A stretch of DNA of 64,000 nucleotides, taken from positions 62,001 through 126,000 of the forward strand of contig CACBYE010000001.1 of assembly GCA_902543375.1 (NCBI GenBank), in the 5' to 3' direction. The notes below the pieces were generated by a model, which was not told the origin of the DNA, ran no database searches, and was given only the letters and a program-made list of their open reading frames with translations. This DNA is from an uncultured Pelagibacteraceae bacterium. GTDB taxonomy: Bacteria > Pseudomonadota > Alphaproteobacteria > Pelagibacterales > Pelagibacteraceae. Both the position numbers and the translations under genes were made by a program. Positions within the stretch are counted from its first letter, which is position 1, and every line of letters starts with the position of its first letter. This document shows positions 1 to 64,000 of this stretch, in pieces.

Positions 1-991
1 CTGTTTCTAAATGTGGATCTTGAAAAGCCTCTGTTGTAACCATTTGAATTGGACCGTTACCTGATGCAACTTCTTGGATAAATGCATGATTTCTTAAACA
101 TGTTGGGGTTGGATGATGATCAATATATTCTCCAACCAATTCTTTAGTTTGATCATACCATTTCTTCTCGTAATTCTCTCCATTAGCATTTTGTGTATAA
201 GTTTTTAAATGTAAAAAATATGCTCCAACCGGTCCGTATCCATCTTTAAATCTACACAAAACAATTCTATTTTCCATTTGGGTCATTTTAGCACCTGCAG
301 CAATAGGTAATGCATAAGCTGAACCGTTGCTCCAAGGAGCATACCAAGTTCTTCCCATTCCCTCTCCAACTGCTCTTGGTTTAAAAATATGAGATGCTCC
401 TCCTGCAGCGACTATAACTGTCTTTGATCTAAACACATGAAAATCTCCTGTTCTCATATTAAATCCAACAGCTCCACCAATTCTATTTTCTTGAGACTCA
501 TCCATTAATAAATGAGTAACAATTATTCTATTATAAATTTTATCTGCTGACTTTTTTGCGGCCTCTGCAACGATAGGTTTGTAGCTTTCTCCGTGTATCA
601 TAATTTGCCACTTACCTTCTCTTAGATACCTTCCAGTTTTTTCATTTTTCATCATTGGAAGACCCCATTCGTCAAACATGTGAACAGTTGAGTCTACGTG
701 TCTTGCCATGTCATATCCTAAATCTTCTCGGACCAATCCCATTAGATCATTTCGTGCATATCTTACATGATCCTCAGGTTGATTTTCGTTCCATTGCATG
801 CCCATATAGCAGTTGATCGCGTAAAGACCTTGTGCAACTGCTCCGCTACGGTCAATATTTGCTTTTTCTACACAAATTATTTTTAAGTCTCTTCCCCAAT
901 GCCTTGCTTCAAAAGTGGCACCAGTTCCAGCCATTCCACCACCAACAACTAATACATCACACTCTTCATAATGTGTTTTGTGTTTAGCCAT
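1..991 (-). CDS. aprA: Adenylylsulfate reductase subunit alpha (partial, 3' end outside window)
   Basis: Reverse-strand reading from CAT at 989-991 gives MAKHKTHYEECDVLVVGGGMAGTGATFEARHWG..., a flavoprotein fumarate-reductase-like N-terminus; directly follows aprB with start/stop overlap. Open to window edge. Confidence 0.93.
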   Translation of the reverse strand, partial: MAKHKTHYEECDVLVVGGGMAGTGATFEARHWGRDLKIICVEKANIDRSGAVAQGLYAINCYMGMQWNENQPEDHVRYARNDLMGLVREDLGYDMARHVDSTVHMFDEWGLPMMKNEKTGRYLREGKWQIMIHGESYKPIVAEAAKKSADKIYNRIIVTHLLMDESQENRIGGAVGFNMRTGDFHVFRSKTVIVAAGGASHIFKPRAVGEGMGRTWYAPWSNGSAYALPIAAGAKMTQMENRIVLCRFKDGYGPVGAYFLHLKTYTQNANGENYEKKWYDQTKELVGEYIDHHPTPTCLRNHAFIQEVASGNGPIQMVTTEAFQDPHLET

Positions 992-1461
992 TAATAGTAA
1001 ACTCCCTTTTTAAAGGACTCTTTTGGAACAGTTGGTAGTTCTTGATCTGTATTTAATCCCTCTGGTTCGGAATAAAGTCTTTGAGAATTTATCTCACCTT
1101 GATTAGGTTTATCACCTTCAGCAAGTTTCGGAATAAACTTACCCCATGGCTTAGTTGTTATTGGAGAAACAAAATTTTTTTCTGTTCCATTTCTAAATTT
1201 TATTTTCCATGAAATTGTACCCTTTTCTTCTTCTCTTCTTACTCTTACGCTGTGTCCCATAGGAGCAAAATCAGCATAACCACGTACATCTATTGCATGA
1301 TTAGGACAAGCCTTAACACACGAATAACATTCCCAACAAAAATTTGGTTCTATATTTTTTGCACGTCTAATATTTTCATCAATGTGCATAATATCCGAAG
1401 GACAAATATCTACGCAATGACCGCAACCATCACATCTTGTCATATAAACAAAAGTTGACAT
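991..1461 (-). CDS. aprB: Adenylylsulfate reductase subunit beta (two 4Fe-4S clusters)
   Basis: CDGCGHCVDICPSDIMH and CWECYSCVKACPNHAIDVRGYADFAPMG motifs; adjacent to aprA. Confidence 0.95.
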   Translation of the reverse strand: MSTFVYMTRCDGCGHCVDICPSDIMHIDENIRRAKNIEPNFCWECYSCVKACPNHAIDVRGYADFAPMGHSVRVRREEEKGTISWKIKFRNGTEKNFVSPITTKPWGKFIPKLAEGDKPNQGEINSQRLYSEPEGLNTDQELPTVPKESFKKGVYY

Positions 1462-1493
1462 AATTTTATTTTCTCCTATTTTTTTTTATCATA

Positions 1494-2294
1494 TTAATAG
1501 TGTTTTGGCTCTTCTCTTTTTATACCTAGGCCAAATTGCTCAGGTGCATCTGCTGGAGGTGGTAGATTATCTCTAGAACCATCAGCTTCTGCTAAATTTT
1601 TTTGAATTGCAGCACCTGGTTTATAAAACATATGGGCAAATTTAGACCAGTAAACTCCTCCAAATAAAGCAAGATTCGCTAACACAAACAATGTTAAAAA
1701 TAAAAATGATAAGCCTAACTGACCATTGTATTGAGTATAAGACCAAGCTAAACCAAATGTTGCACAAGCTAATAAGGCGAGAACAAATAAGTCTGCTTTA
1801 ATAATTCTATACCAAGGATGAGCTTCAGCCGATACATCAACTCTCAAAAAAAACCAAAACCAGTAACCACCTAAGCATGTAAGGATTGCTCCTACGTGCC
1901 ATAGTAAAGACCAAAATTCTGAGTTTGATTTGCCTATACCTGTATAACCAAAGACTAACACGGATGATGATACCCAAAATAAAATTGTACCATACATACC
2001 CAAAACGTGAGCTAACCTTCTTTTACCGAAACCTAATTCTGAAGTAGTACCAATATCAACAACAGTTGTTTTTGCGATGATTGAAGTCTTCTCACCGATT
2101 CCTAATTTTTTAGTCGCAGCTAATTTTGCTTTTTTTGCATTATTAAAAAAATAAATTAGATTTTTATGGTGTATCATTTGGATAATAGTCCCTGCAGCAA
2201 TTAAAATTACCATTGCAAAAATAAATCCCTGCATAGCTAAAGGAGAAATAGTTTCTGCTAATATAGAAAATGGGTTAGTTTGTAACATTTCCAC
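1494..2294 (-). CDS. aprM: AprM-like membrane protein (putative membrane anchor of Apr)
   Basis: Multi-TM protein immediately upstream of aprBA in the same direction. Confidence 0.75.
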   Translation of the reverse strand: MEMLQTNPFSILAETISPLAMQGFIFAMVILIAAGTIIQMIHHKNLIYFFNNAKKAKLAATKKLGIGEKTSIIAKTTVVDIGTTSELGFGKRRLAHVLGMYGTILFWVSSSVLVFGYTGIGKSNSEFWSLLWHVGAILTCLGGYWFWFFLRVDVSAEAHPWYRIIKADLFVLALLACATFGLAWSYTQYNGQLGLSFLFLTLFVLANLALFGGVYWSKFAHMFYKPGAAIQKNLAEADGSRDNLPPPADAPEQFGLGIKREEPKHY

Positions 2295-2386
2295 CTGATG
2301 TTAATTATTTTAAAAAATTAAATTTTTAATCTACTTAAAAAAAGAGATCAACCTCAAACTAAAGGCAATTTGTCTTTATAAAACCC

Positions 2387-2785
2387 CTATTTTTTTCTTT
2401 TATAGTGTTGTTTGCTTGGAATAACTGATCTTACTCCACCTTGGGGATTCTCTACATCTCCTGATCTTCTTGGTATTAAATGAAAATGGCAGTGTAAAAT
2501 TGATTGACCTGAAACTTTACCAATATTAGTTCCTAAATTAAAACCCTCAACTTCTTCATCTTTGCTTATAATATCCTTTTTGATAATTTTTATAAGATCA
2601 TTGCAAGCAACAAGTTCATCATTTGTTAGATCAAAAAAATTCTTCATGTGTCTCTTGGGTATTATTAGGCAATGATATTTTGAAACTGGATAGGTATCAT
2701 AACTTACGTAAGCCAGATGATTTTCAATTATAATACCACTTTCTTTAGACTCACAAAATAAACATGGATTATTTGGATCCCTCAT
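2387..2785 (-). CDS. HIT family protein
   Basis: CLFCE N-terminus and LHCHFHLIPRR (HxHxH) motif. Confidence 0.9.
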   Translation of the reverse strand: MRDPNNPCLFCESKESGIIIENHLAYVSYDTYPVSKYHCLIIPKRHMKNFFDLTNDELVACNDLIKIIKKDIISKDEEVEGFNLGTNIGKVSGQSILHCHFHLIPRRSGDVENPQGGVRSVIPSKQHYKRKK

Positions 2786-2788
2786 AAA

Positions 2789-3559
2789 TCAAAATTTATA
2801 TAAATTAGATCTATTTATAGCTAAATTATAATATTTAGAAAATATTTTGTATTGATCTAATTTTTTTCTTTTCCAGCCTATTTGTTTTATATTCTTCACA
2901 GATGCAACTCCTTTACCGGAACCAATTAACAATATTTCTTCATAATCATCTAAATTTTTAACGTAGATTTCTTTCTTTTTTATTTTTTTTTTTGACCTAA
3001 AAAATTTGTATGTAATACCTTCATAGAAATTTTTTGAAGGGGAAAATATATTTTTTTTACTAACAAATAAAAGATTTGAAGTCCCAGCTTCAAAAATTTT
3101 TTTTTTATTAATAAGACCTATATCTGATTTAGAATTATCCATTTTAGATAAATAGGATAAAATTTTTTTATATTTAAGATTTTTATATTTAGGTTTTTCT
3201 CTTTTTAAATTTACAAGTCTCAAACTAAAATCTAATTTTGGTTTCAACCTTCTTCTTAAAGAAATTGATATGGTACTTTTATTTAATGCTACTCTTAAAA
3301 GATGATTATAATTCTTTTCTTTTGATAAATTTTTTCTAATTAATTTTAGAATATCATTTTTAAGATTTTGTTTACATATGCCATAACTTTTCAATGACTT
3401 CATGAGATTTTTTATATGATCTTTAAAAAATAAAATTTTAGGTGGTTTTCCAAAAATCCACATTGTTGTAAAGATGCCATGATCACCCCATAAATCTTTA
3501 AAATTAATTTCCTTAAGATCTTTAAGACGATAAGATTTTTTTAATAAGTAGATTACCAT
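2789..3559 (-). CDS. Aminotransferase class IV (putative aminodeoxychorismate lyase, PabC-like)
   Basis: Position after PabA/PabB-like genes; KKKIFEAGTSNLLFVSKKNIFSPS...GITYKF resembles class IV aminotransferases. Confidence 0.7.
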   Translation of the reverse strand: MVIYLLKKSYRLKDLKEINFKDLWGDHGIFTTMWIFGKPPKILFFKDHIKNLMKSLKSYGICKQNLKNDILKLIRKNLSKEKNYNHLLRVALNKSTISISLRRRLKPKLDFSLRLVNLKREKPKYKNLKYKKILSYLSKMDNSKSDIGLINKKKIFEAGTSNLLFVSKKNIFSPSKNFYEGITYKFFRSKKKIKKKEIYVKNLDDYEEILLIGSGKGVASVKNIKQIGWKRKKLDQYKIFSKYYNLAINRSNLYKF

Positions 3560-4079
3560 TATTTGTTAAAAATGACTCCGGGTGAAATTGAAATCCATAA
3601 ATTTTGTCTTTTTTATTTTCAAAAGCCATTGCTACTTTCGAATCTAAACATCTCATAGTTATATCAAAATCATTTATTTTAAAAGGCTCTTTTAATTTTA
3701 AGGAATGATAGCGACCAACTTTAAATATTTTATTTTTTTCAAATATTGAACTTTTATTAATAACTTTTACACGTGATTGATAACCATGATATATTTTATT
3801 TTGTTCAACAATTTTAGCACCTTCACAGAATAAGATTTGTTGAAATCCTAAACATATTCCTATCATTTTTTTTTTACCTTTAAATTGATAATAAATTTTA
3901 GATGTGGAAGGATAATTCTTTGGATTTCCTGGTCCTGGAGAGAAAATAATTACTTTGGCTTGTTTAAGTTTTAATCTATTTATATTATTGTAATTATCAC
4001 ACTCGACTTTATCAAATAATGAAAATTGATGAACTACATTATGAGTAAACGAGTCGTTATGATCTATCACGTATATCAT
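3522..4079 (-). CDS. pabA: Glutamine amidotransferase (PabA/TrpG type)
   Basis: IFSPGPGNP, GICLGFQQ, FQFHPES motifs. Confidence 0.85.
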   Translation of the reverse strand: MIYVIDHNDSFTHNVVHQFSLFDKVECDNYNNINRLKLKQAKVIIFSPGPGNPKNYPSTSKIYYQFKGKKKMIGICLGFQQILFCEGAKIVEQNKIYHGYQSRVKVINKSSIFEKNKIFKVGRYHSLKLKEPFKINDFDITMRCLDSKVAMAFENKKDKIYGFQFHPESFLTNNGNLLIKKILSS

Positions 4080-5236
4080 TTAAAAAGATCAATTAGAGCT
4101 TTGGCTTTTAAATAATTTTCATTAAACTCGTGTCTCGAGTTACTATCAACAACTACACCTGAGGCTACAGAAATTTCAGAAATATTCTTAAAATTTAAAA
4201 TAGATCTAATAATGATATTAAATTTTAGATCTCCATTAAATTTTATATATCCAAAACTTCCCGTGTAAATATTTCTATTCTCTTTCTCTTGGTTGTTTAA
4301 GAGGTTTAAAGTACTAATTTTTGGACAACCTATAACCGATCCTCCAGGCATCATGGCTCTAATAATATCGATGTTTTTTATTTTTCGTTTGAGTTGACCT
4401 TTAATTAAGCTTACATAATGAAAAAGATCTTTGTACTCTTCTACAACCTTTTGCTTAGTTAATCGCACGGTACCAGCTCTACATATACGTGACATATCAC
4501 TTCGTTCCATATCTACAATCATATTATGTTCTTTAGTTTCTTTAAGATTGTTTCTAAAATATTTTAATGCTTTTTTTTTTGTCATACTTCTACTTTTTTT
4601 AACAGTCCCGGCTATGGGTTTGGTAGTAATTATTGTTCCTGTTTTGGTAATCAAATTTTCAGGCGAGCAACTTATTACTGAATAATCCTTATCTTTGATC
4701 ATAAATGCCTCAGGAGCTAAATTAGTATGAGACAATCTACAAAAAAGATCTAAGGGATCAACTTTTGATTTCATCTTATATTTGGTGCAAATTTTTATTT
4801 GATAAGTTTCTCCACTTTTTATTTTTTTTTTGAATTTATCAAATATTTTTTTATAAGATTGCCTATTAATATTTATTTCAAATTTTTTTTTAAAACTTAT
4901 TCTTTTTCTTGGAGTATATTTTAATTTATTATTTAAACTTATTTTTTTTTCTGGTTTATAGAATATACCTTTTGAAAAGTTCATATTTCTTTGCCTTGGA
5001 ACTTTTACACCTATAAGATTGTTTAATAATTCATAACCAAAAAAACCAATGAACAAATCTGTTTCTTTAAATCTTTTAGTTGACGTTTTTTTATTTAAAA
5101 AACTAAACACATTTTTATTATTTAGGATAATCTTTTTAGAAAAGTCAGTATATAAATCAAATCCTTTTCTGGATTTATAAATAATATAGGGCTTATTTGA
5201 TCTATTTATATCCTGCAGTTGATTGGCTTTATTCAA
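4076..5236 (-). CDS. pabB: Chorismate-binding enzyme (aminodeoxychorismate/anthranilate synthase component I)
   Basis: Chorismate-binding motifs (KPIAGTVKKS..., MIVDMERSDMSRIC, MMPGGSVIGCPK); overlaps pabA. Confidence 0.85.
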   Translation of the reverse strand: MNKANQLQDINRSNKPYIIYKSRKGFDLYTDFSKKIILNNKNVFSFLNKKTSTKRFKETDLFIGFFGYELLNNLIGVKVPRQRNMNFSKGIFYKPEKKISLNNKLKYTPRKRISFKKKFEININRQSYKKIFDKFKKKIKSGETYQIKICTKYKMKSKVDPLDLFCRLSHTNLAPEAFMIKDKDYSVISCSPENLITKTGTIITTKPIAGTVKKSRSMTKKKALKYFRNNLKETKEHNMIVDMERSDMSRICRAGTVRLTKQKVVEEYKDLFHYVSLIKGQLKRKIKNIDIIRAMMPGGSVIGCPKISTLNLLNNQEKENRNIYTGSFGYIKFNGDLKFNIIIRSILNFKNISEISVASGVVVDSNSRHEFNENYLKAKALIDLFK

Positions 5237-5237
5237 T

Positions 5238-6458
5238 TTAGTATGTTCTTAATCTTAATACTTGTTGTTCTTTAATGGGTAAGTGAATTATTGCTGCAAA
5301 AACTGATAAAGCAATTGCTAAATACCACGCGTAATCATATGACCCATAAAGATCATGAAACAAACCTCCTAAATAAGCACCAAAAAATGAACCAATTTGA
5401 TGACTTAAAAATACAATACCATATAAAAGTCCTAAATATTTAGTACCAAACATATGTGCAACTATTCCACTTGTTGCAGGCACAGTGGATAACCATAAAA
5501 AACCAAAGGTAGCTCCAAAAATAAAAGAATTAATATTGCTTGCGGGTAAAAATATAAAGAAAATAATAGATAGTCCTCTTAAGCTATAAATTCCACTTAA
5601 TATTATTTTCTTACTCATTTTAGTTGAAAGATAACCACTACAAAGAGATCCGAAAATATTAAATAAACCTATCAAAGACAAAATCGCAGCTGCCGTCCAG
5701 CTTTCTAGTCCTCGATCAATCACGTAAGTAGGAACGTGGGTACCAACTAATGTTATGTGAAAACCACATACAAAAAAACCTGAAACCAAAAGAATATAAC
5801 TTTTAGAACCAAAAGCCTCTTTAATTGCCTCCGTTGTAGTTTGAGTATTAGGTGCTTCAATAGTTTGTTCTAAAGATGGAGATCTCACAAAAAATGATAT
5901 TATTAAACCAATAAAAAGGGCTATCAAAAAGGCTACCAAAGTATTTTGCCATCCATTTTCGGTAAGAGAATACTCTGTTAAAATTGGAGATAGAAAATAT
6001 CCAAAAGACCCAACTGCAGTAACTATACTCATAGCAATTGTTCTATTTGATAACGGAAAATGTTTTCCGACAACTGACATAGGAATGCTTATTGCTGTTC
6101 CACCCAATCCAATTCCTACTAATACTCCTAAATCAATCTGAAAAAAGATTCCTGTATTTGGACCTGCGTATAAAAAATATACACCAGCGATAAAAAAAAT
6201 AAATGCTAATGCAATTGCTTTATGACCACCATACTTGTCTGCAATAGTCCCAAATATAGGTCCTGTTAATCCCCACATCAACATCTGAAGCCCAACTGAT
6301 AAACCTGATTGAGTTAGAGAAATCCCTAGGTCTTCTCTAAAATCCATAAAGAACATTCCAAAAGTTTGTCTCACACCCAAAGAAATTAAAACTACTAAAC
6401 TTGCAGCCATCAGAGTAATTAAAGCAGTTCTGTTTCTTATAAATTTTTCTGATTTCAT
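5238..6458 (-). CDS. MFS transporter
   Basis: About 12 TM segments, MFS-type motif GTIADKYGGHKAI. Confidence 0.85.
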   Translation of the reverse strand: MKSEKFIRNRTALITLMAASLVVLISLGVRQTFGMFFMDFREDLGISLTQSGLSVGLQMLMWGLTGPIFGTIADKYGGHKAIALAFIFFIAGVYFLYAGPNTGIFFQIDLGVLVGIGLGGTAISIPMSVVGKHFPLSNRTIAMSIVTAVGSFGYFLSPILTEYSLTENGWQNTLVAFLIALFIGLIISFFVRSPSLEQTIEAPNTQTTTEAIKEAFGSKSYILLVSGFFVCGFHITLVGTHVPTYVIDRGLESWTAAAILSLIGLFNIFGSLCSGYLSTKMSKKIILSGIYSLRGLSIIFFIFLPASNINSFIFGATFGFLWLSTVPATSGIVAHMFGTKYLGLLYGIVFLSHQIGSFFGAYLGGLFHDLYGSYDYAWYLAIALSVFAAIIHLPIKEQQVLRLRTY

Positions 6459-6464
6459 AAAGGT

Positions 6465-7658
6465 TTACTTTAAGTGTCTTAAAGCTTGTTTAATATCAGC
6501 GATAAGGTCGCTAGGATCCTCAAGTCCTATATGCAGTCGAACGAGGTGTTCATCTTTTGCTAAATTCAAATATTTTCTTTTTCCTGTCTCCCTATTCTCT
6601 TGATGTAACGCTAAACTTTCAAAACCACCCCAACTATATCCATACCCAAAAAGCTTTAGAGAATTAACAAATCTTCTTACTGATATTACACTTTTAGCTT
6701 TAATTCTTAATCCCATTAAACCAGATGCACCTGAATAATATTTTTTCCACATTCTAAAATTATGTGAATTTTTTTTATACGGATATAAAAGTTCAATTTT
6801 TTTATTTCTTGATAAGAAAGCTGCAACCTTTTTTGCATTATCACTATGTTTATCTAATCTTACATCAAGGGTTCTTAAACCTCTTATGATTAAATAGGCA
6901 TCATCTGGTCCTAATCTTTGACCTGTAATTTTTTCAGCTAATTTGACTTTAGAGAATACTTTTTTATTTACTGCTAAACTCCCTCCCATTACATCTGAAT
7001 GACCTGAGTAATATTTTGTAGCAGAAACTATCGACATATCAAAACCTAGTTTAATAGGTTTAAGATAATATGGAGTCCCCCAAGTATTATCAATAGCAGT
7101 GTAAACTTTATTTTTTTTTGCGATAGAAATTATTTTATTCAAATCTTGAAAATCAAAAGTATTACTACCAGGATTTTCAACAAAAATTAATTTCGTTTTT
7201 GAAGTAATATTTTTTTGTAAAGTTTTTAGATTATGAGGGTCATAAAAAACAGTTTTAATATTAAACTCTTTTAAAAAGTTTTGGGTCAACACTCTTGTAG
7301 GACTATATACAGGATCAGATACTAAGATTTCATCACCAGGTCTCACCAAGCTAAATATAGCTAAGAATACTGAGCCAAAACCTGTTTGTGTGGTAAAGAC
7401 ATGATAACTTTCCTCAAGTTTCGTGAGAATTTTTTGTAAATTATGAGTAGTTGAAGTACCCTGTCTAGCATAATCAAAATGACCTCCTGTAGGATTTTTA
7501 ATAGCTTTATTTTGCATTTTCCTAATATCTTGTGTCGACTTGAAAATTATAGTTGAAGCTCTAACAACTGGTGGATTTACCGACTGATTATGAAAATCTT
7601 TTGCTGCATGCTTTAAAAAAGTTTTAAAAGACTTCGTCATAATAATTGATAACTTCAA
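6465..7658 (-). CDS. metC: Cys/Met metabolism PLP enzyme (cystathionine beta-lyase-like)
   Basis: SATKYYSGHSDVMGGSLAVN PLP-lysine region and the Cys/Met gamma/beta-lyase layout. Confidence 0.82.
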   Translation of the reverse strand: MKLSIIMTKSFKTFLKHAAKDFHNQSVNPPVVRASTIIFKSTQDIRKMQNKAIKNPTGGHFDYARQGTSTTHNLQKILTKLEESYHVFTTQTGFGSVFLAIFSLVRPGDEILVSDPVYSPTRVLTQNFLKEFNIKTVFYDPHNLKTLQKNITSKTKLIFVENPGSNTFDFQDLNKIISIAKKNKVYTAIDNTWGTPYYLKPIKLGFDMSIVSATKYYSGHSDVMGGSLAVNKKVFSKVKLAEKITGQRLGPDDAYLIIRGLRTLDVRLDKHSDNAKKVAAFLSRNKKIELLYPYKKNSHNFRMWKKYYSGASGLMGLRIKAKSVISVRRFVNSLKLFGYGYSWGGFESLALHQENRETGKRKYLNLAKDEHLVRLHIGLEDPSDLIADIKQALRHLK

Positions 7659-7713
7659 AAGACAATGCTATATCCCACCAATAATTTCAATTAAATTATA
7701 ACTGAAGGAAAGA

Positions 7714-7797
7714 ATGGGTTACCCAAAAAAACATCGAGGCAGAAGAAAAATGGGCTCTAAAAAAAGAAGAGCTAGAAAAAAAAATAAAAAGAAATAG
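7714..7797 (+). CDS. 27-aa extremely basic peptide MGYPKKHRGRRKMGSKKRRARKKNKKK
   Basis: ATG at 7714, TAG at 7795-7797; GAAGGAAAG-like SD just upstream; sits 6 nt before the next + strand CDS. Not in the ORF track. Confidence 0.65.
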   Translation: MGYPKKHRGRRKMGSKKRRARKKNKKK

Positions 7798-7803
7798 TCC
7801 TCA

Positions 7804-8514
7804 ATGAATTCAATTGAAAAGGCAAGATCCTTTAGTATATGGATCTTTATAGTTCCATTTGTTGCAGTAAATACTTGTTTAATACTAGTTACACAATTCC
7901 ATGGAGTCTTCGAAAGTGAGGCTGATAGATTATACAACACTATCCCCTATATTGATGGTGGTGCATCTATTAGCAGAACAGCTAGGCCATATCCTTCTTG
8001 GTTGATATTTAAACCTGCAATGTTTTTAACATCTTATTTGCTAATTAGGTATTGGTTGTTTAATAGAGATATAATTAAATTTTTTTCTAACAATCATAAA
8101 AATCTAAAAAAAATAGTTTTTTTCGGTGTAGCCTCAGCTATAGCACTTACAATTCATTCAATTTTTTTAGGAATTAAATTTGATAATGACTTATATAAAC
8201 TTTTTAGAAGGGTAATAATGTTATCATTTATAGTTTTTGAAATAGTTGCACAAGCTTATTTAGTTGCAACTTTTTTTTCCTTTAAAGAAAAATTAAATAA
8301 ATACATAAATCCATTATTTCTTAATCTTAAGATTATTCTAGTATCATTATTAATTTTAGTAGCAATTATAAGTATTCCAATCATTAGTCTACCTGGCGAT
8401 GATTTTTTTGGAATAAATTTAAAATTTTTTAAACATGCTTTAGAATGGGATTATTTTCTTGGTGTAATTACTTTTTATTTATTAACATTTTTTATGTGGA
8501 AGAAATCAAATTAA
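7804..8514 (+). CDS. Conserved multi-TM membrane protein of unknown function
   Basis: Full-length ORF with about 6 hydrophobic segments. Confidence 0.75.
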
Positions 8515-9629
8515 TTACTTATCCAACCACCACCTAATACTTTAAACCCGAATTTATCTTTGTTGTAAAAAACACACGCTTGTCCTGGAGAAATTCCATC
8601 CTCAAATTCCTCTAAATTAACTAACGCAGTTTTATTTGGTTTTAAATTTACTTTTCCTTTAAGAAGTTTTCCTGTTGATCTTACCTTGACAAATACACTA
8701 TTTTGAAATTCTTCTTTATCAGCAAGTAAATTTAATTCATTGAGATTTACATTTTTTTTTCCGAGTTTATCTCTTGAGCCAACAATTATCTCATTTTTTT
8801 CTGCGTTAATTTTTATTACATATAATGCACTTTTATCAGAAACTTTGATTCCCTTTCTTTGTCCTATAGTAAAATTAATTATGCCGTTGTGAACTCCGAT
8901 GACATTTCCGTCTAAATCTTTTATATTTCCTTTTCTAAATGAATCTGGTCTAAATTTTTGAATTACAGAAGCATAATCACCATTCGGCACAAAACAAATG
9001 TCTTGGCTATCCGGTTTGTCAGCAACATTCAAGTTAAGCTTTTTTGCAATTAATCTTGTTTCATCTTTAAGCATACCACCCAAAGGAAATCTAAGATAAT
9101 TTAATTGTTCTCTTGATGTATTAAATAAAAAATAACTTTGGTCTCTATTTTCATCAATTGCTCGATACATTTCTGTCTGATTATTTTTTGTTATACTCTT
9201 TACATAATGTCCTGTAATCAAAGCATCAGCATTTAAATCTTTCGAAACTTCAAATAAGTCTTTAAACTTGACGGTTTGATTGCACTGAACACAGGGAATT
9301 GGTGTCTCACCTTTTAGGTAACTATCAATAAAGTTATCAATTACACCTTGTTTAAATTTATCTTGATAGTAAAGAATCTTGTGTTTAATGTCTAATTTTT
9401 GAGCTACTCTTTTAGCATCCATAATATCCTGACCAGAACAACATTGTTTTGAAGCAGCAACCTCTTTTCCGTCATTATAAAGTTTCAAAGTTATTCCAAT
9501 AACTTTATAGCCCTCTTTTTTCATCATTCCTGCAACAGTAGATGAATCCACTCCACCAGACATAGCAACAACAACTGTTGTTTCAGACGGTTTTTTATTT
9601 AACCCAATAGAATTTAAATTATTACTCAT
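8511..9629 (-). CDS. mnmA: tRNA-specific 2-thiouridylase MnmA
   Basis: [22 protein letters not shown]-loop; [20 protein letters not shown]. Confidence 0.95.
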
Positions 9630-9670
9630 TTGATGGTATTTATACTTATTTCTAATATAAGTTAAATTAA

Positions 9671-9853
9671 ATGATTTTTGATTTTGAACCAGGTGACAAA
9701 GTTTTCAATCCAGCGCAAAAAGATTGGGGAATAGGTCAAGTACAATCAATAATTAAGGGAAAAGTTACAGTGAACTTTCAGAATGTTGGAAAAAAAGTAA
9801 TCAATGCACAAAATATTGAGTTAAAAAAAATAGATGAATCAAAATCATATTAA
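9671..9853 (+). CDS. DUF3553-like small protein
   Basis: [40 protein letters not shown]; overlaps the next CDS. Confidence 0.75.
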
Positions 9854-10607
9854 AGAAATTGTTGAAAATTTAATTAAAACGTTTTTAGATGCGGGAACAG
9901 TTTCGTTAACACTCAGAAAACAGGGTCTTTCCAAGGAAATAAAATCAGATAATACTCCAGTTAGCAATGGAGACTTAGAGGTAAATAAAATTTTAACAAA
10001 AAAAATATTGGAGCTCACACCAAATATCCCAATAGTTTCTGAGGAATCACCAGAAAATAAATCACAAGATAATCTCAAAAATTTTTGGTTAATTGACCCG
10101 ATTGATGGAACTTTTGATTATATAAATAATCTTGATGAATTTACAATAAATGCAGGATTGATAATTGACAGAAGACCTGTTGCTGGATTGATTTGTGCTC
10201 CAGCAAAAAACAGAATGTTTTATTCTTATGGAGAAAATTTATCATTCGAATTAATTAATGGAAAATCGATTAAATTAAATCATTCTAAATATTTTGATAA
10301 AAAGGAAATTAAATTTGTATCTTATTCTAATAAAACTAAACCTGAAATTGATGCGATCTATAAGAAACTTAATGTAAAAAGATACGTAAGAATGAAAAGC
10401 TCTTTAAAGTTTTGTGTCATTGCAGCAGGAGAGTTTGATGGTTATGTTGCTGAACCTAGAGCATCAGAATGGGATATAGCAGCGGGTCATGCAATTTTAA
10501 AACATTCTGGAGGAAGTGTAACTGATTTTGATGGAAACGAAATTTTATATGGAAAAAAAGATTTCAAAAACCCAAGTTTAATTTTAAAAAGTAGAAATAT
10601 TCAATAA
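9834..10607 (+). CDS. cysQ: 3'(2'),5'-bisphosphate nucleotidase (inositol monophosphatase superfamily)
   Basis: SEESPEN, DPIDGTFDYINNLDEFTINAGLI, EWDIAAGHAIL motifs. Confidence 0.88.
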   Translation: MNQNHIKEIVENLIKTFLDAGTVSLTLRKQGLSKEIKSDNTPVSNGDLEVNKILTKKILELTPNIPIVSEESPENKSQDNLKNFWLIDPIDGTFDYINNLDEFTINAGLIIDRRPVAGLICAPAKNRMFYSYGENLSFELINGKSIKLNHSKYFDKKEIKFVSYSNKTKPEIDAIYKKLNVKRYVRMKSSLKFCVIAAGEFDGYVAEPRASEWDIAAGHAILKHSGGSVTDFDGNEILYGKKDFKNPSLILKSRNIQ

Positions 10608-10750
10608 TGGACGATCAATTAAGAGTCATTCTAATTATTATAGTTTCCGTTTCAATTTTTGGTTTATTAGTTTTTGTTTTTGTAAAAAATTATATTAAAA
10701 ATAAAATAGAACACTTGCTAGATGAAAAGAAAAAAAAAAAATTAAAGTAA
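10607..10750 (+). CDS. 47-aa single-TM peptide MDDQLRVILIIIVSVSIFGLLVFVFVKNYIKNKIEHLLDEKKKKKLK
   Basis: TAATG coupling with the cysQ stop codon; hydrophobic segment followed by a Lys tail; TAA at 10748-10750. Not in ORF track. Confidence 0.6.
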   Translation: MDDQLRVILIIIVSVSIFGLLVFVFVKNYIKNKIEHLLDEKKKKKLK

Positions 10751-11305
10751 TTTAATTATTCTAAGATAATCATCCTTTTCAATTTCCATCACTTTTTTTG
10801 AAGTTTCAAAATCAAATCCATTTCTCGCAAGTAGAGATATGTCTTTTTTATAAAATAAAGACCTATTATCCTCTATTCTTGCAGGGCCAATTCTTTTCTT
10901 CTTGCATATTTTAATCGCTGAATAAAAGTCTTGGTCCGAATTTTTGTCCTGAATTTTTTCTAAAGTTTCTTTTATATATTGATTATTGATCCCTTTCCCT
11001 AATAAATAATTTCTAATTTTATTTATTGAATTACCTCTTTGAATCATACTTTTTGCTTTGCTATCAGAATAAAACTGATCATTTACAAATTTATTTTTTT
11101 CTAAATCTGAAAGAACAATATCAATCAAATTGTTAACATCCTGTTTTTTCACATTAGGAACAGAAATTTTTAAGTATTTTTTTAGTAAATAAGTTTTAAG
11201 TTGTTGTTTAGAGGGCGCATATTTTTCTACATAAGCAAAGGCAAAATTTCTCATCTCTTCTACTGTAACTTTGAGTGTTTTTTTTCTATTTCTTATAGGA
11301 ATCAT
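10742..11305 (-). CDS. recX: RecX-family regulatory protein
   Basis: RecX-like alpha-helical repeats; YAPSKQQLKTYLLKK, FVNDQFYSDSKAKSMIQRGNSINKIRNYLLGKGI. Confidence 0.75.
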   Translation of the reverse strand: MIPIRNRKKTLKVTVEEMRNFAFAYVEKYAPSKQQLKTYLLKKYLKISVPNVKKQDVNNLIDIVLSDLEKNKFVNDQFYSDSKAKSMIQRGNSINKIRNYLLGKGINNQYIKETLEKIQDKNSDQDFYSAIKICKKKRIGPARIEDNRSLFYKKDISLLARNGFDFETSKKVMEIEKDDYLRIIKLL

Positions 11306-11333
11306 AGTCAGATTTAATATAATATATTTTAAA

Positions 11334-11807
11334 ATGATCGAACAAATTTATAATTATTTCACAATAGAAATACTCTATTATTGGGTGAATATTGGTGTTC
11401 TACCTTTTTGGTTAATTTTAGTTTTTTTTCCCAGATCTCACATTTCTAGATATTTTGTGACTTCTATATTTCCATTTTTGCTTCTTAGTGGTGCGTATGT
11501 ATTCATGCTTTATAAATCTTATCTAAATTCTTTTGATTTTGTTGGTAACTTTAACCTTTATATGAGTATTAGTGACCTATCAGAATTATTTTCCAATAAA
11601 AGTTTTTTAATGATGTTTTGGATACATTTTATTTCCATCAATCTATTTACAGGTGGATGGATAGTAAAAGATTCTCAAAAATTTTTGATTAATAAATTTT
11701 TGTTATTTATACCTCTTTTGATTACTTACCTAATTGGACCTTTGGGTTTATTTGTTTATTGGTTAATAAGAATTTTCTATGCCAAAAACATAAGTTTGTA
11801 TGACTAA
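11334..11807 (+). CDS. ABA4-like (DUF4281) membrane protein
   Basis: Trimmed from ORF 11271-11807 to MIEQIYNYF...; VLPFWLILVFFP, LFTGGWIVKDSQ, GPLGLFVYWLIR. Confidence 0.7.
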   Translation: MIEQIYNYFTIEILYYWVNIGVLPFWLILVFFPRSHISRYFVTSIFPFLLLSGAYVFMLYKSYLNSFDFVGNFNLYMSISDLSELFSNKSFLMMFWIHFISINLFTGGWIVKDSQKFLINKFLLFIPLLITYLIGPLGLFVYWLIRIFYAKNISLYD

Positions 11808-12378
11808 AAAAATAGACTTTTATTTCGATTTTATAAGTCCTTATTCATATTTGGCTCATAAAATAATTGTTGATTTAGATATTAGAGAAAAATTTAGCTA
11901 TAAAGCAATCCTTCTTGGTGGATTACACAATTTAGGTGGTATTACAGCACCTGCTTTTAACGAAAGAAAAATGAAAAATATGAAAAATGATTGTAAATTA
12001 ATTGCAAAAAAAAACAAAATCAATTTTGTTTGGAACGATAAATTTCCAATTAATTCATTATATCTTATGAGGGGATATCTTCTGATAAATAATAAAAAAA
12101 AAGATAAATTCTTTGATGTTTGTTTTGATGCTTACTGGAAAAATAATAAAGATATTTCAAAAGAGGAAAATATCAAAGACATTTTATTAGAGTGTGAGAT
12201 TAAACCTGATGAATTTGAAATAGGTATCAAAGATCAAAAAATTAAAGATGAGCTAAAAAATTTAACAAATCTAGCTTTTCAAAATGATATATTTGGTGCG
12301 CCAACTTTTGTAGTAAATAATAAATTATTTTGGGGACAAGATAGGCTTGAATATGCTTTAGATGAATTAAATGACTAA
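11800..12378 (+). CDS. 2-hydroxychromene-2-carboxylate isomerase/DsbA-like thioredoxin-fold protein
   Basis: IDFYFDFISPYSYLAHK...; FGAPTFVVNNKLFWGQDRLEY. Confidence 0.85.
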   Translation: MTKKIDFYFDFISPYSYLAHKIIVDLDIREKFSYKAILLGGLHNLGGITAPAFNERKMKNMKNDCKLIAKKNKINFVWNDKFPINSLYLMRGYLLINNKKKDKFFDVCFDAYWKNNKDISKEENIKDILLECEIKPDEFEIGIKDQKIKDELKNLTNLAFQNDIFGAPTFVVNNKLFWGQDRLEYALDELND

Positions 12379-12758
12379 GTAATTTTGAATTTACTTTGCT
12401 TTAATGATCCAAAACCCCCGTCAACGTGAGATACATTTTCAAATCCCATATCTTCTAAAGTTTTTGCTGCTAATGCAGATCTTAAACCTCCAGCACAAAA
12501 TAAGATCATCTCTTTATTTAAATCAAGTTTTCCATCTTTGAAATATGCGCTCTCTGGGTCTAACCAAAATTCAAGCATACCTCTGGGAATATGATTTGCT
12601 CCCTCGACTTTTCCTTGTTTTTCTAGCTCTCTAATGTCTCTTATGTCTATTAAATTACATTTTTTTTCATTAAATTTTTTATGAGCTTCATCTGGTGATA
12701 TTGTTTTTATTTTTTCTAGCGCCTCTGCTACAAGAGTTTGGGATGATTTAATGGGCAT
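12375..12758 (-). CDS. Rhodanese-like domain protein
   Basis: LIDIRDIRELEKQGKVEGANHIPRG; ILFCAGGLRSALAAKTLEDMGF. Confidence 0.9.
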   Translation of the reverse strand: MPIKSSQTLVAEALEKIKTISPDEAHKKFNEKKCNLIDIRDIRELEKQGKVEGANHIPRGMLEFWLDPESAYFKDGKLDLNKEMILFCAGGLRSALAAKTLEDMGFENVSHVDGGFGSLKQSKFKIT

Positions 12759-12796
12759 AATATTGTAAACATTTATATCATAAATTTATAAAACAT

Positions 12797-13774
12797 ATGA
12801 AAAAAATTTTTATAAAATTAGCTAAACTGCTTGGTTTTGAAATAATTGATCAAAACACTTTTTTTTCTCCAACATTAGATAAAAAATTGAATGACAATCT
12901 GTCAAAATTTAATGAAAAATCAATAATTTTACCATTAGGTAACGTGGAGATAACAAGAAAAGTTAAATCAATACTAATTGTTGTGAGGATGAATACAGAT
13001 GTAGAGATTTGGGATCAAAATAAAAAAAGATTGTTTGAAGAACCAAAAATGGAATATTCGATTAGATCGATCAATTCTTTAATAAAATCGATTAAACATT
13101 GTCAAAACGAATTATCAAAACTTAATATTAATACAGTTATTATCGACGATAATTCTAAAATAGAAAATTTAAATAAAATAAAAAATCTAATTAAAAATGA
13201 AAATATAAAAATAATCTCATTAAATCACAGTAAATACGAGTCTATTATTAAAAAACAAAAATCTAATCAAACTTTTTCAAATTTAGCAAGTCTCCTTCAA
13301 AGTTTTGAGTATGGCAGGGATAACGGGGATGACTTAATTTTTTTTGCAGAAGATGATTATATCCACAGTGAAACCATGCTTAAAGAAGTAATACTAACGT
13401 TTGAGCGGATCTCATCTCAGCTTAATCATGATATTTTTATGTGTCCTTCTGATTATCCATATAATTATATGAACCATGAAAATACTAATATTTTTATTGG
13501 TAGTCATAGACATTGGAGAACAATAGATAAAACGTTATGTACTTTTCTAACAACGAAAAAACTAATTGATAAATATTGGGAAAATTTTAATCAAAATTGT
13601 ACTGATAGACACGATCCGTTTGAAAAGTATTTAAATAAAATTTATCAGATAGAAACTTGTATATCCCCCTTAAAAAGTTTGTCTTTACATATGACAAATA
13701 TCAATTCAAGTTATGGTTTATCTCCTTTTATTGATTATAAAAAATTATGGGATGACAACAAATTAAATGCTTAG
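12797..13774 (+). CDS. Putative glycosyltransferase-like protein
   Basis: Long ORF with a GT-A-like acidic motif DLIFFAEDDYIHS; assignment tentative. Confidence 0.55.
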   Translation: MKKIFIKLAKLLGFEIIDQNTFFSPTLDKKLNDNLSKFNEKSIILPLGNVEITRKVKSILIVVRMNTDVEIWDQNKKRLFEEPKMEYSIRSINSLIKSIKHCQNELSKLNINTVIIDDNSKIENLNKIKNLIKNENIKIISLNHSKYESIIKKQKSNQTFSNLASLLQSFEYGRDNGDDLIFFAEDDYIHSETMLKEVILTFERISSQLNHDIFMCPSDYPYNYMNHENTNIFIGSHRHWRTIDKTLCTFLTTKKLIDKYWENFNQNCTDRHDPFEKYLNKIYQIETCISPLKSLSLHMTNINSSYGLSPFIDYKKLWDDNKLNA

Positions 13775-14249
13775 AGAAAATATTAAAGCTCCGGCTATAA
13801 AGTTACCTTCAACAAACAATAAAGAGTATTCACTTAAAAATTCTATTGGAAGTTTTGTTATAATATATTTTTATCCAAAAAATGATACACCTGGCTGTAC
13901 ATTAGAAACAAATGATTTTAATAAATTTCTTCCTCAATTTAGCAAGTTAAACTGCGAAGTTTATGGTATTTCAAAAGATAGTATTGAAAGCCATAATAAA
14001 TTCAAAAAAAAATATAAAATAAGATTTAATCTTTTATCAGATTTAGATAAGAAAGTTTTAAAGAAATATAAAGTATGGGGTAAAAAAAAGTTCATGGGTC
14101 GTGAATTTATGGGAATAATTAGATCAACTTTTTTAATTGATAAAAAAGGAAGAATACTAAAAATGTGGGATAAGGTAAAAGTTAAAGGCCACGCCAAAGA
14201 AGTCCTGAAAACACTTAAAATAATATCTAAAAATAAAAAAAGCCCCTGA
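13767..14249 (+). CDS. bcp: Thioredoxin-dependent peroxiredoxin (BCP/PrxQ)
   Basis: YFYPKNDTPGCTLETNDF; RSTFLIDKKGRI. Confidence 0.93.
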   Translation: MLRENIKAPAIKLPSTNNKEYSLKNSIGSFVIIYFYPKNDTPGCTLETNDFNKFLPQFSKLNCEVYGISKDSIESHNKFKKKYKIRFNLLSDLDKKVLKKYKVWGKKKFMGREFMGIIRSTFLIDKKGRILKMWDKVKVKGHAKEVLKTLKIISKNKKSP

Positions 14250-14266
14250 GGGAGGGGCTTTTTTTT
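14237..14266 (+). terminator. Rho-independent terminator after bcp
   Basis: AAAAGCCCCT-GAGGG-AGGGGCTTTTTTTT; the 5' arm encodes the last codons of bcp. Confidence 0.92.
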
Positions 14267-14288
14267 AACTAACTAAGAGAGAGTTGAA

Positions 14289-14338
14289 AGGATCCTTCGT
14301 TCAAAAATATACAGGGAGTTACGAAGGATCCCCTTTTT
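14289..14338 (-). terminator. Terminator-like inverted repeat after amtB
   Basis: GGATCCTTCGT ... ACGAAGGATCC arms with flanking A/T tracts, just downstream of amtB. Confidence 0.7.
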
Positions 14339-14346
14339 ATTAACAA

Positions 14347-15648
14347 CTAGTCGCGAATTGCGTATGCAATCACACCTGTTTCAGTAACGTCAGTACCTTT
14401 AGTTTCAGCTTCTTTACTTAGTCTGATACCTATGGTTGCTTTCATAATGCTCCAAACAATTAAAGCTACCACAAAAACAAAAACGTTAATTGAAATTACG
14501 CCTAATAATTGAGTTCCAAATGAAGTATCTGGATTTGTAATCGGCACAGCCAATGTACCCCAAATACCAGCAAACAAGTGAGCCGGTATTGCTCCTACTA
14601 CATCATCAATTTTTAATGAGAATAGAAGTTTAGTACCATAAACTACGATTACACCACCAACTGCACCAATCAAAATTGCTGCTAATGGTGAAGGCATCAG
14701 TGGCTCTGCTGTTATTGCAACTAATCCACCAATACATCCATTTAACATTTGTACAACATCTGTTTTTCCAAAATTCAATCTTGTGACAGTTGCTGCAGCC
14801 ATTACACCACCAGCTCCTGCTAAGAAAGTATTTAGAAATATTGTTGATACAGCAATTGCATCATCAGCTGTTCCGATAGCTAATTGAGAACCACCGTTAA
14901 ATCCAAACCATCCTAGCCATAGGATAAATACTCCTACAGTAACTAATGGAATTGAAGATGCTGCAAATGGTTTTAGCGGTGCTGGAGCACCAGACTTAGT
15001 AAATCTTCCAAGTCTAGGACCTAACATTAAAGCACCTGCTAGAGCTGCTGCTCCACCAGTTGAGTGTACAAGTGTTGATCCTGCAAAATCTGAGAATCCA
15101 GCAGAAGCTAACCAGCCTCCACCCCACTGCCAACCCATTACGATTGGATAAATAATTCCTGATAAAATTGCTGCGAATAAAAAGAATGGCCATAACTTAA
15201 TTCTTTCAGCCAATGTTCCAGAAACAATAGATACTGTAGTTGCACAGAAAACCATTTGGAAATACCAATCTGATCCATCCGCATAACCAGTATCAACTGC
15301 ACTTGAATCTGACCAAGGAACAAAACTACCTATATAGCCACCTTCTGGTATTCCATAAGCTAGATTGTAACCGAACATCCAGAACATTATTCCGGCAATT
15401 GATATTAAACCTATATTTTTTGCACAGATAACGGATACACTTTTAGATGTAACCATTCCTGATTCTAACATTGCAAATCCACAAGCCATAAAGAAGACTA
15501 GAAATCCACACATTAAAAATAGCAAGGTATTAAATATAAAACCTATTTCAGCAGATACTGTTGTTTCTGCCATAGCTGTACCACTCATGCTCAATAAGAA
15601 AATTGAACTTATAAGCGGGACACTTATTTTATTTATTAATTTTGTCAT
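14347..15648 (-). CDS. amtB: Ammonium transporter
   Basis: Amt features: FFMACGFAMLESGMV, GSTLVHSTGGAAALAGALMLGPR, LWLGWFGFNGGSQLA. Confidence 0.96.
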   Translation of the reverse strand: MTKLINKISVPLISSIFLLSMSGTAMAETTVSAEIGFIFNTLLFLMCGFLVFFMACGFAMLESGMVTSKSVSVICAKNIGLISIAGIMFWMFGYNLAYGIPEGGYIGSFVPWSDSSAVDTGYADGSDWYFQMVFCATTVSIVSGTLAERIKLWPFFLFAAILSGIIYPIVMGWQWGGGWLASAGFSDFAGSTLVHSTGGAAALAGALMLGPRLGRFTKSGAPAPLKPFAASSIPLVTVGVFILWLGWFGFNGGSQLAIGTADDAIAVSTIFLNTFLAGAGGVMAAATVTRLNFGKTDVVQMLNGCIGGLVAITAEPLMPSPLAAILIGAVGGVIVVYGTKLLFSLKIDDVVGAIPAHLFAGIWGTLAVPITNPDTSFGTQLLGVISINVFVFVVALIVWSIMKATIGIRLSKEAETKGTDVTETGVIAYAIRD

Positions 15649-15743
15649 AAAGACCCCTTCTGTTAAAAAATTACTTTTATTTTATAGGGTATGAATATCT
15701 AACGCTGATTGTGTAAATTTGGTATGCAGAATTTGCATATACA

Positions 15744-15780
15744 AACAGCCTTAACGCGAATATGTTAAGGCTGTTTGAAA
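15744..15780 (-). terminator. Terminator-like hairpin downstream of the HU gene
   Basis: AAACAGCCTTAAC-GCGAATAT-GTTAAGGCTGTTT inverted repeat right after the minus-strand hup stop. Confidence 0.8.
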
Positions 15781-15784
15781 AGGC

Positions 15785-16060
15785 TTATTTATTAAATACT
15801 TCTTTTAAAGCTTTAGCAGGTAGGAATTTTACCTTCTGAGACGCAGCAATTTGAATTTGCTCCCCTGTTCTTGGATTTCTTCCAACTCTAGCTTTTCTTT
15901 TTGCTACTTTATAAGTACCAAAACCTGCGATTTTCACTGAATCATCGCCTTTCAAAGCATCTAAAATTGTGTTGGTAATTGTGTCAAAAGTTCTTTCGGC
16001 ATCGGCTTTGCTAAGGTTTAATGCCCCTGAAAGTTTGACTATTAATTGTTTTTTGTTCAT
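15785..16060 (-). CDS. hup: DNA-binding protein HU
   Basis: MNKKQLIVKLSGALNLSKADAERTFD...GFGTYKVAKRKARVGRNPRTGEQIQI. Confidence 0.96.
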   Translation of the reverse strand: MNKKQLIVKLSGALNLSKADAERTFDTITNTILDALKGDDSVKIAGFGTYKVAKRKARVGRNPRTGEQIQIAASQKVKFLPAKALKEVFNK

Positions 16061-16214
16061 TTTAGCTCCGATTTTATAAGGTTATTTACATTGTTATCAA
16101 AAGTGTTGATAAATCAAGACTTTTTTTAGTATATCTGAAAAAGTTATACACAACATATTGTGTTAATTAAAAAGACGTTGATTTTATTAGTCTTTTTAAC
16201 CTTTTCTAAATTTA

Positions 16215-17327
16215 TTAATTAAACAATCCTAAATCTTTAAGATCATTAAAAGTAGTAAAGAGCATCAAAGATAACAATAAAAATAGTCCGATTCGAAAAA
16301 AACCTTCTTGAGTTTTTTGTGATAATGGACGACCGAGAAACTTTTCAAATGCATAAAACATCAAATGCCCTCCATCAAGCATTGGAATTGGAAATAAATT
16401 TACTAAACCAAGACTTATCGAAATATATGCCATCATACTTATAAAAGCTAAAACACCAAATTCTGCAACTTGGCCTGATATTTTAGCTATTCTTATTGGT
16501 CCTCCTAGCTGCGAAGTATCTGCTTTGCCAAAAATCATTGCACCAATATACTTTAATGAGGATATGCCTACATAATAAACTTCATGAGCAGCATGGTATA
16601 TTGCTTTTGCTGGACCTAATTTAACATGATTAATTTCATTATTATAGGCTCCTAGTTTTATACCGACTATTCTTTTATTAAGTTTATTACCTAAATTATC
16701 TTCACCTAAAACTATGTTGGGTTTAATCTTTAATATCAATTCATCGTAAGACCGTTTTACCTTAAAATCTATTATCTTGTCAGTAGACATTGTGATAAAT
16801 TTAGAAACGTCCATTATACTTTCAACTTTGTTATCATCTATTTCTAAAATTATATCATTTTGTTTTAATCCTCCTATCATAGCAGGACTATCTTTTTGAA
16901 CCTCATTTATAACAGCAGGTGTAAAATCTTTTCCAACAAAAGTATAAATTGAAAAAAAAATTACCAAAGCTAATAGAAAATTTGCTAATGGACCACCAAA
17001 CACAATAAGAGTTCGTTGATATAAAGGTTTTAAAATAAATAATTTTTTTTGTTCTTCCTCGTTATACTTTTCCAAAATTTCTCTATGATCAGCTTGCGAA
17101 TATACATTTCTATCTCCAAAGAATTTTACATAACCCCCTAATGGAATCCAACATATCTTCCATCTTGTTCCCGATTTGTCATTCCAGCCAAATATCTCTT
17201 GTCCAAAACCAATTGAAAAATCGGTAACACCAACACCATATTTTTTTGCAAAATAATAATGTCCGTATTCATGTATAAATACAACAATCAAAATAAGAAT
17301 TATAAATGGTACTATATAACTTAACAT
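16215..17327 (-). CDS. rseP: Site-2 protease RseP (RIP zinc metalloprotease)
   Basis: FIHEYGHYYFAKK (HExxH), PDZ-like domain, NLFPIPMLDGGHLMFY. Confidence 0.94.
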   Translation of the reverse strand: MLSYIVPFIILILIVVFIHEYGHYYFAKKYGVGVTDFSIGFGQEIFGWNDKSGTRWKICWIPLGGYVKFFGDRNVYSQADHREILEKYNEEEQKKLFILKPLYQRTLIVFGGPLANFLLALVIFFSIYTFVGKDFTPAVINEVQKDSPAMIGGLKQNDIILEIDDNKVESIMDVSKFITMSTDKIIDFKVKRSYDELILKIKPNIVLGEDNLGNKLNKRIVGIKLGAYNNEINHVKLGPAKAIYHAAHEVYYVGISSLKYIGAMIFGKADTSQLGGPIRIAKISGQVAEFGVLAFISMMAYISISLGLVNLFPIPMLDGGHLMFYAFEKFLGRPLSQKTQEGFFRIGLFLLLSLMLFTTFNDLKDLGLFN

Positions 17328-17333
17328 TTTAGT

Positions 17334-18122
17334 TTAATTTATATTATCTATCCAATTTTTTAACTCAATCATTCTTTGGGTCTTATTTGACACAGCAATT
17401 TCTTTTTTAATAAATAAAATATGATTTTCAATTTCTATTTGATTTTTGAATGCTTTTCTGGTTTGAATTAATCTATCTTTTCTAAACTCAATTAGACTTA
17501 CCATTTTTTCGTAAGATATTTCAGGATGATACTGTAATCCATATATCTTAGTTTTTCCAACTTCAAAATATAATCCTTGAACTTGATTAATTTTGTTTGA
17601 TGCTAAGCAAACTCCATTAGATGGCAATTTTACTACTTCATCAAAATTAAATGCTGGAGAATTAAAATTATTAATTTTATTTTTATAAAATTGATGACTT
17701 AAACCCTCACTATTTATTAATATCTGATTTGCTATGCCAATATGAGGTTTTTTAGCTTTCTTAACTTCACCACCAGCTGCTGTAACAGCAACTTGCATTC
17801 CCCAACAAATAGCTAAAATGTTTCTCACTTGTTTTTGACACTCTCTCATAAATTCAATTTGTCTTTTTATCTCTGGTGTATTGTTATAAATGTTTAAACT
17901 ACTTCCACCCCAAATTAATCCATCATATTTTGGAAGTTTTTTCTTTACCTCTTCTAAATTTTTATCAGATGACGGATTAGCAACATCAAAAGATAAATTA
18001 CCATTTATACAACTAAGACTATCTTTTAAGCTTTCAGTATGGGTCTTAATACCTGCTTTTAAAAAATTATGATTTTCTTCTTTTAGGTTTCCCTCAACAA
18101 TTAGAATATTCGAATCTTTCAT
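17334..18122 (-). CDS. Class I glutamine amidotransferase-like protein
   Basis: LAICWGMQVAVTAAGGEV, YGLQYHPEIS. Confidence 0.85.
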   Translation of the reverse strand: MKDSNILIVEGNLKEENHNFLKAGIKTHTESLKDSLSCINGNLSFDVANPSSDKNLEEVKKKLPKYDGLIWGGSSLNIYNNTPEIKRQIEFMRECQKQVRNILAICWGMQVAVTAAGGEVKKAKKPHIGIANQILINSEGLSHQFYKNKINNFNSPAFNFDEVVKLPSNGVCLASNKINQVQGLYFEVGKTKIYGLQYHPEISYEKMVSLIEFRKDRLIQTRKAFKNQIEIENHILFIKKEIAVSNKTQRMIELKNWIDNIN

Positions 18123-18205
18123 TAAAAGTAACTTTCATGACATGGTTTGCTAATATATTAATCTCAATAGAACTGACGTAACTCCTATAAATATTTTCTT
18201 TGATT

Positions 18206-19264
18206 TTATTCAATAATATCAGACATTTTGGAAATTTGACCAATTTTAAATATAAGTGCATCTTTTTTATTAAACCCATATTTTTCTGCACTATTCTTAA
18301 ATCTCACTGGTGGTTCCATTATGGGTTCCAATGATAAAACAAATGTACCCCAATGCATACCTAATATTTTTTTACTTCTTAAATCCTGACCAATTTTGAG
18401 TGCTTCTTCAGGATTAGTATGATAAATAGATTTGTCCTTATAGGGCATAATTGGATAAAAATTATAGGCTCCAATGTTAATTATAGTTAAATCAATTGGT
18501 CCATACCTATTACCTAAATTCTTATAAATATTTCCAATTCCCGTATCACATGCGAACAATATTTTTTTACCATCATATTCAATTAAAAAACTTCCCCACA
18601 AAGTTTTATTTGTGTCTGTTAAACTTCTTTTTGACCAGTGAACAGCTGGAAGAAATGTTATCTTCAAATTATCATTAATATTAATTTCATCGTACCAGTC
18701 CATTTCATTAATATCTCGGTAACCATTTGTTTTAAAGTATTTACCTAATTTAAGTGGAACTAAAACTTTAGCATTTTTGTAAGGAAATCTTCTTATAGTC
18801 ATCATGTCTTGATGATCATAATGGTTATGAGTAAGTAAAAATAAATCAATTTGAGGTATTTCATTTAGTTTTAAGGCTGGCTCAGCAAATCTTTTTGGTC
18901 CAAATATGAGTGGTCCTGCGTTTTTTGAAAAAACTGGATCAGTAATGATAGTTGTATTTCCTAACTTAATTATAAATGTTGCATGACCAATCCAAGCAAT
19001 GTAATCACCATTTTTATATTTTTTTAAATTTCTTAATACTTGATCTTTATCTAAAATATGTCCATCAGATATAGTCATATCAAGTTTCTTTTTTTCTTTA
19101 TTAAAAATTTTATATGACCATTTTATATTAGGATCTCTTTTAGGCGAGCCCTCTGGATTTCTAAAGGTACCGTCAGAGAGATGATGATAAGGTTTTTTTT
19201 CCATAGCAATAGCCGGGTTGAACAAAGTAAAAAATAAAATTAAAATATAAAAAAATCTTATCAT
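18206..19264 (-). CDS. MBL-fold metallohydrolase (NAPE-PLD/UlaG-like)
   Basis: WIGHATFIIKLGNTTIITDPVFS; LTHNHYDHQD; ACDTGIG; N-terminal signal-like segment. Confidence 0.87.
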   Translation of the reverse strand: MIRFFYILILFFTLFNPAIAMEKKPYHHLSDGTFRNPEGSPKRDPNIKWSYKIFNKEKKKLDMTISDGHILDKDQVLRNLKKYKNGDYIAWIGHATFIIKLGNTTIITDPVFSKNAGPLIFGPKRFAEPALKLNEIPQIDLFLLTHNHYDHQDMMTIRRFPYKNAKVLVPLKLGKYFKTNGYRDINEMDWYDEININDNLKITFLPAVHWSKRSLTDTNKTLWGSFLIEYDGKKILFACDTGIGNIYKNLGNRYGPIDLTIINIGAYNFYPIMPYKDKSIYHTNPEEALKIGQDLRSKKILGMHWGTFVLSLEPIMEPPVRFKNSAEKYGFNKKDALIFKIGQISKMSDIIE

Positions 19265-19294
19265 ATATGCTTTTATAAATTATAAGGAAAATTT

Positions 19295-19993
19295 TTATTT
19301 TTTCACAATTTTATACTCAAAATTTTGGGAATTTTCATTGACTTGTAAAAGCTTTGCTCCATTTTTACTATGAAATTTTGTTGCCATTTCAGTGAGGGGA
19401 GAGAGAGTAACCAGTCTATTTAAATGATTTGATCTTTTAATTTTTTTAAAGACTTCATTAACAATTAATTTTCCTCCACCTTTTTTTTTTGACCATACAG
19501 TATATGCAATTGCAATTTGACCAACATTTTGTCCTCTAAGAGTACTTTGTAAGTGTGCATCTTTGCTGAACTTATCTAATTCTTCAACGTTCTTTGGAAC
19601 TTTATTTGTAAAAGCAAAGCACATAACGGCATGAATTTCTTTTTTATATCTTACTCCATAAATTTTCCTTCCATTGCTTGTTCGGAAAGAAACATCTAGC
19701 TCTGGTCTTACAGGATCCTCAGCTGTATTGCATTGTTTAAGCTCTACTAATTCAGCCCCCTTAACCCAACTAAAAAAATTATCAATATTTTTATTAATTA
19801 TTTGCTTATTTTTTCTTAATCTAGCTTTTATTCTGGGTTTAAATTTTTTTATGCTTTTTGAGCTTTTTTTTTCAAGATATTTAGCAGTTAATTGATCTTT
19901 TACGTCTTTGAGTATGTTGCCACTTTTAAGGCTATTATTGTCCAAATATTTGGATGTTAACTTTTCTTTTACATTTTTAAATATTTCTTTCAT
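19295..19993 (-). CDS. Hypothetical protein with N-terminal internal repeat and possible GNAT-like C-terminal domain
   Basis: Repeat VKEKLTSKYLDNNSLKS / VKDQLTAKYLEKKSSKS; C-terminus has GQIAIAYTVWSKKKGGGKLIVNEVFKKIK. Confidence 0.55.
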   Translation of the reverse strand: MKEIFKNVKEKLTSKYLDNNSLKSGNILKDVKDQLTAKYLEKKSSKSIKKFKPRIKARLRKNKQIINKNIDNFFSWVKGAELVELKQCNTAEDPVRPELDVSFRTSNGRKIYGVRYKKEIHAVMCFAFTNKVPKNVEELDKFSKDAHLQSTLRGQNVGQIAIAYTVWSKKKGGGKLIVNEVFKKIKRSNHLNRLVTLSPLTEMATKFHSKNGAKLLQVNENSQNFEYKIVKK

Positions 19994-20017
19994 ATCTAAT
20001 CTTTCATTAGTAACTAA

Positions 20018-20182
20018 TTAAAAATACAATAAAGTAAAAATTGCTCCTAAAATTGAAATAATTATTATTGCAACAATGTAATTTATTTTGATATTAAATT
20101 TCTTAAAGATTATTTCGTTTATATTATCCCAAAAAAGAACAAGTAAGAAAACAATAATTGCTGGTAATATAAATTTAATCAT
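20018..20182 (-). CDS. 54-aa small membrane peptide
   Basis: MIKFILPAIIVFLLVLFWDNINEIIFKKFNIKINYIVAIIIISILGAIFTLLYF read from the complement; two TM segments. Not in ORF track. Confidence 0.5.
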   Translation of the reverse strand: MIKFILPAIIVFLLVLFWDNINEIIFKKFNIKINYIVAIIIISILGAIFTLLYF

Positions 20183-20193
20183 AAAACTTTACG

Positions 20194-21627
20194 TTAAGAA
20201 TTTTTATCTCCTACATATACTGAAACACCTCTAGAGTTGATATCAACATCAAATTTTTTGTGTAATGGAGGAAAAGCTCTTTGAGAACAATCTAATCTAT
20301 CACAGGTTCGACATGACACACCTATTGGTATTTCTGTAGATTTATCATTAATGTTTAAATTTTCAGAGTAAATAAATTCCTTAGCATATTTTGCTTCGCA
20401 TCCCAGACCTATAGACAAAATGCTTTTTGATTGTCCAAATCTTCCAATTCCTTTTTCAACTGTTCTTGCAATACATACATATTTTTCACCATTGGACATT
20501 TTGCTCACAGCAGCTTGAATAACTCCAGGCCTTGTTAAAGCTGAATAAACATTCCAACGAGGACAAGCGCCACCATATCTAGGAATTTCTATTCCGGATA
20601 ATGAAAATCTTTTTGAAATGTTTCCTGCCATATCTACTCTTAAAAAATGAAATGGTATTCCTGGTAATTTCGGATCTTGTAAACAAGTTACCCTGTGAGC
20701 TACTTGCTCAAAAGATGTTGCAAAGGTATTTTGTAATAATTCTAAATCATATTTTAGTTTTTTACATTCCATGTGAAATAACTTGTAGGGCATCAGTATT
20801 GCTGCTCCACAGTAATTTAATAATGCAACTTTAGTCAATTTTTTAGACTCATCAGATGGAAATTTAAATTTTGTTAAATATTCCTCAATTTCTTTATCAG
20901 AACCTTCTTGAGCTATTTGGGCAGCTGCATGAAGTTTTTTTGTTTCCAACGAACTATAATCACTTAATAAAAGTTCTTTTTTATTTTTTCGATAGATTTT
21001 AGAAAAAGGTTTTTTTTCCTCTGGAATAACATCTTTTACAGTTATATCATATTCTGATTTTAAATAATCACATAGAGATATATATCTTGTTCGATTATTT
21101 TTTTGCACCTTTTCAAAAACTTTATTTGCAAAATCTTCTAACTTCGGAAAATAATTTTTATGCTCTTGTAAAAAATCTGAAATTACTTCACCTGGAAATG
21201 AGTTTTTTCTGTTGTCAACGATTTTACCTGATATTGTCTCAATTTTATTGATCATTTCGTGATCCTTCTTTTTTAAAATATCTCCCAATCTTACAATTGC
21301 TCTACCAATTTTTGGATTTGTACCAACAAGATCTTTTACCTCTGGGGCTAAAATATCTAAATCTTCAAATAATTTGTCATCAAGAATTTCTGACAAAGTA
21401 TTTTCTAAGTTAATATCTGTTTTTGAGGTTAATTGAGAGAGCTCGATATTCAGTTTTTCGCAAACTTTTAAAAGTAAATCACCATCTATTTTTCTTTTTC
21501 CACCCTCTATTAAATTTAAATAACTGGGTGAAATATTCAAATCCTCAGCTAATTTGTTAGCTTGAAGACCTAGTTGTCTTCGAAAAGCCTTGATTTTTGG
21601 ACCAATTTTTAAATTTAATTGACTCAT
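20194..21627 (-). CDS. XRE-family regulator with ScfR/RamB-like C-terminal domain
   Basis: N-terminal HTH (IKAFRRQLGLQANKLAEDLNISPSYLNLIEGGKR), C-terminal CRTCDRLDCSQRAFPP; divergent from aceA. Confidence 0.88.
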   Translation of the reverse strand: MSQLNLKIGPKIKAFRRQLGLQANKLAEDLNISPSYLNLIEGGKRKIDGDLLLKVCEKLNIELSQLTSKTDINLENTLSEILDDKLFEDLDILAPEVKDLVGTNPKIGRAIVRLGDILKKKDHEMINKIETISGKIVDNRKNSFPGEVISDFLQEHKNYFPKLEDFANKVFEKVQKNNRTRYISLCDYLKSEYDITVKDVIPEEKKPFSKIYRKNKKELLLSDYSSLETKKLHAAAQIAQEGSDKEIEEYLTKFKFPSDESKKLTKVALLNYCGAAILMPYKLFHMECKKLKYDLELLQNTFATSFEQVAHRVTCLQDPKLPGIPFHFLRVDMAGNISKRFSLSGIEIPRYGGACPRWNVYSALTRPGVIQAAVSKMSNGEKYVCIARTVEKGIGRFGQSKSILSIGLGCEAKYAKEFIYSENLNINDKSTEIPIGVSCRTCDRLDCSQRAFPPLHKKFDVDINSRGVSVYVGDKNS

Positions 21628-21645
21628 ATTTTCTATTAGTAAATT

Positions 21646-21739
21646 TTGTAAATTAATTTTTACAATATTTTTCTTTGATTTACAAGACTTTTAAAGTTTT
21701 TTGTAGATTTTGTAAATCTTGTAAATTATAAGATTTACA
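21646..21739. promoter_or_regulatory. Cluster of TTGTAAA/TTTACAA operator-like palindromes
   Basis: TTGTAAA-N6-TTTACAA at 21646-21665; GATTTACAAGA at 21677; TGTAAATCTT-N9-AAGATTTACA at 21711-21739. Confidence 0.75.
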
Positions 21740-21900
21740 TGGACGAAAAATTAAAAAACACTGAAAACGAAGCTCAAATCATTAGACATGAAGATCTAGC
21801 TAGACACAATAGCAGAGGAATCTACATGAGGGATGATCATTGTGACTGGGGTTCTAGTGGAATGAACGATTTAACTGAGACACTAACAGACTCAAACTAA
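21739..21900 (+). CDS. 53-aa small protein upstream of aceA
   Basis: ATG at 21739, TAA at 21898-21900: MDEKLKNTENEAQIIRHEDLARHNSRGIYMRDDHCDWGSSGMNDLTETLTDSN. Not in ORF track. Confidence 0.65.
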   Translation: MDEKLKNTENEAQIIRHEDLARHNSRGIYMRDDHCDWGSSGMNDLTETLTDSN

Positions 21901-21963
21901 ATCTTATAAATTCTACTAAATTTCATTTTTCAATAATAGCTTTTAAAACCAAAGGAAACAAAG

Positions 21964-23238
21964 ATGAGTGCTGAAAACATCTCATACGACTTAAAAAGAT
22001 TTGCAGGTATTAAAAGGGATTATACTCCAGAAGAAGTTGAAAGACTTAGAGGCTCAATCAAAATTGAATATTCACTTTGTAAACAACAATCCACGAAACT
22101 ATGGAAATTGTTAAATACTGAAAATTATGTAAATACTCTTGGGTCTTTGTCAGGTAACCATGCAGTCCAACATGCGAAAGCTGGTTTGAAAGCAATTTAT
22201 TTAAGTGGTTGGCAAGTAGCTGCTGATGCTAATACCGCAGGTGAAATGTATCCTGATCAATCATTGTATCCTTATGATAGTGCTCCTAAATTGGTTGAGT
22301 CTATGAATAATGCATTAATTAGAGCAGATCAAATTCAACATATGGAACTAAAAGATGGTGACATGAAGAAAGAAAAAAGAATTGATTACATGCTTCCAAT
22401 TATTGCTGATGGAGAAGCAGGTTTTGGTGGTCCTTTAAATGTATTTGAACTTGCGAAAAAATTTATTAAAGCAGGCGCTGCTGGCGTTCATTTCGAAGAT
22501 CAATTAGCGAGTGAAAAAAAATGCGGACATATGGGTGGTAAAGTATTAGTTCCAACAGGTACTATGATTAAAAATTTAAAAGCTGCGAGATTAGCAGCTG
22601 ATATCGCAGATGTACCTTTAATAATTTTAGCCAGAACAGATGCAAATGCAGCAAAATTAATTACAAATGATCATGACGATAATGATAGACCTTTCTTAAC
22701 TGGTGAAAGATCACCAGAGGGTTTTTACTATGTAAAAGCTGGAATTGATCAGGCTATATCTAGAGGTTTAGCATATGCACCTTATTCAGATTTAATTTGG
22801 TGTGAAACTGCAACACCAAATCTTGAAGAAGCAAGAAAATTTGCTGATGCAATCCATGAAAAATTTCCTGGAAAACTTTTAGCATACAATTGCTCACCAT
22901 CTTTTAACTGGAAGAAACATTTATCAGATACTGAAATAGCTTCTTTTCAAAAGGAGATAAGTGCTATGGGTTATAAATTTCAGTTTATTACCCTTGCTGG
23001 ATTTCATACACAGAATATTGCAATTTTTGAGCTTGCCGAAAAATACAAAAAAGAAGGTATGTCTGCTTATTCAAAAATTCAAGAACAAGAATTTGCTCGT
23101 GAAAAAGATGGTTACACTAGTGTGAAACATCAAAGAGAAGTTGGTACATCTTATTTTGATGCAGTTTCTAATACAATAAGTAGTGGTAAAAGTTCAACCA
23201 CAGCAATGGAAGGCTCAACAGAGTCTGAACAATTCTAA
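21964..23238 (+). CDS. aceA: Isocitrate lyase
   Basis: [32 protein letters not shown] motifs. Confidence 0.96.
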
Positions 23239-23291
23239 CCAATATAATTCCTCTTAATATATTGTTAAATAATTTACCCAGAAATGGGTTG

Positions 23292-24059
23292 TTAGGATTT
23301 AATATTATAACCTTTTTTCAATAATATTGATACAGCGATCACACATGTCACTAAAAATGAGACCATGGAACCTACACTTATCCAAATATTAAAATCTGAT
23401 ATTCCATAAAATGAAAATCTTAAACCATCAATTAAATAAACTACTGGATTAAAATAAGAAACAGTTTGCCAGAATGGTGGCAACATATCCAGACTATATA
23501 AACTACCCCCTAAAAACACCATTGGAGTAATAACTAATGATGGAATGATTGACATTTGTTCGAAGTTTTTACTTACAACACCAATTAAGAAACCAAATAG
23601 AGCAAAAGTAAAAGAGACTAAAACCAACAAGAATATCATTAATGCTGGATGCTCAACTGTTACTTCAGCAAAAAATGTGGCTGTGGTAAAAATAACAGCA
23701 CCAACTATTAAAGTTTTAGTGGCCCCTGCTCCTACAAAAGCTAAAACTGTTTCAATTGTTGAAATAGGTGCTGCTAAAATCTCGTTGATAGTCCCATTAA
23801 ATTTAGGAAAAAAGATTCCAAAAGAAGTGTTACTAATTGACTGAGTAAGTAGTGTAAGCATTAATAAACCCGGAACTATATACGAACCATAACTAACACC
23901 ATCAATTTTTTGAATGTATCCTCCGATTACTGATCCAAATACAACAAAATATAATGATGTAGATATCACTGGTGAGAGGATAGATTGGCCTACGGTTCTT
24001 AAAAATCTATTCATCTCATGAAAATATATAGCTTTAAAACCGTAATAATTAAATTTCAT
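23292..24059 (-). CDS. ABC-2 type transporter permease
   Basis: Multi-TM ABC-2 permease, partner of the ATPase at 24049. Confidence 0.88.
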
Positions 24060-24984
24060 TGCTCTCCTTAACCAAATTTACAAATATTTTCTCTAAATTA
24101 CTTTGTTCTGTTTTTAAATCTCTTAGCTTTAATCCAGTATCTTTTAAATCCTGCAATAAGTTAGTTATGCCTGTTTGTTTCTCCTGTAGACTGTAAGTAT
24201 AATTTAAATACATTTTATTATCTCCAATATTTAAATTATATTTTTCTAGTGATTTTGGTATTTCGTTAATGCTTTCTTGTAATTCAATTGTAAGCGTTTT
24301 TTGACCCATCTTTTTTAACAATTTTTTTTTTTCCTCAACAAGTATTATTTCGCCCTGATTGATTACACCAACCCTATCTGCAATTGCCTCTGCTTCTTCA
24401 ATATAATGAGTTGTTAAAATAATTGTCACTCCTGTTTTTCTTAATGTATCTACTACTTCCCACATTTCTTTTCTTAGTTCTACATCTACTCCTGCAGTAG
24501 GTTCATCTAAAAATAATATCTTTGGTTCATGAGATAAAGCTTTAGCAATTAAAACTCTCCTTTTCATTCCACCTGACAACTGTCTTAATCTTTGATCTTT
24601 TTTATCCCATAAACTTAAATCTTTTAAAATTTTTTCTATGTGTTCAGGTTTTGGGGATTTGCCGTATAAACCTCTCGAATACGATACAGTATCAAAAACT
24701 GTCTCAAAAGATTCTAAACTTAATTCTTGAGGTACCATTCCAATTCTAGATCTTGTCTCCCTATAATCTTTGATTATATCAAAACCATCGACCATAACTG
24801 TGCCTGACGAGGGTGTAACAATACCACAAATAATACTTATTAAAGTTGTCTTTCCTGCACCATTCGGTCCAAGCATTGCAAGAATTTCACCTTGTTTAAC
24901 TTCAAGACTAACTTTTTTTAATGCATTAAAACCATTATCATAAACTTTGGAAAGACTATTAATTACTATTTGGTTAACTGACAT
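24049..24984 (-). CDS. ABC transporter ATP-binding protein
   Basis: Walker [10 protein letters not shown], signature LSGGMKRR, Walker [13 protein letters not shown]. Confidence 0.95.
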
Positions 24985-25031
24985 CGTGTCAGATTTATAG
25001 ACATTAATTTTTCTAATGCAATCTACTAATA

Positions 25032-26474
25032 TTAAAACCTTTTAGCTTTTAAAACTAATAATGGTAAAAAAGTTGCAATTACAAAAGATAGAAATAATAA
25101 TGACTGTGACACAATAGGTGTAAACAATTCTTTAGGTAAAAGAACACCAACTAATAAACTTTTGGAGAAATCAGGAGCAGGAAACATTAAAAAACCTCCA
25201 ATCAGTCCAATTATAATAGAAATATATGCATTTTTTTCCTTAATGCTTTTGTTATAAAAACTGTAAAAAACAGTAAGTACAAAAGCACAACAGAATAAAT
25301 CAGCAAGTAAAAATAAATATAAAATATCAAAACCTTTGGATGCAACTATAAAAGAAATAAAAGATAAAAATAAAATTACATATTTAGATAAATTTAAATA
25401 ATTCATTTTTTTATCTAGATTAAACGTTGCTTTACCATCTACAATAATCAAGCTTGATATAGCATTCACCAAAGTATCTACAGTTGAGATGGTTAATGCC
25501 AAACCTAATATAATCACCACAATAGAAAGTAGTTCTGTTTGATCTTTAAGTAATAATGTAAAAAAACCAAGATCTGGTCTGGTAGCTGGGTCTATAGAGA
25601 AAGCAACCATTCCTGTAAATCCCATGTAAAATACGACAGGTATAATAATAAAAAAAGATATAATTAAGCTTTTTTTAAGAGTTACGAAATTTTTAGCAGC
25701 ATATACTCTTTGCCAATTACCCTGATGAAATAAATTAGTTGCAGCTACTGCAATAAAAAAAGTCAAACCAGCTGTATAACTCGGTACGTAAGATGAACTT
25801 AATAGTTGAGGATTTTTTTCTTTTATAAAATTAAAAGAAAATTCAGAGCCTGTAAAAGAGGTTATGTAAAATAGAGAAATTAACAAAAGAACTCCAATAA
25901 CAACCATTTGAATATTATCAGTAAATATAGAAGCTCTTAAGCCTCCATATAAGGTGTAAGCAAGAGTAGAAAGTAAGACAATTAAAGCTGTTATCCAAAG
26001 TTCAGTGCCTGAAATATAATTAATTAAAACAGCTACTGCAGTAACTTCAGCACATAAAAAGATAAACATATAAAAAATTGTCATTAATAAAATTAATTTA
26101 AATAAACTTTTTCCAAATTTTTTACGCATAAATTCAATCAAAGAGGATCCTTTAGGGAAGTCTTTTCTAATTTTTTTTCCAAGATATATTAAAAAAAACA
26201 TAGGAAATGCAGTTCCAAGTGAATATCCTATAATAGCTCCTATTCCTCCCCATGTTGCTGCTGATGCTGGACCAAATAAAATCCATGCTCCTAAAGCTGA
26301 AGCGGTTAAACTTGTTGTTAAAGAAAATAATCCAATATTTCTATTTGCGGTTAAATAGTTGTTTAGACCCTGATATTTTTTCGAGTTATATAAGCCTAAA
26401 AAAACAAATATCAAACTTATGATAATAACTAACGTTAGTGATTTTGATTGACTTAAAAAAAATGCTTTATCCAT
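25032..26474 (-). CDS. thiV: Sodium:solute symporter family transporter, ThiV-like (putative HMP/thiamine-precursor uptake)
   Basis: SSS-family multi-TM protein directly downstream of a TPP riboswitch; matches the described SAR11 ThiV arrangement. Confidence 0.85.
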
Positions 26475-26476
26475 TT

Positions 26477-26545
26477 GTATCCCTTTCTGAATTACCGGAC
26501 AGGTTCTTAGGGTTTAATCTCAGTCTGTTAAGACACCCCTTTTAA
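26477..26545 (-). ncRNA. TPP (THI-box) riboswitch
   Basis: Complement reads AAAAGGGGTGTCTTAACAGACTGAGATTAAACCCTAAGAACCTGTCCGGTAATTCAGAAAGGGATAC: GGGGTG, CTGAGA, ACCC..GAACCTG and GGTAAT conserved blocks in order. Confidence 0.93.
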
Positions 26546-26552
26546 AATATAA

Positions 26553-26840
26553 TTATACTTTATTATCCATAATTTCAACCATGCATTTGGTTGCGTATTC
26601 TTTCCATTCAGCTGAAGTTTTACCTTTTAGACTATTTAAATGATCACGATTATTTTGAATATTTTCTTTGTGTTTAACTTTATCTTTTTCATCTAAATTT
26701 GCTTCCATATTTACTAAATTTTTCTCCATGGCTCTTATCCAGCTATTTCCCAGCTCAACACATTTTTTATCGTCTTTTTCATCGCAGATTTGTTTAAAAA
26801 AATTAAAAATAACATCGTCAGTCTTTACTGAGTTACTCAT
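26553..26840 (-). CDS. Hypothetical 95-aa protein
   Basis: Intact ORF; no family recognised. Confidence 0.6.
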   Translation of the reverse strand: MSNSVKTDDVIFNFFKQICDEKDDKKCVELGNSWIRAMEKNLVNMEANLDEKDKVKHKENIQNNRDHLNSLKGKTSAEWKEYATKCMVEIMDNKV

Positions 26841-26850
26841 TAATGGAATA

Positions 26851-27030
26851 TTATTTTTTAAAACAATTATTTACTAAGATTGCCATTAAAATCCACATCA
26901 CAAAAACTTCACCATTTGTAAAAGAATAATCCGCTCCAGCAAAACCAGCGGCAAAATTTATTGCATAAATAATTATTGTCGAAATAACCAAACTTATGAC
27001 AAGATTTATAAGCCCACTTACATAGTTCAT
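26851..27030 (-). CDS. 59-aa small membrane protein
   Basis: MNYVSGLINLVISLVISTIIIYAINFAAGFAGADYSFTNGEVFVMWILMAILVNNCFKK read from the complement. Not in ORF track. Confidence 0.6.
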   Translation of the reverse strand: MNYVSGLINLVISLVISTIIIYAINFAAGFAGADYSFTNGEVFVMWILMAILVNNCFKK

Positions 27031-27124
27031 AATTTTATCTTAGCCAGAATTAATATTAATGCAAATTATATTTCTATTCTAAATTGAATTTTTTTATGAA
27101 AGCTGAATACTACAAACCAGTCAG

Positions 27125-27179
27125 GTTGTATTCAAGAAATATATTTTATTTAAACTAAAATTAATTACTTGAATACAAC
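27125..27179. repeat. 12-bp perfect inverted repeat
   Basis: GTTGTATTCAAG (27125-27136) and CTTGAATACAAC (27168-27179). Confidence 0.85.
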
Positions 27180-27323
27180 TTAACTAAAATTTAATCTTTT
27201 TTACATAAGGAGGTAGTTTCTATGAATAAAATGCCACCTGATACTTAGCTGGCAAACTTAATGTTTCATAAAAACGAAAACGATAAAAATAAAAGTCTAA
27301 TTAGACTTGAGTGCCAAAAAAGC

Positions 27324-27373
27324 GATTAAGGGATGCTTTTTTGGTTGGACAACCAAAAAGCAAACCCTTAGTC
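27324..27373. terminator. Long imperfect hairpin, possible terminator for the convergent minus-strand gene
   Basis: GATTAAGGG..GCTTTTTTGGTTG / CAACCAAAAAGC..CCCTTAGTC; minus-strand copy followed by CGCTTTTTT. Confidence 0.65.
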
Positions 27374-27383
27374 AATTTTAAAG

Positions 27384-27839
27384 TTAATGTGGCGCTCTAA
27401 ATTTACTATGACAGGCTTTACAATTGCTCCACATCATCTGAGTTAAAGTAGCCCTAATATCATCAGAGTCCTCTATTAATGATGTTAATTTGATCATATC
27501 ATCTGATGATTTTGTCATTAAATCATTGAACTCTTTTTTATTTTCCCAGATCAAAGGAAGAGCCTCGGTTTTAAAACCTTCTTTTGAATTTTCTGGAAAA
27601 TATTCAATTAAAGTTTTGTAATTTTCACTCATTTCTATCATTAAAGATTTCGACTTATCGAATTCTCCTTTACTAGCCAAAGCTTGTACTCTTTTTGCAG
27701 TGCTATAATTCTTGCTAAATAGGGCTTTTCTTCCTTTTATTATTTCCTCAACAGACATTTCGGAATTAACTGGAAGTGACAATAATACGAAAATTAAAAT
27801 GCAGAAAAAATATTTAATTACTTTTATAATAAATAACAT
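27384..27839 (-). CDS. Cytochrome c' (class II) family protein
   Basis: Signal-like N-terminus; C-terminal CKACH haem motif; four-helix composition. Confidence 0.85.
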   Translation of the reverse strand: MLFIIKVIKYFFCILIFVLLSLPVNSEMSVEEIIKGRKALFSKNYSTAKRVQALASKGEFDKSKSLMIEMSENYKTLIEYFPENSKEGFKTEALPLIWENKKEFNDLMTKSSDDMIKLTSLIEDSDDIRATLTQMMWSNCKACHSKFRAPH

Positions 27840-28367
27840 ATGAAACTAAAGAATACCCTAACAGAATATGGAGCTATTTCCAGAATATTTCATTGGTTAA
27901 GTGCCACAGTATTAATAATTCAAATTCCTTTAGGTATGTATCTAGTAGACATGGATTTCAGTGAGAAAAGATTAACCACAGAAAATATTCACGTTACAAT
28001 CGGTATTAGTATATTTTACTTAACTATACTAAGGCTTATTTATAAAACCTTTAATCCAACTCCAAACTTAAATGATAGTATTTTTCTTGGTCAGAAAATA
28101 ATTGCAAAATTAAATCATGTTTTTTTGTATATTTCAATTTTGGTAATAACAATTTCAGGTGCTCTAAAAAAATTATATAACGGTGAGGAACTTAATATGT
28201 TTTTTTTTAATCTTGAAATTCAAGATAATTTTGATTTAGCAGAAATATTTTACGAAATCCATATCCTAAGCAATTATACACTTATCGCATTAATATCCTT
28301 ACATATTTCTGCTGTTATAATTCATAAAATATTGTTTAAGGAGAATTTGCTTAAAAAAATTTTATAA
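27840..28367 (+). CDS. Cytochrome b561 family protein
   Basis: RIFHWLSATVLIIQIPLGMY; IHVTIGISIFYLTILRLIY; multi-TM with spaced His. Confidence 0.87.
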   Translation: MKLKNTLTEYGAISRIFHWLSATVLIIQIPLGMYLVDMDFSEKRLTTENIHVTIGISIFYLTILRLIYKTFNPTPNLNDSIFLGQKIIAKLNHVFLYISILVITISGALKKLYNGEELNMFFFNLEIQDNFDLAEIFYEIHILSNYTLIALISLHISAVIIHKILFKENLLKKIL

Positions 28368-29072
28368 TATAATACAATTTAATTTGTCTTTAAATTTTAA
28401 TTTATTTTTATAACTGTAATCAATTTCTCGGATACCTTGAGAAATTTGTTTTTTGGATAAAGGTATTAAAGTTGAAATATATCTATTTTTAACCATATCT
28501 AAGTATTTTTTTTTACTTATTTTCACTTTAAAAATAAATCTTTTTTGAATTCTTTGAGGATATAAATTTGTAATAATCTTCAATATTTTTTTATCTCGCA
28601 TAAGAGATCTGCTAAGTTTAAGTTTCATTAATTTAAAAGTTGGAATTTCGTTGTTTATCATATCCAGAGTAAAAATTAAAATTTTACCTTTTGTATTTAA
28701 AATTTTTTCTAATGATTTTAATAATTTTTTTACCTCATTTAATTTTATTAAATGAATTGTTTGTTTAATCAAAATTAAATCAAATTTTTGACTTTTTCTC
28801 AATGAAAGATCTAAAATATTTGCTCTTTTAAAATTAATTCTTTTATCTCTATCTTTGTGATTTATAATATCTATACCCAAAGGTTTATATTTAAGTTTTA
28901 ATCTTGAACTTAATGAACCTAAAATTTTTCCTCTACCGCAACCAATATCTAAAATTTTAAAATTTGAATTAATGTTAGTATTTTTGATTAAAAATTTATT
29001 GAATGAATTAATATAATTTTTTGAAGATAGCCAAGTTTGATTATCCCAATTTTTAATGACAGTTGATGCCAT
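28362..29072 (-). CDS. SAM-dependent methyltransferase
   Basis: ILDIGCGRGKILGSL motif I. Confidence 0.82.
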   Translation of the reverse strand: MASTVIKNWDNQTWLSSKNYINSFNKFLIKNTNINSNFKILDIGCGRGKILGSLSSRLKLKYKPLGIDIINHKDRDKRINFKRANILDLSLRKSQKFDLILIKQTIHLIKLNEVKKLLKSLEKILNTKGKILIFTLDMINNEIPTFKLMKLKLSRSLMRDKKILKIITNLYPQRIQKRFIFKVKISKKKYLDMVKNRYISTLIPLSKKQISQGIREIDYSYKNKLKFKDKLNCIIL

Positions 29073-29490
29073 ATCTTTTTAATTTCCAATAATTATAAGG
29101 CCATGGTGTTAAAAAACCTACAATAAGCATTAAAGGTACAACCCACCATGTTAATATTGCTCCACCAGTTAAAAAATAATCTGTTAAGTTCATTGTGGTT
29201 TCCATACTTATCATCGAAATAAAGCTCATACCAAAAGCGGTTTTTATTGCATTTTTAAATTTAAAATTTTGACCAAGTAAAATAATAGTTTCAAGTATAA
29301 TGCTGGTTATCAAACCATTTAAAATAGCTAACAACATTATGGCCATAACAGGAAAAGGTATTTTCGTTATTTGAAAAAATAAAATAGTTCCAAAATCTCC
29401 TATTGAACAACCAAGTAAACACCACGCAGTATTTTTTGCACTTTGTTTCCAGGAATTTCTGCATGACCAGTCAAATGTGGTGGTTTCCAT
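29053..29490 (-). CDS. DUF4396-like membrane protein
   Basis: SWKQSAKNTAWCLLGCSIGDFGTI..., MSMETTMNLTDYFLTGG. Confidence 0.65.
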   Translation of the reverse strand: METTTFDWSCRNSWKQSAKNTAWCLLGCSIGDFGTILFFQITKIPFPVMAIMLLAILNGLITSIILETIILLGQNFKFKNAIKTAFGMSFISMISMETTMNLTDYFLTGGAILTWWVVPLMLIVGFLTPWPYNYWKLKRYGINCH

Positions 29491-29512
29491 AATATTGTGA
29501 TAATATTAAATT

Positions 29513-30193
29513 ATGATTTTTAAACAAGTTTTTGACCAAAAATCTAGTACTTACACTTACATAATTGCCTCAGCAGAAGGAAGGGAGGCCTTGATTATAG
29601 ATCCCGTTTTAGAAAACGTTGAAGATTACATTAAAATACTCAATCAATTAAATTTAAAATTAGTTAAAGTAATAGATACTCATATTCATGCTGATCACGT
29701 TACAGGTGCAGGTAAATTAAGAGAAAAAACAAAGTGTGTTACTATAATGGGAGAACATACTCCAACAGATGCTGTTGAAGTTAAAGTGAAAGATGATGAA
29801 ATAATTCAACTTGATAAATTCAAAATCAGAGCTCTCTATACACCTGGACATACATCTGATAGTTTTTGTTTTTTAATGAATAATTATCTATTTTCTGGAG
29901 ATACATTGCTAATTAATGGTACTGGTAGAACTGATTTTCAAAATGGAAGTTCTAAAGATGCTTATAATTCAATTTTTAATAGACTATTGAAATTGCCTGA
30001 TGAAACACTTTTGTATCCAGCCCATGATTATAAAGGTGAAACAGTTAGTACTATCGGAAAGGAAAAAAGATCTAATCCAAGATTACAGGTTAAAAATGTA
30101 GATGAATATATCGATATTATGAACAATCTTAATTTAAAAAAACCAGAAAAAATTGACTTTAACGTTGAAAGTAATCTTAAATTAGGATCTTAA
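29513..30193 (+). CDS. MBL-fold metallohydrolase (persulfide dioxygenase/glyoxalase II-like)
   Basis: DTHIHADHVTGAGKLR, LFSGDTLLINGTGRTDFQ, YPAHDYKG. Confidence 0.9.
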   Translation: MIFKQVFDQKSSTYTYIIASAEGREALIIDPVLENVEDYIKILNQLNLKLVKVIDTHIHADHVTGAGKLREKTKCVTIMGEHTPTDAVEVKVKDDEIIQLDKFKIRALYTPGHTSDSFCFLMNNYLFSGDTLLINGTGRTDFQNGSSKDAYNSIFNRLLKLPDETLLYPAHDYKGETVSTIGKEKRSNPRLQVKNVDEYIDIMNNLNLKKPEKIDFNVESNLKLGS

Positions 30194-30585
30194 GTCTTAA
30201 TCGAGGATTTTATAGCCTCGTAAATTAAATCCTTGGTCGTTTCTCCAACGCTTCTATATATCTCCTCATTATTTTTGAAGATTAAAAGTGTGGTTTGATA
30301 TTGTACATTTAATAAATTTGAAATTTCCTTATTTGTTACGTCAAAAGAAAAATATTCAATATTATCAAATTTGATATCCGACAATCCACCCTCTTCTTTT
30401 GCAGTTTTTAAAATTTTCATTTGACCTGCGCAAGATGAACAATATTTAATCCAAGAACTTACTACAACAAATTTACCTTCAGATTGTGCTTTATTAAACA
30501 AGTCTTTACTAAAAGTTGTTTTTTTGTCCATCGCAATGGCATTAAAAGAAACTACGCAAAAAAATAAAACTAATAACTTTTTCAT
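30190..30585 (-). CDS. Periplasmic thioredoxin-like protein
   Basis: Signal-like N-terminus, CSSC motif. Confidence 0.75.
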   Translation of the reverse strand: MKKLLVLFFCVVSFNAIAMDKKTTFSKDLFNKAQSEGKFVVVSSWIKYCSSCAGQMKILKTAKEEGGLSDIKFDNIEYFSFDVTNKEISNLLNVQYQTTLLIFKNNEEIYRSVGETTKDLIYEAIKSSIKT

Positions 30586-30593
30586 CCAAAATT

Positions 30594-30908
30594 TTATATA
30601 GCAAAAATTAAAAACCAGTAAGAGGCTAATCCTGAAAATATTGTCGCAATTATGCTTCTTGTGAATATTCCAATAGCTGTTGCAATTATTGCTGCAATTA
30701 TCTTTGGGTTATTCTCTAATTGAAAAGAACCTAGGTCATTTATGAAAATTGCAGGAAAAATAATAGCTGGAAATATTGCTGAAGGCACAAATGACAGTAC
30801 TTCTCTTATCCTGTCACTAAACATCTCTTTTTTAACTAAAGCAATCATTGTAAATCTTGTTAGATAAGTAATTATTCCACAGGATAAAATTAAAGCCCAG
30901 TTGCTCAT
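30594..30908 (-). CDS. azlD: AzlD-family transporter subunit
   Basis: Short 4-TM protein overlapping azlC; FVPSAIFPAIIFPAIF. Confidence 0.87.
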   Translation of the reverse strand: MSNWALILSCGIITYLTRFTMIALVKKEMFSDRIREVLSFVPSAIFPAIIFPAIFINDLGSFQLENNPKIIAAIIATAIGIFTRSIIATIFSGLASYWFLIFAI

Positions 30909-31597
30909 TTTGTTTTAATTGTTTTTGTTAAAACTATTGCTGTTAATAATCCAGCCAAAGCAGCAACTATAACATAGGCCTTGAATGGAATAAAATTGTA
31001 ACCAAGAGTAGCCACTGATCCTGAAACAATTATTACTACTAGATTTGTAAACTTTCTAAAGTCATTTACTAATAATGCTAAAAAAGTTAAGGGAACTGCA
31101 AAACTCAATCCCAGTTTTTCTGGTATAGCTGATCCTAAGATAATTCCTAGTAATGTAGTTGACTGCCAAATAATCCAACAAGCGGCACCACCTCCAACTA
31201 AGTGAAAATATCTATTTCTCTCTTTATTTTTCTTAAAATATTCATTTGATATTGCAAAAGCCTGATCAATCAAAAAATAAGAAATTATAATTTTCCAAAT
31301 CAATTTTAAGTCTGATAAATGTTCTGAGACGACTGCACCATAAAGTAAATGTCTTGAATTTACTGCACCGACAGAACTTATAATGACTAAAGAGGATGCT
31401 CCTCCTGAAAATAATTGTAAAAGGACAATTTGCGATGCACCACCAAATACTATTAGAGACATACCCATTGCTTGTAGAGGGGTAAACCCAACATCAATTG
31501 CCAAAACACCAAATATCAAACCAAATGGCACGACCGGTATCATTAGAGGACTTACATCAATAATTCCTTTTAAGAAAATTTTAAACTTACTATTCAT
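30905..31597 (-). CDS. azlC: AzlC-family branched-chain amino acid exporter subunit
   Basis: PFGLIFGVLAIDVGFTPLQAMGMSLIVFGGASQ; NSRHLLYG. Confidence 0.9.
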   Translation of the reverse strand: MNSKFKIFLKGIIDVSPLMIPVVPFGLIFGVLAIDVGFTPLQAMGMSLIVFGGASQIVLLQLFSGGASSLVIISSVGAVNSRHLLYGAVVSEHLSDLKLIWKIIISYFLIDQAFAISNEYFKKNKERNRYFHLVGGGAACWIIWQSTTLLGIILGSAIPEKLGLSFAVPLTFLALLVNDFRKFTNLVVIIVSGSVATLGYNFIPFKAYVIVAALAGLLTAIVLTKTIKTK

Positions 31598-31612
31598 TTT
31601 TTAAGGCTTTTA

Positions 31613-32674
31613 TTAGAAGCAAACTATATGATCAATATGAATTGGTCTTTTAATACCAAATTTTTCATCAACGTCATGTTGATGGATATGGTGAGAATGC
31701 ACAAAAACGGGAATAAGGGTGTTACTCGGAGTTTTAAGAGTATAAATAAAATTAGTACCTCTAAATTTCCTATCGACTACCTCAAATTTCAAATTACTTT
31801 TATCGTCATGATGCAAATCTTCTGGCTGTACCAAAAGCTTAACCTTTGTACCTATCGGAAAAGGTTTTAAGAAATTACCCGTAATTGTTCCAAGATCCTT
31901 GTTTTCTAAACTTTTAGGGCTCGTTACTTCTGCAGGAATAAGAGTGCCTCTATTTAAGAAATTAACTACCTCAATTGAGTTTGGTAAATGATAAACGTTA
32001 TATGGATCATCAAATTGCTTAAGCTCTTGATTTAAAATTATTCCACATTTTGATCCTAAGTAAAAAGCTTCATAAGAGTCATGTGTAACAATTATTGTAG
32101 TAATTTTTGAACTCTTTAATATTTTTTTTAATTTTTCTTGTATTTCTTCTTTAAAGCTCTGGTCCACATTGGATAATGGTTCGTCTAATAATAATAAATC
32201 TGGCTGAGTAACTAAAGATCTAGCAAGAGAAGCTCTTTGTGCTTCTCCGGCACTAATTTCATGTGGATATTTATTTAATATTAAAGAAATATCTAATAAC
32301 TCTATAATTTCTTGAAAACTAACTTGATGATCTTTTTTACCTTTATTTCTTTCTGCACCTAATAATATATTTTTTTCTACAGTGTAATGTGGGAATAAAC
32401 TATTTTCTTGAAACGCAAGAGATATATTTCTATCTTCTGGCTCAAGATTTATTTTATCTGAAGATAAAACATTTCCCTTAAGTTCTATTGATCCTTTTTT
32501 AATTTTTTCTAACCCTGCAATTGTTCTTAATATAGTAGTTTTTCCGATACCGGATGGACCTAAAAGACAAATCACATCGCCTTCATTTTCAATAGCAAAA
32601 GATACATTAGCTACTTTGGTTTTACCTCCAACCTTAAAATCAACATTCTTAATTTCGAAAAAATTCTTATTCAT
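31613..32674 (-). CDS. fbpC: Fe3+-type ABC transporter ATP-binding protein
   Basis: GPSGIGKTT, SAGEAQRASLARSL, LLLDEPLSNVD; operon context with permease and binding protein. Confidence 0.9.
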   Translation of the reverse strand: MNKNFFEIKNVDFKVGGKTKVANVSFAIENEGDVICLLGPSGIGKTTILRTIAGLEKIKKGSIELKGNVLSSDKINLEPEDRNISLAFQENSLFPHYTVEKNILLGAERNKGKKDHQVSFQEIIELLDISLILNKYPHEISAGEAQRASLARSLVTQPDLLLLDEPLSNVDQSFKEEIQEKLKKILKSSKITTIIVTHDSYEAFYLGSKCGIILNQELKQFDDPYNVYHLPNSIEVVNFLNRGTLIPAEVTSPKSLENKDLGTITGNFLKPFPIGTKVKLLVQPEDLHHDDKSNLKFEVVDRKFRGTNFIYTLKTPSNTLIPVFVHSHHIHQHDVDEKFGIKRPIHIDHIVCF

Positions 32675-34286
32675 TGTTTTCTCTTAAAATATATTTTGAA
32701 CTAATTATAATGAATAAAGAAGCAATTAATATTAAAAATAATGAAGGTACTGCAGCAGCCTCCAATAAATCCTCAGAGGCGGAGATATATGCTGTAGTTG
32801 CAAAAGTTTCGAAATTAAAAGGTCTTAAAATTAGTGTAATAGGTAATTCTCTTATTATCTCTAATGAAATCAAAATAATTATAAACAAAAGAGAATTTCT
32901 CAAAAAAGGAATATGAATATTCATAAATGTTTTTCTTTTAGAGTAGCCTAGCAAATAAGCGCTCTCATCTACTGAAATATTTATTTTCTCATAACCAGAT
33001 TTGATTCCATTAAAAGCTAAAGAATAGAATCTTACAAAATAGACTAAGACTAATCCAAGAATTGAACCTATAAATAATTTTTTAATAGATAAAAAACCTA
33101 ATGACTTGATTATATTTTCATCAAACCATGCAATAAAAGTTATAAAAGCAATGGCCAAAATTACTCCAGGGATTGCATAGCCAGAAATTGATAAAGTGGA
33201 TAAAATATTTAAAGTTTTATTATTTGAAACCCTATTGCCATAATTTGATATTAAAGAGAATATTATTAACACTAAACTAGATAAAAAAACTAAATAAAGA
33301 GTATTTAATAAAAGATCAATTATTTGTAGATCAAATAAGTTTTCTGGAAATTTTATCGTCCAATACAACATTTGGCTTAATGGAAATAAAAAACTCATAA
33401 AAAATACAAAAAAACATCCTGCAAATGCTAAGACTGCCTTATTACTAGATAGTTTAGATTTTTCTTTTTGTTTAAAACCACCTCTAGAATTGAAGTGATA
33501 TTTTGCTTTTTGCCTGGATAAATTCTCAAGCAAAAATAGGGAAAATATAAATAGTAATAAGAAGAAAGATATTCGATTTGCAAACGCTAAATCGTCAAAA
33601 GTTATCCAAGAGTTATAAATACCAGTAGTTAAAGTATTGATTGAAAAGAAATCTACTGCCCCAAATTCTGCTAAGGTTTCCATTGCAACCAAAGATAAAC
33701 CAGCAACAATTGCAGGTCTGGCAGCTGGTAATATAATTTTATAAAACGATTTAAATTTTGTAAAACCAAGATTTTTTCCTAAATCTATTAAGTTTTGTGA
33801 CTGATATAAAAAAGAAGCTCTAGCGAGAATATAAACATAAGCAAATAAAGAAAAGCTAATTGATATTATTGCACCAAACATTCCATCTAATTTTGGAATA
33901 CTTTTATTGTAATTTGCATCACCAAATAGGTTTTTTAAAATAGTAAAAGCAGTTCCATAGTTTTCAAAAAAAGCCGTTAAAGAATAAGCGTAAATATAAG
34001 GAGGGACTGCAAAAGATAGAATTAATGCCCATTTAAAAAAATCACTACCTGGAAATTTATAAAAAGATACTAAGTAAGCTGTTCCAGTGCCTAATAGAAA
34101 TGTTAAAATCAATACTGCGATCAATAATACTAATGAATTTAAAATATACTCTATCAAAAAAGTATTTTTTAAAATTTCGTAATAATTTGACGTGCTTTCA
34201 AAGAAACTTGTAAATACCGTTATAATTGGAATTAATACAAAAAAAGAAATTAAAAAAGAACTAAGATACCAGCTATTAAATTTCAT
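32667..34286 (-). CDS. fbpB: Fe3+-type ABC transporter permease
   Basis: Fused two-domain BPD permease; start trimmed to MKFNSWYLS at 34286 because the ORF track start is upstream-extended. Confidence 0.88.
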   Translation of the reverse strand: MKFNSWYLSSFLISFFVLIPIITVFTSFFESTSNYYEILKNTFLIEYILNSLVLLIAVLILTFLLGTGTAYLVSFYKFPGSDFFKWALILSFAVPPYIYAYSLTAFFENYGTAFTILKNLFGDANYNKSIPKLDGMFGAIISISFSLFAYVYILARASFLYQSQNLIDLGKNLGFTKFKSFYKIILPAARPAIVAGLSLVAMETLAEFGAVDFFSINTLTTGIYNSWITFDDLAFANRISFFLLLFIFSLFLLENLSRQKAKYHFNSRGGFKQKEKSKLSSNKAVLAFAGCFFVFFMSFLFPLSQMLYWTIKFPENLFDLQIIDLLLNTLYLVFLSSLVLIIFSLISNYGNRVSNNKTLNILSTLSISGYAIPGVILAIAFITFIAWFDENIIKSLGFLSIKKLFIGSILGLVLVYFVRFYSLAFNGIKSGYEKINISVDESAYLLGYSKRKTFMNIHIPFLRNSLLFIIILISLEIIRELPITLILRPFNFETFATTAYISASEDLLEAAAVPSLFLILIASLFIIISSKYILRENNE

Positions 34287-34365
34287 ATTATAATCCGCCT
34301 TATAAATGAAAAAAGTAAAGTGTCCAAAATAAATCCCCATTTACTCTGGACACTATTTAAGAAAA

Positions 34366-34536
34366 TCAAAAATTAAATACTTTTAGGATATGCGGAACCT
34401 CCTTAGTTTTAATTTCTGACATTTTTCTTTTATTTATTCTTTCATCAATTTTTTTACACTCCTGTTGACATGGGGAACATGCACTGGAAGATTTATTTAA
34501 ATCAATTTCAGAAATAAATTTTTTTTGTTTTTTCAC
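34366..34536 (-). CDS. 56-aa Cys-motif peptide inside the iron ABC locus (GTG start)
   Basis: VKKQKKFISEIDLNKSSSACSPCQQECKKIDERINKRKMSEIKTKEVPHILKVFNF; CxxCxxxC; between binding protein and permease. Not in ORF track. Confidence 0.55.
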   Translation of the reverse strand: MKKQKKFISEIDLNKSSSACSPCQQECKKIDERINKRKMSEIKTKEVPHILKVFNF

Positions 34537-34540
34537 TTAA

Positions 34541-35569
34541 TTACTTCCAACCAGCAGCTGTCATTACTTCTAATGCAGCAGCTTGATTTTTTCCATAAGA
34601 AGCTAGCTTAGTTTTCATATCTTGTTGAAAATCTAATCCTAAGTTGTTTACTACTAATGGACTTGGTGAAACACCATCAATCATTGGAAACTCAAATGTA
34701 TTGTTAGTGAAATGTTCTTGAGATTGCGGAGTTAATAAAAATTCTACAAGTTTAACAGCATTATCTTTATTAGGTGCTCCTTTTACTAAAGCTGCACAAC
34801 TAACATTCATGTGCGTTCCTCTACCATTTTGATTAGGAAAGAAAGCTTTTACTTTTTTAGCAGCTGCTTGTTGCTCTGCACCTTTTTTACCAGATAACAT
34901 TAAAGCTAAATAGTAAGTGTTAGCTACTGCAATATCAGCTTCTCCTGCTGCGACCGCCATGATCTGAGCTCTATCATTTCCTTTAGAGTCTCTAGCCATG
35001 TTAGCAACAACTCCTTTTGCCCATTCAGCTGTAGCTTTTTTTCCATTATTTTCAATTAATGAAGCTACAAGAGATTTATTATATATATTGCTAGATTTTC
35101 TTATTACTAATCTTCCTTTCCATTTAGGATCAGCTAGACCTTCATAAGACATTCCAGATAATTCAGCACCAGTAACTCTTTCAGGTGAATAATAAATTAT
35201 TCTAGCTCTTTTTGCTATTCCAACCCATTTACTTGTTCTAAAATTTTTTGGAACGGCAGCTTTTATAGCTGCAGAAGTTAAACCACCTTGAAGATGACCT
35301 TTTGCATCCATAGCACCACATCTTCCAGCATCAGCAGTAATATAAAGATCTGCAGAAGAATCTGCGCCCTCCTCAATTATTCTTTTTTCAAGAGCTCCTG
35401 ATTTTCCATTTATTAGATTAACTTTAATTCCTGTCATACTAGTGAACTTTGAATAAAGCTCTGCATCGGCTTTGTAGTGTCTTGCATTAAAAACATTAAC
35501 TTCATTCGCAACTGCAAAAGTTGATATAAATAAAGATGCTATTAAAAATAGACTTGTTATTTTTCTCAT
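34541..35569 (-). CDS. fbpA: Fe3+ ABC transporter substrate-binding protein
   Basis: Signal peptide, VFNARHYKADAELYSKFTSMTGIKVNLI, IFN-type iron-binding protein features. Confidence 0.93.
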   Translation of the reverse strand: MRKITSLFLIASLFISTFAVANEVNVFNARHYKADAELYSKFTSMTGIKVNLINGKSGALEKRIIEEGADSSADLYITADAGRCGAMDAKGHLQGGLTSAAIKAAVPKNFRTSKWVGIAKRARIIYYSPERVTGAELSGMSYEGLADPKWKGRLVIRKSSNIYNKSLVASLIENNGKKATAEWAKGVVANMARDSKGNDRAQIMAVAAGEADIAVANTYYLALMLSGKKGAEQQAAAKKVKAFFPNQNGRGTHMNVSCAALVKGAPNKDNAVKLVEFLLTPQSQEHFTNNTFEFPMIDGVSPSPLVVNNLGLDFQQDMKTKLASYGKNQAAALEVMTAAGWK

Positions 35570-35606
35570 TTATTTACCTTTTCTCCGCACATTGGTTAAT
35601 TGCAAA

Positions 35607-35637
35607 TGATAATTATTCTCAATGATAATGATAATCA
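35607..35637. promoter_or_regulatory. Tandem Fur-like boxes upstream of fbpA
   Basis: TGATAATTATTCTCA (35607-35621) and TGATAATGATAATCA (35623-35637). Confidence 0.85.
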
Positions 35638-35691
35638 ATCGCAATTATGTCGCAGAAACAACTTATATTAGAATTAATAATTAATGTAAAT

Positions 35692-36582
35692 TTAGGCTTT
35701 CCAGTCGCCTATTTTGCTGAAGAGAAAGTTTCTAAATGCCTGAACTCTAGCTGTATTTTTAAGAGATTGAGGGTAAACAAAATGAGCCTCAGTAATTGGA
35801 CCCTCCGATTTGGGTAACACTTTTATGACTTTATTTGAATCACTTACTAAATATTCAGGTAAAGCTGCAAGACCAACCCCTGACTCCACAGCTAAAAGTA
35901 ATCCCATAACACTGTTTACTTTCATTATAGTTTTTCTTTTTTTACCATCATGCATCCCAAGTTTTAAGGCCCAGTCTGGATTATAAACAGGTGATGGCGC
36001 TCCTTTTCCAAAAGAAATAAATTTATGTTTATTTAAGTCTCCTACTGTTTTTGGCATTCCGTGCTTCTCTAAATATTTATTTGAGCCATATATAAAGTAC
36101 TTAATATCAACTAGTTTTTTTTGAATATAATTCAGCTGTTTTGGTCTTCTCATAAAAATACCAATATCGGCCTGACGAGTACTTAAATCTAGCTCTTTAT
36201 CATCAAAAACTAATTCTATCTCTATTTCTGGGTTAAGCCGCATAAATTCTTGAATTCTTGGGGTTAGCCAGTGAGTTCCAAAGCTTCTTACTGTTGTTAT
36301 TGTTAATTTTCCCGTAGGCTTATTTTTTTGATCACCCAGTGAGGTTTCAACCTCTTTTAATTTACTAATAACCTCATGAGCTGTTTTGAATACATATTCA
36401 CCATTTTCTGTAAGTGTTAAACCTCTAGCATGTCTTTCAAATAATTGAACTTTTAAGTCCTGTTCTAAAGATTGAATTTGTCTACTGATGGCTGATTGAC
36501 TAAGATTTAAATTTACTGTTGCGTTTGTAAAACTTCCTGCTTCTGCTACTGCATGAAAAATCTTTAGTTTATCCCAATCCAT
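35692..36582 (-). CDS. LysR-family transcriptional regulator
   Basis: N-terminal HTH AVAEAGSFTNATVNLNLSQSAISRQIQSLEQDL. Confidence 0.93.
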   Translation of the reverse strand: MDWDKLKIFHAVAEAGSFTNATVNLNLSQSAISRQIQSLEQDLKVQLFERHARGLTLTENGEYVFKTAHEVISKLKEVETSLGDQKNKPTGKLTITTVRSFGTHWLTPRIQEFMRLNPEIEIELVFDDKELDLSTRQADIGIFMRRPKQLNYIQKKLVDIKYFIYGSNKYLEKHGMPKTVGDLNKHKFISFGKGAPSPVYNPDWALKLGMHDGKKRKTIMKVNSVMGLLLAVESGVGLAALPEYLVSDSNKVIKVLPKSEGPITEAHFVYPQSLKNTARVQAFRNFLFSKIGDWKA

Positions 36583-37583
36583 TATTTATTTAAATCAACT
36601 AAAACTCTCCCTGAAATTTCACCCTTTAAAATTTTAGGATAGGTTTCAATCAACTCTTCTAAGCTAACTGTTTGAATAGATTTTTCAAGTAAACTAAAAT
36701 CAATTAAATTTGCTGCCTCTCCCCAAATAAATTCCCTTCTTTTGATGCTGCAGTTTGCAGAGTCCATACCCCAAAGCTTAATTCCTCTTAGCATAAAAGG
36801 GATTACATTAGTATTAAGCTCATTGGTACTTGCATTTCCACAAACTGCAATAATTCCATTTGAGTTAGTTTGAACTATTGCATTAGCTAATATTTTTCCA
36901 CCAACTGTATCAACAACCCCGTCCCATAAACCTTTATCAATTAGTCTCGGATCTTTGTCAAATTCACTACGATTGACAACAGTTTTAGCACCTAATGATT
37001 TTAAATAATCTGCTTTAGAGTCTTTTCCAGTAACAGCAGTAACGTTGTAACCCATTTTATTCAATACTATTACCGCTACACTCCCTACTCCACCTGTTGC
37101 ACCAGTAACTAATACGTTGTTAACTTTTTCGCCTAACAAAATTTCTTCTCTTGCTTTAATTGCGAATGCACTCATTAAAGATGTGAAACCAGCGGTTCCA
37201 AGTATCATTGCCTGTTTAGTGGTTAAATTTTTTGGTTTTTTTACCAAAAATTCTCCATTTACTTTTGCAACTTGCGAGTATCCACCATAAAAAACCTCAC
37301 CAACTCTAAATCCTGTTAATATTACTTCATCACCTTGTTTAAATTTGGGGTTTTCACTTTCCAAAACATTTCCGGAGAAATCTATTCCAGGAATATGTGG
37401 AAATTCTTTTACTAATCTTCCACCATTTTTTAAAATCATCCCGTCTTTGAAATTAAGATCAGAGTAATCAACTTTAATTGTTACATCGCCATGTTTTAAA
37501 AAGCTCTTATCTATTGTTTTTACTTCTCTTGTGTACTCTTCACCCTTTTGATCCAAAATTAATGCTTTAAAATGATCAGACAC
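36582..37583 (-). CDS. acuI: Acrylyl-CoA reductase-like MDR dehydrogenase (AcuI/YhdH family)
   Basis: YSDLNFKDGMILKNGGRLVKEFPHIPGIDFSG; VTGATGGVGSVAV. Confidence 0.85.
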   Translation of the reverse strand: MSDHFKALILDQKGEEYTREVKTIDKSFLKHGDVTIKVDYSDLNFKDGMILKNGGRLVKEFPHIPGIDFSGNVLESENPKFKQGDEVILTGFRVGEVFYGGYSQVAKVNGEFLVKKPKNLTTKQAMILGTAGFTSLMSAFAIKAREEILLGEKVNNVLVTGATGGVGSVAVIVLNKMGYNVTAVTGKDSKADYLKSLGAKTVVNRSEFDKDPRLIDKGLWDGVVDTVGGKILANAIVQTNSNGIIAVCGNASTNELNTNVIPFMLRGIKLWGMDSANCSIKRREFIWGEAANLIDFSLLEKSIQTVSLEELIETYPKILKGEISGRVLVDLNK

Positions 37584-37584
37584 T

Positions 37585-38199
37585 TTAATCTTTTGTGATG
37601 CTTATAAATCTCAAATATCTATTTTGATAACTTAGATCTTCTTTAAATTGACCTAAATAATAATTTGTTACTGTTGTGGCTTGTTCTTTTTTTATACCTC
37701 GCATCGTCATACACTGATGAGTTGAATCAATTGTAACGGCCACACCTTTAGCATCCAAAGATTTCATTAAGGTATTCGCAATTTGCATAGTAAGTCTCTC
37801 TTGAGTTTGCAATCTCTTAGAAAAAACTTCTACAACTCTAGCTAATTTACTTAATCCTACTACTCTTTCTCTTGGTATGTAAGCTACATGAGCTTTTCCA
37901 ATTATCGGCGCCATGTGATGTTCACAATGACTTTGAACAGAAATATTTTTTTGCACGACCATGTCATCATAACCATCAACGTCTCCAAAAGTTTTATCTA
38001 AAATTTGATTTGGATCTTCCTTATAGCCTTTAAAATACTCTTTGAAAGCTTTCACAACCCTTTTAGGAGTTTCTAAAAGTCCCTCTCTGTTAGGATCCTC
38101 TCCCATCCAAGTTAAAATTGTTTTGAAAGCTTCCTCTGCATCTTTATCGGAAACTTTCTTAATTTCTTGCTCGGGTTTTGTGTCTTTTACTAATTTCAT
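37585..38199 (-). CDS. folE: GTP cyclohydrolase I
   Basis: EHHMAPIIGKAHVAYIPRERVVGLSKLAR; QERLTMQIA. Confidence 0.96.
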   Translation of the reverse strand: MKLVKDTKPEQEIKKVSDKDAEEAFKTILTWMGEDPNREGLLETPKRVVKAFKEYFKGYKEDPNQILDKTFGDVDGYDDMVVQKNISVQSHCEHHMAPIIGKAHVAYIPRERVVGLSKLARVVEVFSKRLQTQERLTMQIANTLMKSLDAKGVAVTIDSTHQCMTMRGIKKEQATTVTNYYLGQFKEDLSYQNRYLRFISITKD

Positions 38200-38276
38200 C
38201 GAGGTGTTTTATACATATAATTTGCTTATTTTAAAATATTTAAAATATACTTATATGTGCTACATAATCACTTAAT

Positions 38277-38744
38277 ATGTTCAAAAAAAGAGAAAATGTA
38301 GCTGAAATTGAAGAAGGAAATCTTCTTTCACCTAAATTTGATAACGATGGTTTAATACCCGTAATAACCATGTGTCATAAAACTAAAGAAATACTGATGC
38401 ATGGATTCATGAATGTGGAAGCGTTAAAAAAAACAATCGAGACTAAAGAGGCTCATTATTTTAGTAGGTCTAGAAATGCGATTTGGCATAAAGGTAAAAC
38501 CAGTGGTTTTATTCAAAAGGTAATTGAAATTAGAATTGATGATGATCAAGACTCAATTTGGCTAACAGTTGATATTGGCGACGGAGCCAGTTGCCATGTT
38601 GGCTATCGATCTTGTTTTTATAGATCCATCCCTTTAGGTCTAATTGATGATGGTAAAAAAATCGAAATGAAATTTTTAGAAAAAGATAAAAAATTTGATC
38701 CAGAAAAAATTTACAAGGGACAACCTAACCCAACAAAAGTTTAA
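38277..38744 (+). CDS. hisI: Phosphoribosyl-AMP cyclohydrolase
   Basis: HGFMNVEALKKTIETKEAHYFSRSRNAIWHKGKTSGF; GYRSCFYRS. Confidence 0.93.
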   Translation: MFKKRENVAEIEEGNLLSPKFDNDGLIPVITMCHKTKEILMHGFMNVEALKKTIETKEAHYFSRSRNAIWHKGKTSGFIQKVIEIRIDDDQDSIWLTVDIGDGASCHVGYRSCFYRSIPLGLIDDGKKIEMKFLEKDKKFDPEKIYKGQPNPTKV

Positions 38745-38746
38745 CA

Positions 38747-39385
38747 ATGGAAATAAAATATCAAAATTTGAGGGTATTAGGTCCAGCAGTTTTAAAAGTA
38801 AAAATACCTGATGTAATTTTAAAAAAATTAAACGAATATATTGATAAAACTGTAGATGATGAAACAAAATTAAAAAAGTTAGACTATGGCGAAGCATTAG
38901 TAGGTGATGTGACACAGGAATTTTTATTAGAATTAGAATTTGTTAAATCATCTGGTTGGTTAGAGTTTTTAGGAAATTCCTCTAAAATTTACACTGAATT
39001 GAATGAAGGAAAAAAAATAACAAAATTTAATTTATTAAAAACTTGGGTAGTGAGACAATTTAAAAATGAGTATAATCCTACTCACTGGCATGGAGGTCAT
39101 ATTTCTGGTGCTGGATTTCTAAAAGTTCCTAAATCTTTAGGAGAAAGTACTCAACAAAAAAAATCTAAAAAATATAGAGGTGGAAGTTTACAGCTAATAC
39201 ACGGAGCTAGAATGTTTACTTGTCCATCTACGTTAAATATTACACCAGAAGTTGGTGATTTTTATTTGTTCCCTAATTATTTAATGCATACAGTTTTTCC
39301 ATTTAAGGATACTGAGGAAGAAAGACGTTCTATCTCTTTTAATGCTGCTATCGATGAGGAAATATACAACGTGTATGGAAAATAA
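38747..39385 (+). CDS. Putative 2OG-Fe(II) oxygenase-like protein
   Basis: TWVVRQFKNEYNPTHWHGGHISGAGFLKVP ... DFYLFPNYLMHTVFPF...RRSISFNA: DSBH-like HxH/D...H...R pattern. Confidence 0.7.
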   Translation: MEIKYQNLRVLGPAVLKVKIPDVILKKLNEYIDKTVDDETKLKKLDYGEALVGDVTQEFLLELEFVKSSGWLEFLGNSSKIYTELNEGKKITKFNLLKTWVVRQFKNEYNPTHWHGGHISGAGFLKVPKSLGESTQQKKSKKYRGGSLQLIHGARMFTCPSTLNITPEVGDFYLFPNYLMHTVFPFKDTEEERRSISFNAAIDEEIYNVYGK

Positions 39386-39752
39386 ATTACAAAAAAATGT
39401 TCTAGGTGAAAATTTAGAATTATGCTCAAATAACCCTTTGACGGGATGGTACAGAGATGGTTGTTGTAATACTGATGAAAATGATCATGGATTACACACA
39501 GTCTGTGCAAAAGTTACAACAGAATTTCTTGAATGGTGTAAAGAGGCAGGAAATGATTTGATTACACCTCATCCCGAATTTGGATTTCCAGGTTTGAAGG
39601 ATGGAGATGGTTGGTGTGTTTGTGCAACTTGGTATGCTAGGGCAGTTGATGCAGGAAAAGGTTGTCCCATTTTTTTAAAGAGAACCCATCAAAATACATT
39701 AAAAGTTTTACCAATTGAAACTCTCAAAAAATTTGCAATAGATCTTTCTTAA
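39375..39752 (+). CDS. DUF2237 family protein
   Basis: NVLGENLELCSNNPLTGWYRDGCCNTDENDHGLHTVCAKVTTEFLEW; start trimmed to MENKLQ. Confidence 0.85.
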   Translation: MENKLQKNVLGENLELCSNNPLTGWYRDGCCNTDENDHGLHTVCAKVTTEFLEWCKEAGNDLITPHPEFGFPGLKDGDGWCVCATWYARAVDAGKGCPIFLKRTHQNTLKVLPIETLKKFAIDLS

Positions 39753-39765
39753 GTCAAATTTAATT

Positions 39766-39933
39766 ATGAGTGAAAACATTTTGACGACTATTTACCTTTT
39801 GCTAGTGATTGTGTTGGTCTTTCCAGGTTTTTATTACGCAAATAGGAATAAAAAAGTTTTTTTAAAAAATCTTATAATTTGGATTGGAGTTATTGGAATA
39901 ATTTTAATTTTTACAAAATTTTTAAAAAATTAA
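39766..39933 (+). CDS. 55-aa small membrane peptide
   Basis: MSENILTTIYLLLVIVLVFPGFYYANRNKKVFLKNLIIWIGVIGIILIFTKFLKN; TAA at 39931-39933. Not in ORF track. Confidence 0.6.
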   Translation: MSENILTTIYLLLVIVLVFPGFYYANRNKKVFLKNLIIWIGVIGIILIFTKFLKN

Positions 39934-41553
39934 TCACATATTCCCGTATTTTGGACCTCCGCCACCTTCAGGCGTAACCCAGACAATATTTTGTGAGGGT
40001 TCTTTGATGTCGCAAGTTTTACAATGAATACAATTTTGTGCATTTATAACAAATTTATTTACATTATTTTCCTTTCGAACCTCATAAACTCCTGCTGGAC
40101 AATACCTTTGTGCAGGTTCATCATATTTTTCAAGAGTATATTTTATTGGTAGATCTTGGTCTTTAAGCTGAAGATGAACTGGCTGATTATCTTCATGATT
40201 GGTACCAGTCAAATAAACAGATGTTGTTTTATCAAATGTAATAATGTTATCAGGTTTTGGGTAATCAATTTTTGGCATTTCATTTGCTGGTTTCAAAGTT
40301 TCATGATCAGCATGTTTATGTTTTAAAGTAAATGGAAGCTTACCTCTAAATAAAATTTGGTCAATTCCAGTGAAAATTATACCTAGTATTAAGCCCCAAC
40401 TAAAACTTGGCTTAACGTTCCTTGCTTCATACAATTCTTTAAATAACCAACTTTTTTTAAACCTCTCTTCATAAATTGATAAATCTTTTTTTTCTTCAAA
40501 ATGCTCGTTAATTACTTCTGCAGCTATTATGCCACTTTTCATTGCTGTATGAGAACCTTTTATTTTTGGCATGTTAAGAGTTCCAGCATCACAACCTATA
40601 AGTAAAGCTCCAGGCATATGCATTTTTGGTAAACTTTGTATGCCACCTTCAATTAAAGCTCTTGCGCCATAAGAAATTCTTTTTCCACCCTCAATTATTT
40701 TTTTTATTGATGGATGTGTTTTAAATCTTTGAAACTCATCGAAAGGAGATAAGTGTGGATTTTGATAATCTAAACCAATTACATATCCTAGAAACACTTG
40801 TTTACTTTCAGCATGGTAAATAAAACTTCCACCGTATGTATTATTATCTAAAGGCCACCCTGCGGTGTGCATCACTAATCCTTCTTCATGATGTTTTTCA
40901 TCAATTTCCCAAATTTCTTTAAAACCAATACCGTATTGTTGAGGGTCTTTTCCTTCATTAAGATTAAACTTTTTAATTAGTTGTTTACCTAAATGACCTC
41001 TACAACCTTCAGCAAAAACTGTAACTTTACCTATCAGCTCCATGCCTGGCTCATAACTGTCTTTTTTATTACCTTGTTTATCAATACCCATATCTTGGGT
41101 GACTACCCCTTTAACCGAGCCATCATTATTATATAAAATTTCACTTGCGGGAAATCCTGGAAAAATTTCAACTCCAAGACTTTCTGCTTGCTCCGCAAGC
41201 CATCTACATAGATTAGCAAGACTAATAATATAATTATTATGATTTTTTTGAACTGAAGGAAGTAACCAAGTTGGCCAGCTTAAGGATTTTAATTTTCCTA
41301 AAAATAAGAATTTTTCTTTTGTAACTTTAGTTTTAATTGGTGTATCTAAATCTTTCCAGTTAGGAATTAATTCATCAAGTGCTCGTGTTTCAAAAACATT
41401 ACCGCTTAGAATATGAGCTCCAATTTCAGATGCTTTCTCTAAAACACAAATATTTAAATTTGAATTCAATTGTTTTAGTTTAATTGCAGTAGATAAACCT
41501 GATGGTCCACCTCCAATAATAACTACATCATATTCCATTGACTCTCTGGACAT
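39934..41553 (-). CDS. Electron transfer flavoprotein-ubiquinone oxidoreductase
   Basis: N-terminal FAD GGGPSGLSTAIKL; C-terminal CPAGVYEV...NCIHCKTCDIKEPSQNIVWVTPEGGGGPKY. Confidence 0.96.
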   Translation of the reverse strand: MSRESMEYDVVIIGGGPSGLSTAIKLKQLNSNLNICVLEKASEIGAHILSGNVFETRALDELIPNWKDLDTPIKTKVTKEKFLFLGKLKSLSWPTWLLPSVQKNHNNYIISLANLCRWLAEQAESLGVEIFPGFPASEILYNNDGSVKGVVTQDMGIDKQGNKKDSYEPGMELIGKVTVFAEGCRGHLGKQLIKKFNLNEGKDPQQYGIGFKEIWEIDEKHHEEGLVMHTAGWPLDNNTYGGSFIYHAESKQVFLGYVIGLDYQNPHLSPFDEFQRFKTHPSIKKIIEGGKRISYGARALIEGGIQSLPKMHMPGALLIGCDAGTLNMPKIKGSHTAMKSGIIAAEVINEHFEEKKDLSIYEERFKKSWLFKELYEARNVKPSFSWGLILGIIFTGIDQILFRGKLPFTLKHKHADHETLKPANEMPKIDYPKPDNIITFDKTTSVYLTGTNHEDNQPVHLQLKDQDLPIKYTLEKYDEPAQRYCPAGVYEVRKENNVNKFVINAQNCIHCKTCDIKEPSQNIVWVTPEGGGGPKYGNM

Positions 41554-41574
41554 ATCAATTTTTTACAGATTAAA

Positions 41575-42528
41575 TTATTTTTGTATAGTGTTTAATTTGT
41601 TCAATTCATCTAAGAATTGTGGAACTGCTTCAAAAAGGTCAGCCTCTAATCCATAATCAGCAACACTGAATATTGGTGCTTCACCATCTTTATTAATTGC
41701 GACAATTACCTTGCTTTCCTTCATTCCAGCCAAATGTTGAATAGCTCCTGATATTCCAACAGCTATATATAAATCTGGTACCACAACTTTGCCAGTTTGA
41801 CCTACTTGATGGTCATTACCAATGTAACCAGCGTCAACCGCTGCTCTTGAAGCGCCAATAGCTGCATTCAATTTATCAGCTAGCGATGTAATTAATTTAA
41901 AATTATCGCCACTTTGCATGCCTCTTCCACCAGAAACTACTACCCTAGCAGTTCCTAGTTCTGGTCTGTCGGACTTAATTTCCTCTCTTCTAACAAATTT
42001 TGTATTATTAAATTCCTCATTTGGTTCAACTTTTTCTATAGATGCTGATCCGCCAGAACTTTCGCAGGGATCAAAAGAGGTGGGTCTTATAGTTACACAT
42101 TTTTTTGTATCTTTGCTTTTAACAGTCGCAAATGCATTTCCAGCATATATAGGTCTTAAAAATGTATCTGGAGATATTACTTTAATAATATCACTAACTT
42201 GAGATGTATCTAAAGAAGCGGCAATTCTTGGCATTAAATTTTTACCAAAAGTATTTGCTGAACAAACAATATGTGAATAAGCATCTGCTAATTTAATTAT
42301 TACAGGAGCGAAATTTTCAGCAACAAAATTTTCATAATGAGCTGCTTCTACTTGAATAACTTTCTTGACTAATGGTAATTCTGATAATTTTTTTGCAGCG
42401 TCTCCACAGTTTTGACCAATTATTATTGCATGTAGATCCTCTCCCATTTGTGCAGCTGCTGTAACCGCATTTAGCGTAAATGGTTTTAAATCTTGATTGT
42501 TATGTTCTGCGATTAATAAAACTGACAT
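41575..42528 (-). CDS. etfA: Electron transfer flavoprotein alpha subunit
   Basis: VVSGGRGMQSGDNF, GQTGKVVVPDLYIAVGISGAIQHLAGM. Confidence 0.96.
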   Translation of the reverse strand: MSVLLIAEHNNQDLKPFTLNAVTAAAQMGEDLHAIIIGQNCGDAAKKLSELPLVKKVIQVEAAHYENFVAENFAPVIIKLADAYSHIVCSANTFGKNLMPRIAASLDTSQVSDIIKVISPDTFLRPIYAGNAFATVKSKDTKKCVTIRPTSFDPCESSGGSASIEKVEPNEEFNNTKFVRREEIKSDRPELGTARVVVSGGRGMQSGDNFKLITSLADKLNAAIGASRAAVDAGYIGNDHQVGQTGKVVVPDLYIAVGISGAIQHLAGMKESKVIVAINKDGEAPIFSVADYGLEADLFEAVPQFLDELNKLNTIQK

Positions 42529-43277
42529 TAAATAACTTTTGCCTCATTTTTTAGTTTTTGAACCAGCTCCGCTACACTTGAAACTTTTATTCCAGCTTTT
42601 CTTTTTGGTGGTTCTTCAACTTTAATATGCTCTATTCTTGGTGAAGTATCTACTCCCAAATCTGACGCATTTATTTGTTCAATTGGTTTTTTTTTTGCTT
42701 TCATAATATTTGGTAAGGAGGCATATCTTGGTTCATTCAATCTTAAATCACAAGTGACTATTGCTGGGATAGCAATTTCAATTGTTTCTAGTCCTTCATC
42801 AATCTCTCTTGTTACCTCTAATTTTTTATCTTTTATTTCAATCTTAGATGCAAAAGTAGCTTGTGGCCAATTAAGTAATGCACTAAGCATTTGACCAGTT
42901 TGATTACAATCATCATCAATAGCTTGTTTGCCCATGAAAACCAAATCCGGTTTTTCTTTTTCAACAATTTTTTGTAATAGTTTCGAAACTGCTAAAGGTT
43001 CTAAAATTCCATCAGTTTTTACGAGAATACCTTTGTCTGCACCAACTGCTAAAGCTTTACGAACTGTTTCTTGAGATTTTTCTTCTCCAACACTTACTGC
43101 TATAACCTCTGTTGCTTTTCCAGCCTCTTTAATTTTTACTGCTTCTTCAATAGCGTTATCATCAGGAGGGTTGGTAGACATTTTAACATTATCTGTAACT
43201 ACCCCTGTCTTATCCTCTTTAACTCTAATTTGAACGTTATAATCAATAACTCTTTTTACTGCGACTAAAATTTTCAT
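42528..43277 (-). CDS. etfB: Electron transfer flavoprotein beta subunit
   Basis: [23 protein letters not shown]-beta layout. Confidence 0.96.
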
Positions 43278-45709
43278 TAAGCTCTCAATAATTTATTTTC
43301 AGCATCATATGGGCCTTCCTCTAAAATTGTAGCCTCATACATTTTTCCTAATATATCAACTTTAAGTTTTTCACCGACATTAGCAAGATCAGGTTTTACC
43401 ATCGCTAATGCTATTGATTTATCTAACCTAAATCCATATTCACCACTTGTGGCTCTCCCTACAACTTTATCGTCTTTATAAATGGGGTTGTTTCCCAAAA
43501 CATCTGAGTCAGTTGTGTCATGGACCTCTAAAGTAACTAATTTATTATCAAATCCTTTTTCTCTCCATTTATTTAATGCCTCAAGCCCTATGAAATTACC
43601 TTTGTTGGGATGAATAAATCTGTCCAAACCTGATTCGTATGGAGAGTATTCAATAGATAATTCTGTACCTACTAATTTATAGGATTTTTCAAGCCTTAAA
43701 CTGTTCATTGCTCTTATTCCAAAAGGTTTTATTCCCAAATTTTTTCCCGCTTCCATTAATTTATCAAATATGTGGTTTTGATATTCAATTGGATGATGCA
43801 ATTCCCAACCTAATTCACCAACAAAGTTTACTCTCATAGCATTAACAGGCGCATACCCAACATTGACGTTTTTTGCAGTTAACCACTTAAAATTCTCACC
43901 TGAAAAATCATCTGTTGAAACTTTCTGCATTAATTCTCTTGCCTTTGGACCCGCTACGACAAGCACACCTTTACTGTTTGTTAAATCCTCAAATATAACT
44001 GAGCCATCACTAGGCATCCATTTTTGAATCCAGTCGTGGTCTAATCTTAAGTTTGCACCTGCTGAAACAAGATAATATCTATTTTCAGCTTCCTTCATGA
44101 TAGTAAATTCTGAATGGACTCCTCCTTTAGTGTTAAGAGCATGACACAAATTTATTCTACCAATTTTTTTTGGAAGCTTGTTTGCAACTAAATAATCTAA
44201 AAATTCTTCTGCCTTTGGACCTCTTATTCTACACTTTGCAAAAGCAGTCATATCTAAAAGACCAACATTTTCTCTTACATTTTTACACTCTTTTTTAATC
44301 GCATCGAACCATTTGGATCTTCTAAAAGACCAGTCGTCTTTCTGCTCCATACCATCAGTTGCAAAAAAGTTTGGTCTTTCCCAACCAAATTTTTGTCCAA
44401 ATACTGCTCCTAAATTTTTCATCCTCTCATAACATGGTGATGTTTTTAGAGGTCTTGCTGCAGGTCTTTCTTCATCTGGATAATGAGTTATAAAGACGTG
44501 ACTGTAAGCTTCTTCATTTTTTACTTTTAGATAAGATTTAGTTGCATAATTTCCATAACGTCTTGGTTCAACCCCAAGCATATCAATCGTTGGTTCTCCA
44601 TCTACTATCCATTCTGCTAGCTGCCATCCTGCACCACCAGCAGCAGTTATACCAAAACTATGTCCCTCATTTATCCAAAAATTTTTTAAACCCCATGCAG
44701 GCCCAACTATTGGGTTTCCATCAGGAGTATAACAAATTGCTCCATTATAAACCTTTTTAACTCCTACCTCACCAAAAGCAGGCACTCTATGTATTGCACC
44801 CTCAATATGAGGTGCAAGTCGATCTAAATCTTCTTGAAATAATTCATACTCAGAATTTTTTGATGGTCCCTCAAGATAACAAGCGGGTGCACCATCTTCA
44901 TATGGACCTAATATTAATCCACCAGCTTCTTCTCTCATATACCATCTGCTATCACTATCTCTTAACACTCCCATCTCTGGAAGGCCGTCTTTTTTTCTTT
45001 TTTGTATTTCAGGATGTGGTTCTGTAACAATGTATTGATGTTCTACAGGAATAACTGGAATATCTAAACCAACCATTTCACCAGTTTGTCTTGCAAAATT
45101 ACCCGAACAAGAAATAACATGTTCGCATTCAATTGAACCTTTGTCTGTTTCCACAATCCATCCATCTTTATTTTGTTTCATTGATAAGACGGTAGTGTTT
45201 CTATAAATTTCGGCTCCATTATTTCTTGCCCCTGTTGCTAAAGCTTGTGTTAAGTCTGCAGGTTGAATGTATCCATCCTCTGGATGTTGAATAGCCCCAA
45301 CTAAATCATCAGTATGACATAAGGGCCAAATTTCTTTTACTTGTTGTGGCGTTAAAAATTTAACGTCTACTCCTATAGTTTTTGCCACTCCAGCATATTG
45401 GTGATATTCGTCCATTCTATCTTTAGTGCTTGCTAAACGAATATTTGAAACAACACTAAAACCCACATTTTTTCCTGTCTCTTCCTCTAATTTTTTGTAA
45501 AGATCAACAGCATATTTGTGAAGTTGACCAACTGAATAGCTCATATTAAAGAGTGGTAACAACCCTGCAGCATGCCAGGTAGAACCAGATGTAAGTTCTT
45601 TTCTTTCAACTAAAACAACATCAGACCACCCTTTCTTAGCTAAATGATAAAGAGCACTTACTCCAACAACTCCACCTCCGACTATTACTACTTTGGTTTT
45701 AGTTTTCAT
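43277..45709 (-). CDS. FAD-dependent oxidoreductase/GcvT fusion, dimethylglycine/sarcosine dehydrogenase family
   Basis: N-terminal DAO domain ([26 protein letters not shown]...GSTWHAAG) plus C-terminal GcvT domain. Confidence 0.9.
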
Positions 45710-45765
45710 TATTTGATTCCTACTAAATTTTTATTCATTTCGAAACAAAATTGTATCAATAGTTT

Positions 45766-46239
45766 TTAGATTGAACTTCCTAGAGACACGGGACTTGACA
45801 CCATGGTAGTTAACCAGCAGTCCTTTAAAGGCCCGTCCTCTTTATATTTTTCAACCTGCCAATTAAACTTATGATAAATTTTATTTTTGTCTAATATGAT
45901 AACTTCAAATTGTACCCAATTGTCGCCACCTCTTATTTGAGTAATAGTGTGACTTATATGATTTATCATCATTTGATAATTGTTACTTTTTATCATTGTT
46001 TTAAATTTATCTAAAGGACCTGTTGCTTTTTTATTATTTGGATGAGCAAAATTCCAAGTCTGCTCTATTCCACTATCCTCATATACATCATTATTTTTTT
46101 GTAAACCAAGTAACTGTATTTTAACAACCTCAGAGGGTTTAATATTACTATTCGGCTTGAGTATTTCAGCTTTGGAAATTGAAATTAATATAAAAAATAA
46201 AACTAAAAAACTTAATGCTATTTGTATTTTTTTTAACAT
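45766..46239 (-). CDS. DUF4864-like exported protein
   Basis: Signal-like N-terminus; QLLGLQKNNDVYEDSGIEQTWNFAHPNNKKATGPL. Confidence 0.65.
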   Translation of the reverse strand: MLKKIQIALSFLVLFFILISISKAEILKPNSNIKPSEVVKIQLLGLQKNNDVYEDSGIEQTWNFAHPNNKKATGPLDKFKTMIKSNNYQMMINHISHTITQIRGGDNWVQFEVIILDKNKIYHKFNWQVEKYKEDGPLKDCWLTTMVSSPVSLGSSI

Positions 46240-46251
46240 CTAAATTAAATT

Positions 46252-46701
46252 TCAAATTTTTTGATCAAGACGTGGTTTCCAAAATGGTCGGAAAAGCTCA
46301 ATCTTTGGACATCTGTCCATTACAACTTTAAGTCCTGCTTCCTCTGCTAAACGAGCAGCCTCATGATTAATCACACCAATTTGTCCCCATAACACCTTAG
46401 CACCAATTGAAATTGCTTCTTCGGCTATTCCATAAAGATCTTCTGGTTTTCTGAAAACTTCAACCATATCAACAGGACGATCGATTGATGCAAGATTAGG
46501 GTATACTTTTAAATTACGTATTTCTTTAATTTCAGGTTTTGGATTAACTGGTATCATATCATATCCAGTTTCGTGAAGTACTCTTAAAACTCCATAACTA
46601 AATTTAGTTTTATCAGGACTAGCTCCTACCATTGCAATAGTCTTAACAGACTTTAAAATATCTTTTAAATATTCATCACTGTAAGGTTTACTATGATCCA
46701 T
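46252..46701 (-). CDS. CoA-binding domain protein
   Basis: TIAMVGASPDKTKFSYGVLRVLHETGYDMIPVNP; VMDRCPKIE. Confidence 0.88.
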   Translation of the reverse strand: MDHSKPYSDEYLKDILKSVKTIAMVGASPDKTKFSYGVLRVLHETGYDMIPVNPKPEIKEIRNLKVYPNLASIDRPVDMVEVFRKPEDLYGIAEEAISIGAKVLWGQIGVINHEAARLAEEAGLKVVMDRCPKIELFRPFWKPRLDQKI

Positions 46702-46705
46702 TTAT

Positions 46706-47080
46706 CTACTTTTTTTTTACTTCTTTTAGAGTTGCTATATCAGCTTTTAGCTCATGTGGTGCAAGTGGGTCAAGGAAAGGATTACGATAAAGTTTATCAT
46801 GACTTTCAACACCAATTTCAATTTCACAATCAGTTTTTGGTTTAGCAACACACAAGACAACATAACCATTGTTAATTTGTCGATTATTTAGCGCAACTTG
46901 GGAGCGTTGATCTACTTCTCCTTTAATAAGTTTTGCAGCACAAGTTATACAACCTCCATATTCACAACCATAAGGAAGATCCAATCCTTGGGTGCGTAAT
47001 TCTTGAAGTAAAGGTTTTCTGTCAGAAACCTTGAAGGTTTTATTTCCACGATTGATAATAGTGATTTTTTTTAAAGCCAT
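46706..47080 (-). CDS. 2Fe-2S ferredoxin
   Basis: LPYGCEYGGCITCAAKLIKGEVDQRSQ...YVVLCVAKP. Confidence 0.9.
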   Translation of the reverse strand: MALKKITIINRGNKTFKVSDRKPLLQELRTQGLDLPYGCEYGGCITCAAKLIKGEVDQRSQVALNNRQINNGYVVLCVAKPKTDCEIEIGVESHDKLYRNPFLDPLAPHELKADIATLKEVKKK

Positions 47081-48444
47081 ATATCACTTGTGCAGTCTCC
47101 ACCGGGGTATCTACTTTCGTGACATCTGCTTGGTCCATTAGGTTCTTCGCCAAAGTTAACAATAAAATCTTTATTAATTTTCATACCCCCATTTTTTACA
47201 TCACAGTCAATCATGATCATTGCACCACCTTGCGTTTTTATATCAGGGTAAAATTGATTGTCCCAAGTTGAAAATAATGAGGTTGTTACATACATCCTTT
47301 TTCCGTCTAAAGATAGTTGATACATTTGAGGACCACCTGCAATCTTAACACCATTTATAAATGGTGCTTTTCCTAAAAGTCCTCCGATCCAAACTTGACC
47401 TGTCAACTTAGGTTTGTGAGGATCAGTAATATCATACTGTCTCATATCTCCATGGAGCCAATTGTTTAAGTAAAGATATTTATCGTCCATTGAAACAAGA
47501 ATTGCAGACATAACTCCGGGAATTGGAATAGGCCAATCAGGGTGAGGTTCGTTATCAACATCTATAATTTTTTCCCATTCCCATTTTCCATCTTTAGATT
47601 TCCAAAAATGAATAACATTTGAGCTAAGTGCTGCACCACAAAATCCATGAACACTATTAGGATCATGTTTAAATTTTACTTCTAAGGGTATTAAACCATC
47701 CTCTCCAAGATACATCGTCTCAATTGGTTCTTTTTTTTTAAAATCCCAGATATGAAGTCTTCTTCCATATTTTAGGTGCCCTACTTCCTCAAGATCGAAA
47801 CCAGGCATAAAAGTGTTAGGAGCAGCCCACTCTGAACTCACCATAACATTATGACGTGGTTGGTACCAAAAATCGTAACTAAAAGGAATATCTCCCATCG
47901 AATTTTCCCATCTTCCAACAATTTCAAAATCTTTATTTAAATGTAAATACCCTCCTGGCGCTTCCCCTTTTGCGTTACCAAGAAAAGAAATAATAATTTC
48001 AGAGCCTAAACAGTGCACTGTATGGGGGCCTGATAAATTTGTTTTAGATTTTATTTCTGAACCTTTAATCACTTTGTGGATTTTTGGAGCCAATGGGTTA
48101 GTTGCAGTATCGATTACATAAATATTGTTTGATCTGACACCTGGCACTAGTAAATATTTTCTACTCATTCCAGAGTCTCCATGGCATGAAGAACATGCGT
48201 TCCATCCCATATGATGTAACTCATCTCCAATTCCTGGCATCTCCAGACGATGAATAACTTGTGAATAACTAGGACTTGCTGGATCAACATCAATAGTAGC
48301 TAGATAATCTGGTTTTTGAATTCCGGTTCCAGTGTAAATCGCTATTGTGTAAAGAAGTTTTTCATTTGGTGCTTTAATGGCATCGGATGGACTAGCATAT
48401 CCAGGGCCACAACAAGTTTCATCAATTTTTTTTATATCACTCAT
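47071..48444 (-). CDS. Selenium-binding protein SBP56 family (methanethiol oxidase homologue)
   Basis: ETCCGPGYASP; HHMGWNACSSCHGDSG; YPGGDCTSDIWL. Confidence 0.93.
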   Translation of the reverse strand: MSDIKKIDETCCGPGYASPSDAIKAPNEKLLYTIAIYTGTGIQKPDYLATIDVDPASPSYSQVIHRLEMPGIGDELHHMGWNACSSCHGDSGMSRKYLLVPGVRSNNIYVIDTATNPLAPKIHKVIKGSEIKSKTNLSGPHTVHCLGSEIIISFLGNAKGEAPGGYLHLNKDFEIVGRWENSMGDIPFSYDFWYQPRHNVMVSSEWAAPNTFMPGFDLEEVGHLKYGRRLHIWDFKKKEPIETMYLGEDGLIPLEVKFKHDPNSVHGFCGAALSSNVIHFWKSKDGKWEWEKIIDVDNEPHPDWPIPIPGVMSAILVSMDDKYLYLNNWLHGDMRQYDITDPHKPKLTGQVWIGGLLGKAPFINGVKIAGGPQMYQLSLDGKRMYVTTSLFSTWDNQFYPDIKTQGGAMIMIDCDVKNGGMKINKDFIVNFGEEPNGPSRCHESRYPGGDCTSDIWL

Positions 48445-48450
48445 TAAAAT

Positions 48451-49227
48451 TTATTTATTTTTCCAAACAGGTTTTCTTTTTTCAAGAAAAGCTGAAATAC
48501 CTTCTTTGGCATCTATCGCCATCATATTTGCTGTCATCACTTTACTTGTGTAAGAATAGGCTTTTTTTAATGGCATTTCTAATTGTTTATAAAAAGCTTG
48601 CTTACCTATTTTAATTGTTAAATTGGATTTTGATGCAATTTTTTTTGCAATCTTTAAAATTTCATTATTTATTCTTGACTTGGAAAAGCAATCGTTGATT
48701 AAACCAATTTCCTTTGCGTAATTTGCTTTAATTGGTTCACCTGTTAAAAGCATTTTCATCATGTGTTTTTTACTTATTTTTCTGCTTACAGCTACCATAG
48801 GTGTGCTGCAGAATAATCCTATATTTACTCCTGGTGTTGCAAAAATAGCATCTTTAGTACTATAAGCTAAATCACAACTAGCAACCAATTGACAACCTGC
48901 AGCGAATGCTGCTCCGTGAACCTTTGCGATAACGGGTTTTCTACCCTCGACTATTTGAAGCATTAACTTTGAGCAAAGGTTAAATAATTTATTATATTTG
49001 TCTTTTTTCCTTAAATTTCTAACTTCTTTTAAGTTATGGCCTGCACTAAATCCTTTTCCAGCGCCTTCAAGAATTATTACTTTAACTTTTTTATCTTTAT
49101 CTAATTTTTTAAAAGTAGTTATTAAGTCCTTTAAATTTTTATAGGATAAAGAATTATAAGTTTTTGGCTCATTGATTATGACTCTTACAATATCTTTATT
49201 ATGATTTGTGATCTTAATATTCATCAA
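48451..49227 (-). CDS. Enoyl-CoA hydratase/isomerase family protein
   Basis: ILEGAGKGFSAGHNLKEV; KVHGAAFAAGCQLVASCDLAYS. Confidence 0.9.
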   Translation of the reverse strand: MMNIKITNHNKDIVRVIINEPKTYNSLSYKNLKDLITTFKKLDKDKKVKVIILEGAGKGFSAGHNLKEVRNLRKKDKYNKLFNLCSKLMLQIVEGRKPVIAKVHGAAFAAGCQLVASCDLAYSTKDAIFATPGVNIGLFCSTPMVAVSRKISKKHMMKMLLTGEPIKANYAKEIGLINDCFSKSRINNEILKIAKKIASKSNLTIKIGKQAFYKQLEMPLKKAYSYTSKVMTANMMAIDAKEGISAFLEKRKPVWKNK

Positions 49228-49230
49228 AAA

Positions 49231-49605
49231 TTATTTTAATTTACCTTCTTCTCTCATTTTGGCTCTAATTTTTGTAGCTGAAATCTTTTGTATTTCCTCA
49301 GGTAAAACGACTTCTTCTATTTTATATCCTACACCTCTTCCATAAGAAATATTTGTTATGTTAGGAACCAACATTATTTTAAAACGTCCTTCAAATTCTG
49401 GGTTTAGTTTATCCTCAATATTTTTTTTTACTGTATTAAAATCAAACGGATTATCATCAATGCCTTGAACATCCCTGACCTGTATACAAACTTGTCCAGT
49501 TTTTTTTATTATTTCTTTGAATAATGTATAGTGCCCATCATGAAATGGTTGCCATCTTCCTAACATTTGAGCAGTTGGTTTTTTATTGTCCCATTTGTAA
49601 GACAT
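49231..49605 (-). CDS. Nucleotidylyltransferase (cytidylyl/adenylyltransferase-like)
   Basis: GRWQPFHDGHYTLF (HxGH-type) and ISATKIRAKMREEGKL. Confidence 0.82.
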   Translation of the reverse strand: MSYKWDNKKPTAQMLGRWQPFHDGHYTLFKEIIKKTGQVCIQVRDVQGIDDNPFDFNTVKKNIEDKLNPEFEGRFKIMLVPNITNISYGRGVGYKIEEVVLPEEIQKISATKIRAKMREEGKLK

Positions 49606-49607
49606 CT

Positions 49608-50012
49608 TTATATTTCCTTAAATATTTTTGGTGCCCAATTTTTAGCATCTTGAGTGGTAACATGAAAGTTATACTTATCTGGTTTAACAAACATCTTATT
49701 AGTATCATCAAATCTGCCCTCTTTTATAGTATCTACCCATATAATAAAATCAGCTGGAAATAGTGCTCTTGCTTCAGGAGTTGGGCAAATAAAATCAGCA
49801 ACAACGTGATTACCTTGACTTTTGTATTCTTGGGCTTTTGCCCACATTCTTTTTGCTTGTCTAGTTCTTCCCTCAGCCGAAAAATCCCAATCATTGGCTT
49901 CTTTTCTGACATCATCAGCATTTAGCCACTTTGCTTTGAGTAAAGGCACTAATTCAGAGGCTAAAGTCGTCTTACCAGAACCTGGCAATCCCATAATTAA
50001 TATAATCTTCAT
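49608..50012 (-). CDS. APS-kinase-like P-loop kinase
   Basis: GLPGSGKTTLASELVPLLKAKWLNADDVRKEANDWDFSAEGRTRQAKRM...VADFICPTPEAR. Confidence 0.85.
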   Translation of the reverse strand: MKIILIMGLPGSGKTTLASELVPLLKAKWLNADDVRKEANDWDFSAEGRTRQAKRMWAKAQEYKSQGNHVVADFICPTPEARALFPADFIIWVDTIKEGRFDDTNKMFVKPDKYNFHVTTQDAKNWAPKIFKEI

Positions 50013-50117
50013 GACCTCAAATAATTAACAACCTGTTTAATTTTAAGCAACAAATTTCATAGTTTCATTTAATAAAATTCTTTGACAGCTTTTTCAAAAA
50101 AGATAATGATCTACAAA

Positions 50118-50846
50118 ATGAATTTTTCTCTTGAAATTAGCCCAACTACAGATCTTGATACAGTACCTCCTATAAATGATATTTATATAACCATGTTACC
50201 AGGTGGGGACTACAAAGAGACAGCACACCAAGCAGTTGAGCTCGTAAATAGAGGATTTAATCCAGTTCCACATTTCCCAGCTAGATCCATGCATAACGAA
50301 AAGGAGCTTAAAGATTATATCTCTAGGTGTAAAGATGGTGGAGTAAAACAAGTATTGATAATTGGTGGTGGAAGAGAGCCTGTAGGAAAGTTTGACAGTT
50401 CTTTTCAACTTCTGGAGACAGGTTATTTTGATAAAATGACAATAGGAATTGCTGGACACCCAGAGGGTAGTCCTGATATATCGGATTCTGATTTAGAAAA
50501 AGCTATGAAAAATAAAAAGCCTTACGCTGATTATATAGTAACTCAATGGTTGCTAGATCCAGAGCCTATCATAGATTTTATTTCCAAACAAAGCGTGCCA
50601 GTACATGTTGGAATTACTGGACCTCTAAAAATATCAAGCTTAATTAAGTTTGCTAATATTGTTGGAGCAAAAAATTCCTTAAACTTTCTTAAGTCTAATT
50701 TTAGTAAGGCGTTAGATTTATTGAAACCTAAAGACCCTAATGATTTAATTGGGAAAGTTAAATCGCATACTGATTTCTTCCACATTTATACATTCGGCGG
50801 CTTGAAGGAAACTAACAAGTGGTTGAAGGAGAATAGTTATGTCTAA
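50118..50846 (+). CDS. Methylenetetrahydrofolate reductase-like protein (divergent MetF)
   Basis: MNFSLEISPTTDLDTVP...PVPHFPARSM...VLIIGGG...GIAGHPEGSPD...QWLLDPEPIIDFI; start trimmed from 50082. Confidence 0.85.
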   Translation: MNFSLEISPTTDLDTVPPINDIYITMLPGGDYKETAHQAVELVNRGFNPVPHFPARSMHNEKELKDYISRCKDGGVKQVLIIGGGREPVGKFDSSFQLLETGYFDKMTIGIAGHPEGSPDISDSDLEKAMKNKKPYADYIVTQWLLDPEPIIDFISKQSVPVHVGITGPLKISSLIKFANIVGAKNSLNFLKSNFSKALDLLKPKDPNDLIGKVKSHTDFFHIYTFGGLKETNKWLKENSYV

Positions 50847-52197
50847 TGAATTTGACTATAGTAAATTAAAACATTTTACTTCAGTTGATCAGTCAGATCG
50901 AGAAGTTCCCTATAATTTAAGACAAAGCGGGCCTACAAAAGTTGAAATGTTAATTTCAACAAGAGTAAGAAAATCTCCTTATTGGCATTTATCTATGAAA
51001 GCAGGGTGTTGGAGAGCGACAGTATATAATCGTATTTATCATCCAAGAGGATACGTTAAACCAGAGGATGGTGGAGCAATGGTTGAGTATGATGCAATTG
51101 TAAATCATGTAACTATGTGGAATGTTGCTGTTGAAAGACAAATAAGAGTAAAAGGACCTGATGCAGAAAAATTCGTAGATTATGTTATTACAAGAGATGC
51201 AACTAAAATTTCACCTATGAGAGCTAGGTATGTAATTTTATGTAATGCATATGGTGGTGTATTAAATGATCCAATTTTACTTAGAATTTCAAAAGATGAG
51301 TTTTGGTTTTCTCTATCTGACTCTGATATTGGTATGTATTTACAAGGTGTGAATGCTGATGGTAAATTTGATTGTAAGATTGAAGAAACAGATCATTGTC
51401 CTGTTCAAATTCAAGGACCAAAATCCAAAGCTTTAATTAACGATCTATGTGGGGACCAATTTGACTTAGATAATATGCCTTTTTACGGTTTAGCAGAAGC
51501 AAAAATTGGAGGGAGAAGTTGCGTAATTTCTCAATCAGGTTTTTCCGGTGAAGCTGGATATGAAATTTATTTAAGAAACGCAACACTATATGCAGATGAT
51601 ATGTGGAATGCAGTTCTTGAAGCTGGAAAAAAACACAATCTAATGGTTATCGCACCTGCTCATCATAGAAGAATTCAAGCTGGAATTCTTTCTTGGGGTC
51701 AAGACATGGATCAGCAACATAATCCTTTTCAATGTAACTTAGGTTATCAAGTTTCTTTATCAGGAAAAGGAGAGTGGAATAAAAAAGCAGATTATGTTGG
51801 TAAAGCAGTTTTAGAAAAAATGAAAATGGATATTAAAGCAGGAAAGAAACCATACAAGTTACAACTTGTTGGATTTGAATTAGGTGGAAAGCCCATTGAA
51901 GATTATGCACCAGATTTTTGGCTTGTGTCGAATGCTGATGGTGGAGAACCTGTAGGTTTTATCACGTCACCTTGGTATCATCCTGAAAAGAAAAAAAATA
52001 TAGCCATGGGATACGTACCTTTTGATGGAAATTTAAATGCAAACGGATTTCCAAAAAATAAAACTGGATCTAAATTTAAAATTCATTTGCCTGCTCAGTA
52101 TTCAGAAAATCCAGGCACACCTGTTGATGCAGTGATTGTTGATATACCATTTAAGGAGTCTTACAATGCAAATACAAGGGAAGTAGTAAAAGGTTAA
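50839..52197 (+). CDS. GcvT-like aminomethyltransferase/demethylase family protein
   Basis: VERQIRVKGPDAEKFVDYVITRD...ISQSGFSGEAGYEIYLR; DmdA/LigM-like layout; overlaps the MetF-like ORF. Confidence 0.88.
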   Translation: MSNEFDYSKLKHFTSVDQSDREVPYNLRQSGPTKVEMLISTRVRKSPYWHLSMKAGCWRATVYNRIYHPRGYVKPEDGGAMVEYDAIVNHVTMWNVAVERQIRVKGPDAEKFVDYVITRDATKISPMRARYVILCNAYGGVLNDPILLRISKDEFWFSLSDSDIGMYLQGVNADGKFDCKIEETDHCPVQIQGPKSKALINDLCGDQFDLDNMPFYGLAEAKIGGRSCVISQSGFSGEAGYEIYLRNATLYADDMWNAVLEAGKKHNLMVIAPAHHRRIQAGILSWGQDMDQQHNPFQCNLGYQVSLSGKGEWNKKADYVGKAVLEKMKMDIKAGKKPYKLQLVGFELGGKPIEDYAPDFWLVSNADGGEPVGFITSPWYHPEKKKNIAMGYVPFDGNLNANGFPKNKTGSKFKIHLPAQYSENPGTPVDAVIVDIPFKESYNANTREVVKG

Positions 52198-52286
52198 TTA
52201 TATTTTTGGGTTTTTTTAAATACTCTTTAAATTTATGAATTTTTTAAGATTTTGTTATTGTTGTATTGTTAGTTTAAAGATTAAGA

Positions 52287-52616
52287 TTATACTTTAAAAG
52301 ACTCCCCACAACCACAACGCTCCGTTTCATTTGGATTATTAAAAACAAAGGATGATGAAAAATCCTCTTTTTTATAATCCATTTCGGTACCGAGAAGATA
52401 CATGACTGCAGCTGTATCAATGTAAACTTTTACTCCTTTGTCTTCAATCAACTCATCATTTGGATTTACCTCTCTTGAGTATTCCATTACATAAGACATA
52501 CCTGCGCAACCTCCTGATTTTACAGAAACTCTCACACCAATTGCATTTTTTTCAGCATTGGACATTATTTCTTTAATTCTTAAGGCAGCATTATCACTTA
52601 GCTTAATTATAGGATT
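52287..52616 (-). CDS. sufA: HesB/IscA-type Fe-S carrier (SufA-like)
   Basis: ORF track 52287-52682 with likely start at MNPIIKLSDNAALRIKEIM; C..CGCGESF C-terminal Cys motif. Confidence 0.9.
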   Translation of the reverse strand, partial: NPIIKLSDNAALRIKEIMSNAEKNAIGVRVSVKSGGCAGMSYVMEYSREVNPNDELIEDKGVKVYIDTAAVMYLLGTEMDYKKEDFSSSFVFNNPNETERCGCGESFKV

Positions 52617-52618
52617 CA

Positions 52619-52915
52619 TTATAGATTTAACTCCAATTTTGCAGCATCTGACATCATATCTTTTGTCCATGGCGGGTCCCACACTAATTGTAAATCTACG
52701 TCATCTATTTCATCTACTTGCATAGCACCTTCTTTTACTTCTTTAGGTAAACTTTCTGCTACAGGACAATTTGGAGTAGTCAATGTCATTTTAATTTCCG
52801 CTTTACGACCATCCACTTTGATATCGTAAATCAATCCAAGCTCATATATATTCACAGGCAATTCTGGATCATAAATTTTTCTAATTTCCTCGATAATTTT
52901 TTTTTTAATATCCAT
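52619..52915 (-). CDS. sufT: SufT-like MIP18/DUF59 protein
   Basis: IRKIYDPELPVNIYELGLIYDI; TLTTPNCPVAESLP; VWDPPWTKDMMSD. Confidence 0.92.
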   Translation of the reverse strand: MDIKKKIIEEIRKIYDPELPVNIYELGLIYDIKVDGRKAEIKMTLTTPNCPVAESLPKEVKEGAMQVDEIDDVDLQLVWDPPWTKDMMSDAAKLELNL

Positions 52916-52917
52916 AA

Positions 52918-53382
52918 TCAGTTCTCTGTACTTATTTCTTTTCCTTCATTTTCCATTGCAGATACTAAAGTATGCCACGATAAAGTAGCACACTTAACTC
53001 TCATTGGATATTGTTTAACTCCTGATAAACACATTAATTTAGTTTTATCATCCTCTTTTAGAATATTATTTTTAAGTTCAGGATTTTCTTTAATCATCCC
53101 TAAAAAATCTTCGATTATTTCTTTGGCTTCATTGTCACTTTTTCCTTTAATCAAATCTGTCATTATAGAAGCTGAGGCCATTGATATTGCACATCCACTT
53201 CCTTCAAAGGAAATATCTTCAACTTTTCTTTGATCGTTTAATTTTAAATAAACATGTACGTTATCTCCACATAATGGATTATTTCCTTTAGCATCTTTAT
53301 TGAAATTTTCAGGTTTTCCTAAATTTCTAGGATTCTTTCCATGTTCTAAAATTATCTCTTGATATAGCTCTTTTAAATTCAT
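52918..53382 (-). CDS. sufU: SufU/IscU-like scaffold
   Basis: HGKNPRNLGKP..., NPLCGDNVHVYL, GSGCAISMASAS. Confidence 0.92.
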   Translation of the reverse strand: MNLKELYQEIILEHGKNPRNLGKPENFNKDAKGNNPLCGDNVHVYLKLNDQRKVEDISFEGSGCAISMASASIMTDLIKGKSDNEAKEIIEDFLGMIKENPELKNNILKEDDKTKLMCLSGVKQYPMRVKCATLSWHTLVSAMENEGKEISTEN

Positions 53383-54599
53383 TTTAAATCAAAAATTTTT
53401 TTACAATTATTTATTCCATCATTTAGTTTATCTAGATCATCTTTGGTATTGTAAATGCCTAAAGAAGCCCTTGCACTTGCGGGAATACCTAATTTGTCAT
53501 GAAGTATTTGACAACAATGATGGCCTGCTCTTATAGCAACTCCAGTTTCATCTAAAATAGTGGCAATATCATGTGGATGAACTCCTTCTACAGTAAAAGA
53601 CAACACTCCACCTCTCTCCTTGGGATCTCCGATTAGTTGTACAGAATTATTTTTTTTTAAAATTTCTTGACCATATTCTATTAATTCTTTTTCATGCTTA
53701 ATGATGTTTTCAATACCAATACTTTCTAAAAACTTTATTGACTGGTCAAACGCTATTACTTGTGCAGTTGCCATTGTTCCAGCTTCATACTTATTGGGAA
53801 GTTCTCCATATGAAATTCTGTCTTTTTTAACATCATTAATCATTCCTCCACCTCCTTGATAAGGTGGAAGTTGTTCTAACCATTTCTTTTTTCCATACAG
53901 AACTCCAAGTCCTGTCGGTCCGTACATTTTATGACATGAGATCGCGTAAAAATCACAATCTAAATCCTGCATATCTAATTTTAAATGTGGTCCACCCTGA
54001 CATCCATCTACTACAACAACTATGCCTTTTGAATGTGCTAATTGAGTTATCTCTTTTATTGGTAAAACTGCACCAGTAACATTGGATAGATGAGTTATCG
54101 CTATAACTTTAGTTTTATTTGTAATTTCTTTCTCTATATTTTCAATTGGAATATCTCCATCTTCATTAATTTCAGCAAACTTAATTTTAATATTTTTTGA
54201 TTTTCTTAAAAAATGCCAAGGCACGTAATTCGAATGATGCTCTAACTCTGTTATTAATATTTCATCGTCGGGGCCTAAGATTTCTTGGCCCAAAGTATTA
54301 GCAACTAAGTTAAGAGCCTCTGTAGCTCCTTTTGTAAATACAATTTCATTTTTATCTTTAGCATTTATATATTTTTGTACTGAGGATCTTGTATTTTCAT
54401 ATAAATTCGTAGCAGCAACAGCTAAATAGTGAATACTGCGACCTACATTTGAAAATTGTTTAGAGTAAAAATCATTTATTCTGTCTAAAACAACTTTGGG
54501 TTTTTGGGATGAATTAGCACTATCCAGATAAACCAGATCATTGTTCTGAATTTTTTCATCAAAAATTGGAAATTCTTTTTTTATTTTATCTATATTCAT
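53379..54599 (-). CDS. sufS: Cysteine desulfurase SufS
   Basis: YLDSANSSQKP; CDFYAISCHKMYGPTGLGVLYG; IRAGHHCCQ. Confidence 0.95.
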   Translation of the reverse strand: MNIDKIKKEFPIFDEKIQNNDLVYLDSANSSQKPKVVLDRINDFYSKQFSNVGRSIHYLAVAATNLYENTRSSVQKYINAKDKNEIVFTKGATEALNLVANTLGQEILGPDDEILITELEHHSNYVPWHFLRKSKNIKIKFAEINEDGDIPIENIEKEITNKTKVIAITHLSNVTGAVLPIKEITQLAHSKGIVVVVDGCQGGPHLKLDMQDLDCDFYAISCHKMYGPTGLGVLYGKKKWLEQLPPYQGGGGMINDVKKDRISYGELPNKYEAGTMATAQVIAFDQSIKFLESIGIENIIKHEKELIEYGQEILKKNNSVQLIGDPKERGGVLSFTVEGVHPHDIATILDETGVAIRAGHHCCQILHDKLGIPASARASLGIYNTKDDLDKLNDGINNCKKIFDLK

Positions 54600-55843
54600 T
54601 CTTTTAAACCAACAATATTCTTTATTAAAATTTTAATTTCAGGGTCAGTAATCTTTTCAACAACATCTAGTAAAAACCCATTTATCAAAAGTTCTTTGGC
54701 ATGTTGATAATTTAGACCTCGAGACATTAGGTAAAAAATTGAGTTTTCATTCAAACTTCCAGAGGCAGATCCATGAGAGCATTTTACATCATCAGCATAT
54801 ATTTCTAATTCTGGTTTTGCATTAAACTCTGACGTTTCATCTAATAATATAGCTTTACTCAGTTGGTAACCATCAGTTTTTTGTGCTTTTGAATTTACAA
54901 ATATTCTTCCTTGATATGCAGACTTTGAATTTTTTCCAAGAACACTTTTTATAAGCTGATAACTTTTAGTATTCTCAACTAAATGATTAATAGTTGATCT
55001 AATTTCATGTTGTTGATTTTCCTTTAATGATAAAATTCCATTTATAAAAGCAGAAGAATATTCTCCTTTCAAATCACTATTAATCTCATTTTTAAAATAA
55101 TCTGAACCTGAGGATAATACAAATGTTTCTGAAACACTATTACTGTCCTGTTCAATGTTGTTAAAAGAATAAACCAAATTATTATTTCTAAACTTATCGA
55201 GTTTATAATTTTTAAGAATTGAGTCTTTTTTCAAATCAAAATTGTAAAAAATATTTACAAAATTCTTATTTGTACTTTTGCTAAAAAAATCAACAAGTCT
55301 CAAACAGCTATTTTGTTCTAACTCAAAATCTAACCTTAAATTAATGTTTTTTGAATTTATCTTATCGTTTATTGAATGATAGATTATTAACGGTTTTTTT
55401 AATGAGTAATTCTTTTTTATCAAAACTTTTAAAACCTTATTAGTAAATGCTCTATTTAAATCAATCAAAGAATTTTTAAAATCAAATGTATTATCTTTTT
55501 CAATTTCTTCATTGATTTCAATTTTATTTTGATCTTCATAACTAAAATCTATTTTTTCGATTTTACCGTTCAAAAAAACAATCTTATTATGTTCTAAACC
55601 GTTAACAAAAATAGTTGGATCAACTTTATTTGTTAATGAATAATCGTTAAAAAAACTTAAATTACCAATATTTTTTTTTATAATTTGACTAATATCTAAA
55701 AACTTCCAATCTTCATGTTTTCTATTTGGAAAACCATTCTCAATAAACTTCTTCAAAAAAGCTTTCTTTAAACTGACTTCTTTTTTGGAAACTTTTGAAG
55801 TATTTATTATTTTATCAAAATCTGATTGTAGTTGTTCATTCAT
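54596..55843 (-). CDS. sufD: Fe-S cluster assembly protein SufD
   Basis: ADDVKCSHGSASGSLNENSIFYLMSRG; position in operon. Confidence 0.92.
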   Translation of the reverse strand: MNEQLQSDFDKIINTSKVSKKEVSLKKAFLKKFIENGFPNRKHEDWKFLDISQIIKKNIGNLSFFNDYSLTNKVDPTIFVNGLEHNKIVFLNGKIEKIDFSYEDQNKIEINEEIEKDNTFDFKNSLIDLNRAFTNKVLKVLIKKNYSLKKPLIIYHSINDKINSKNINLRLDFELEQNSCLRLVDFFSKSTNKNFVNIFYNFDLKKDSILKNYKLDKFRNNNLVYSFNNIEQDSNSVSETFVLSSGSDYFKNEINSDLKGEYSSAFINGILSLKENQQHEIRSTINHLVENTKSYQLIKSVLGKNSKSAYQGRIFVNSKAQKTDGYQLSKAILLDETSEFNAKPELEIYADDVKCSHGSASGSLNENSIFYLMSRGLNYQHAKELLINGFLLDVVEKITDPEIKILIKNIVGLKE

Positions 55844-56578
55844 TTAATTGAAACTCTCATATCCTTTTTTTTCTAATTCAATCGCTAATTCTGGACCACC
55901 AGATCTAATTATTTTTCCATTCATTAAAACGTGAACAAAGTCTGGCTTTATATAATCTAACAATCTTTGATAATGGGTGATTATCAAAAAAGAATTATCT
56001 TCACTTCTTAAGGTATTAACTCCGTCAGCAACTGTTTTCAAAGCATCAATATCTAACCCCGAGTCTGTTTCATCTAAAATAGCTAATTTTGGAGCTAACA
56101 TAGACATTTGGAGAATTTCATTTTTCTTTTTTTCTCCTCCAGAGAAACCAACATTTAATTGTCTATTTAGTTTTTCTTCATCAAATTTTAATTCTTTAGC
56201 TTTTTCTTTAACAAGCTTTAAAAATTCAATTGCATCTAATTCTTTTTCACCACGGGCTTTTCTGATTGCATTTAAGGATGTTTTTAAAAATATATTTGTA
56301 TTTACGCCTGGAATTTCTAATGGATATTGAAATGCTAAAAATATTCCTTTGTGTGCTCTTTCCTCGGTCTCAAGCTCAAATAAATTTTTATTCTCAAATA
56401 AGATTTCACCTGATACCTCATATCCTTTTCTTCCTGATAAAATGTTGGATAATGTACTTTTTCCAGATCCGTTAGGGCCCATTATCGCGTGTACTTCTCC
56501 AGGATTTATATTTAAAGAAAACCCCTTTAATATCGGCTTATTTTCAACATTTGCATTTAAATTATTTATTTTAAGCAT
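55844..56578 (-). CDS. sufC: Fe-S cluster assembly ATPase SufC
   Basis: GPNGSGKSTLSNILSGR; VGFSGGEKKKNEILQM; LDETDSGLDID. Confidence 0.96.
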   Translation of the reverse strand: MLKINNLNANVENKPILKGFSLNINPGEVHAIMGPNGSGKSTLSNILSGRKGYEVSGEILFENKNLFELETEERAHKGIFLAFQYPLEIPGVNTNIFLKTSLNAIRKARGEKELDAIEFLKLVKEKAKELKFDEEKLNRQLNVGFSGGEKKKNEILQMSMLAPKLAILDETDSGLDIDALKTVADGVNTLRSEDNSFLIITHYQRLLDYIKPDFVHVLMNGKIIRSGGPELAIELEKKGYESFN

Positions 56579-58020
56579 TAACCAACGCTCCCCTCTAAAC
56601 TAATACCTACTAGTTTTTGGGCCTCGACTGCAAACTCCATTGGTAACTGTTGTAATACTTCTTTGCAAAAACCGTTAACAATTAATCCTACAGCTTCCTC
56701 AGGATTTAGTCCTCTTTGTTGACAATAATGTAATTGTTCTTCACTAATTTTTGATGTCGTAGCTTCATGTGCAATATTTGAGTCGAAATTTTTATTTTTA
56801 ATATAAGGGACTGTGTGTGCTCCACAATTATTTCCCATTAATAAAGAGTCACATTGAGTATAATTATTAGAATTTTTAGCTTTTGAGTTAACATCTACTA
56901 GACCTCTATAAGTCATGTCAGAAAATCCCGCGCTTATTCCTTTAGAAATAATTTTACTTTTTGTATTTTTTCCTAAATGAATCATCTTAGTCCCAGTATC
57001 TGCTTTTTGATGATTGTTAGTAATTGCTATAGAGTAAAATTCACCAATTGAGTTATCCCCTTTTAATATACAGCTTGGATACTTCCAGGTTATAGCCGAA
57101 CCAGTCTCAACTTGAGTCCAAGAAATTTTTGAATTTTTCCCCTTACATAATCCTCTTTTAGTTACAAAATTATAAATTCCACCTTTGCCATTTTCATCAC
57201 CAGGGTACCAATTTTGAACAGTTGAATATTTTATTTCAGCATTATCTAGAGCTACCAATTCAACATTTGCTGCATGTAGCTGATTTTCATCTCTCATAGG
57301 AGCGGTACATCCTTCGAGATAACTTACATAACTTCCCTTATCAGCAATAATTAATGTTCTTTCAAATTGACCAGTCTGTGATGCATTAATCCTAAAGTAA
57401 GTTGACAGTTCCATCGGACACTTTACGCCCTCGGGAATATAAACAAATGATCCATCAGTAAAAACCGCAGAATTCAGTGTTGCAAAAAAATGGTCAGTTA
57501 TAGGAATTACTGTACCTAAATACTTTTTTACTAGCTCAGGATGTTTTTGAATTGCTTCTGACATTGAGCAAAAAATTATTCCATGTTTAGTTAATTCACC
57601 TTTAAAGGTAGTTGCTACAGAGACAGAGTCGAATACAGCATCCACGGCAATACCATTAAGTCGTGCTTGTTCTTGTAATGGAATTCCAAGTTTTTTGTAT
57701 GTTTCTAAAAGTTTTGGATCTAATTCGTCCAAACTTTTTGGTTTATCATTCATACTTTTTGGTGCCGAGTAGTAATATAAATCTTGATAATCAATTTTAG
57801 GATATTTTGGTTTTTGCCAATTAGGCTCTTTTAAAAGTTTTAAACGCTCATAAGCTTTTAATCTAAAGTCCAACATCCATTGTGGTTCTTCTTTAATATT
57901 GGAAATAAATTTAATTACATCTTCGTTTAAGCCTTTGGGAGCTTTAATATTTTCTATATCAGTGGTAAAACCATACTTATAATCTTTTAACTTTTCTATA
58001 TCTTTCTCTCTAGTATCCAT
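56578..58020 (-). CDS. sufB: Fe-S cluster assembly protein SufB
   Basis: [17 protein letters not shown]; start trimmed to [11 protein letters not shown] at 58020. Confidence 0.95.
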
Positions 58021-58021
58021 T

Positions 58022-58447
58022 TTAAATTCTTCTTTCAATGTTATCTTTAACAAGATCCTCCAAACTCTTTTTTTCAAAGAAATCGTTAATATGGTTTTCA
58101 AGCTCATCCCATAAATTGTGGGTTAAACATTTTGTAGATTTACCGTTGCAACTTTTTTTTGACTCTTTTTTGCATTGAACAGTTTTTACCTTTTCATCAA
58201 CAGCCTCAAAAATATTTGTAAGTTTAATTTCTTTCGCTTTTTTATTCAAAACATAACCCCCTTGATTTCCCCTAACACTATGAACAATCTCTTTCTTTCT
58301 TAATTTGGAAAAAATTTGCTCCAAATAATCAAGCGAAATACCTTGTCTAAGTGATATGTCTCTTAGAGATACTGGATTAATATTATTAAATCTCGCCAGA
58401 TCCACCAAAGCCATTACAGCATATCTACCTTTAGAAGTTAGTTTCAT
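58022..58447 (-). CDS. iscR: Rrf2-family regulator, IscR-like
   Basis: [43 protein letters not shown]-x7-C-x6-C-x2-H ligand-like region. Confidence 0.92.
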
Positions 58448-58472
58448 AAAACCTTTGTTTTACAGGGTATAT

Positions 58473-58499
58473 ATAAACCCGACTAAAATAGTCAAGTAT
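58473..58499. promoter_or_regulatory. IscR type-1-like operator
   Basis: ATAAACCCGACTAAAATAGTCAAGTAT closely matches the E. coli IscR type 1 motif (GACT..AGTC core). Confidence 0.85.
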
Positions 58500-58557
58500 C
58501 TGACTGAAAAAAATATTAACATTTTGACACGTACATATGATAAACGTAATTTTTTTT

Positions 58558-58572
58558 TGAGAATAATTATCA
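58558..58572. promoter_or_regulatory. Fur-like box between iscR and the alpha/beta hydrolase
   Basis: TGAGAATAATTATCA, exact reverse complement of TGATAATTATTCTCA at 35607. Confidence 0.78.
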
Positions 58573-58581
58573 ATATCAATT

Positions 58582-59238
58582 ATGGATAACAAAATTTTAG
58601 AAATATTCATTCCTGGTCCATCTGGTAGACTTGAAGCTAGATATTATAAAAGTAAGAAAAATACTTCACCTGTAGCCTTAGTACTGCAACCGCATCCTCA
58701 ATACGGGGGAACTATGAATAATAAAGTTGTTGTTGAAACATTTCATGCGTTTATGGAAAATGATTTCTCTGTATGTAGAGTAAATTTTAGAGGTGTGGGC
58801 AAAAGTGATGGAGAATTTGATAACGGACAAGGAGAATTAGCTGATGCTGCTGCCGCATTAGATTGGTTGGAGCGTGAAAATTTTGATAATTCACAATGTT
58901 GGGTATCTGGTTTTTCTTTTGGTTCTCTAATAGCTATGCAACTTTTAATGAGAAGACCAGAGATAAATAGATTCATCGCAATTTCACCTCAACCAAACGT
59001 TTATGACTTTTCTTTTTTATCTCCATGTCCTTCATCAGGTCTTATGGTTTATGGAAAAAAGGATGAGCTAGTCCCTTTCGAATTTATTAAAGATTTAGAC
59101 AATAAGCTTAGTGCACAAAAAGGAATAAAAGTAGAATTTGAAACTATTCCTGAGGCTAATCATTTTTTTTCAAAAAGTGAATCTGAATTATTAAAATGTC
59201 TTAATAAATATATAAAAAAAGAAACTGCTCTCTATTAA
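58582..59238 (+). CDS. Alpha/beta hydrolase
   Basis: LQPHPQYGGTMNNKVV; CRVNFRGVGKSDG; WVSGFSFGSLIA (GxSxG). Confidence 0.88.
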   Translation: MDNKILEIFIPGPSGRLEARYYKSKKNTSPVALVLQPHPQYGGTMNNKVVVETFHAFMENDFSVCRVNFRGVGKSDGEFDNGQGELADAAAALDWLERENFDNSQCWVSGFSFGSLIAMQLLMRRPEINRFIAISPQPNVYDFSFLSPCPSSGLMVYGKKDELVPFEFIKDLDNKLSAQKGIKVEFETIPEANHFFSKSESELLKCLNKYIKKETALY

Positions 59239-60386
59239 AAGTTTTGTAAAATATCACCACCTGAAATTATTTTTTTACATCTTGTAGTACTTGGAAATGA
59301 GATTGGTAATTTTAAATATGATCTTATAGCTAAATATGCAAAAGCTTGGGACTCAATAAAATTTCCATCAAAATTATAATCATCTATATCTTTTATAATT
59401 ATATTCTTATTCCCTAAATAATTTTCAATCGATTGCATCAAAAACTTATTCTTTCTTCCTCCTCCACAAAATATATATTGATGAGGATTAATGTTATTTT
59501 TTTTGTTAGTTTTCTTAAGACCATCGACAATTAAATACGCAGTAAATTTCGTTAAAGTCGCACACCCGTCCTCAAATGATAAACCTTTTACAAATGATGT
59601 ATCAAAATCTTTTACATCTAATGATTTTTCGTAAGATTTAAATTCAAAGTTATCTATTGCTTGATTTAAAATTAAATCATCTACATTTCCTATATTTGCA
59701 TAATTTCCATCTTTATCAAATTTTAATTCTTTATTATTTCTTACCCAATTATCTATTAAACAATTTCCAGGACCTATATCGTAAGCAAAAAAGTTTATTG
59801 AATTATTAGAGCTCTCCTTGATTTGAGTAATATTTGTAATACCTCCAATATTAATTATGATGAATGGTAATTTAATTTTAAAATTTTTTTGAATAATTTT
59901 TGAAATCAAATTATGAAATATTGGTGTAAGAGGAGCACCTTGCCCTCCATGCCTTAAATCATTTTGTCTAAAGTTATTAATTACAATCTTTTTAAACAAA
60001 CTAGATAATAGTTTTCCATCACCTATCTGCTTTGAAATTTGAATTTTTGGATCATGATATACTGTTTGCCCATGGAAACCTATTAAATCAATATCCTCAT
60101 TAATATCTCTAATCACCTCATTTATTGAGTGACTGATGAATAATGTAAATTTTTTTTCTACATCATTGATTTCTTTAGAACGAGTTTTTAAGTCTGCAGA
60201 ATTGTTAATTTTATCTCTTAAAATAATTAGTTGCTTATAAAGTCCATCATCAAACTCTTTATATGCATCATAAATACTGGAAAATTGATCATTACCATCA
60301 GATTTTATAACAGATAAATCTACACCATCCATTGATGTACCACTCATCAAACCAATTGAGGTAAATATCTTTTTTTTCATTATCAT
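59235..60386 (-). CDS. anmK: Anhydro-N-acetylmuramic acid kinase
   Basis: GLMSGTSMDGVDLSVI; GFHGQTVYH; FAYDIGPGNCLIDNW. Confidence 0.95.
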   Translation of the reverse strand: MIMKKKIFTSIGLMSGTSMDGVDLSVIKSDGNDQFSSIYDAYKEFDDGLYKQLIILRDKINNSADLKTRSKEINDVEKKFTLFISHSINEVIRDINEDIDLIGFHGQTVYHDPKIQISKQIGDGKLLSSLFKKIVINNFRQNDLRHGGQGAPLTPIFHNLISKIIQKNFKIKLPFIIINIGGITNITQIKESSNNSINFFAYDIGPGNCLIDNWVRNNKELKFDKDGNYANIGNVDDLILNQAIDNFEFKSYEKSLDVKDFDTSFVKGLSFEDGCATLTKFTAYLIVDGLKKTNKKNNINPHQYIFCGGGRKNKFLMQSIENYLGNKNIIIKDIDDYNFDGNFIESQAFAYLAIRSYLKLPISFPSTTRCKKIISGGDILQNF

Positions 60387-60427
60387 TTTTTTTTAAAAAA
60401 ATTTGTATATTGTAGAATTATACGCTT

Positions 60428-61657
60428 ATGAATAAATTTTTAAAAGAATTTAAAGACAGAGGTTACTTTTATCAATGTACTGATGAGGATGAATTATCTT
60501 CTTTATTAAATAAAAAAAAGATTAAAGCCTACATTGGTTTTGATTGTACAGCTGAAAGCTTACATGTTGGTAGCCTCTTACAAATTATGTGTTTACGAAT
60601 GCTTCAAAAACATGGGCACCAACCTATTGTATTATTAGGTGGAGGAACCACACGAATTGGTGACCCATCTGGTAAAGATAAAACACGAAAAATTTTAAGT
60701 GAAGATGAAATTGAAAAAAATTCTAAAAATATTAAAAGAATTTTAAAAAAATTTTTAAATACAAGCGATAAAAATATAAATCCAATATTTGTTAATAACT
60801 ATGAGTGGCTCAAAGGTTTAAATTACATCTCTTTTTTGAGAAATATTGGAAAACATTTTACAATAAATAAAATGTTAACATTTGAAAGCGTAAAAACAAG
60901 ATTAGATAGAGAGCAATCTCTAAGCTATATGGAATTTAATTATATGATTTTACAAGCTTACGATTTTTTAGAACTTAACAAAAAAGAAAATTGTACATTG
61001 CAAATTGGTGGATCTGATCAATGGGGCAATATAGTCAGCGGTGTAGATTTAGTAAAGAGACATTCCAATCAACAAACATATGGTTTAACCACTCCCTTAA
61101 TAACATTAGCGTCTGGTGCTAAAATGGGAAAAACCGAAAATGGAGCAATATGGTTAGATGAAAAATTTTTGTCACCATATGATTATTGGCAATTTTGGAG
61201 AAATATAGACGATAGAGATGTATTAAAATTCATGAAATTTTTCACAGATTTAAATATCGATGAAATAGAAAAAATTAAAGAAAAAGATATTAATGAGCAA
61301 AAAATTATTTTAGCAAATCAAACCACTTCTATGCTTCATGGTGAACAAGAAGCAAAAAAAAGTGAAGAAACAGCAAAAGAAACTTTTTCGGAAAATTCAA
61401 TTGGCTCTGCATTACCTTCTATTGAAATTAAAAAAAATCAATTGAGTGAAAAGTTAACTATTATTGATCTAATAATTCTTTCCAAGTTAGAAAAATCTAA
61501 AAGTGAGATAAGAAGATTAATTAAAGGTAGTGGTGTTAAAATTAATAATCAAGTTATCAATGATGACAAGCTTATAATAAGTGAAAAATTATTTGAAAAA
61601 GACACAATCAAACTCTCCTTGGGAAAAAAAAGACATATCAAAGTTGAAATAAGCTAA
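60428..61657 (+). CDS. tyrS: Tyrosyl-tRNA synthetase
   Basis: YIGFDCTAESLHVGSLLQI; GGSDQWGNIVSG; KMGKTENGAIWL. Confidence 0.97.
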   Translation: MNKFLKEFKDRGYFYQCTDEDELSSLLNKKKIKAYIGFDCTAESLHVGSLLQIMCLRMLQKHGHQPIVLLGGGTTRIGDPSGKDKTRKILSEDEIEKNSKNIKRILKKFLNTSDKNINPIFVNNYEWLKGLNYISFLRNIGKHFTINKMLTFESVKTRLDREQSLSYMEFNYMILQAYDFLELNKKENCTLQIGGSDQWGNIVSGVDLVKRHSNQQTYGLTTPLITLASGAKMGKTENGAIWLDEKFLSPYDYWQFWRNIDDRDVLKFMKFFTDLNIDEIEKIKEKDINEQKIILANQTTSMLHGEQEAKKSEETAKETFSENSIGSALPSIEIKKNQLSEKLTIIDLIILSKLEKSKSEIRRLIKGSGVKINNQVINDDKLIISEKLFEKDTIKLSLGKKRHIKVEIS

Positions 61658-63852
61658 TTTTTTTTTATTTTTTCAAGAGTTCTAGTAATGAATCTTGGAG
61701 TAAGAGTTTTAACAGGATTTACAGTTGTTTTTAATTTTTTTGGTGGACCTTTAATTTTAAAGCTTACACCAAAAACACCCTCTCCAACTTTCTTTCCTAC
61801 TAAAATATCTCCGAGGAGAGGAATTGAGGATATAGTTCTATTAATTGTCGTTGCTGGCACCAATGTTCCTCTGAGACTAATTAAATCATCATTTTCGATG
61901 TACCCATCCATTAATAAAGAAATAGCTGGGCCAATGGCATATAGTTCTTCTATTTTCATCAAATCGTCCTTGTTTGAAAATTTCATCTCAAAATCTGTAA
62001 ATCTTATTCCCTCACCAGTTAATAGGTCAGCGAGACCTTGAAGAGATGCTAATGTTAACAATTTTGCTAAGGCTGGTACTTCTTGTACTTTAAAATTATC
62101 TATTATTAATTTTGAATTAGAAACATTGTTTTGTTTAATAGAATGAAAATTTAAATTCCCTTCTTCAAAACCTTTTATAAATTTGTATCTATTCACAAAA
62201 GGCTTAGCTAAATCAGAATAAAGAGTAGTAATTTTTTCATTTAAAGTAGATCTAATGGTGAAATTAATCCTCTTATTATTAGAAAAATCTCCTAGTAAAT
62301 TAGCATCAATTACTTCACTATCGTTGAATTTTAGATATCCATTTAAATCTTCTATTAAATGATCTTTATCAAGAAATGCTTCTTTAATTTTAATATTTAG
62401 TCTAAAATTTTTGGAAAAAATTTTTTCACTTTCTGAATTTTTACCAGCTTTCAATAAATCATCTATAATTTTAGTGGCATTAAAACTCTTAGAGTCTAAT
62501 AAATAATTTTTGTCTTTTTTTTTGATAGATAACTCATTTTTTAATAAGTCATTATCAAAATAATCCAAATTCACCATACTTATAGATTTAATTTTATATT
62601 TATTTGATAAAAATAAATTTTTGAATTCAAATTTATTATTTTTTTCTTTTATTGAGATATCTTTTATATTGATTTCATTAGATAAAAGATTTTTAACTCC
62701 TAGAATAACAATTTTTAACTTTTCATCTTGATCTTTTTTATAATTCAAAAAATTAAGATGAAATGGATTTTTTTTGATTTCTAATGAAGTATCGAATTTT
62801 AGGTTTGTTTTTGATTTCGAAAAATTATAATTAATATTATCTTTTTCTTTTTGGATTAGAATATTTCCATTGCCAATAATACTTAGTAGATCTTTTTTAT
62901 ATTCAATTTGTATTTGGTGATCTGATAACTCAATTATCTTATTTAATTCTGGAAAAAACTCTTTCAAATTTTTTGAGCTTACAATTTTAGAACTTTTTAA
63001 ATTCATTAAGGAATTTACCTTTAAATCATCTATCTTGTATTTATCATTTATTTTAAATGAAAAAGTATTTTCTAAATCGAACTCAGCAGACTCAAACTTT
63101 ACATTGGAAAGGACGTTATTAAATAATTGATTTATTTTTTTATCATCTAAAATTAAATTTTTATTCTTGTTTTTGCCTGATATTAGAAATTCATTTTTTT
63201 GTTTAATTAAAATTAATTCTGGAAACTTCAAATCATTATTATCATATGATAAATTAATATCTTTAAATTCAAATTCGTTATTTTGAATAGTAAAGATAAA
63301 ATTTATTTTTGATAAATCTATTTTTTTAAAAGGTTTTACTTCACCATCTTTTACAAATCCTTTTATAATAAAATCATCTTTAATATTACCTTTTTGATCA
63401 AATTTAAGATTTATATCTGCTATCAAATATCCCTTTTTAATCAACTTTTCTAATATGAATATTTGCGGATTATCTTCAATTGATCTTACAAATGAAATTA
63501 AGTTTTTTATTTCTATAATCCTAGTATTAATATTTAATTCAGATAAGGAAAATTTTTTATTTATGAATGTCTTTATATCAATATTAGATTTTACACTTTC
63601 TAGTTTAATTAATTTGTTTTTATTTCTAAGATTTGCCCCAATTGTTTTTAAAACTAATTTAAGTTTAAAAGGGTCTAAAATGATATTAATTTTATCTAAC
63701 TCTAATTCTAATTGATTGTTAATTTTTTTTACTTCTTTAGTTATTTGATCATTTAAAGCATTCGTTTTTATGCCAATGGTGCTTAAGTAAGTAATCAAAC
63801 CAAAGATTAATAAAAATATTAAGATTAAAAATCTAAAAATTATTTTTTTCAT
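61654..63852 (-). CDS. AsmA-like/DUF3971 membrane-associated protein
   Basis: N-terminal TM anchor; C-terminal [30 protein letters not shown]...[23 protein letters not shown]. Confidence 0.8.
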
Positions 63853-64000
63853 TTAATTTGATACAAAGATCTCTCTAAAAAAGCATCAATATCGCCATCT
63901 AAAACTTTATCAGGGCTTGTGCTCTCAAAGTTTGTCCTATTGTCCTTAACTAATCTGTAAGGTTGAAGCACATATGATCTAATTTGATGACCCCACCCTA
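63849..64000 (-). CDS. prfB: Peptide chain release factor 2 (partial, C-terminus)
   Basis: Complement reads ...[52 protein letters not shown] overlaps the next ATG. Confidence 0.92.

Follow-up and report, generated by a model that had tools for sequence, protein, structure and literature searches.

What is encoded in the spacer between a divergent gene for a predicted 59-aa small membrane protein (26851-27030, minus strand) and a convergent gene for a cytochrome c' (PF01322; 27384-27839, minus strand) in the window, i.e., the whole stretch of 64,000 nucleotides of SAR11 DNA analyzed here? SAR11 bacteria are among the most abundant in the ocean and have stripped-down genomes with few known regulators. 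The first-pass annotation of this DNA had noted in the spacer a 12-bp inverted repeat, a strong Shine-Dalgarno (SD) sequence in front of an ATG at 27222, the reading MNKMPPDT-TAG followed by an open frame to a TAA ending at 27329, a perfect 16-bp palindrome, and a long hairpin, and had offered three readings, i.e., a structured small RNA (sRNA), a leader-peptide attenuator, or a short gene with stop codon readthrough. By reading the sequence directly, we found all of these features at the coordinates given for them. The inverted repeat is perfect (GTTGTATTCAAG at 27125-27136 and CTTGAATACAAC at 27168-27179); the SD sequence, AAGGAGGT, is at 27207-27214 on the plus strand; the micro-ORF (27222-27248, plus strand) starts with the ATG at 27222 and ends with the TAG at 27246-27248; the frame past the TAG reads LANLMFHKNENDKNKSLIRLECQKSD and remains open for 26 codons until the TAA at 27327-27329; the palindrome is AAGTCTAATTAGACTT at 27293-27308; and the long hairpin lies within about 27328-27372.

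Plain BLAST aligned the spacer as DNA in about 23 genomes of the same genus. A first covariance model, which was built from 16 copies, matched 149 of 398 genomes of the order, with a single copy in each, in genera g1, g7, and g8, and a second model added a fourth genus, g5. When the second model was applied with strict filters to a sample of 289 genomes from the class, we identified no match beyond the family. Similarly, a pattern consisting of the SD sequence, a gap, and CCNCCTGAYACTTAGC occurred on >119 contigs in a species-level genome collection, and among the 80 contigs listed, all are from Pelagibacteraceae/Pelagibacterales; the micro-ORF pattern had no exact match in 2.9 million viral contigs. 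Copies are present in genomes G106, G012, and G107, which we take to be HTCC1062 (762687-762862, minus strand), HIMB5 (794988-795151), and HTCC7211 (673873-674034, minus strand), respectively. At least 20 same-genus genomes with a completeness of 93-99% lack the RNA, both when less strict filters are applied and as judged from the micro-ORF pattern. In two further SAR11 genomes, decayed copies (L216, 4988-5139, and L231, 1501-1654, both on the minus strand) are still adjacent to the same upstream gene, while the promoter box and the intact ORF are gone, showing loss in progress. Because it is absent from near-complete genomes and decayed in these two, the RNA is evidently dispensable.

The region from 27205 to 27380 is predicted to fold with −45.1 kcal/mol (z = −4.69), and none of 200 dinucleotide shuffles folded as well. 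Based on the covariance model matches and compensatory pairs, we place the small-RNA gene at about 27205-27372 on the plus strand (~168 nt), and the predicted RNAs of the family are about 165-175 nt long. From 5' to 3', they comprise the SD sequence, the micro-ORF, an A-rich linker, hairpins, and a terminal hairpin. In 60 copies aligned to the model, 97.4% of the cells were paired compared with 39-59% in slid controls, and compensatory double changes were present in 17 of 27 pairs, a count that none of 500 shuffles equaled. This alignment is fitted to the structure, and an unguided MAFFT alignment, in which 13 of 24 pairs had double changes, provides the fairer count. The helices best supported by these comparisons are H2 (AAGTCC..GGACTT), which corresponds to the palindrome at 27293-27308 in the window (AAGTCT and AGACTT around AATT) and has compensatory double changes in all five modeled pairs, and the terminal hairpin H4/H5 (27328-27369), which has an asymmetric internal loop and double changes in 8 of 13 pairs. 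H4 and H5 probably form the 3' end of the RNA, adjoining the convergent gene; a terminator scan identified no canonical intrinsic terminator. Between H2 and H4/H5, the covariance alignment supports a small hairpin, H3 (27313-27323), which is GCC..GGC in most relatives and weakened to GC..GC in the window copy.

A further helix, H1 (27208-27238), pairs the SD sequence (AGGaGG, 27208-27213) with the two Pro codons of the micro-ORF (CCaCCT) and leaves the ATG in the loop. In most of the lineages tested, the minimum-energy fold contains H1 wholly or partly; the helix is compensatory in L024/G034, and a clade that has lost one Pro codon (LPDT) re-forms the helix as GUCAGG/CCUGAC. H1 is nevertheless only moderately supported because CCNCCN near GGAGG pairs almost automatically. 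We also considered a conserved hairpin directly 3' of the stop codon; this was rejected as a general feature based on a mean z of −0.34 in 56 representatives, although such a hairpin is present in some deep branches.

With regard to the micro-ORF, GGAGG is invariant in intact copies, and an in-frame ATG follows it after 3-11 nt in all 144 loci first collected; the pattern used for the genome scan left the ATG and the phase free. The 134 distinct RNAs encode 33 peptides, nearly all of the form M-x(1-5)-PPDT-stop (e.g., MNQMPPDT, MLILSPPDT, MLRITPPDT, MLKLSPPDT, and MKTPPDT), and the HTCC1062 copy encodes MNLSPPDT with a TAA stop. Thus, the N-terminal residues and the length of the ORF vary, while the C-terminal end and the position of the stop codon are constant. 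In the most distant genera, the peptides are MSPPET, with TGA, and MSPPEI, with TAA, the latter in addition to the 33 peptides, and a single clade carries MLKLPDT with one Pro. Few amino acids are replaced at the conserved positions: D is exchanged for E in MSPPET and MSPPEI, I takes the place of T, and one clade has L instead of P. Because the counting pattern required P-(D/E or other GAN codon)-T, the counts for the conserved residues are partly so by construction; the plain DNA search, the phase-free scan, and the model matches support the ORF independently of that pattern. The codons vary synonymously (CCA/CCG, CCT/CCA, GAT/GAC, and ACT/ACA), and the stop codon is TAG, TAA, or TGA across relatives and is never lost in intact copies. 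Together, these patterns of substitution show that the micro-ORF, which has 6-10 codons, is under selection to end in Pro-Pro-(Asp/Glu)-x-stop, and its translation is well supported by the sequence comparison. ORFs with <10 translated codons escape annotation, and this one is among the shortest conserved protein-coding messages known to us.

The same comparison bears on the suggestion that the locus is a short gene in which readthrough of the TAG would give a 35-residue protein. In the window and the relatives nearest to it, the 26 open codons past the TAG are what such a gene would require; in other lineages, however, in-frame stops or frame-shifting indels close or break the frame, and the next in-frame stop comes anywhere from 2 to 60 codons past the micro-ORF stop. 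Codon conservation on each side of the TAG, a check named in the first-pass annotation, is found before the stop and not after it. Because the frame after the TAG is not conserved, and with the stop codon interchanging among TAG, TAA, and TGA, we rejected readthrough, to which we assign practically no probability.

The conservation of the exact C-terminus and stop position, with the N-terminal residues free to vary, would also be expected if the product were the released micropeptide of 6-10 residues, with its C-terminal PP(D/E)(T/I) recognized by a protein or the ribosome and the hairpins only stabilizing the mRNA. However, the conserved motif comprises only four residues and tolerates E for D, I for T, and L for P, and the 3' structure has undergone extensive compensatory change beyond the needs of a plain mRNA tail. 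We therefore consider it unlikely that the peptide itself is the product.

With its SD sequence, micro-ORF, and hairpins, the locus has a leader-like anatomy, and a short, apparently translated ORF followed by structured RNA is what an attenuator would have. However, the gene downstream is convergent in 122 of 123 unique loci, which leaves these loci with no regulated same-strand gene directly downstream. Moreover, the downstream neighbors are many and unrelated, including cytochrome c', a methyltransferase-like protein, FolD, and transporters (identified by eye except for cytochrome c' and b561). A leader peptide or attenuator acting on the downstream gene is, therefore, very improbable, and the reading as an attenuator did not hold. 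Rather, the convergent orientation and the variety of neighbors argue that the RNA is free-standing and not a cis leader. On the other side, the conserved 59-aa membrane protein, which begins with MNYVSGLINLVISLVISTIIIYA and matches no Pfam family above the cut-off, adjoins the RNA gene in many SAR11 loci and lies apart from it in others.

The region upstream of the RNA gene contains a dyad with the halves AGGTTGTATTCAA and TTGAATACAACCT. The right half includes CTTGAATACAAC (27168-27179, plus strand) with a −35 element, TTGAAT, at 27169-27174, and is followed after 17 nt by a −10 element, TAATCT (27192-27197, plus strand), which was recognized from the sequence and the aligned relatives. The positions of these two elements place the predicted start of the RNA near 27203-27206, about 3 nt before the SD sequence, and we infer that the RNA is transcribed from this dyad promoter. 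The left half, AGGTTGTATTCAAG (27107-27136), is conserved and reads on the minus strand as a −35 element, TTGAAT (27135-27130), a 17-nt spacer, and a −10 element, TAGTAT (27112-27107), with the hexamers assigned by eye. It is kept in 143 of 147 unique upstream regions, including those in which the upstream gene is not divergent, and may possibly be the promoter of the divergent 59-aa gene and/or an upstream element of the RNA promoter. The spacing to the right half is fixed, with a start-to-start distance of exactly 43 nt in 85 of the 86 loci that keep both half-sites. According to this layout, the 12-bp inverted repeat does not form a hairpin in the transcript; it represents the −35 part of the promoter region, which is symmetric and lies upstream of the predicted RNA start. 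The region from 27107 to 27179 as a whole looks like a putative regulator-binding dyad with divergent promoters; it is symmetric, and its half-sites at 43 nt are separated by about four helical turns. We also considered whether the 10-bp promoter box TTGTATTCAA defines a regulon. Because this box occurs 4 times in its own genome, with 2 of these occurrences at this locus, compared with 5 times for the reversed control, it is not enriched, and this idea was rejected.

Altogether, the comparisons show what reads as a free-standing SAR11 small-RNA gene with a conserved promoter, covarying 3' hairpins, and no conserved gene in cis. The features expected of a free-standing sRNA, i.e., its own promoter, a 3' end, a conserved structure, and a location outside genes, are all present, with the promoter and the 3' end read from the sequence. 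Of the three original readings, that of a structured sRNA is thus strongly supported by the promoter, the free-standing position, and the covarying structure. For SAR11, such an investment in regulation is rare: the small RNA has been kept in many lineages from four or more genera, together with an ultra-short conserved ORF and a promoter region whose geometry is fixed.

In Rfam 15, no family matched the copies from the window, HTCC1062, HIMB5, or HTCC7211 at the gathering threshold. Weak matches to microRNA-like families scored below the gathering score, are located on the promoter dyad, and were dismissed as chance. No tRNA or tmRNA was detected in the 64-kb window; we rejected a tmRNA based on this result, the lack of an Rfam match, and the presence of an ORF with an SD sequence and an ATG. 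The HTCC1062 copy lies inside a spacer (762678-763012) tabulated by Meyer et al. 2009 with 76 BLAST hits, which is below their 200-hit screen, and no RNA was assigned to it (PMC2704228). The 'Ca. P. ubique' candidates of that study (rhtB, pntA, babIM, and SAR11_0636) are likewise SAR11-restricted conserved intergenic RNAs; the SAR11_0636 element, which was also suggested to be free-standing like the RNA described here, is at 622388-622552 and, therefore, at a different locus (PMC2704228). For HIMB5 spacers, Stav et al. 2019 report uORFs, one sRNA, and three or more sORFs, and the main-text sections searched do not describe the HIMB5 copy; the spacer may be included in the supplementary list of that paper (PMC6429828). 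Similarly, the main texts searched among marine metatranscriptome papers do not mention the locus, and we found no description of a PP(D/E)x micro-ORF in the main texts searched. The novelty of the locus as such is uncertain.

How, then, might a free-standing RNA make use of so short an ORF? The best explanation, to which we assign a probability of about one in two, is that ribosome pausing at PP(D/E) near the 5' end couples the structure or stability of the RNA to the state of translation. The RNA would be made from the dyad promoter, and a ribosome would load efficiently at its extreme 5' end, opening H1, and pause once the first few peptide bonds have formed, when Pro-Pro occupies the P site and Asp/Glu the A site, i.e., at the codon preceding the last sense codon. 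This parked ribosome, slow to terminate or dropping off, would shield the 5' end of the RNA, the stability and folding of which would then track the translation state (EF-P activity, charging of Pro- and Asp-tRNA, and ionic conditions), and the hairpin domain would act in trans by pairing or protein binding.

The proposed pausing has parallels in other systems. In E. coli ribosome profiling, PPD appeared exclusively in the set of PPX sites that pause, and the same table of EF-P-dependent pauses also lists PPE sites (PMC4140641). Moreover, short nascent chains that contain proline tend to drop off, which EF-P suppresses (PMC8934632), and early Pro/acidic motifs destabilize ribosomes in the MgtL leader (PMC11282234). 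Like an arrest peptide, the micro-ORF has selected codons for residues expected to slow peptide-bond formation (PPD/PPE, and LPD in one clade), and the D-to-E replacement retains a known pausing motif. A gene for EF-P is present in six of six SAR11 genomes (G000, G106, G107, G012, G101, and G108). Against pausing, the LPDT clade with its single Pro would be expected to pause less, and neither the conserved residue after D/E nor the stop position is needed for a PPD pause alone; against a role of H1, its pairing is partly automatic.

Hfq (PF17209) was not detected in the same six genomes, while a Caulobacter control was positive, and this makes the usual Hfq-dependent pairing in trans unlikely. 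This result weighs against a dual-function sRNA that acts by base pairing, with a minor, non-pausing micro-ORF and with the 3' loops or the conserved ACUUAGCUGG pairing with target mRNAs. The free-standing position, the single copy, the conserved promoter, and the CTG/CTGG kept after the stop in most copies all fit such an sRNA. However, the loops and the linker are mostly variable and A-rich, and the strongest conservation is in the SD sequence and PP(D/E), and we regard this explanation as improbable. Known dual-function sRNAs, such as SgrS/SgrT, SR1/SR1P, and Spot 42, encode longer peptides that act as proteins. The SAR11 RNA resembles them as an independent small transcript that has a small ORF and is structured in its 3' part, and differs from them in that its peptide is conserved only at PP(D/E)x and in the lack of detectable Hfq in the six genomes.

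The SD sequence itself could be what matters if an abundant short RNA with a perfect SD sequence served as a decoy that captures ribosomes or 30S subunits and throttles translation globally. Indeed, AAGGAGGT at 27207 is its sole copy on the plus strand of the 64-kb window, 52 of 68 ORFs of ≥100 aa in the window, with start codons uncurated, have no SD match of ≥4 nt, and the promoter is conserved. Nevertheless, a decoy would need neither a PPDT-stop that tolerates synonymous changes nor covarying 3' hairpins, and H1 can sequester the SD sequence, which makes a decoy a poor candidate.

Returning to ribosome pausing, stall modules are known mainly as cis leaders. MgtL-type arrest/leader peptides of enterobacteria (EPDP, intrinsic ribosome destabilization) share with the SAR11 micro-ORF a very short ORF with Pro and acidic residues in the first 10 codons, and in both cases translation would be expected to alter RNA folding. 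Unlike these leaders, the SAR11 RNA has no downstream gene in cis, is free-standing, and has its own 3' hairpin, and its ORF has only 6-10 codons with a conserved stop right after PP(D/E)x. We tentatively suggest, as a possibility that we favor less than pausing itself, that the RNA is a free RNA with a minimal ribosome-pausing gene as its switch, in which a perfect SD sequence followed within 6-10 codons by PP(D/E)-x-stop would allow a trans-acting RNA to read out EF-P/translation status. If the pause is real, then an RNA that lacks a target in cis can harbor a stalling minigene, and the role of a stalled ribosome on a free RNA becomes directly testable.

Two further observations concern the end of the micro-ORF. 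CTGG or CTGA follows the stop codon directly in 129 of the 134 copies (27249-27252 in the window) and is missing in genera g5 and g7. Finally, ACT-TAG has changed jointly to ACA-TAA in two or more distinct groups of peptides, MNLS.. and MIKLT.. (L225, L211, L217, and L218), which possibly reflects a linked constraint at the RNA level.
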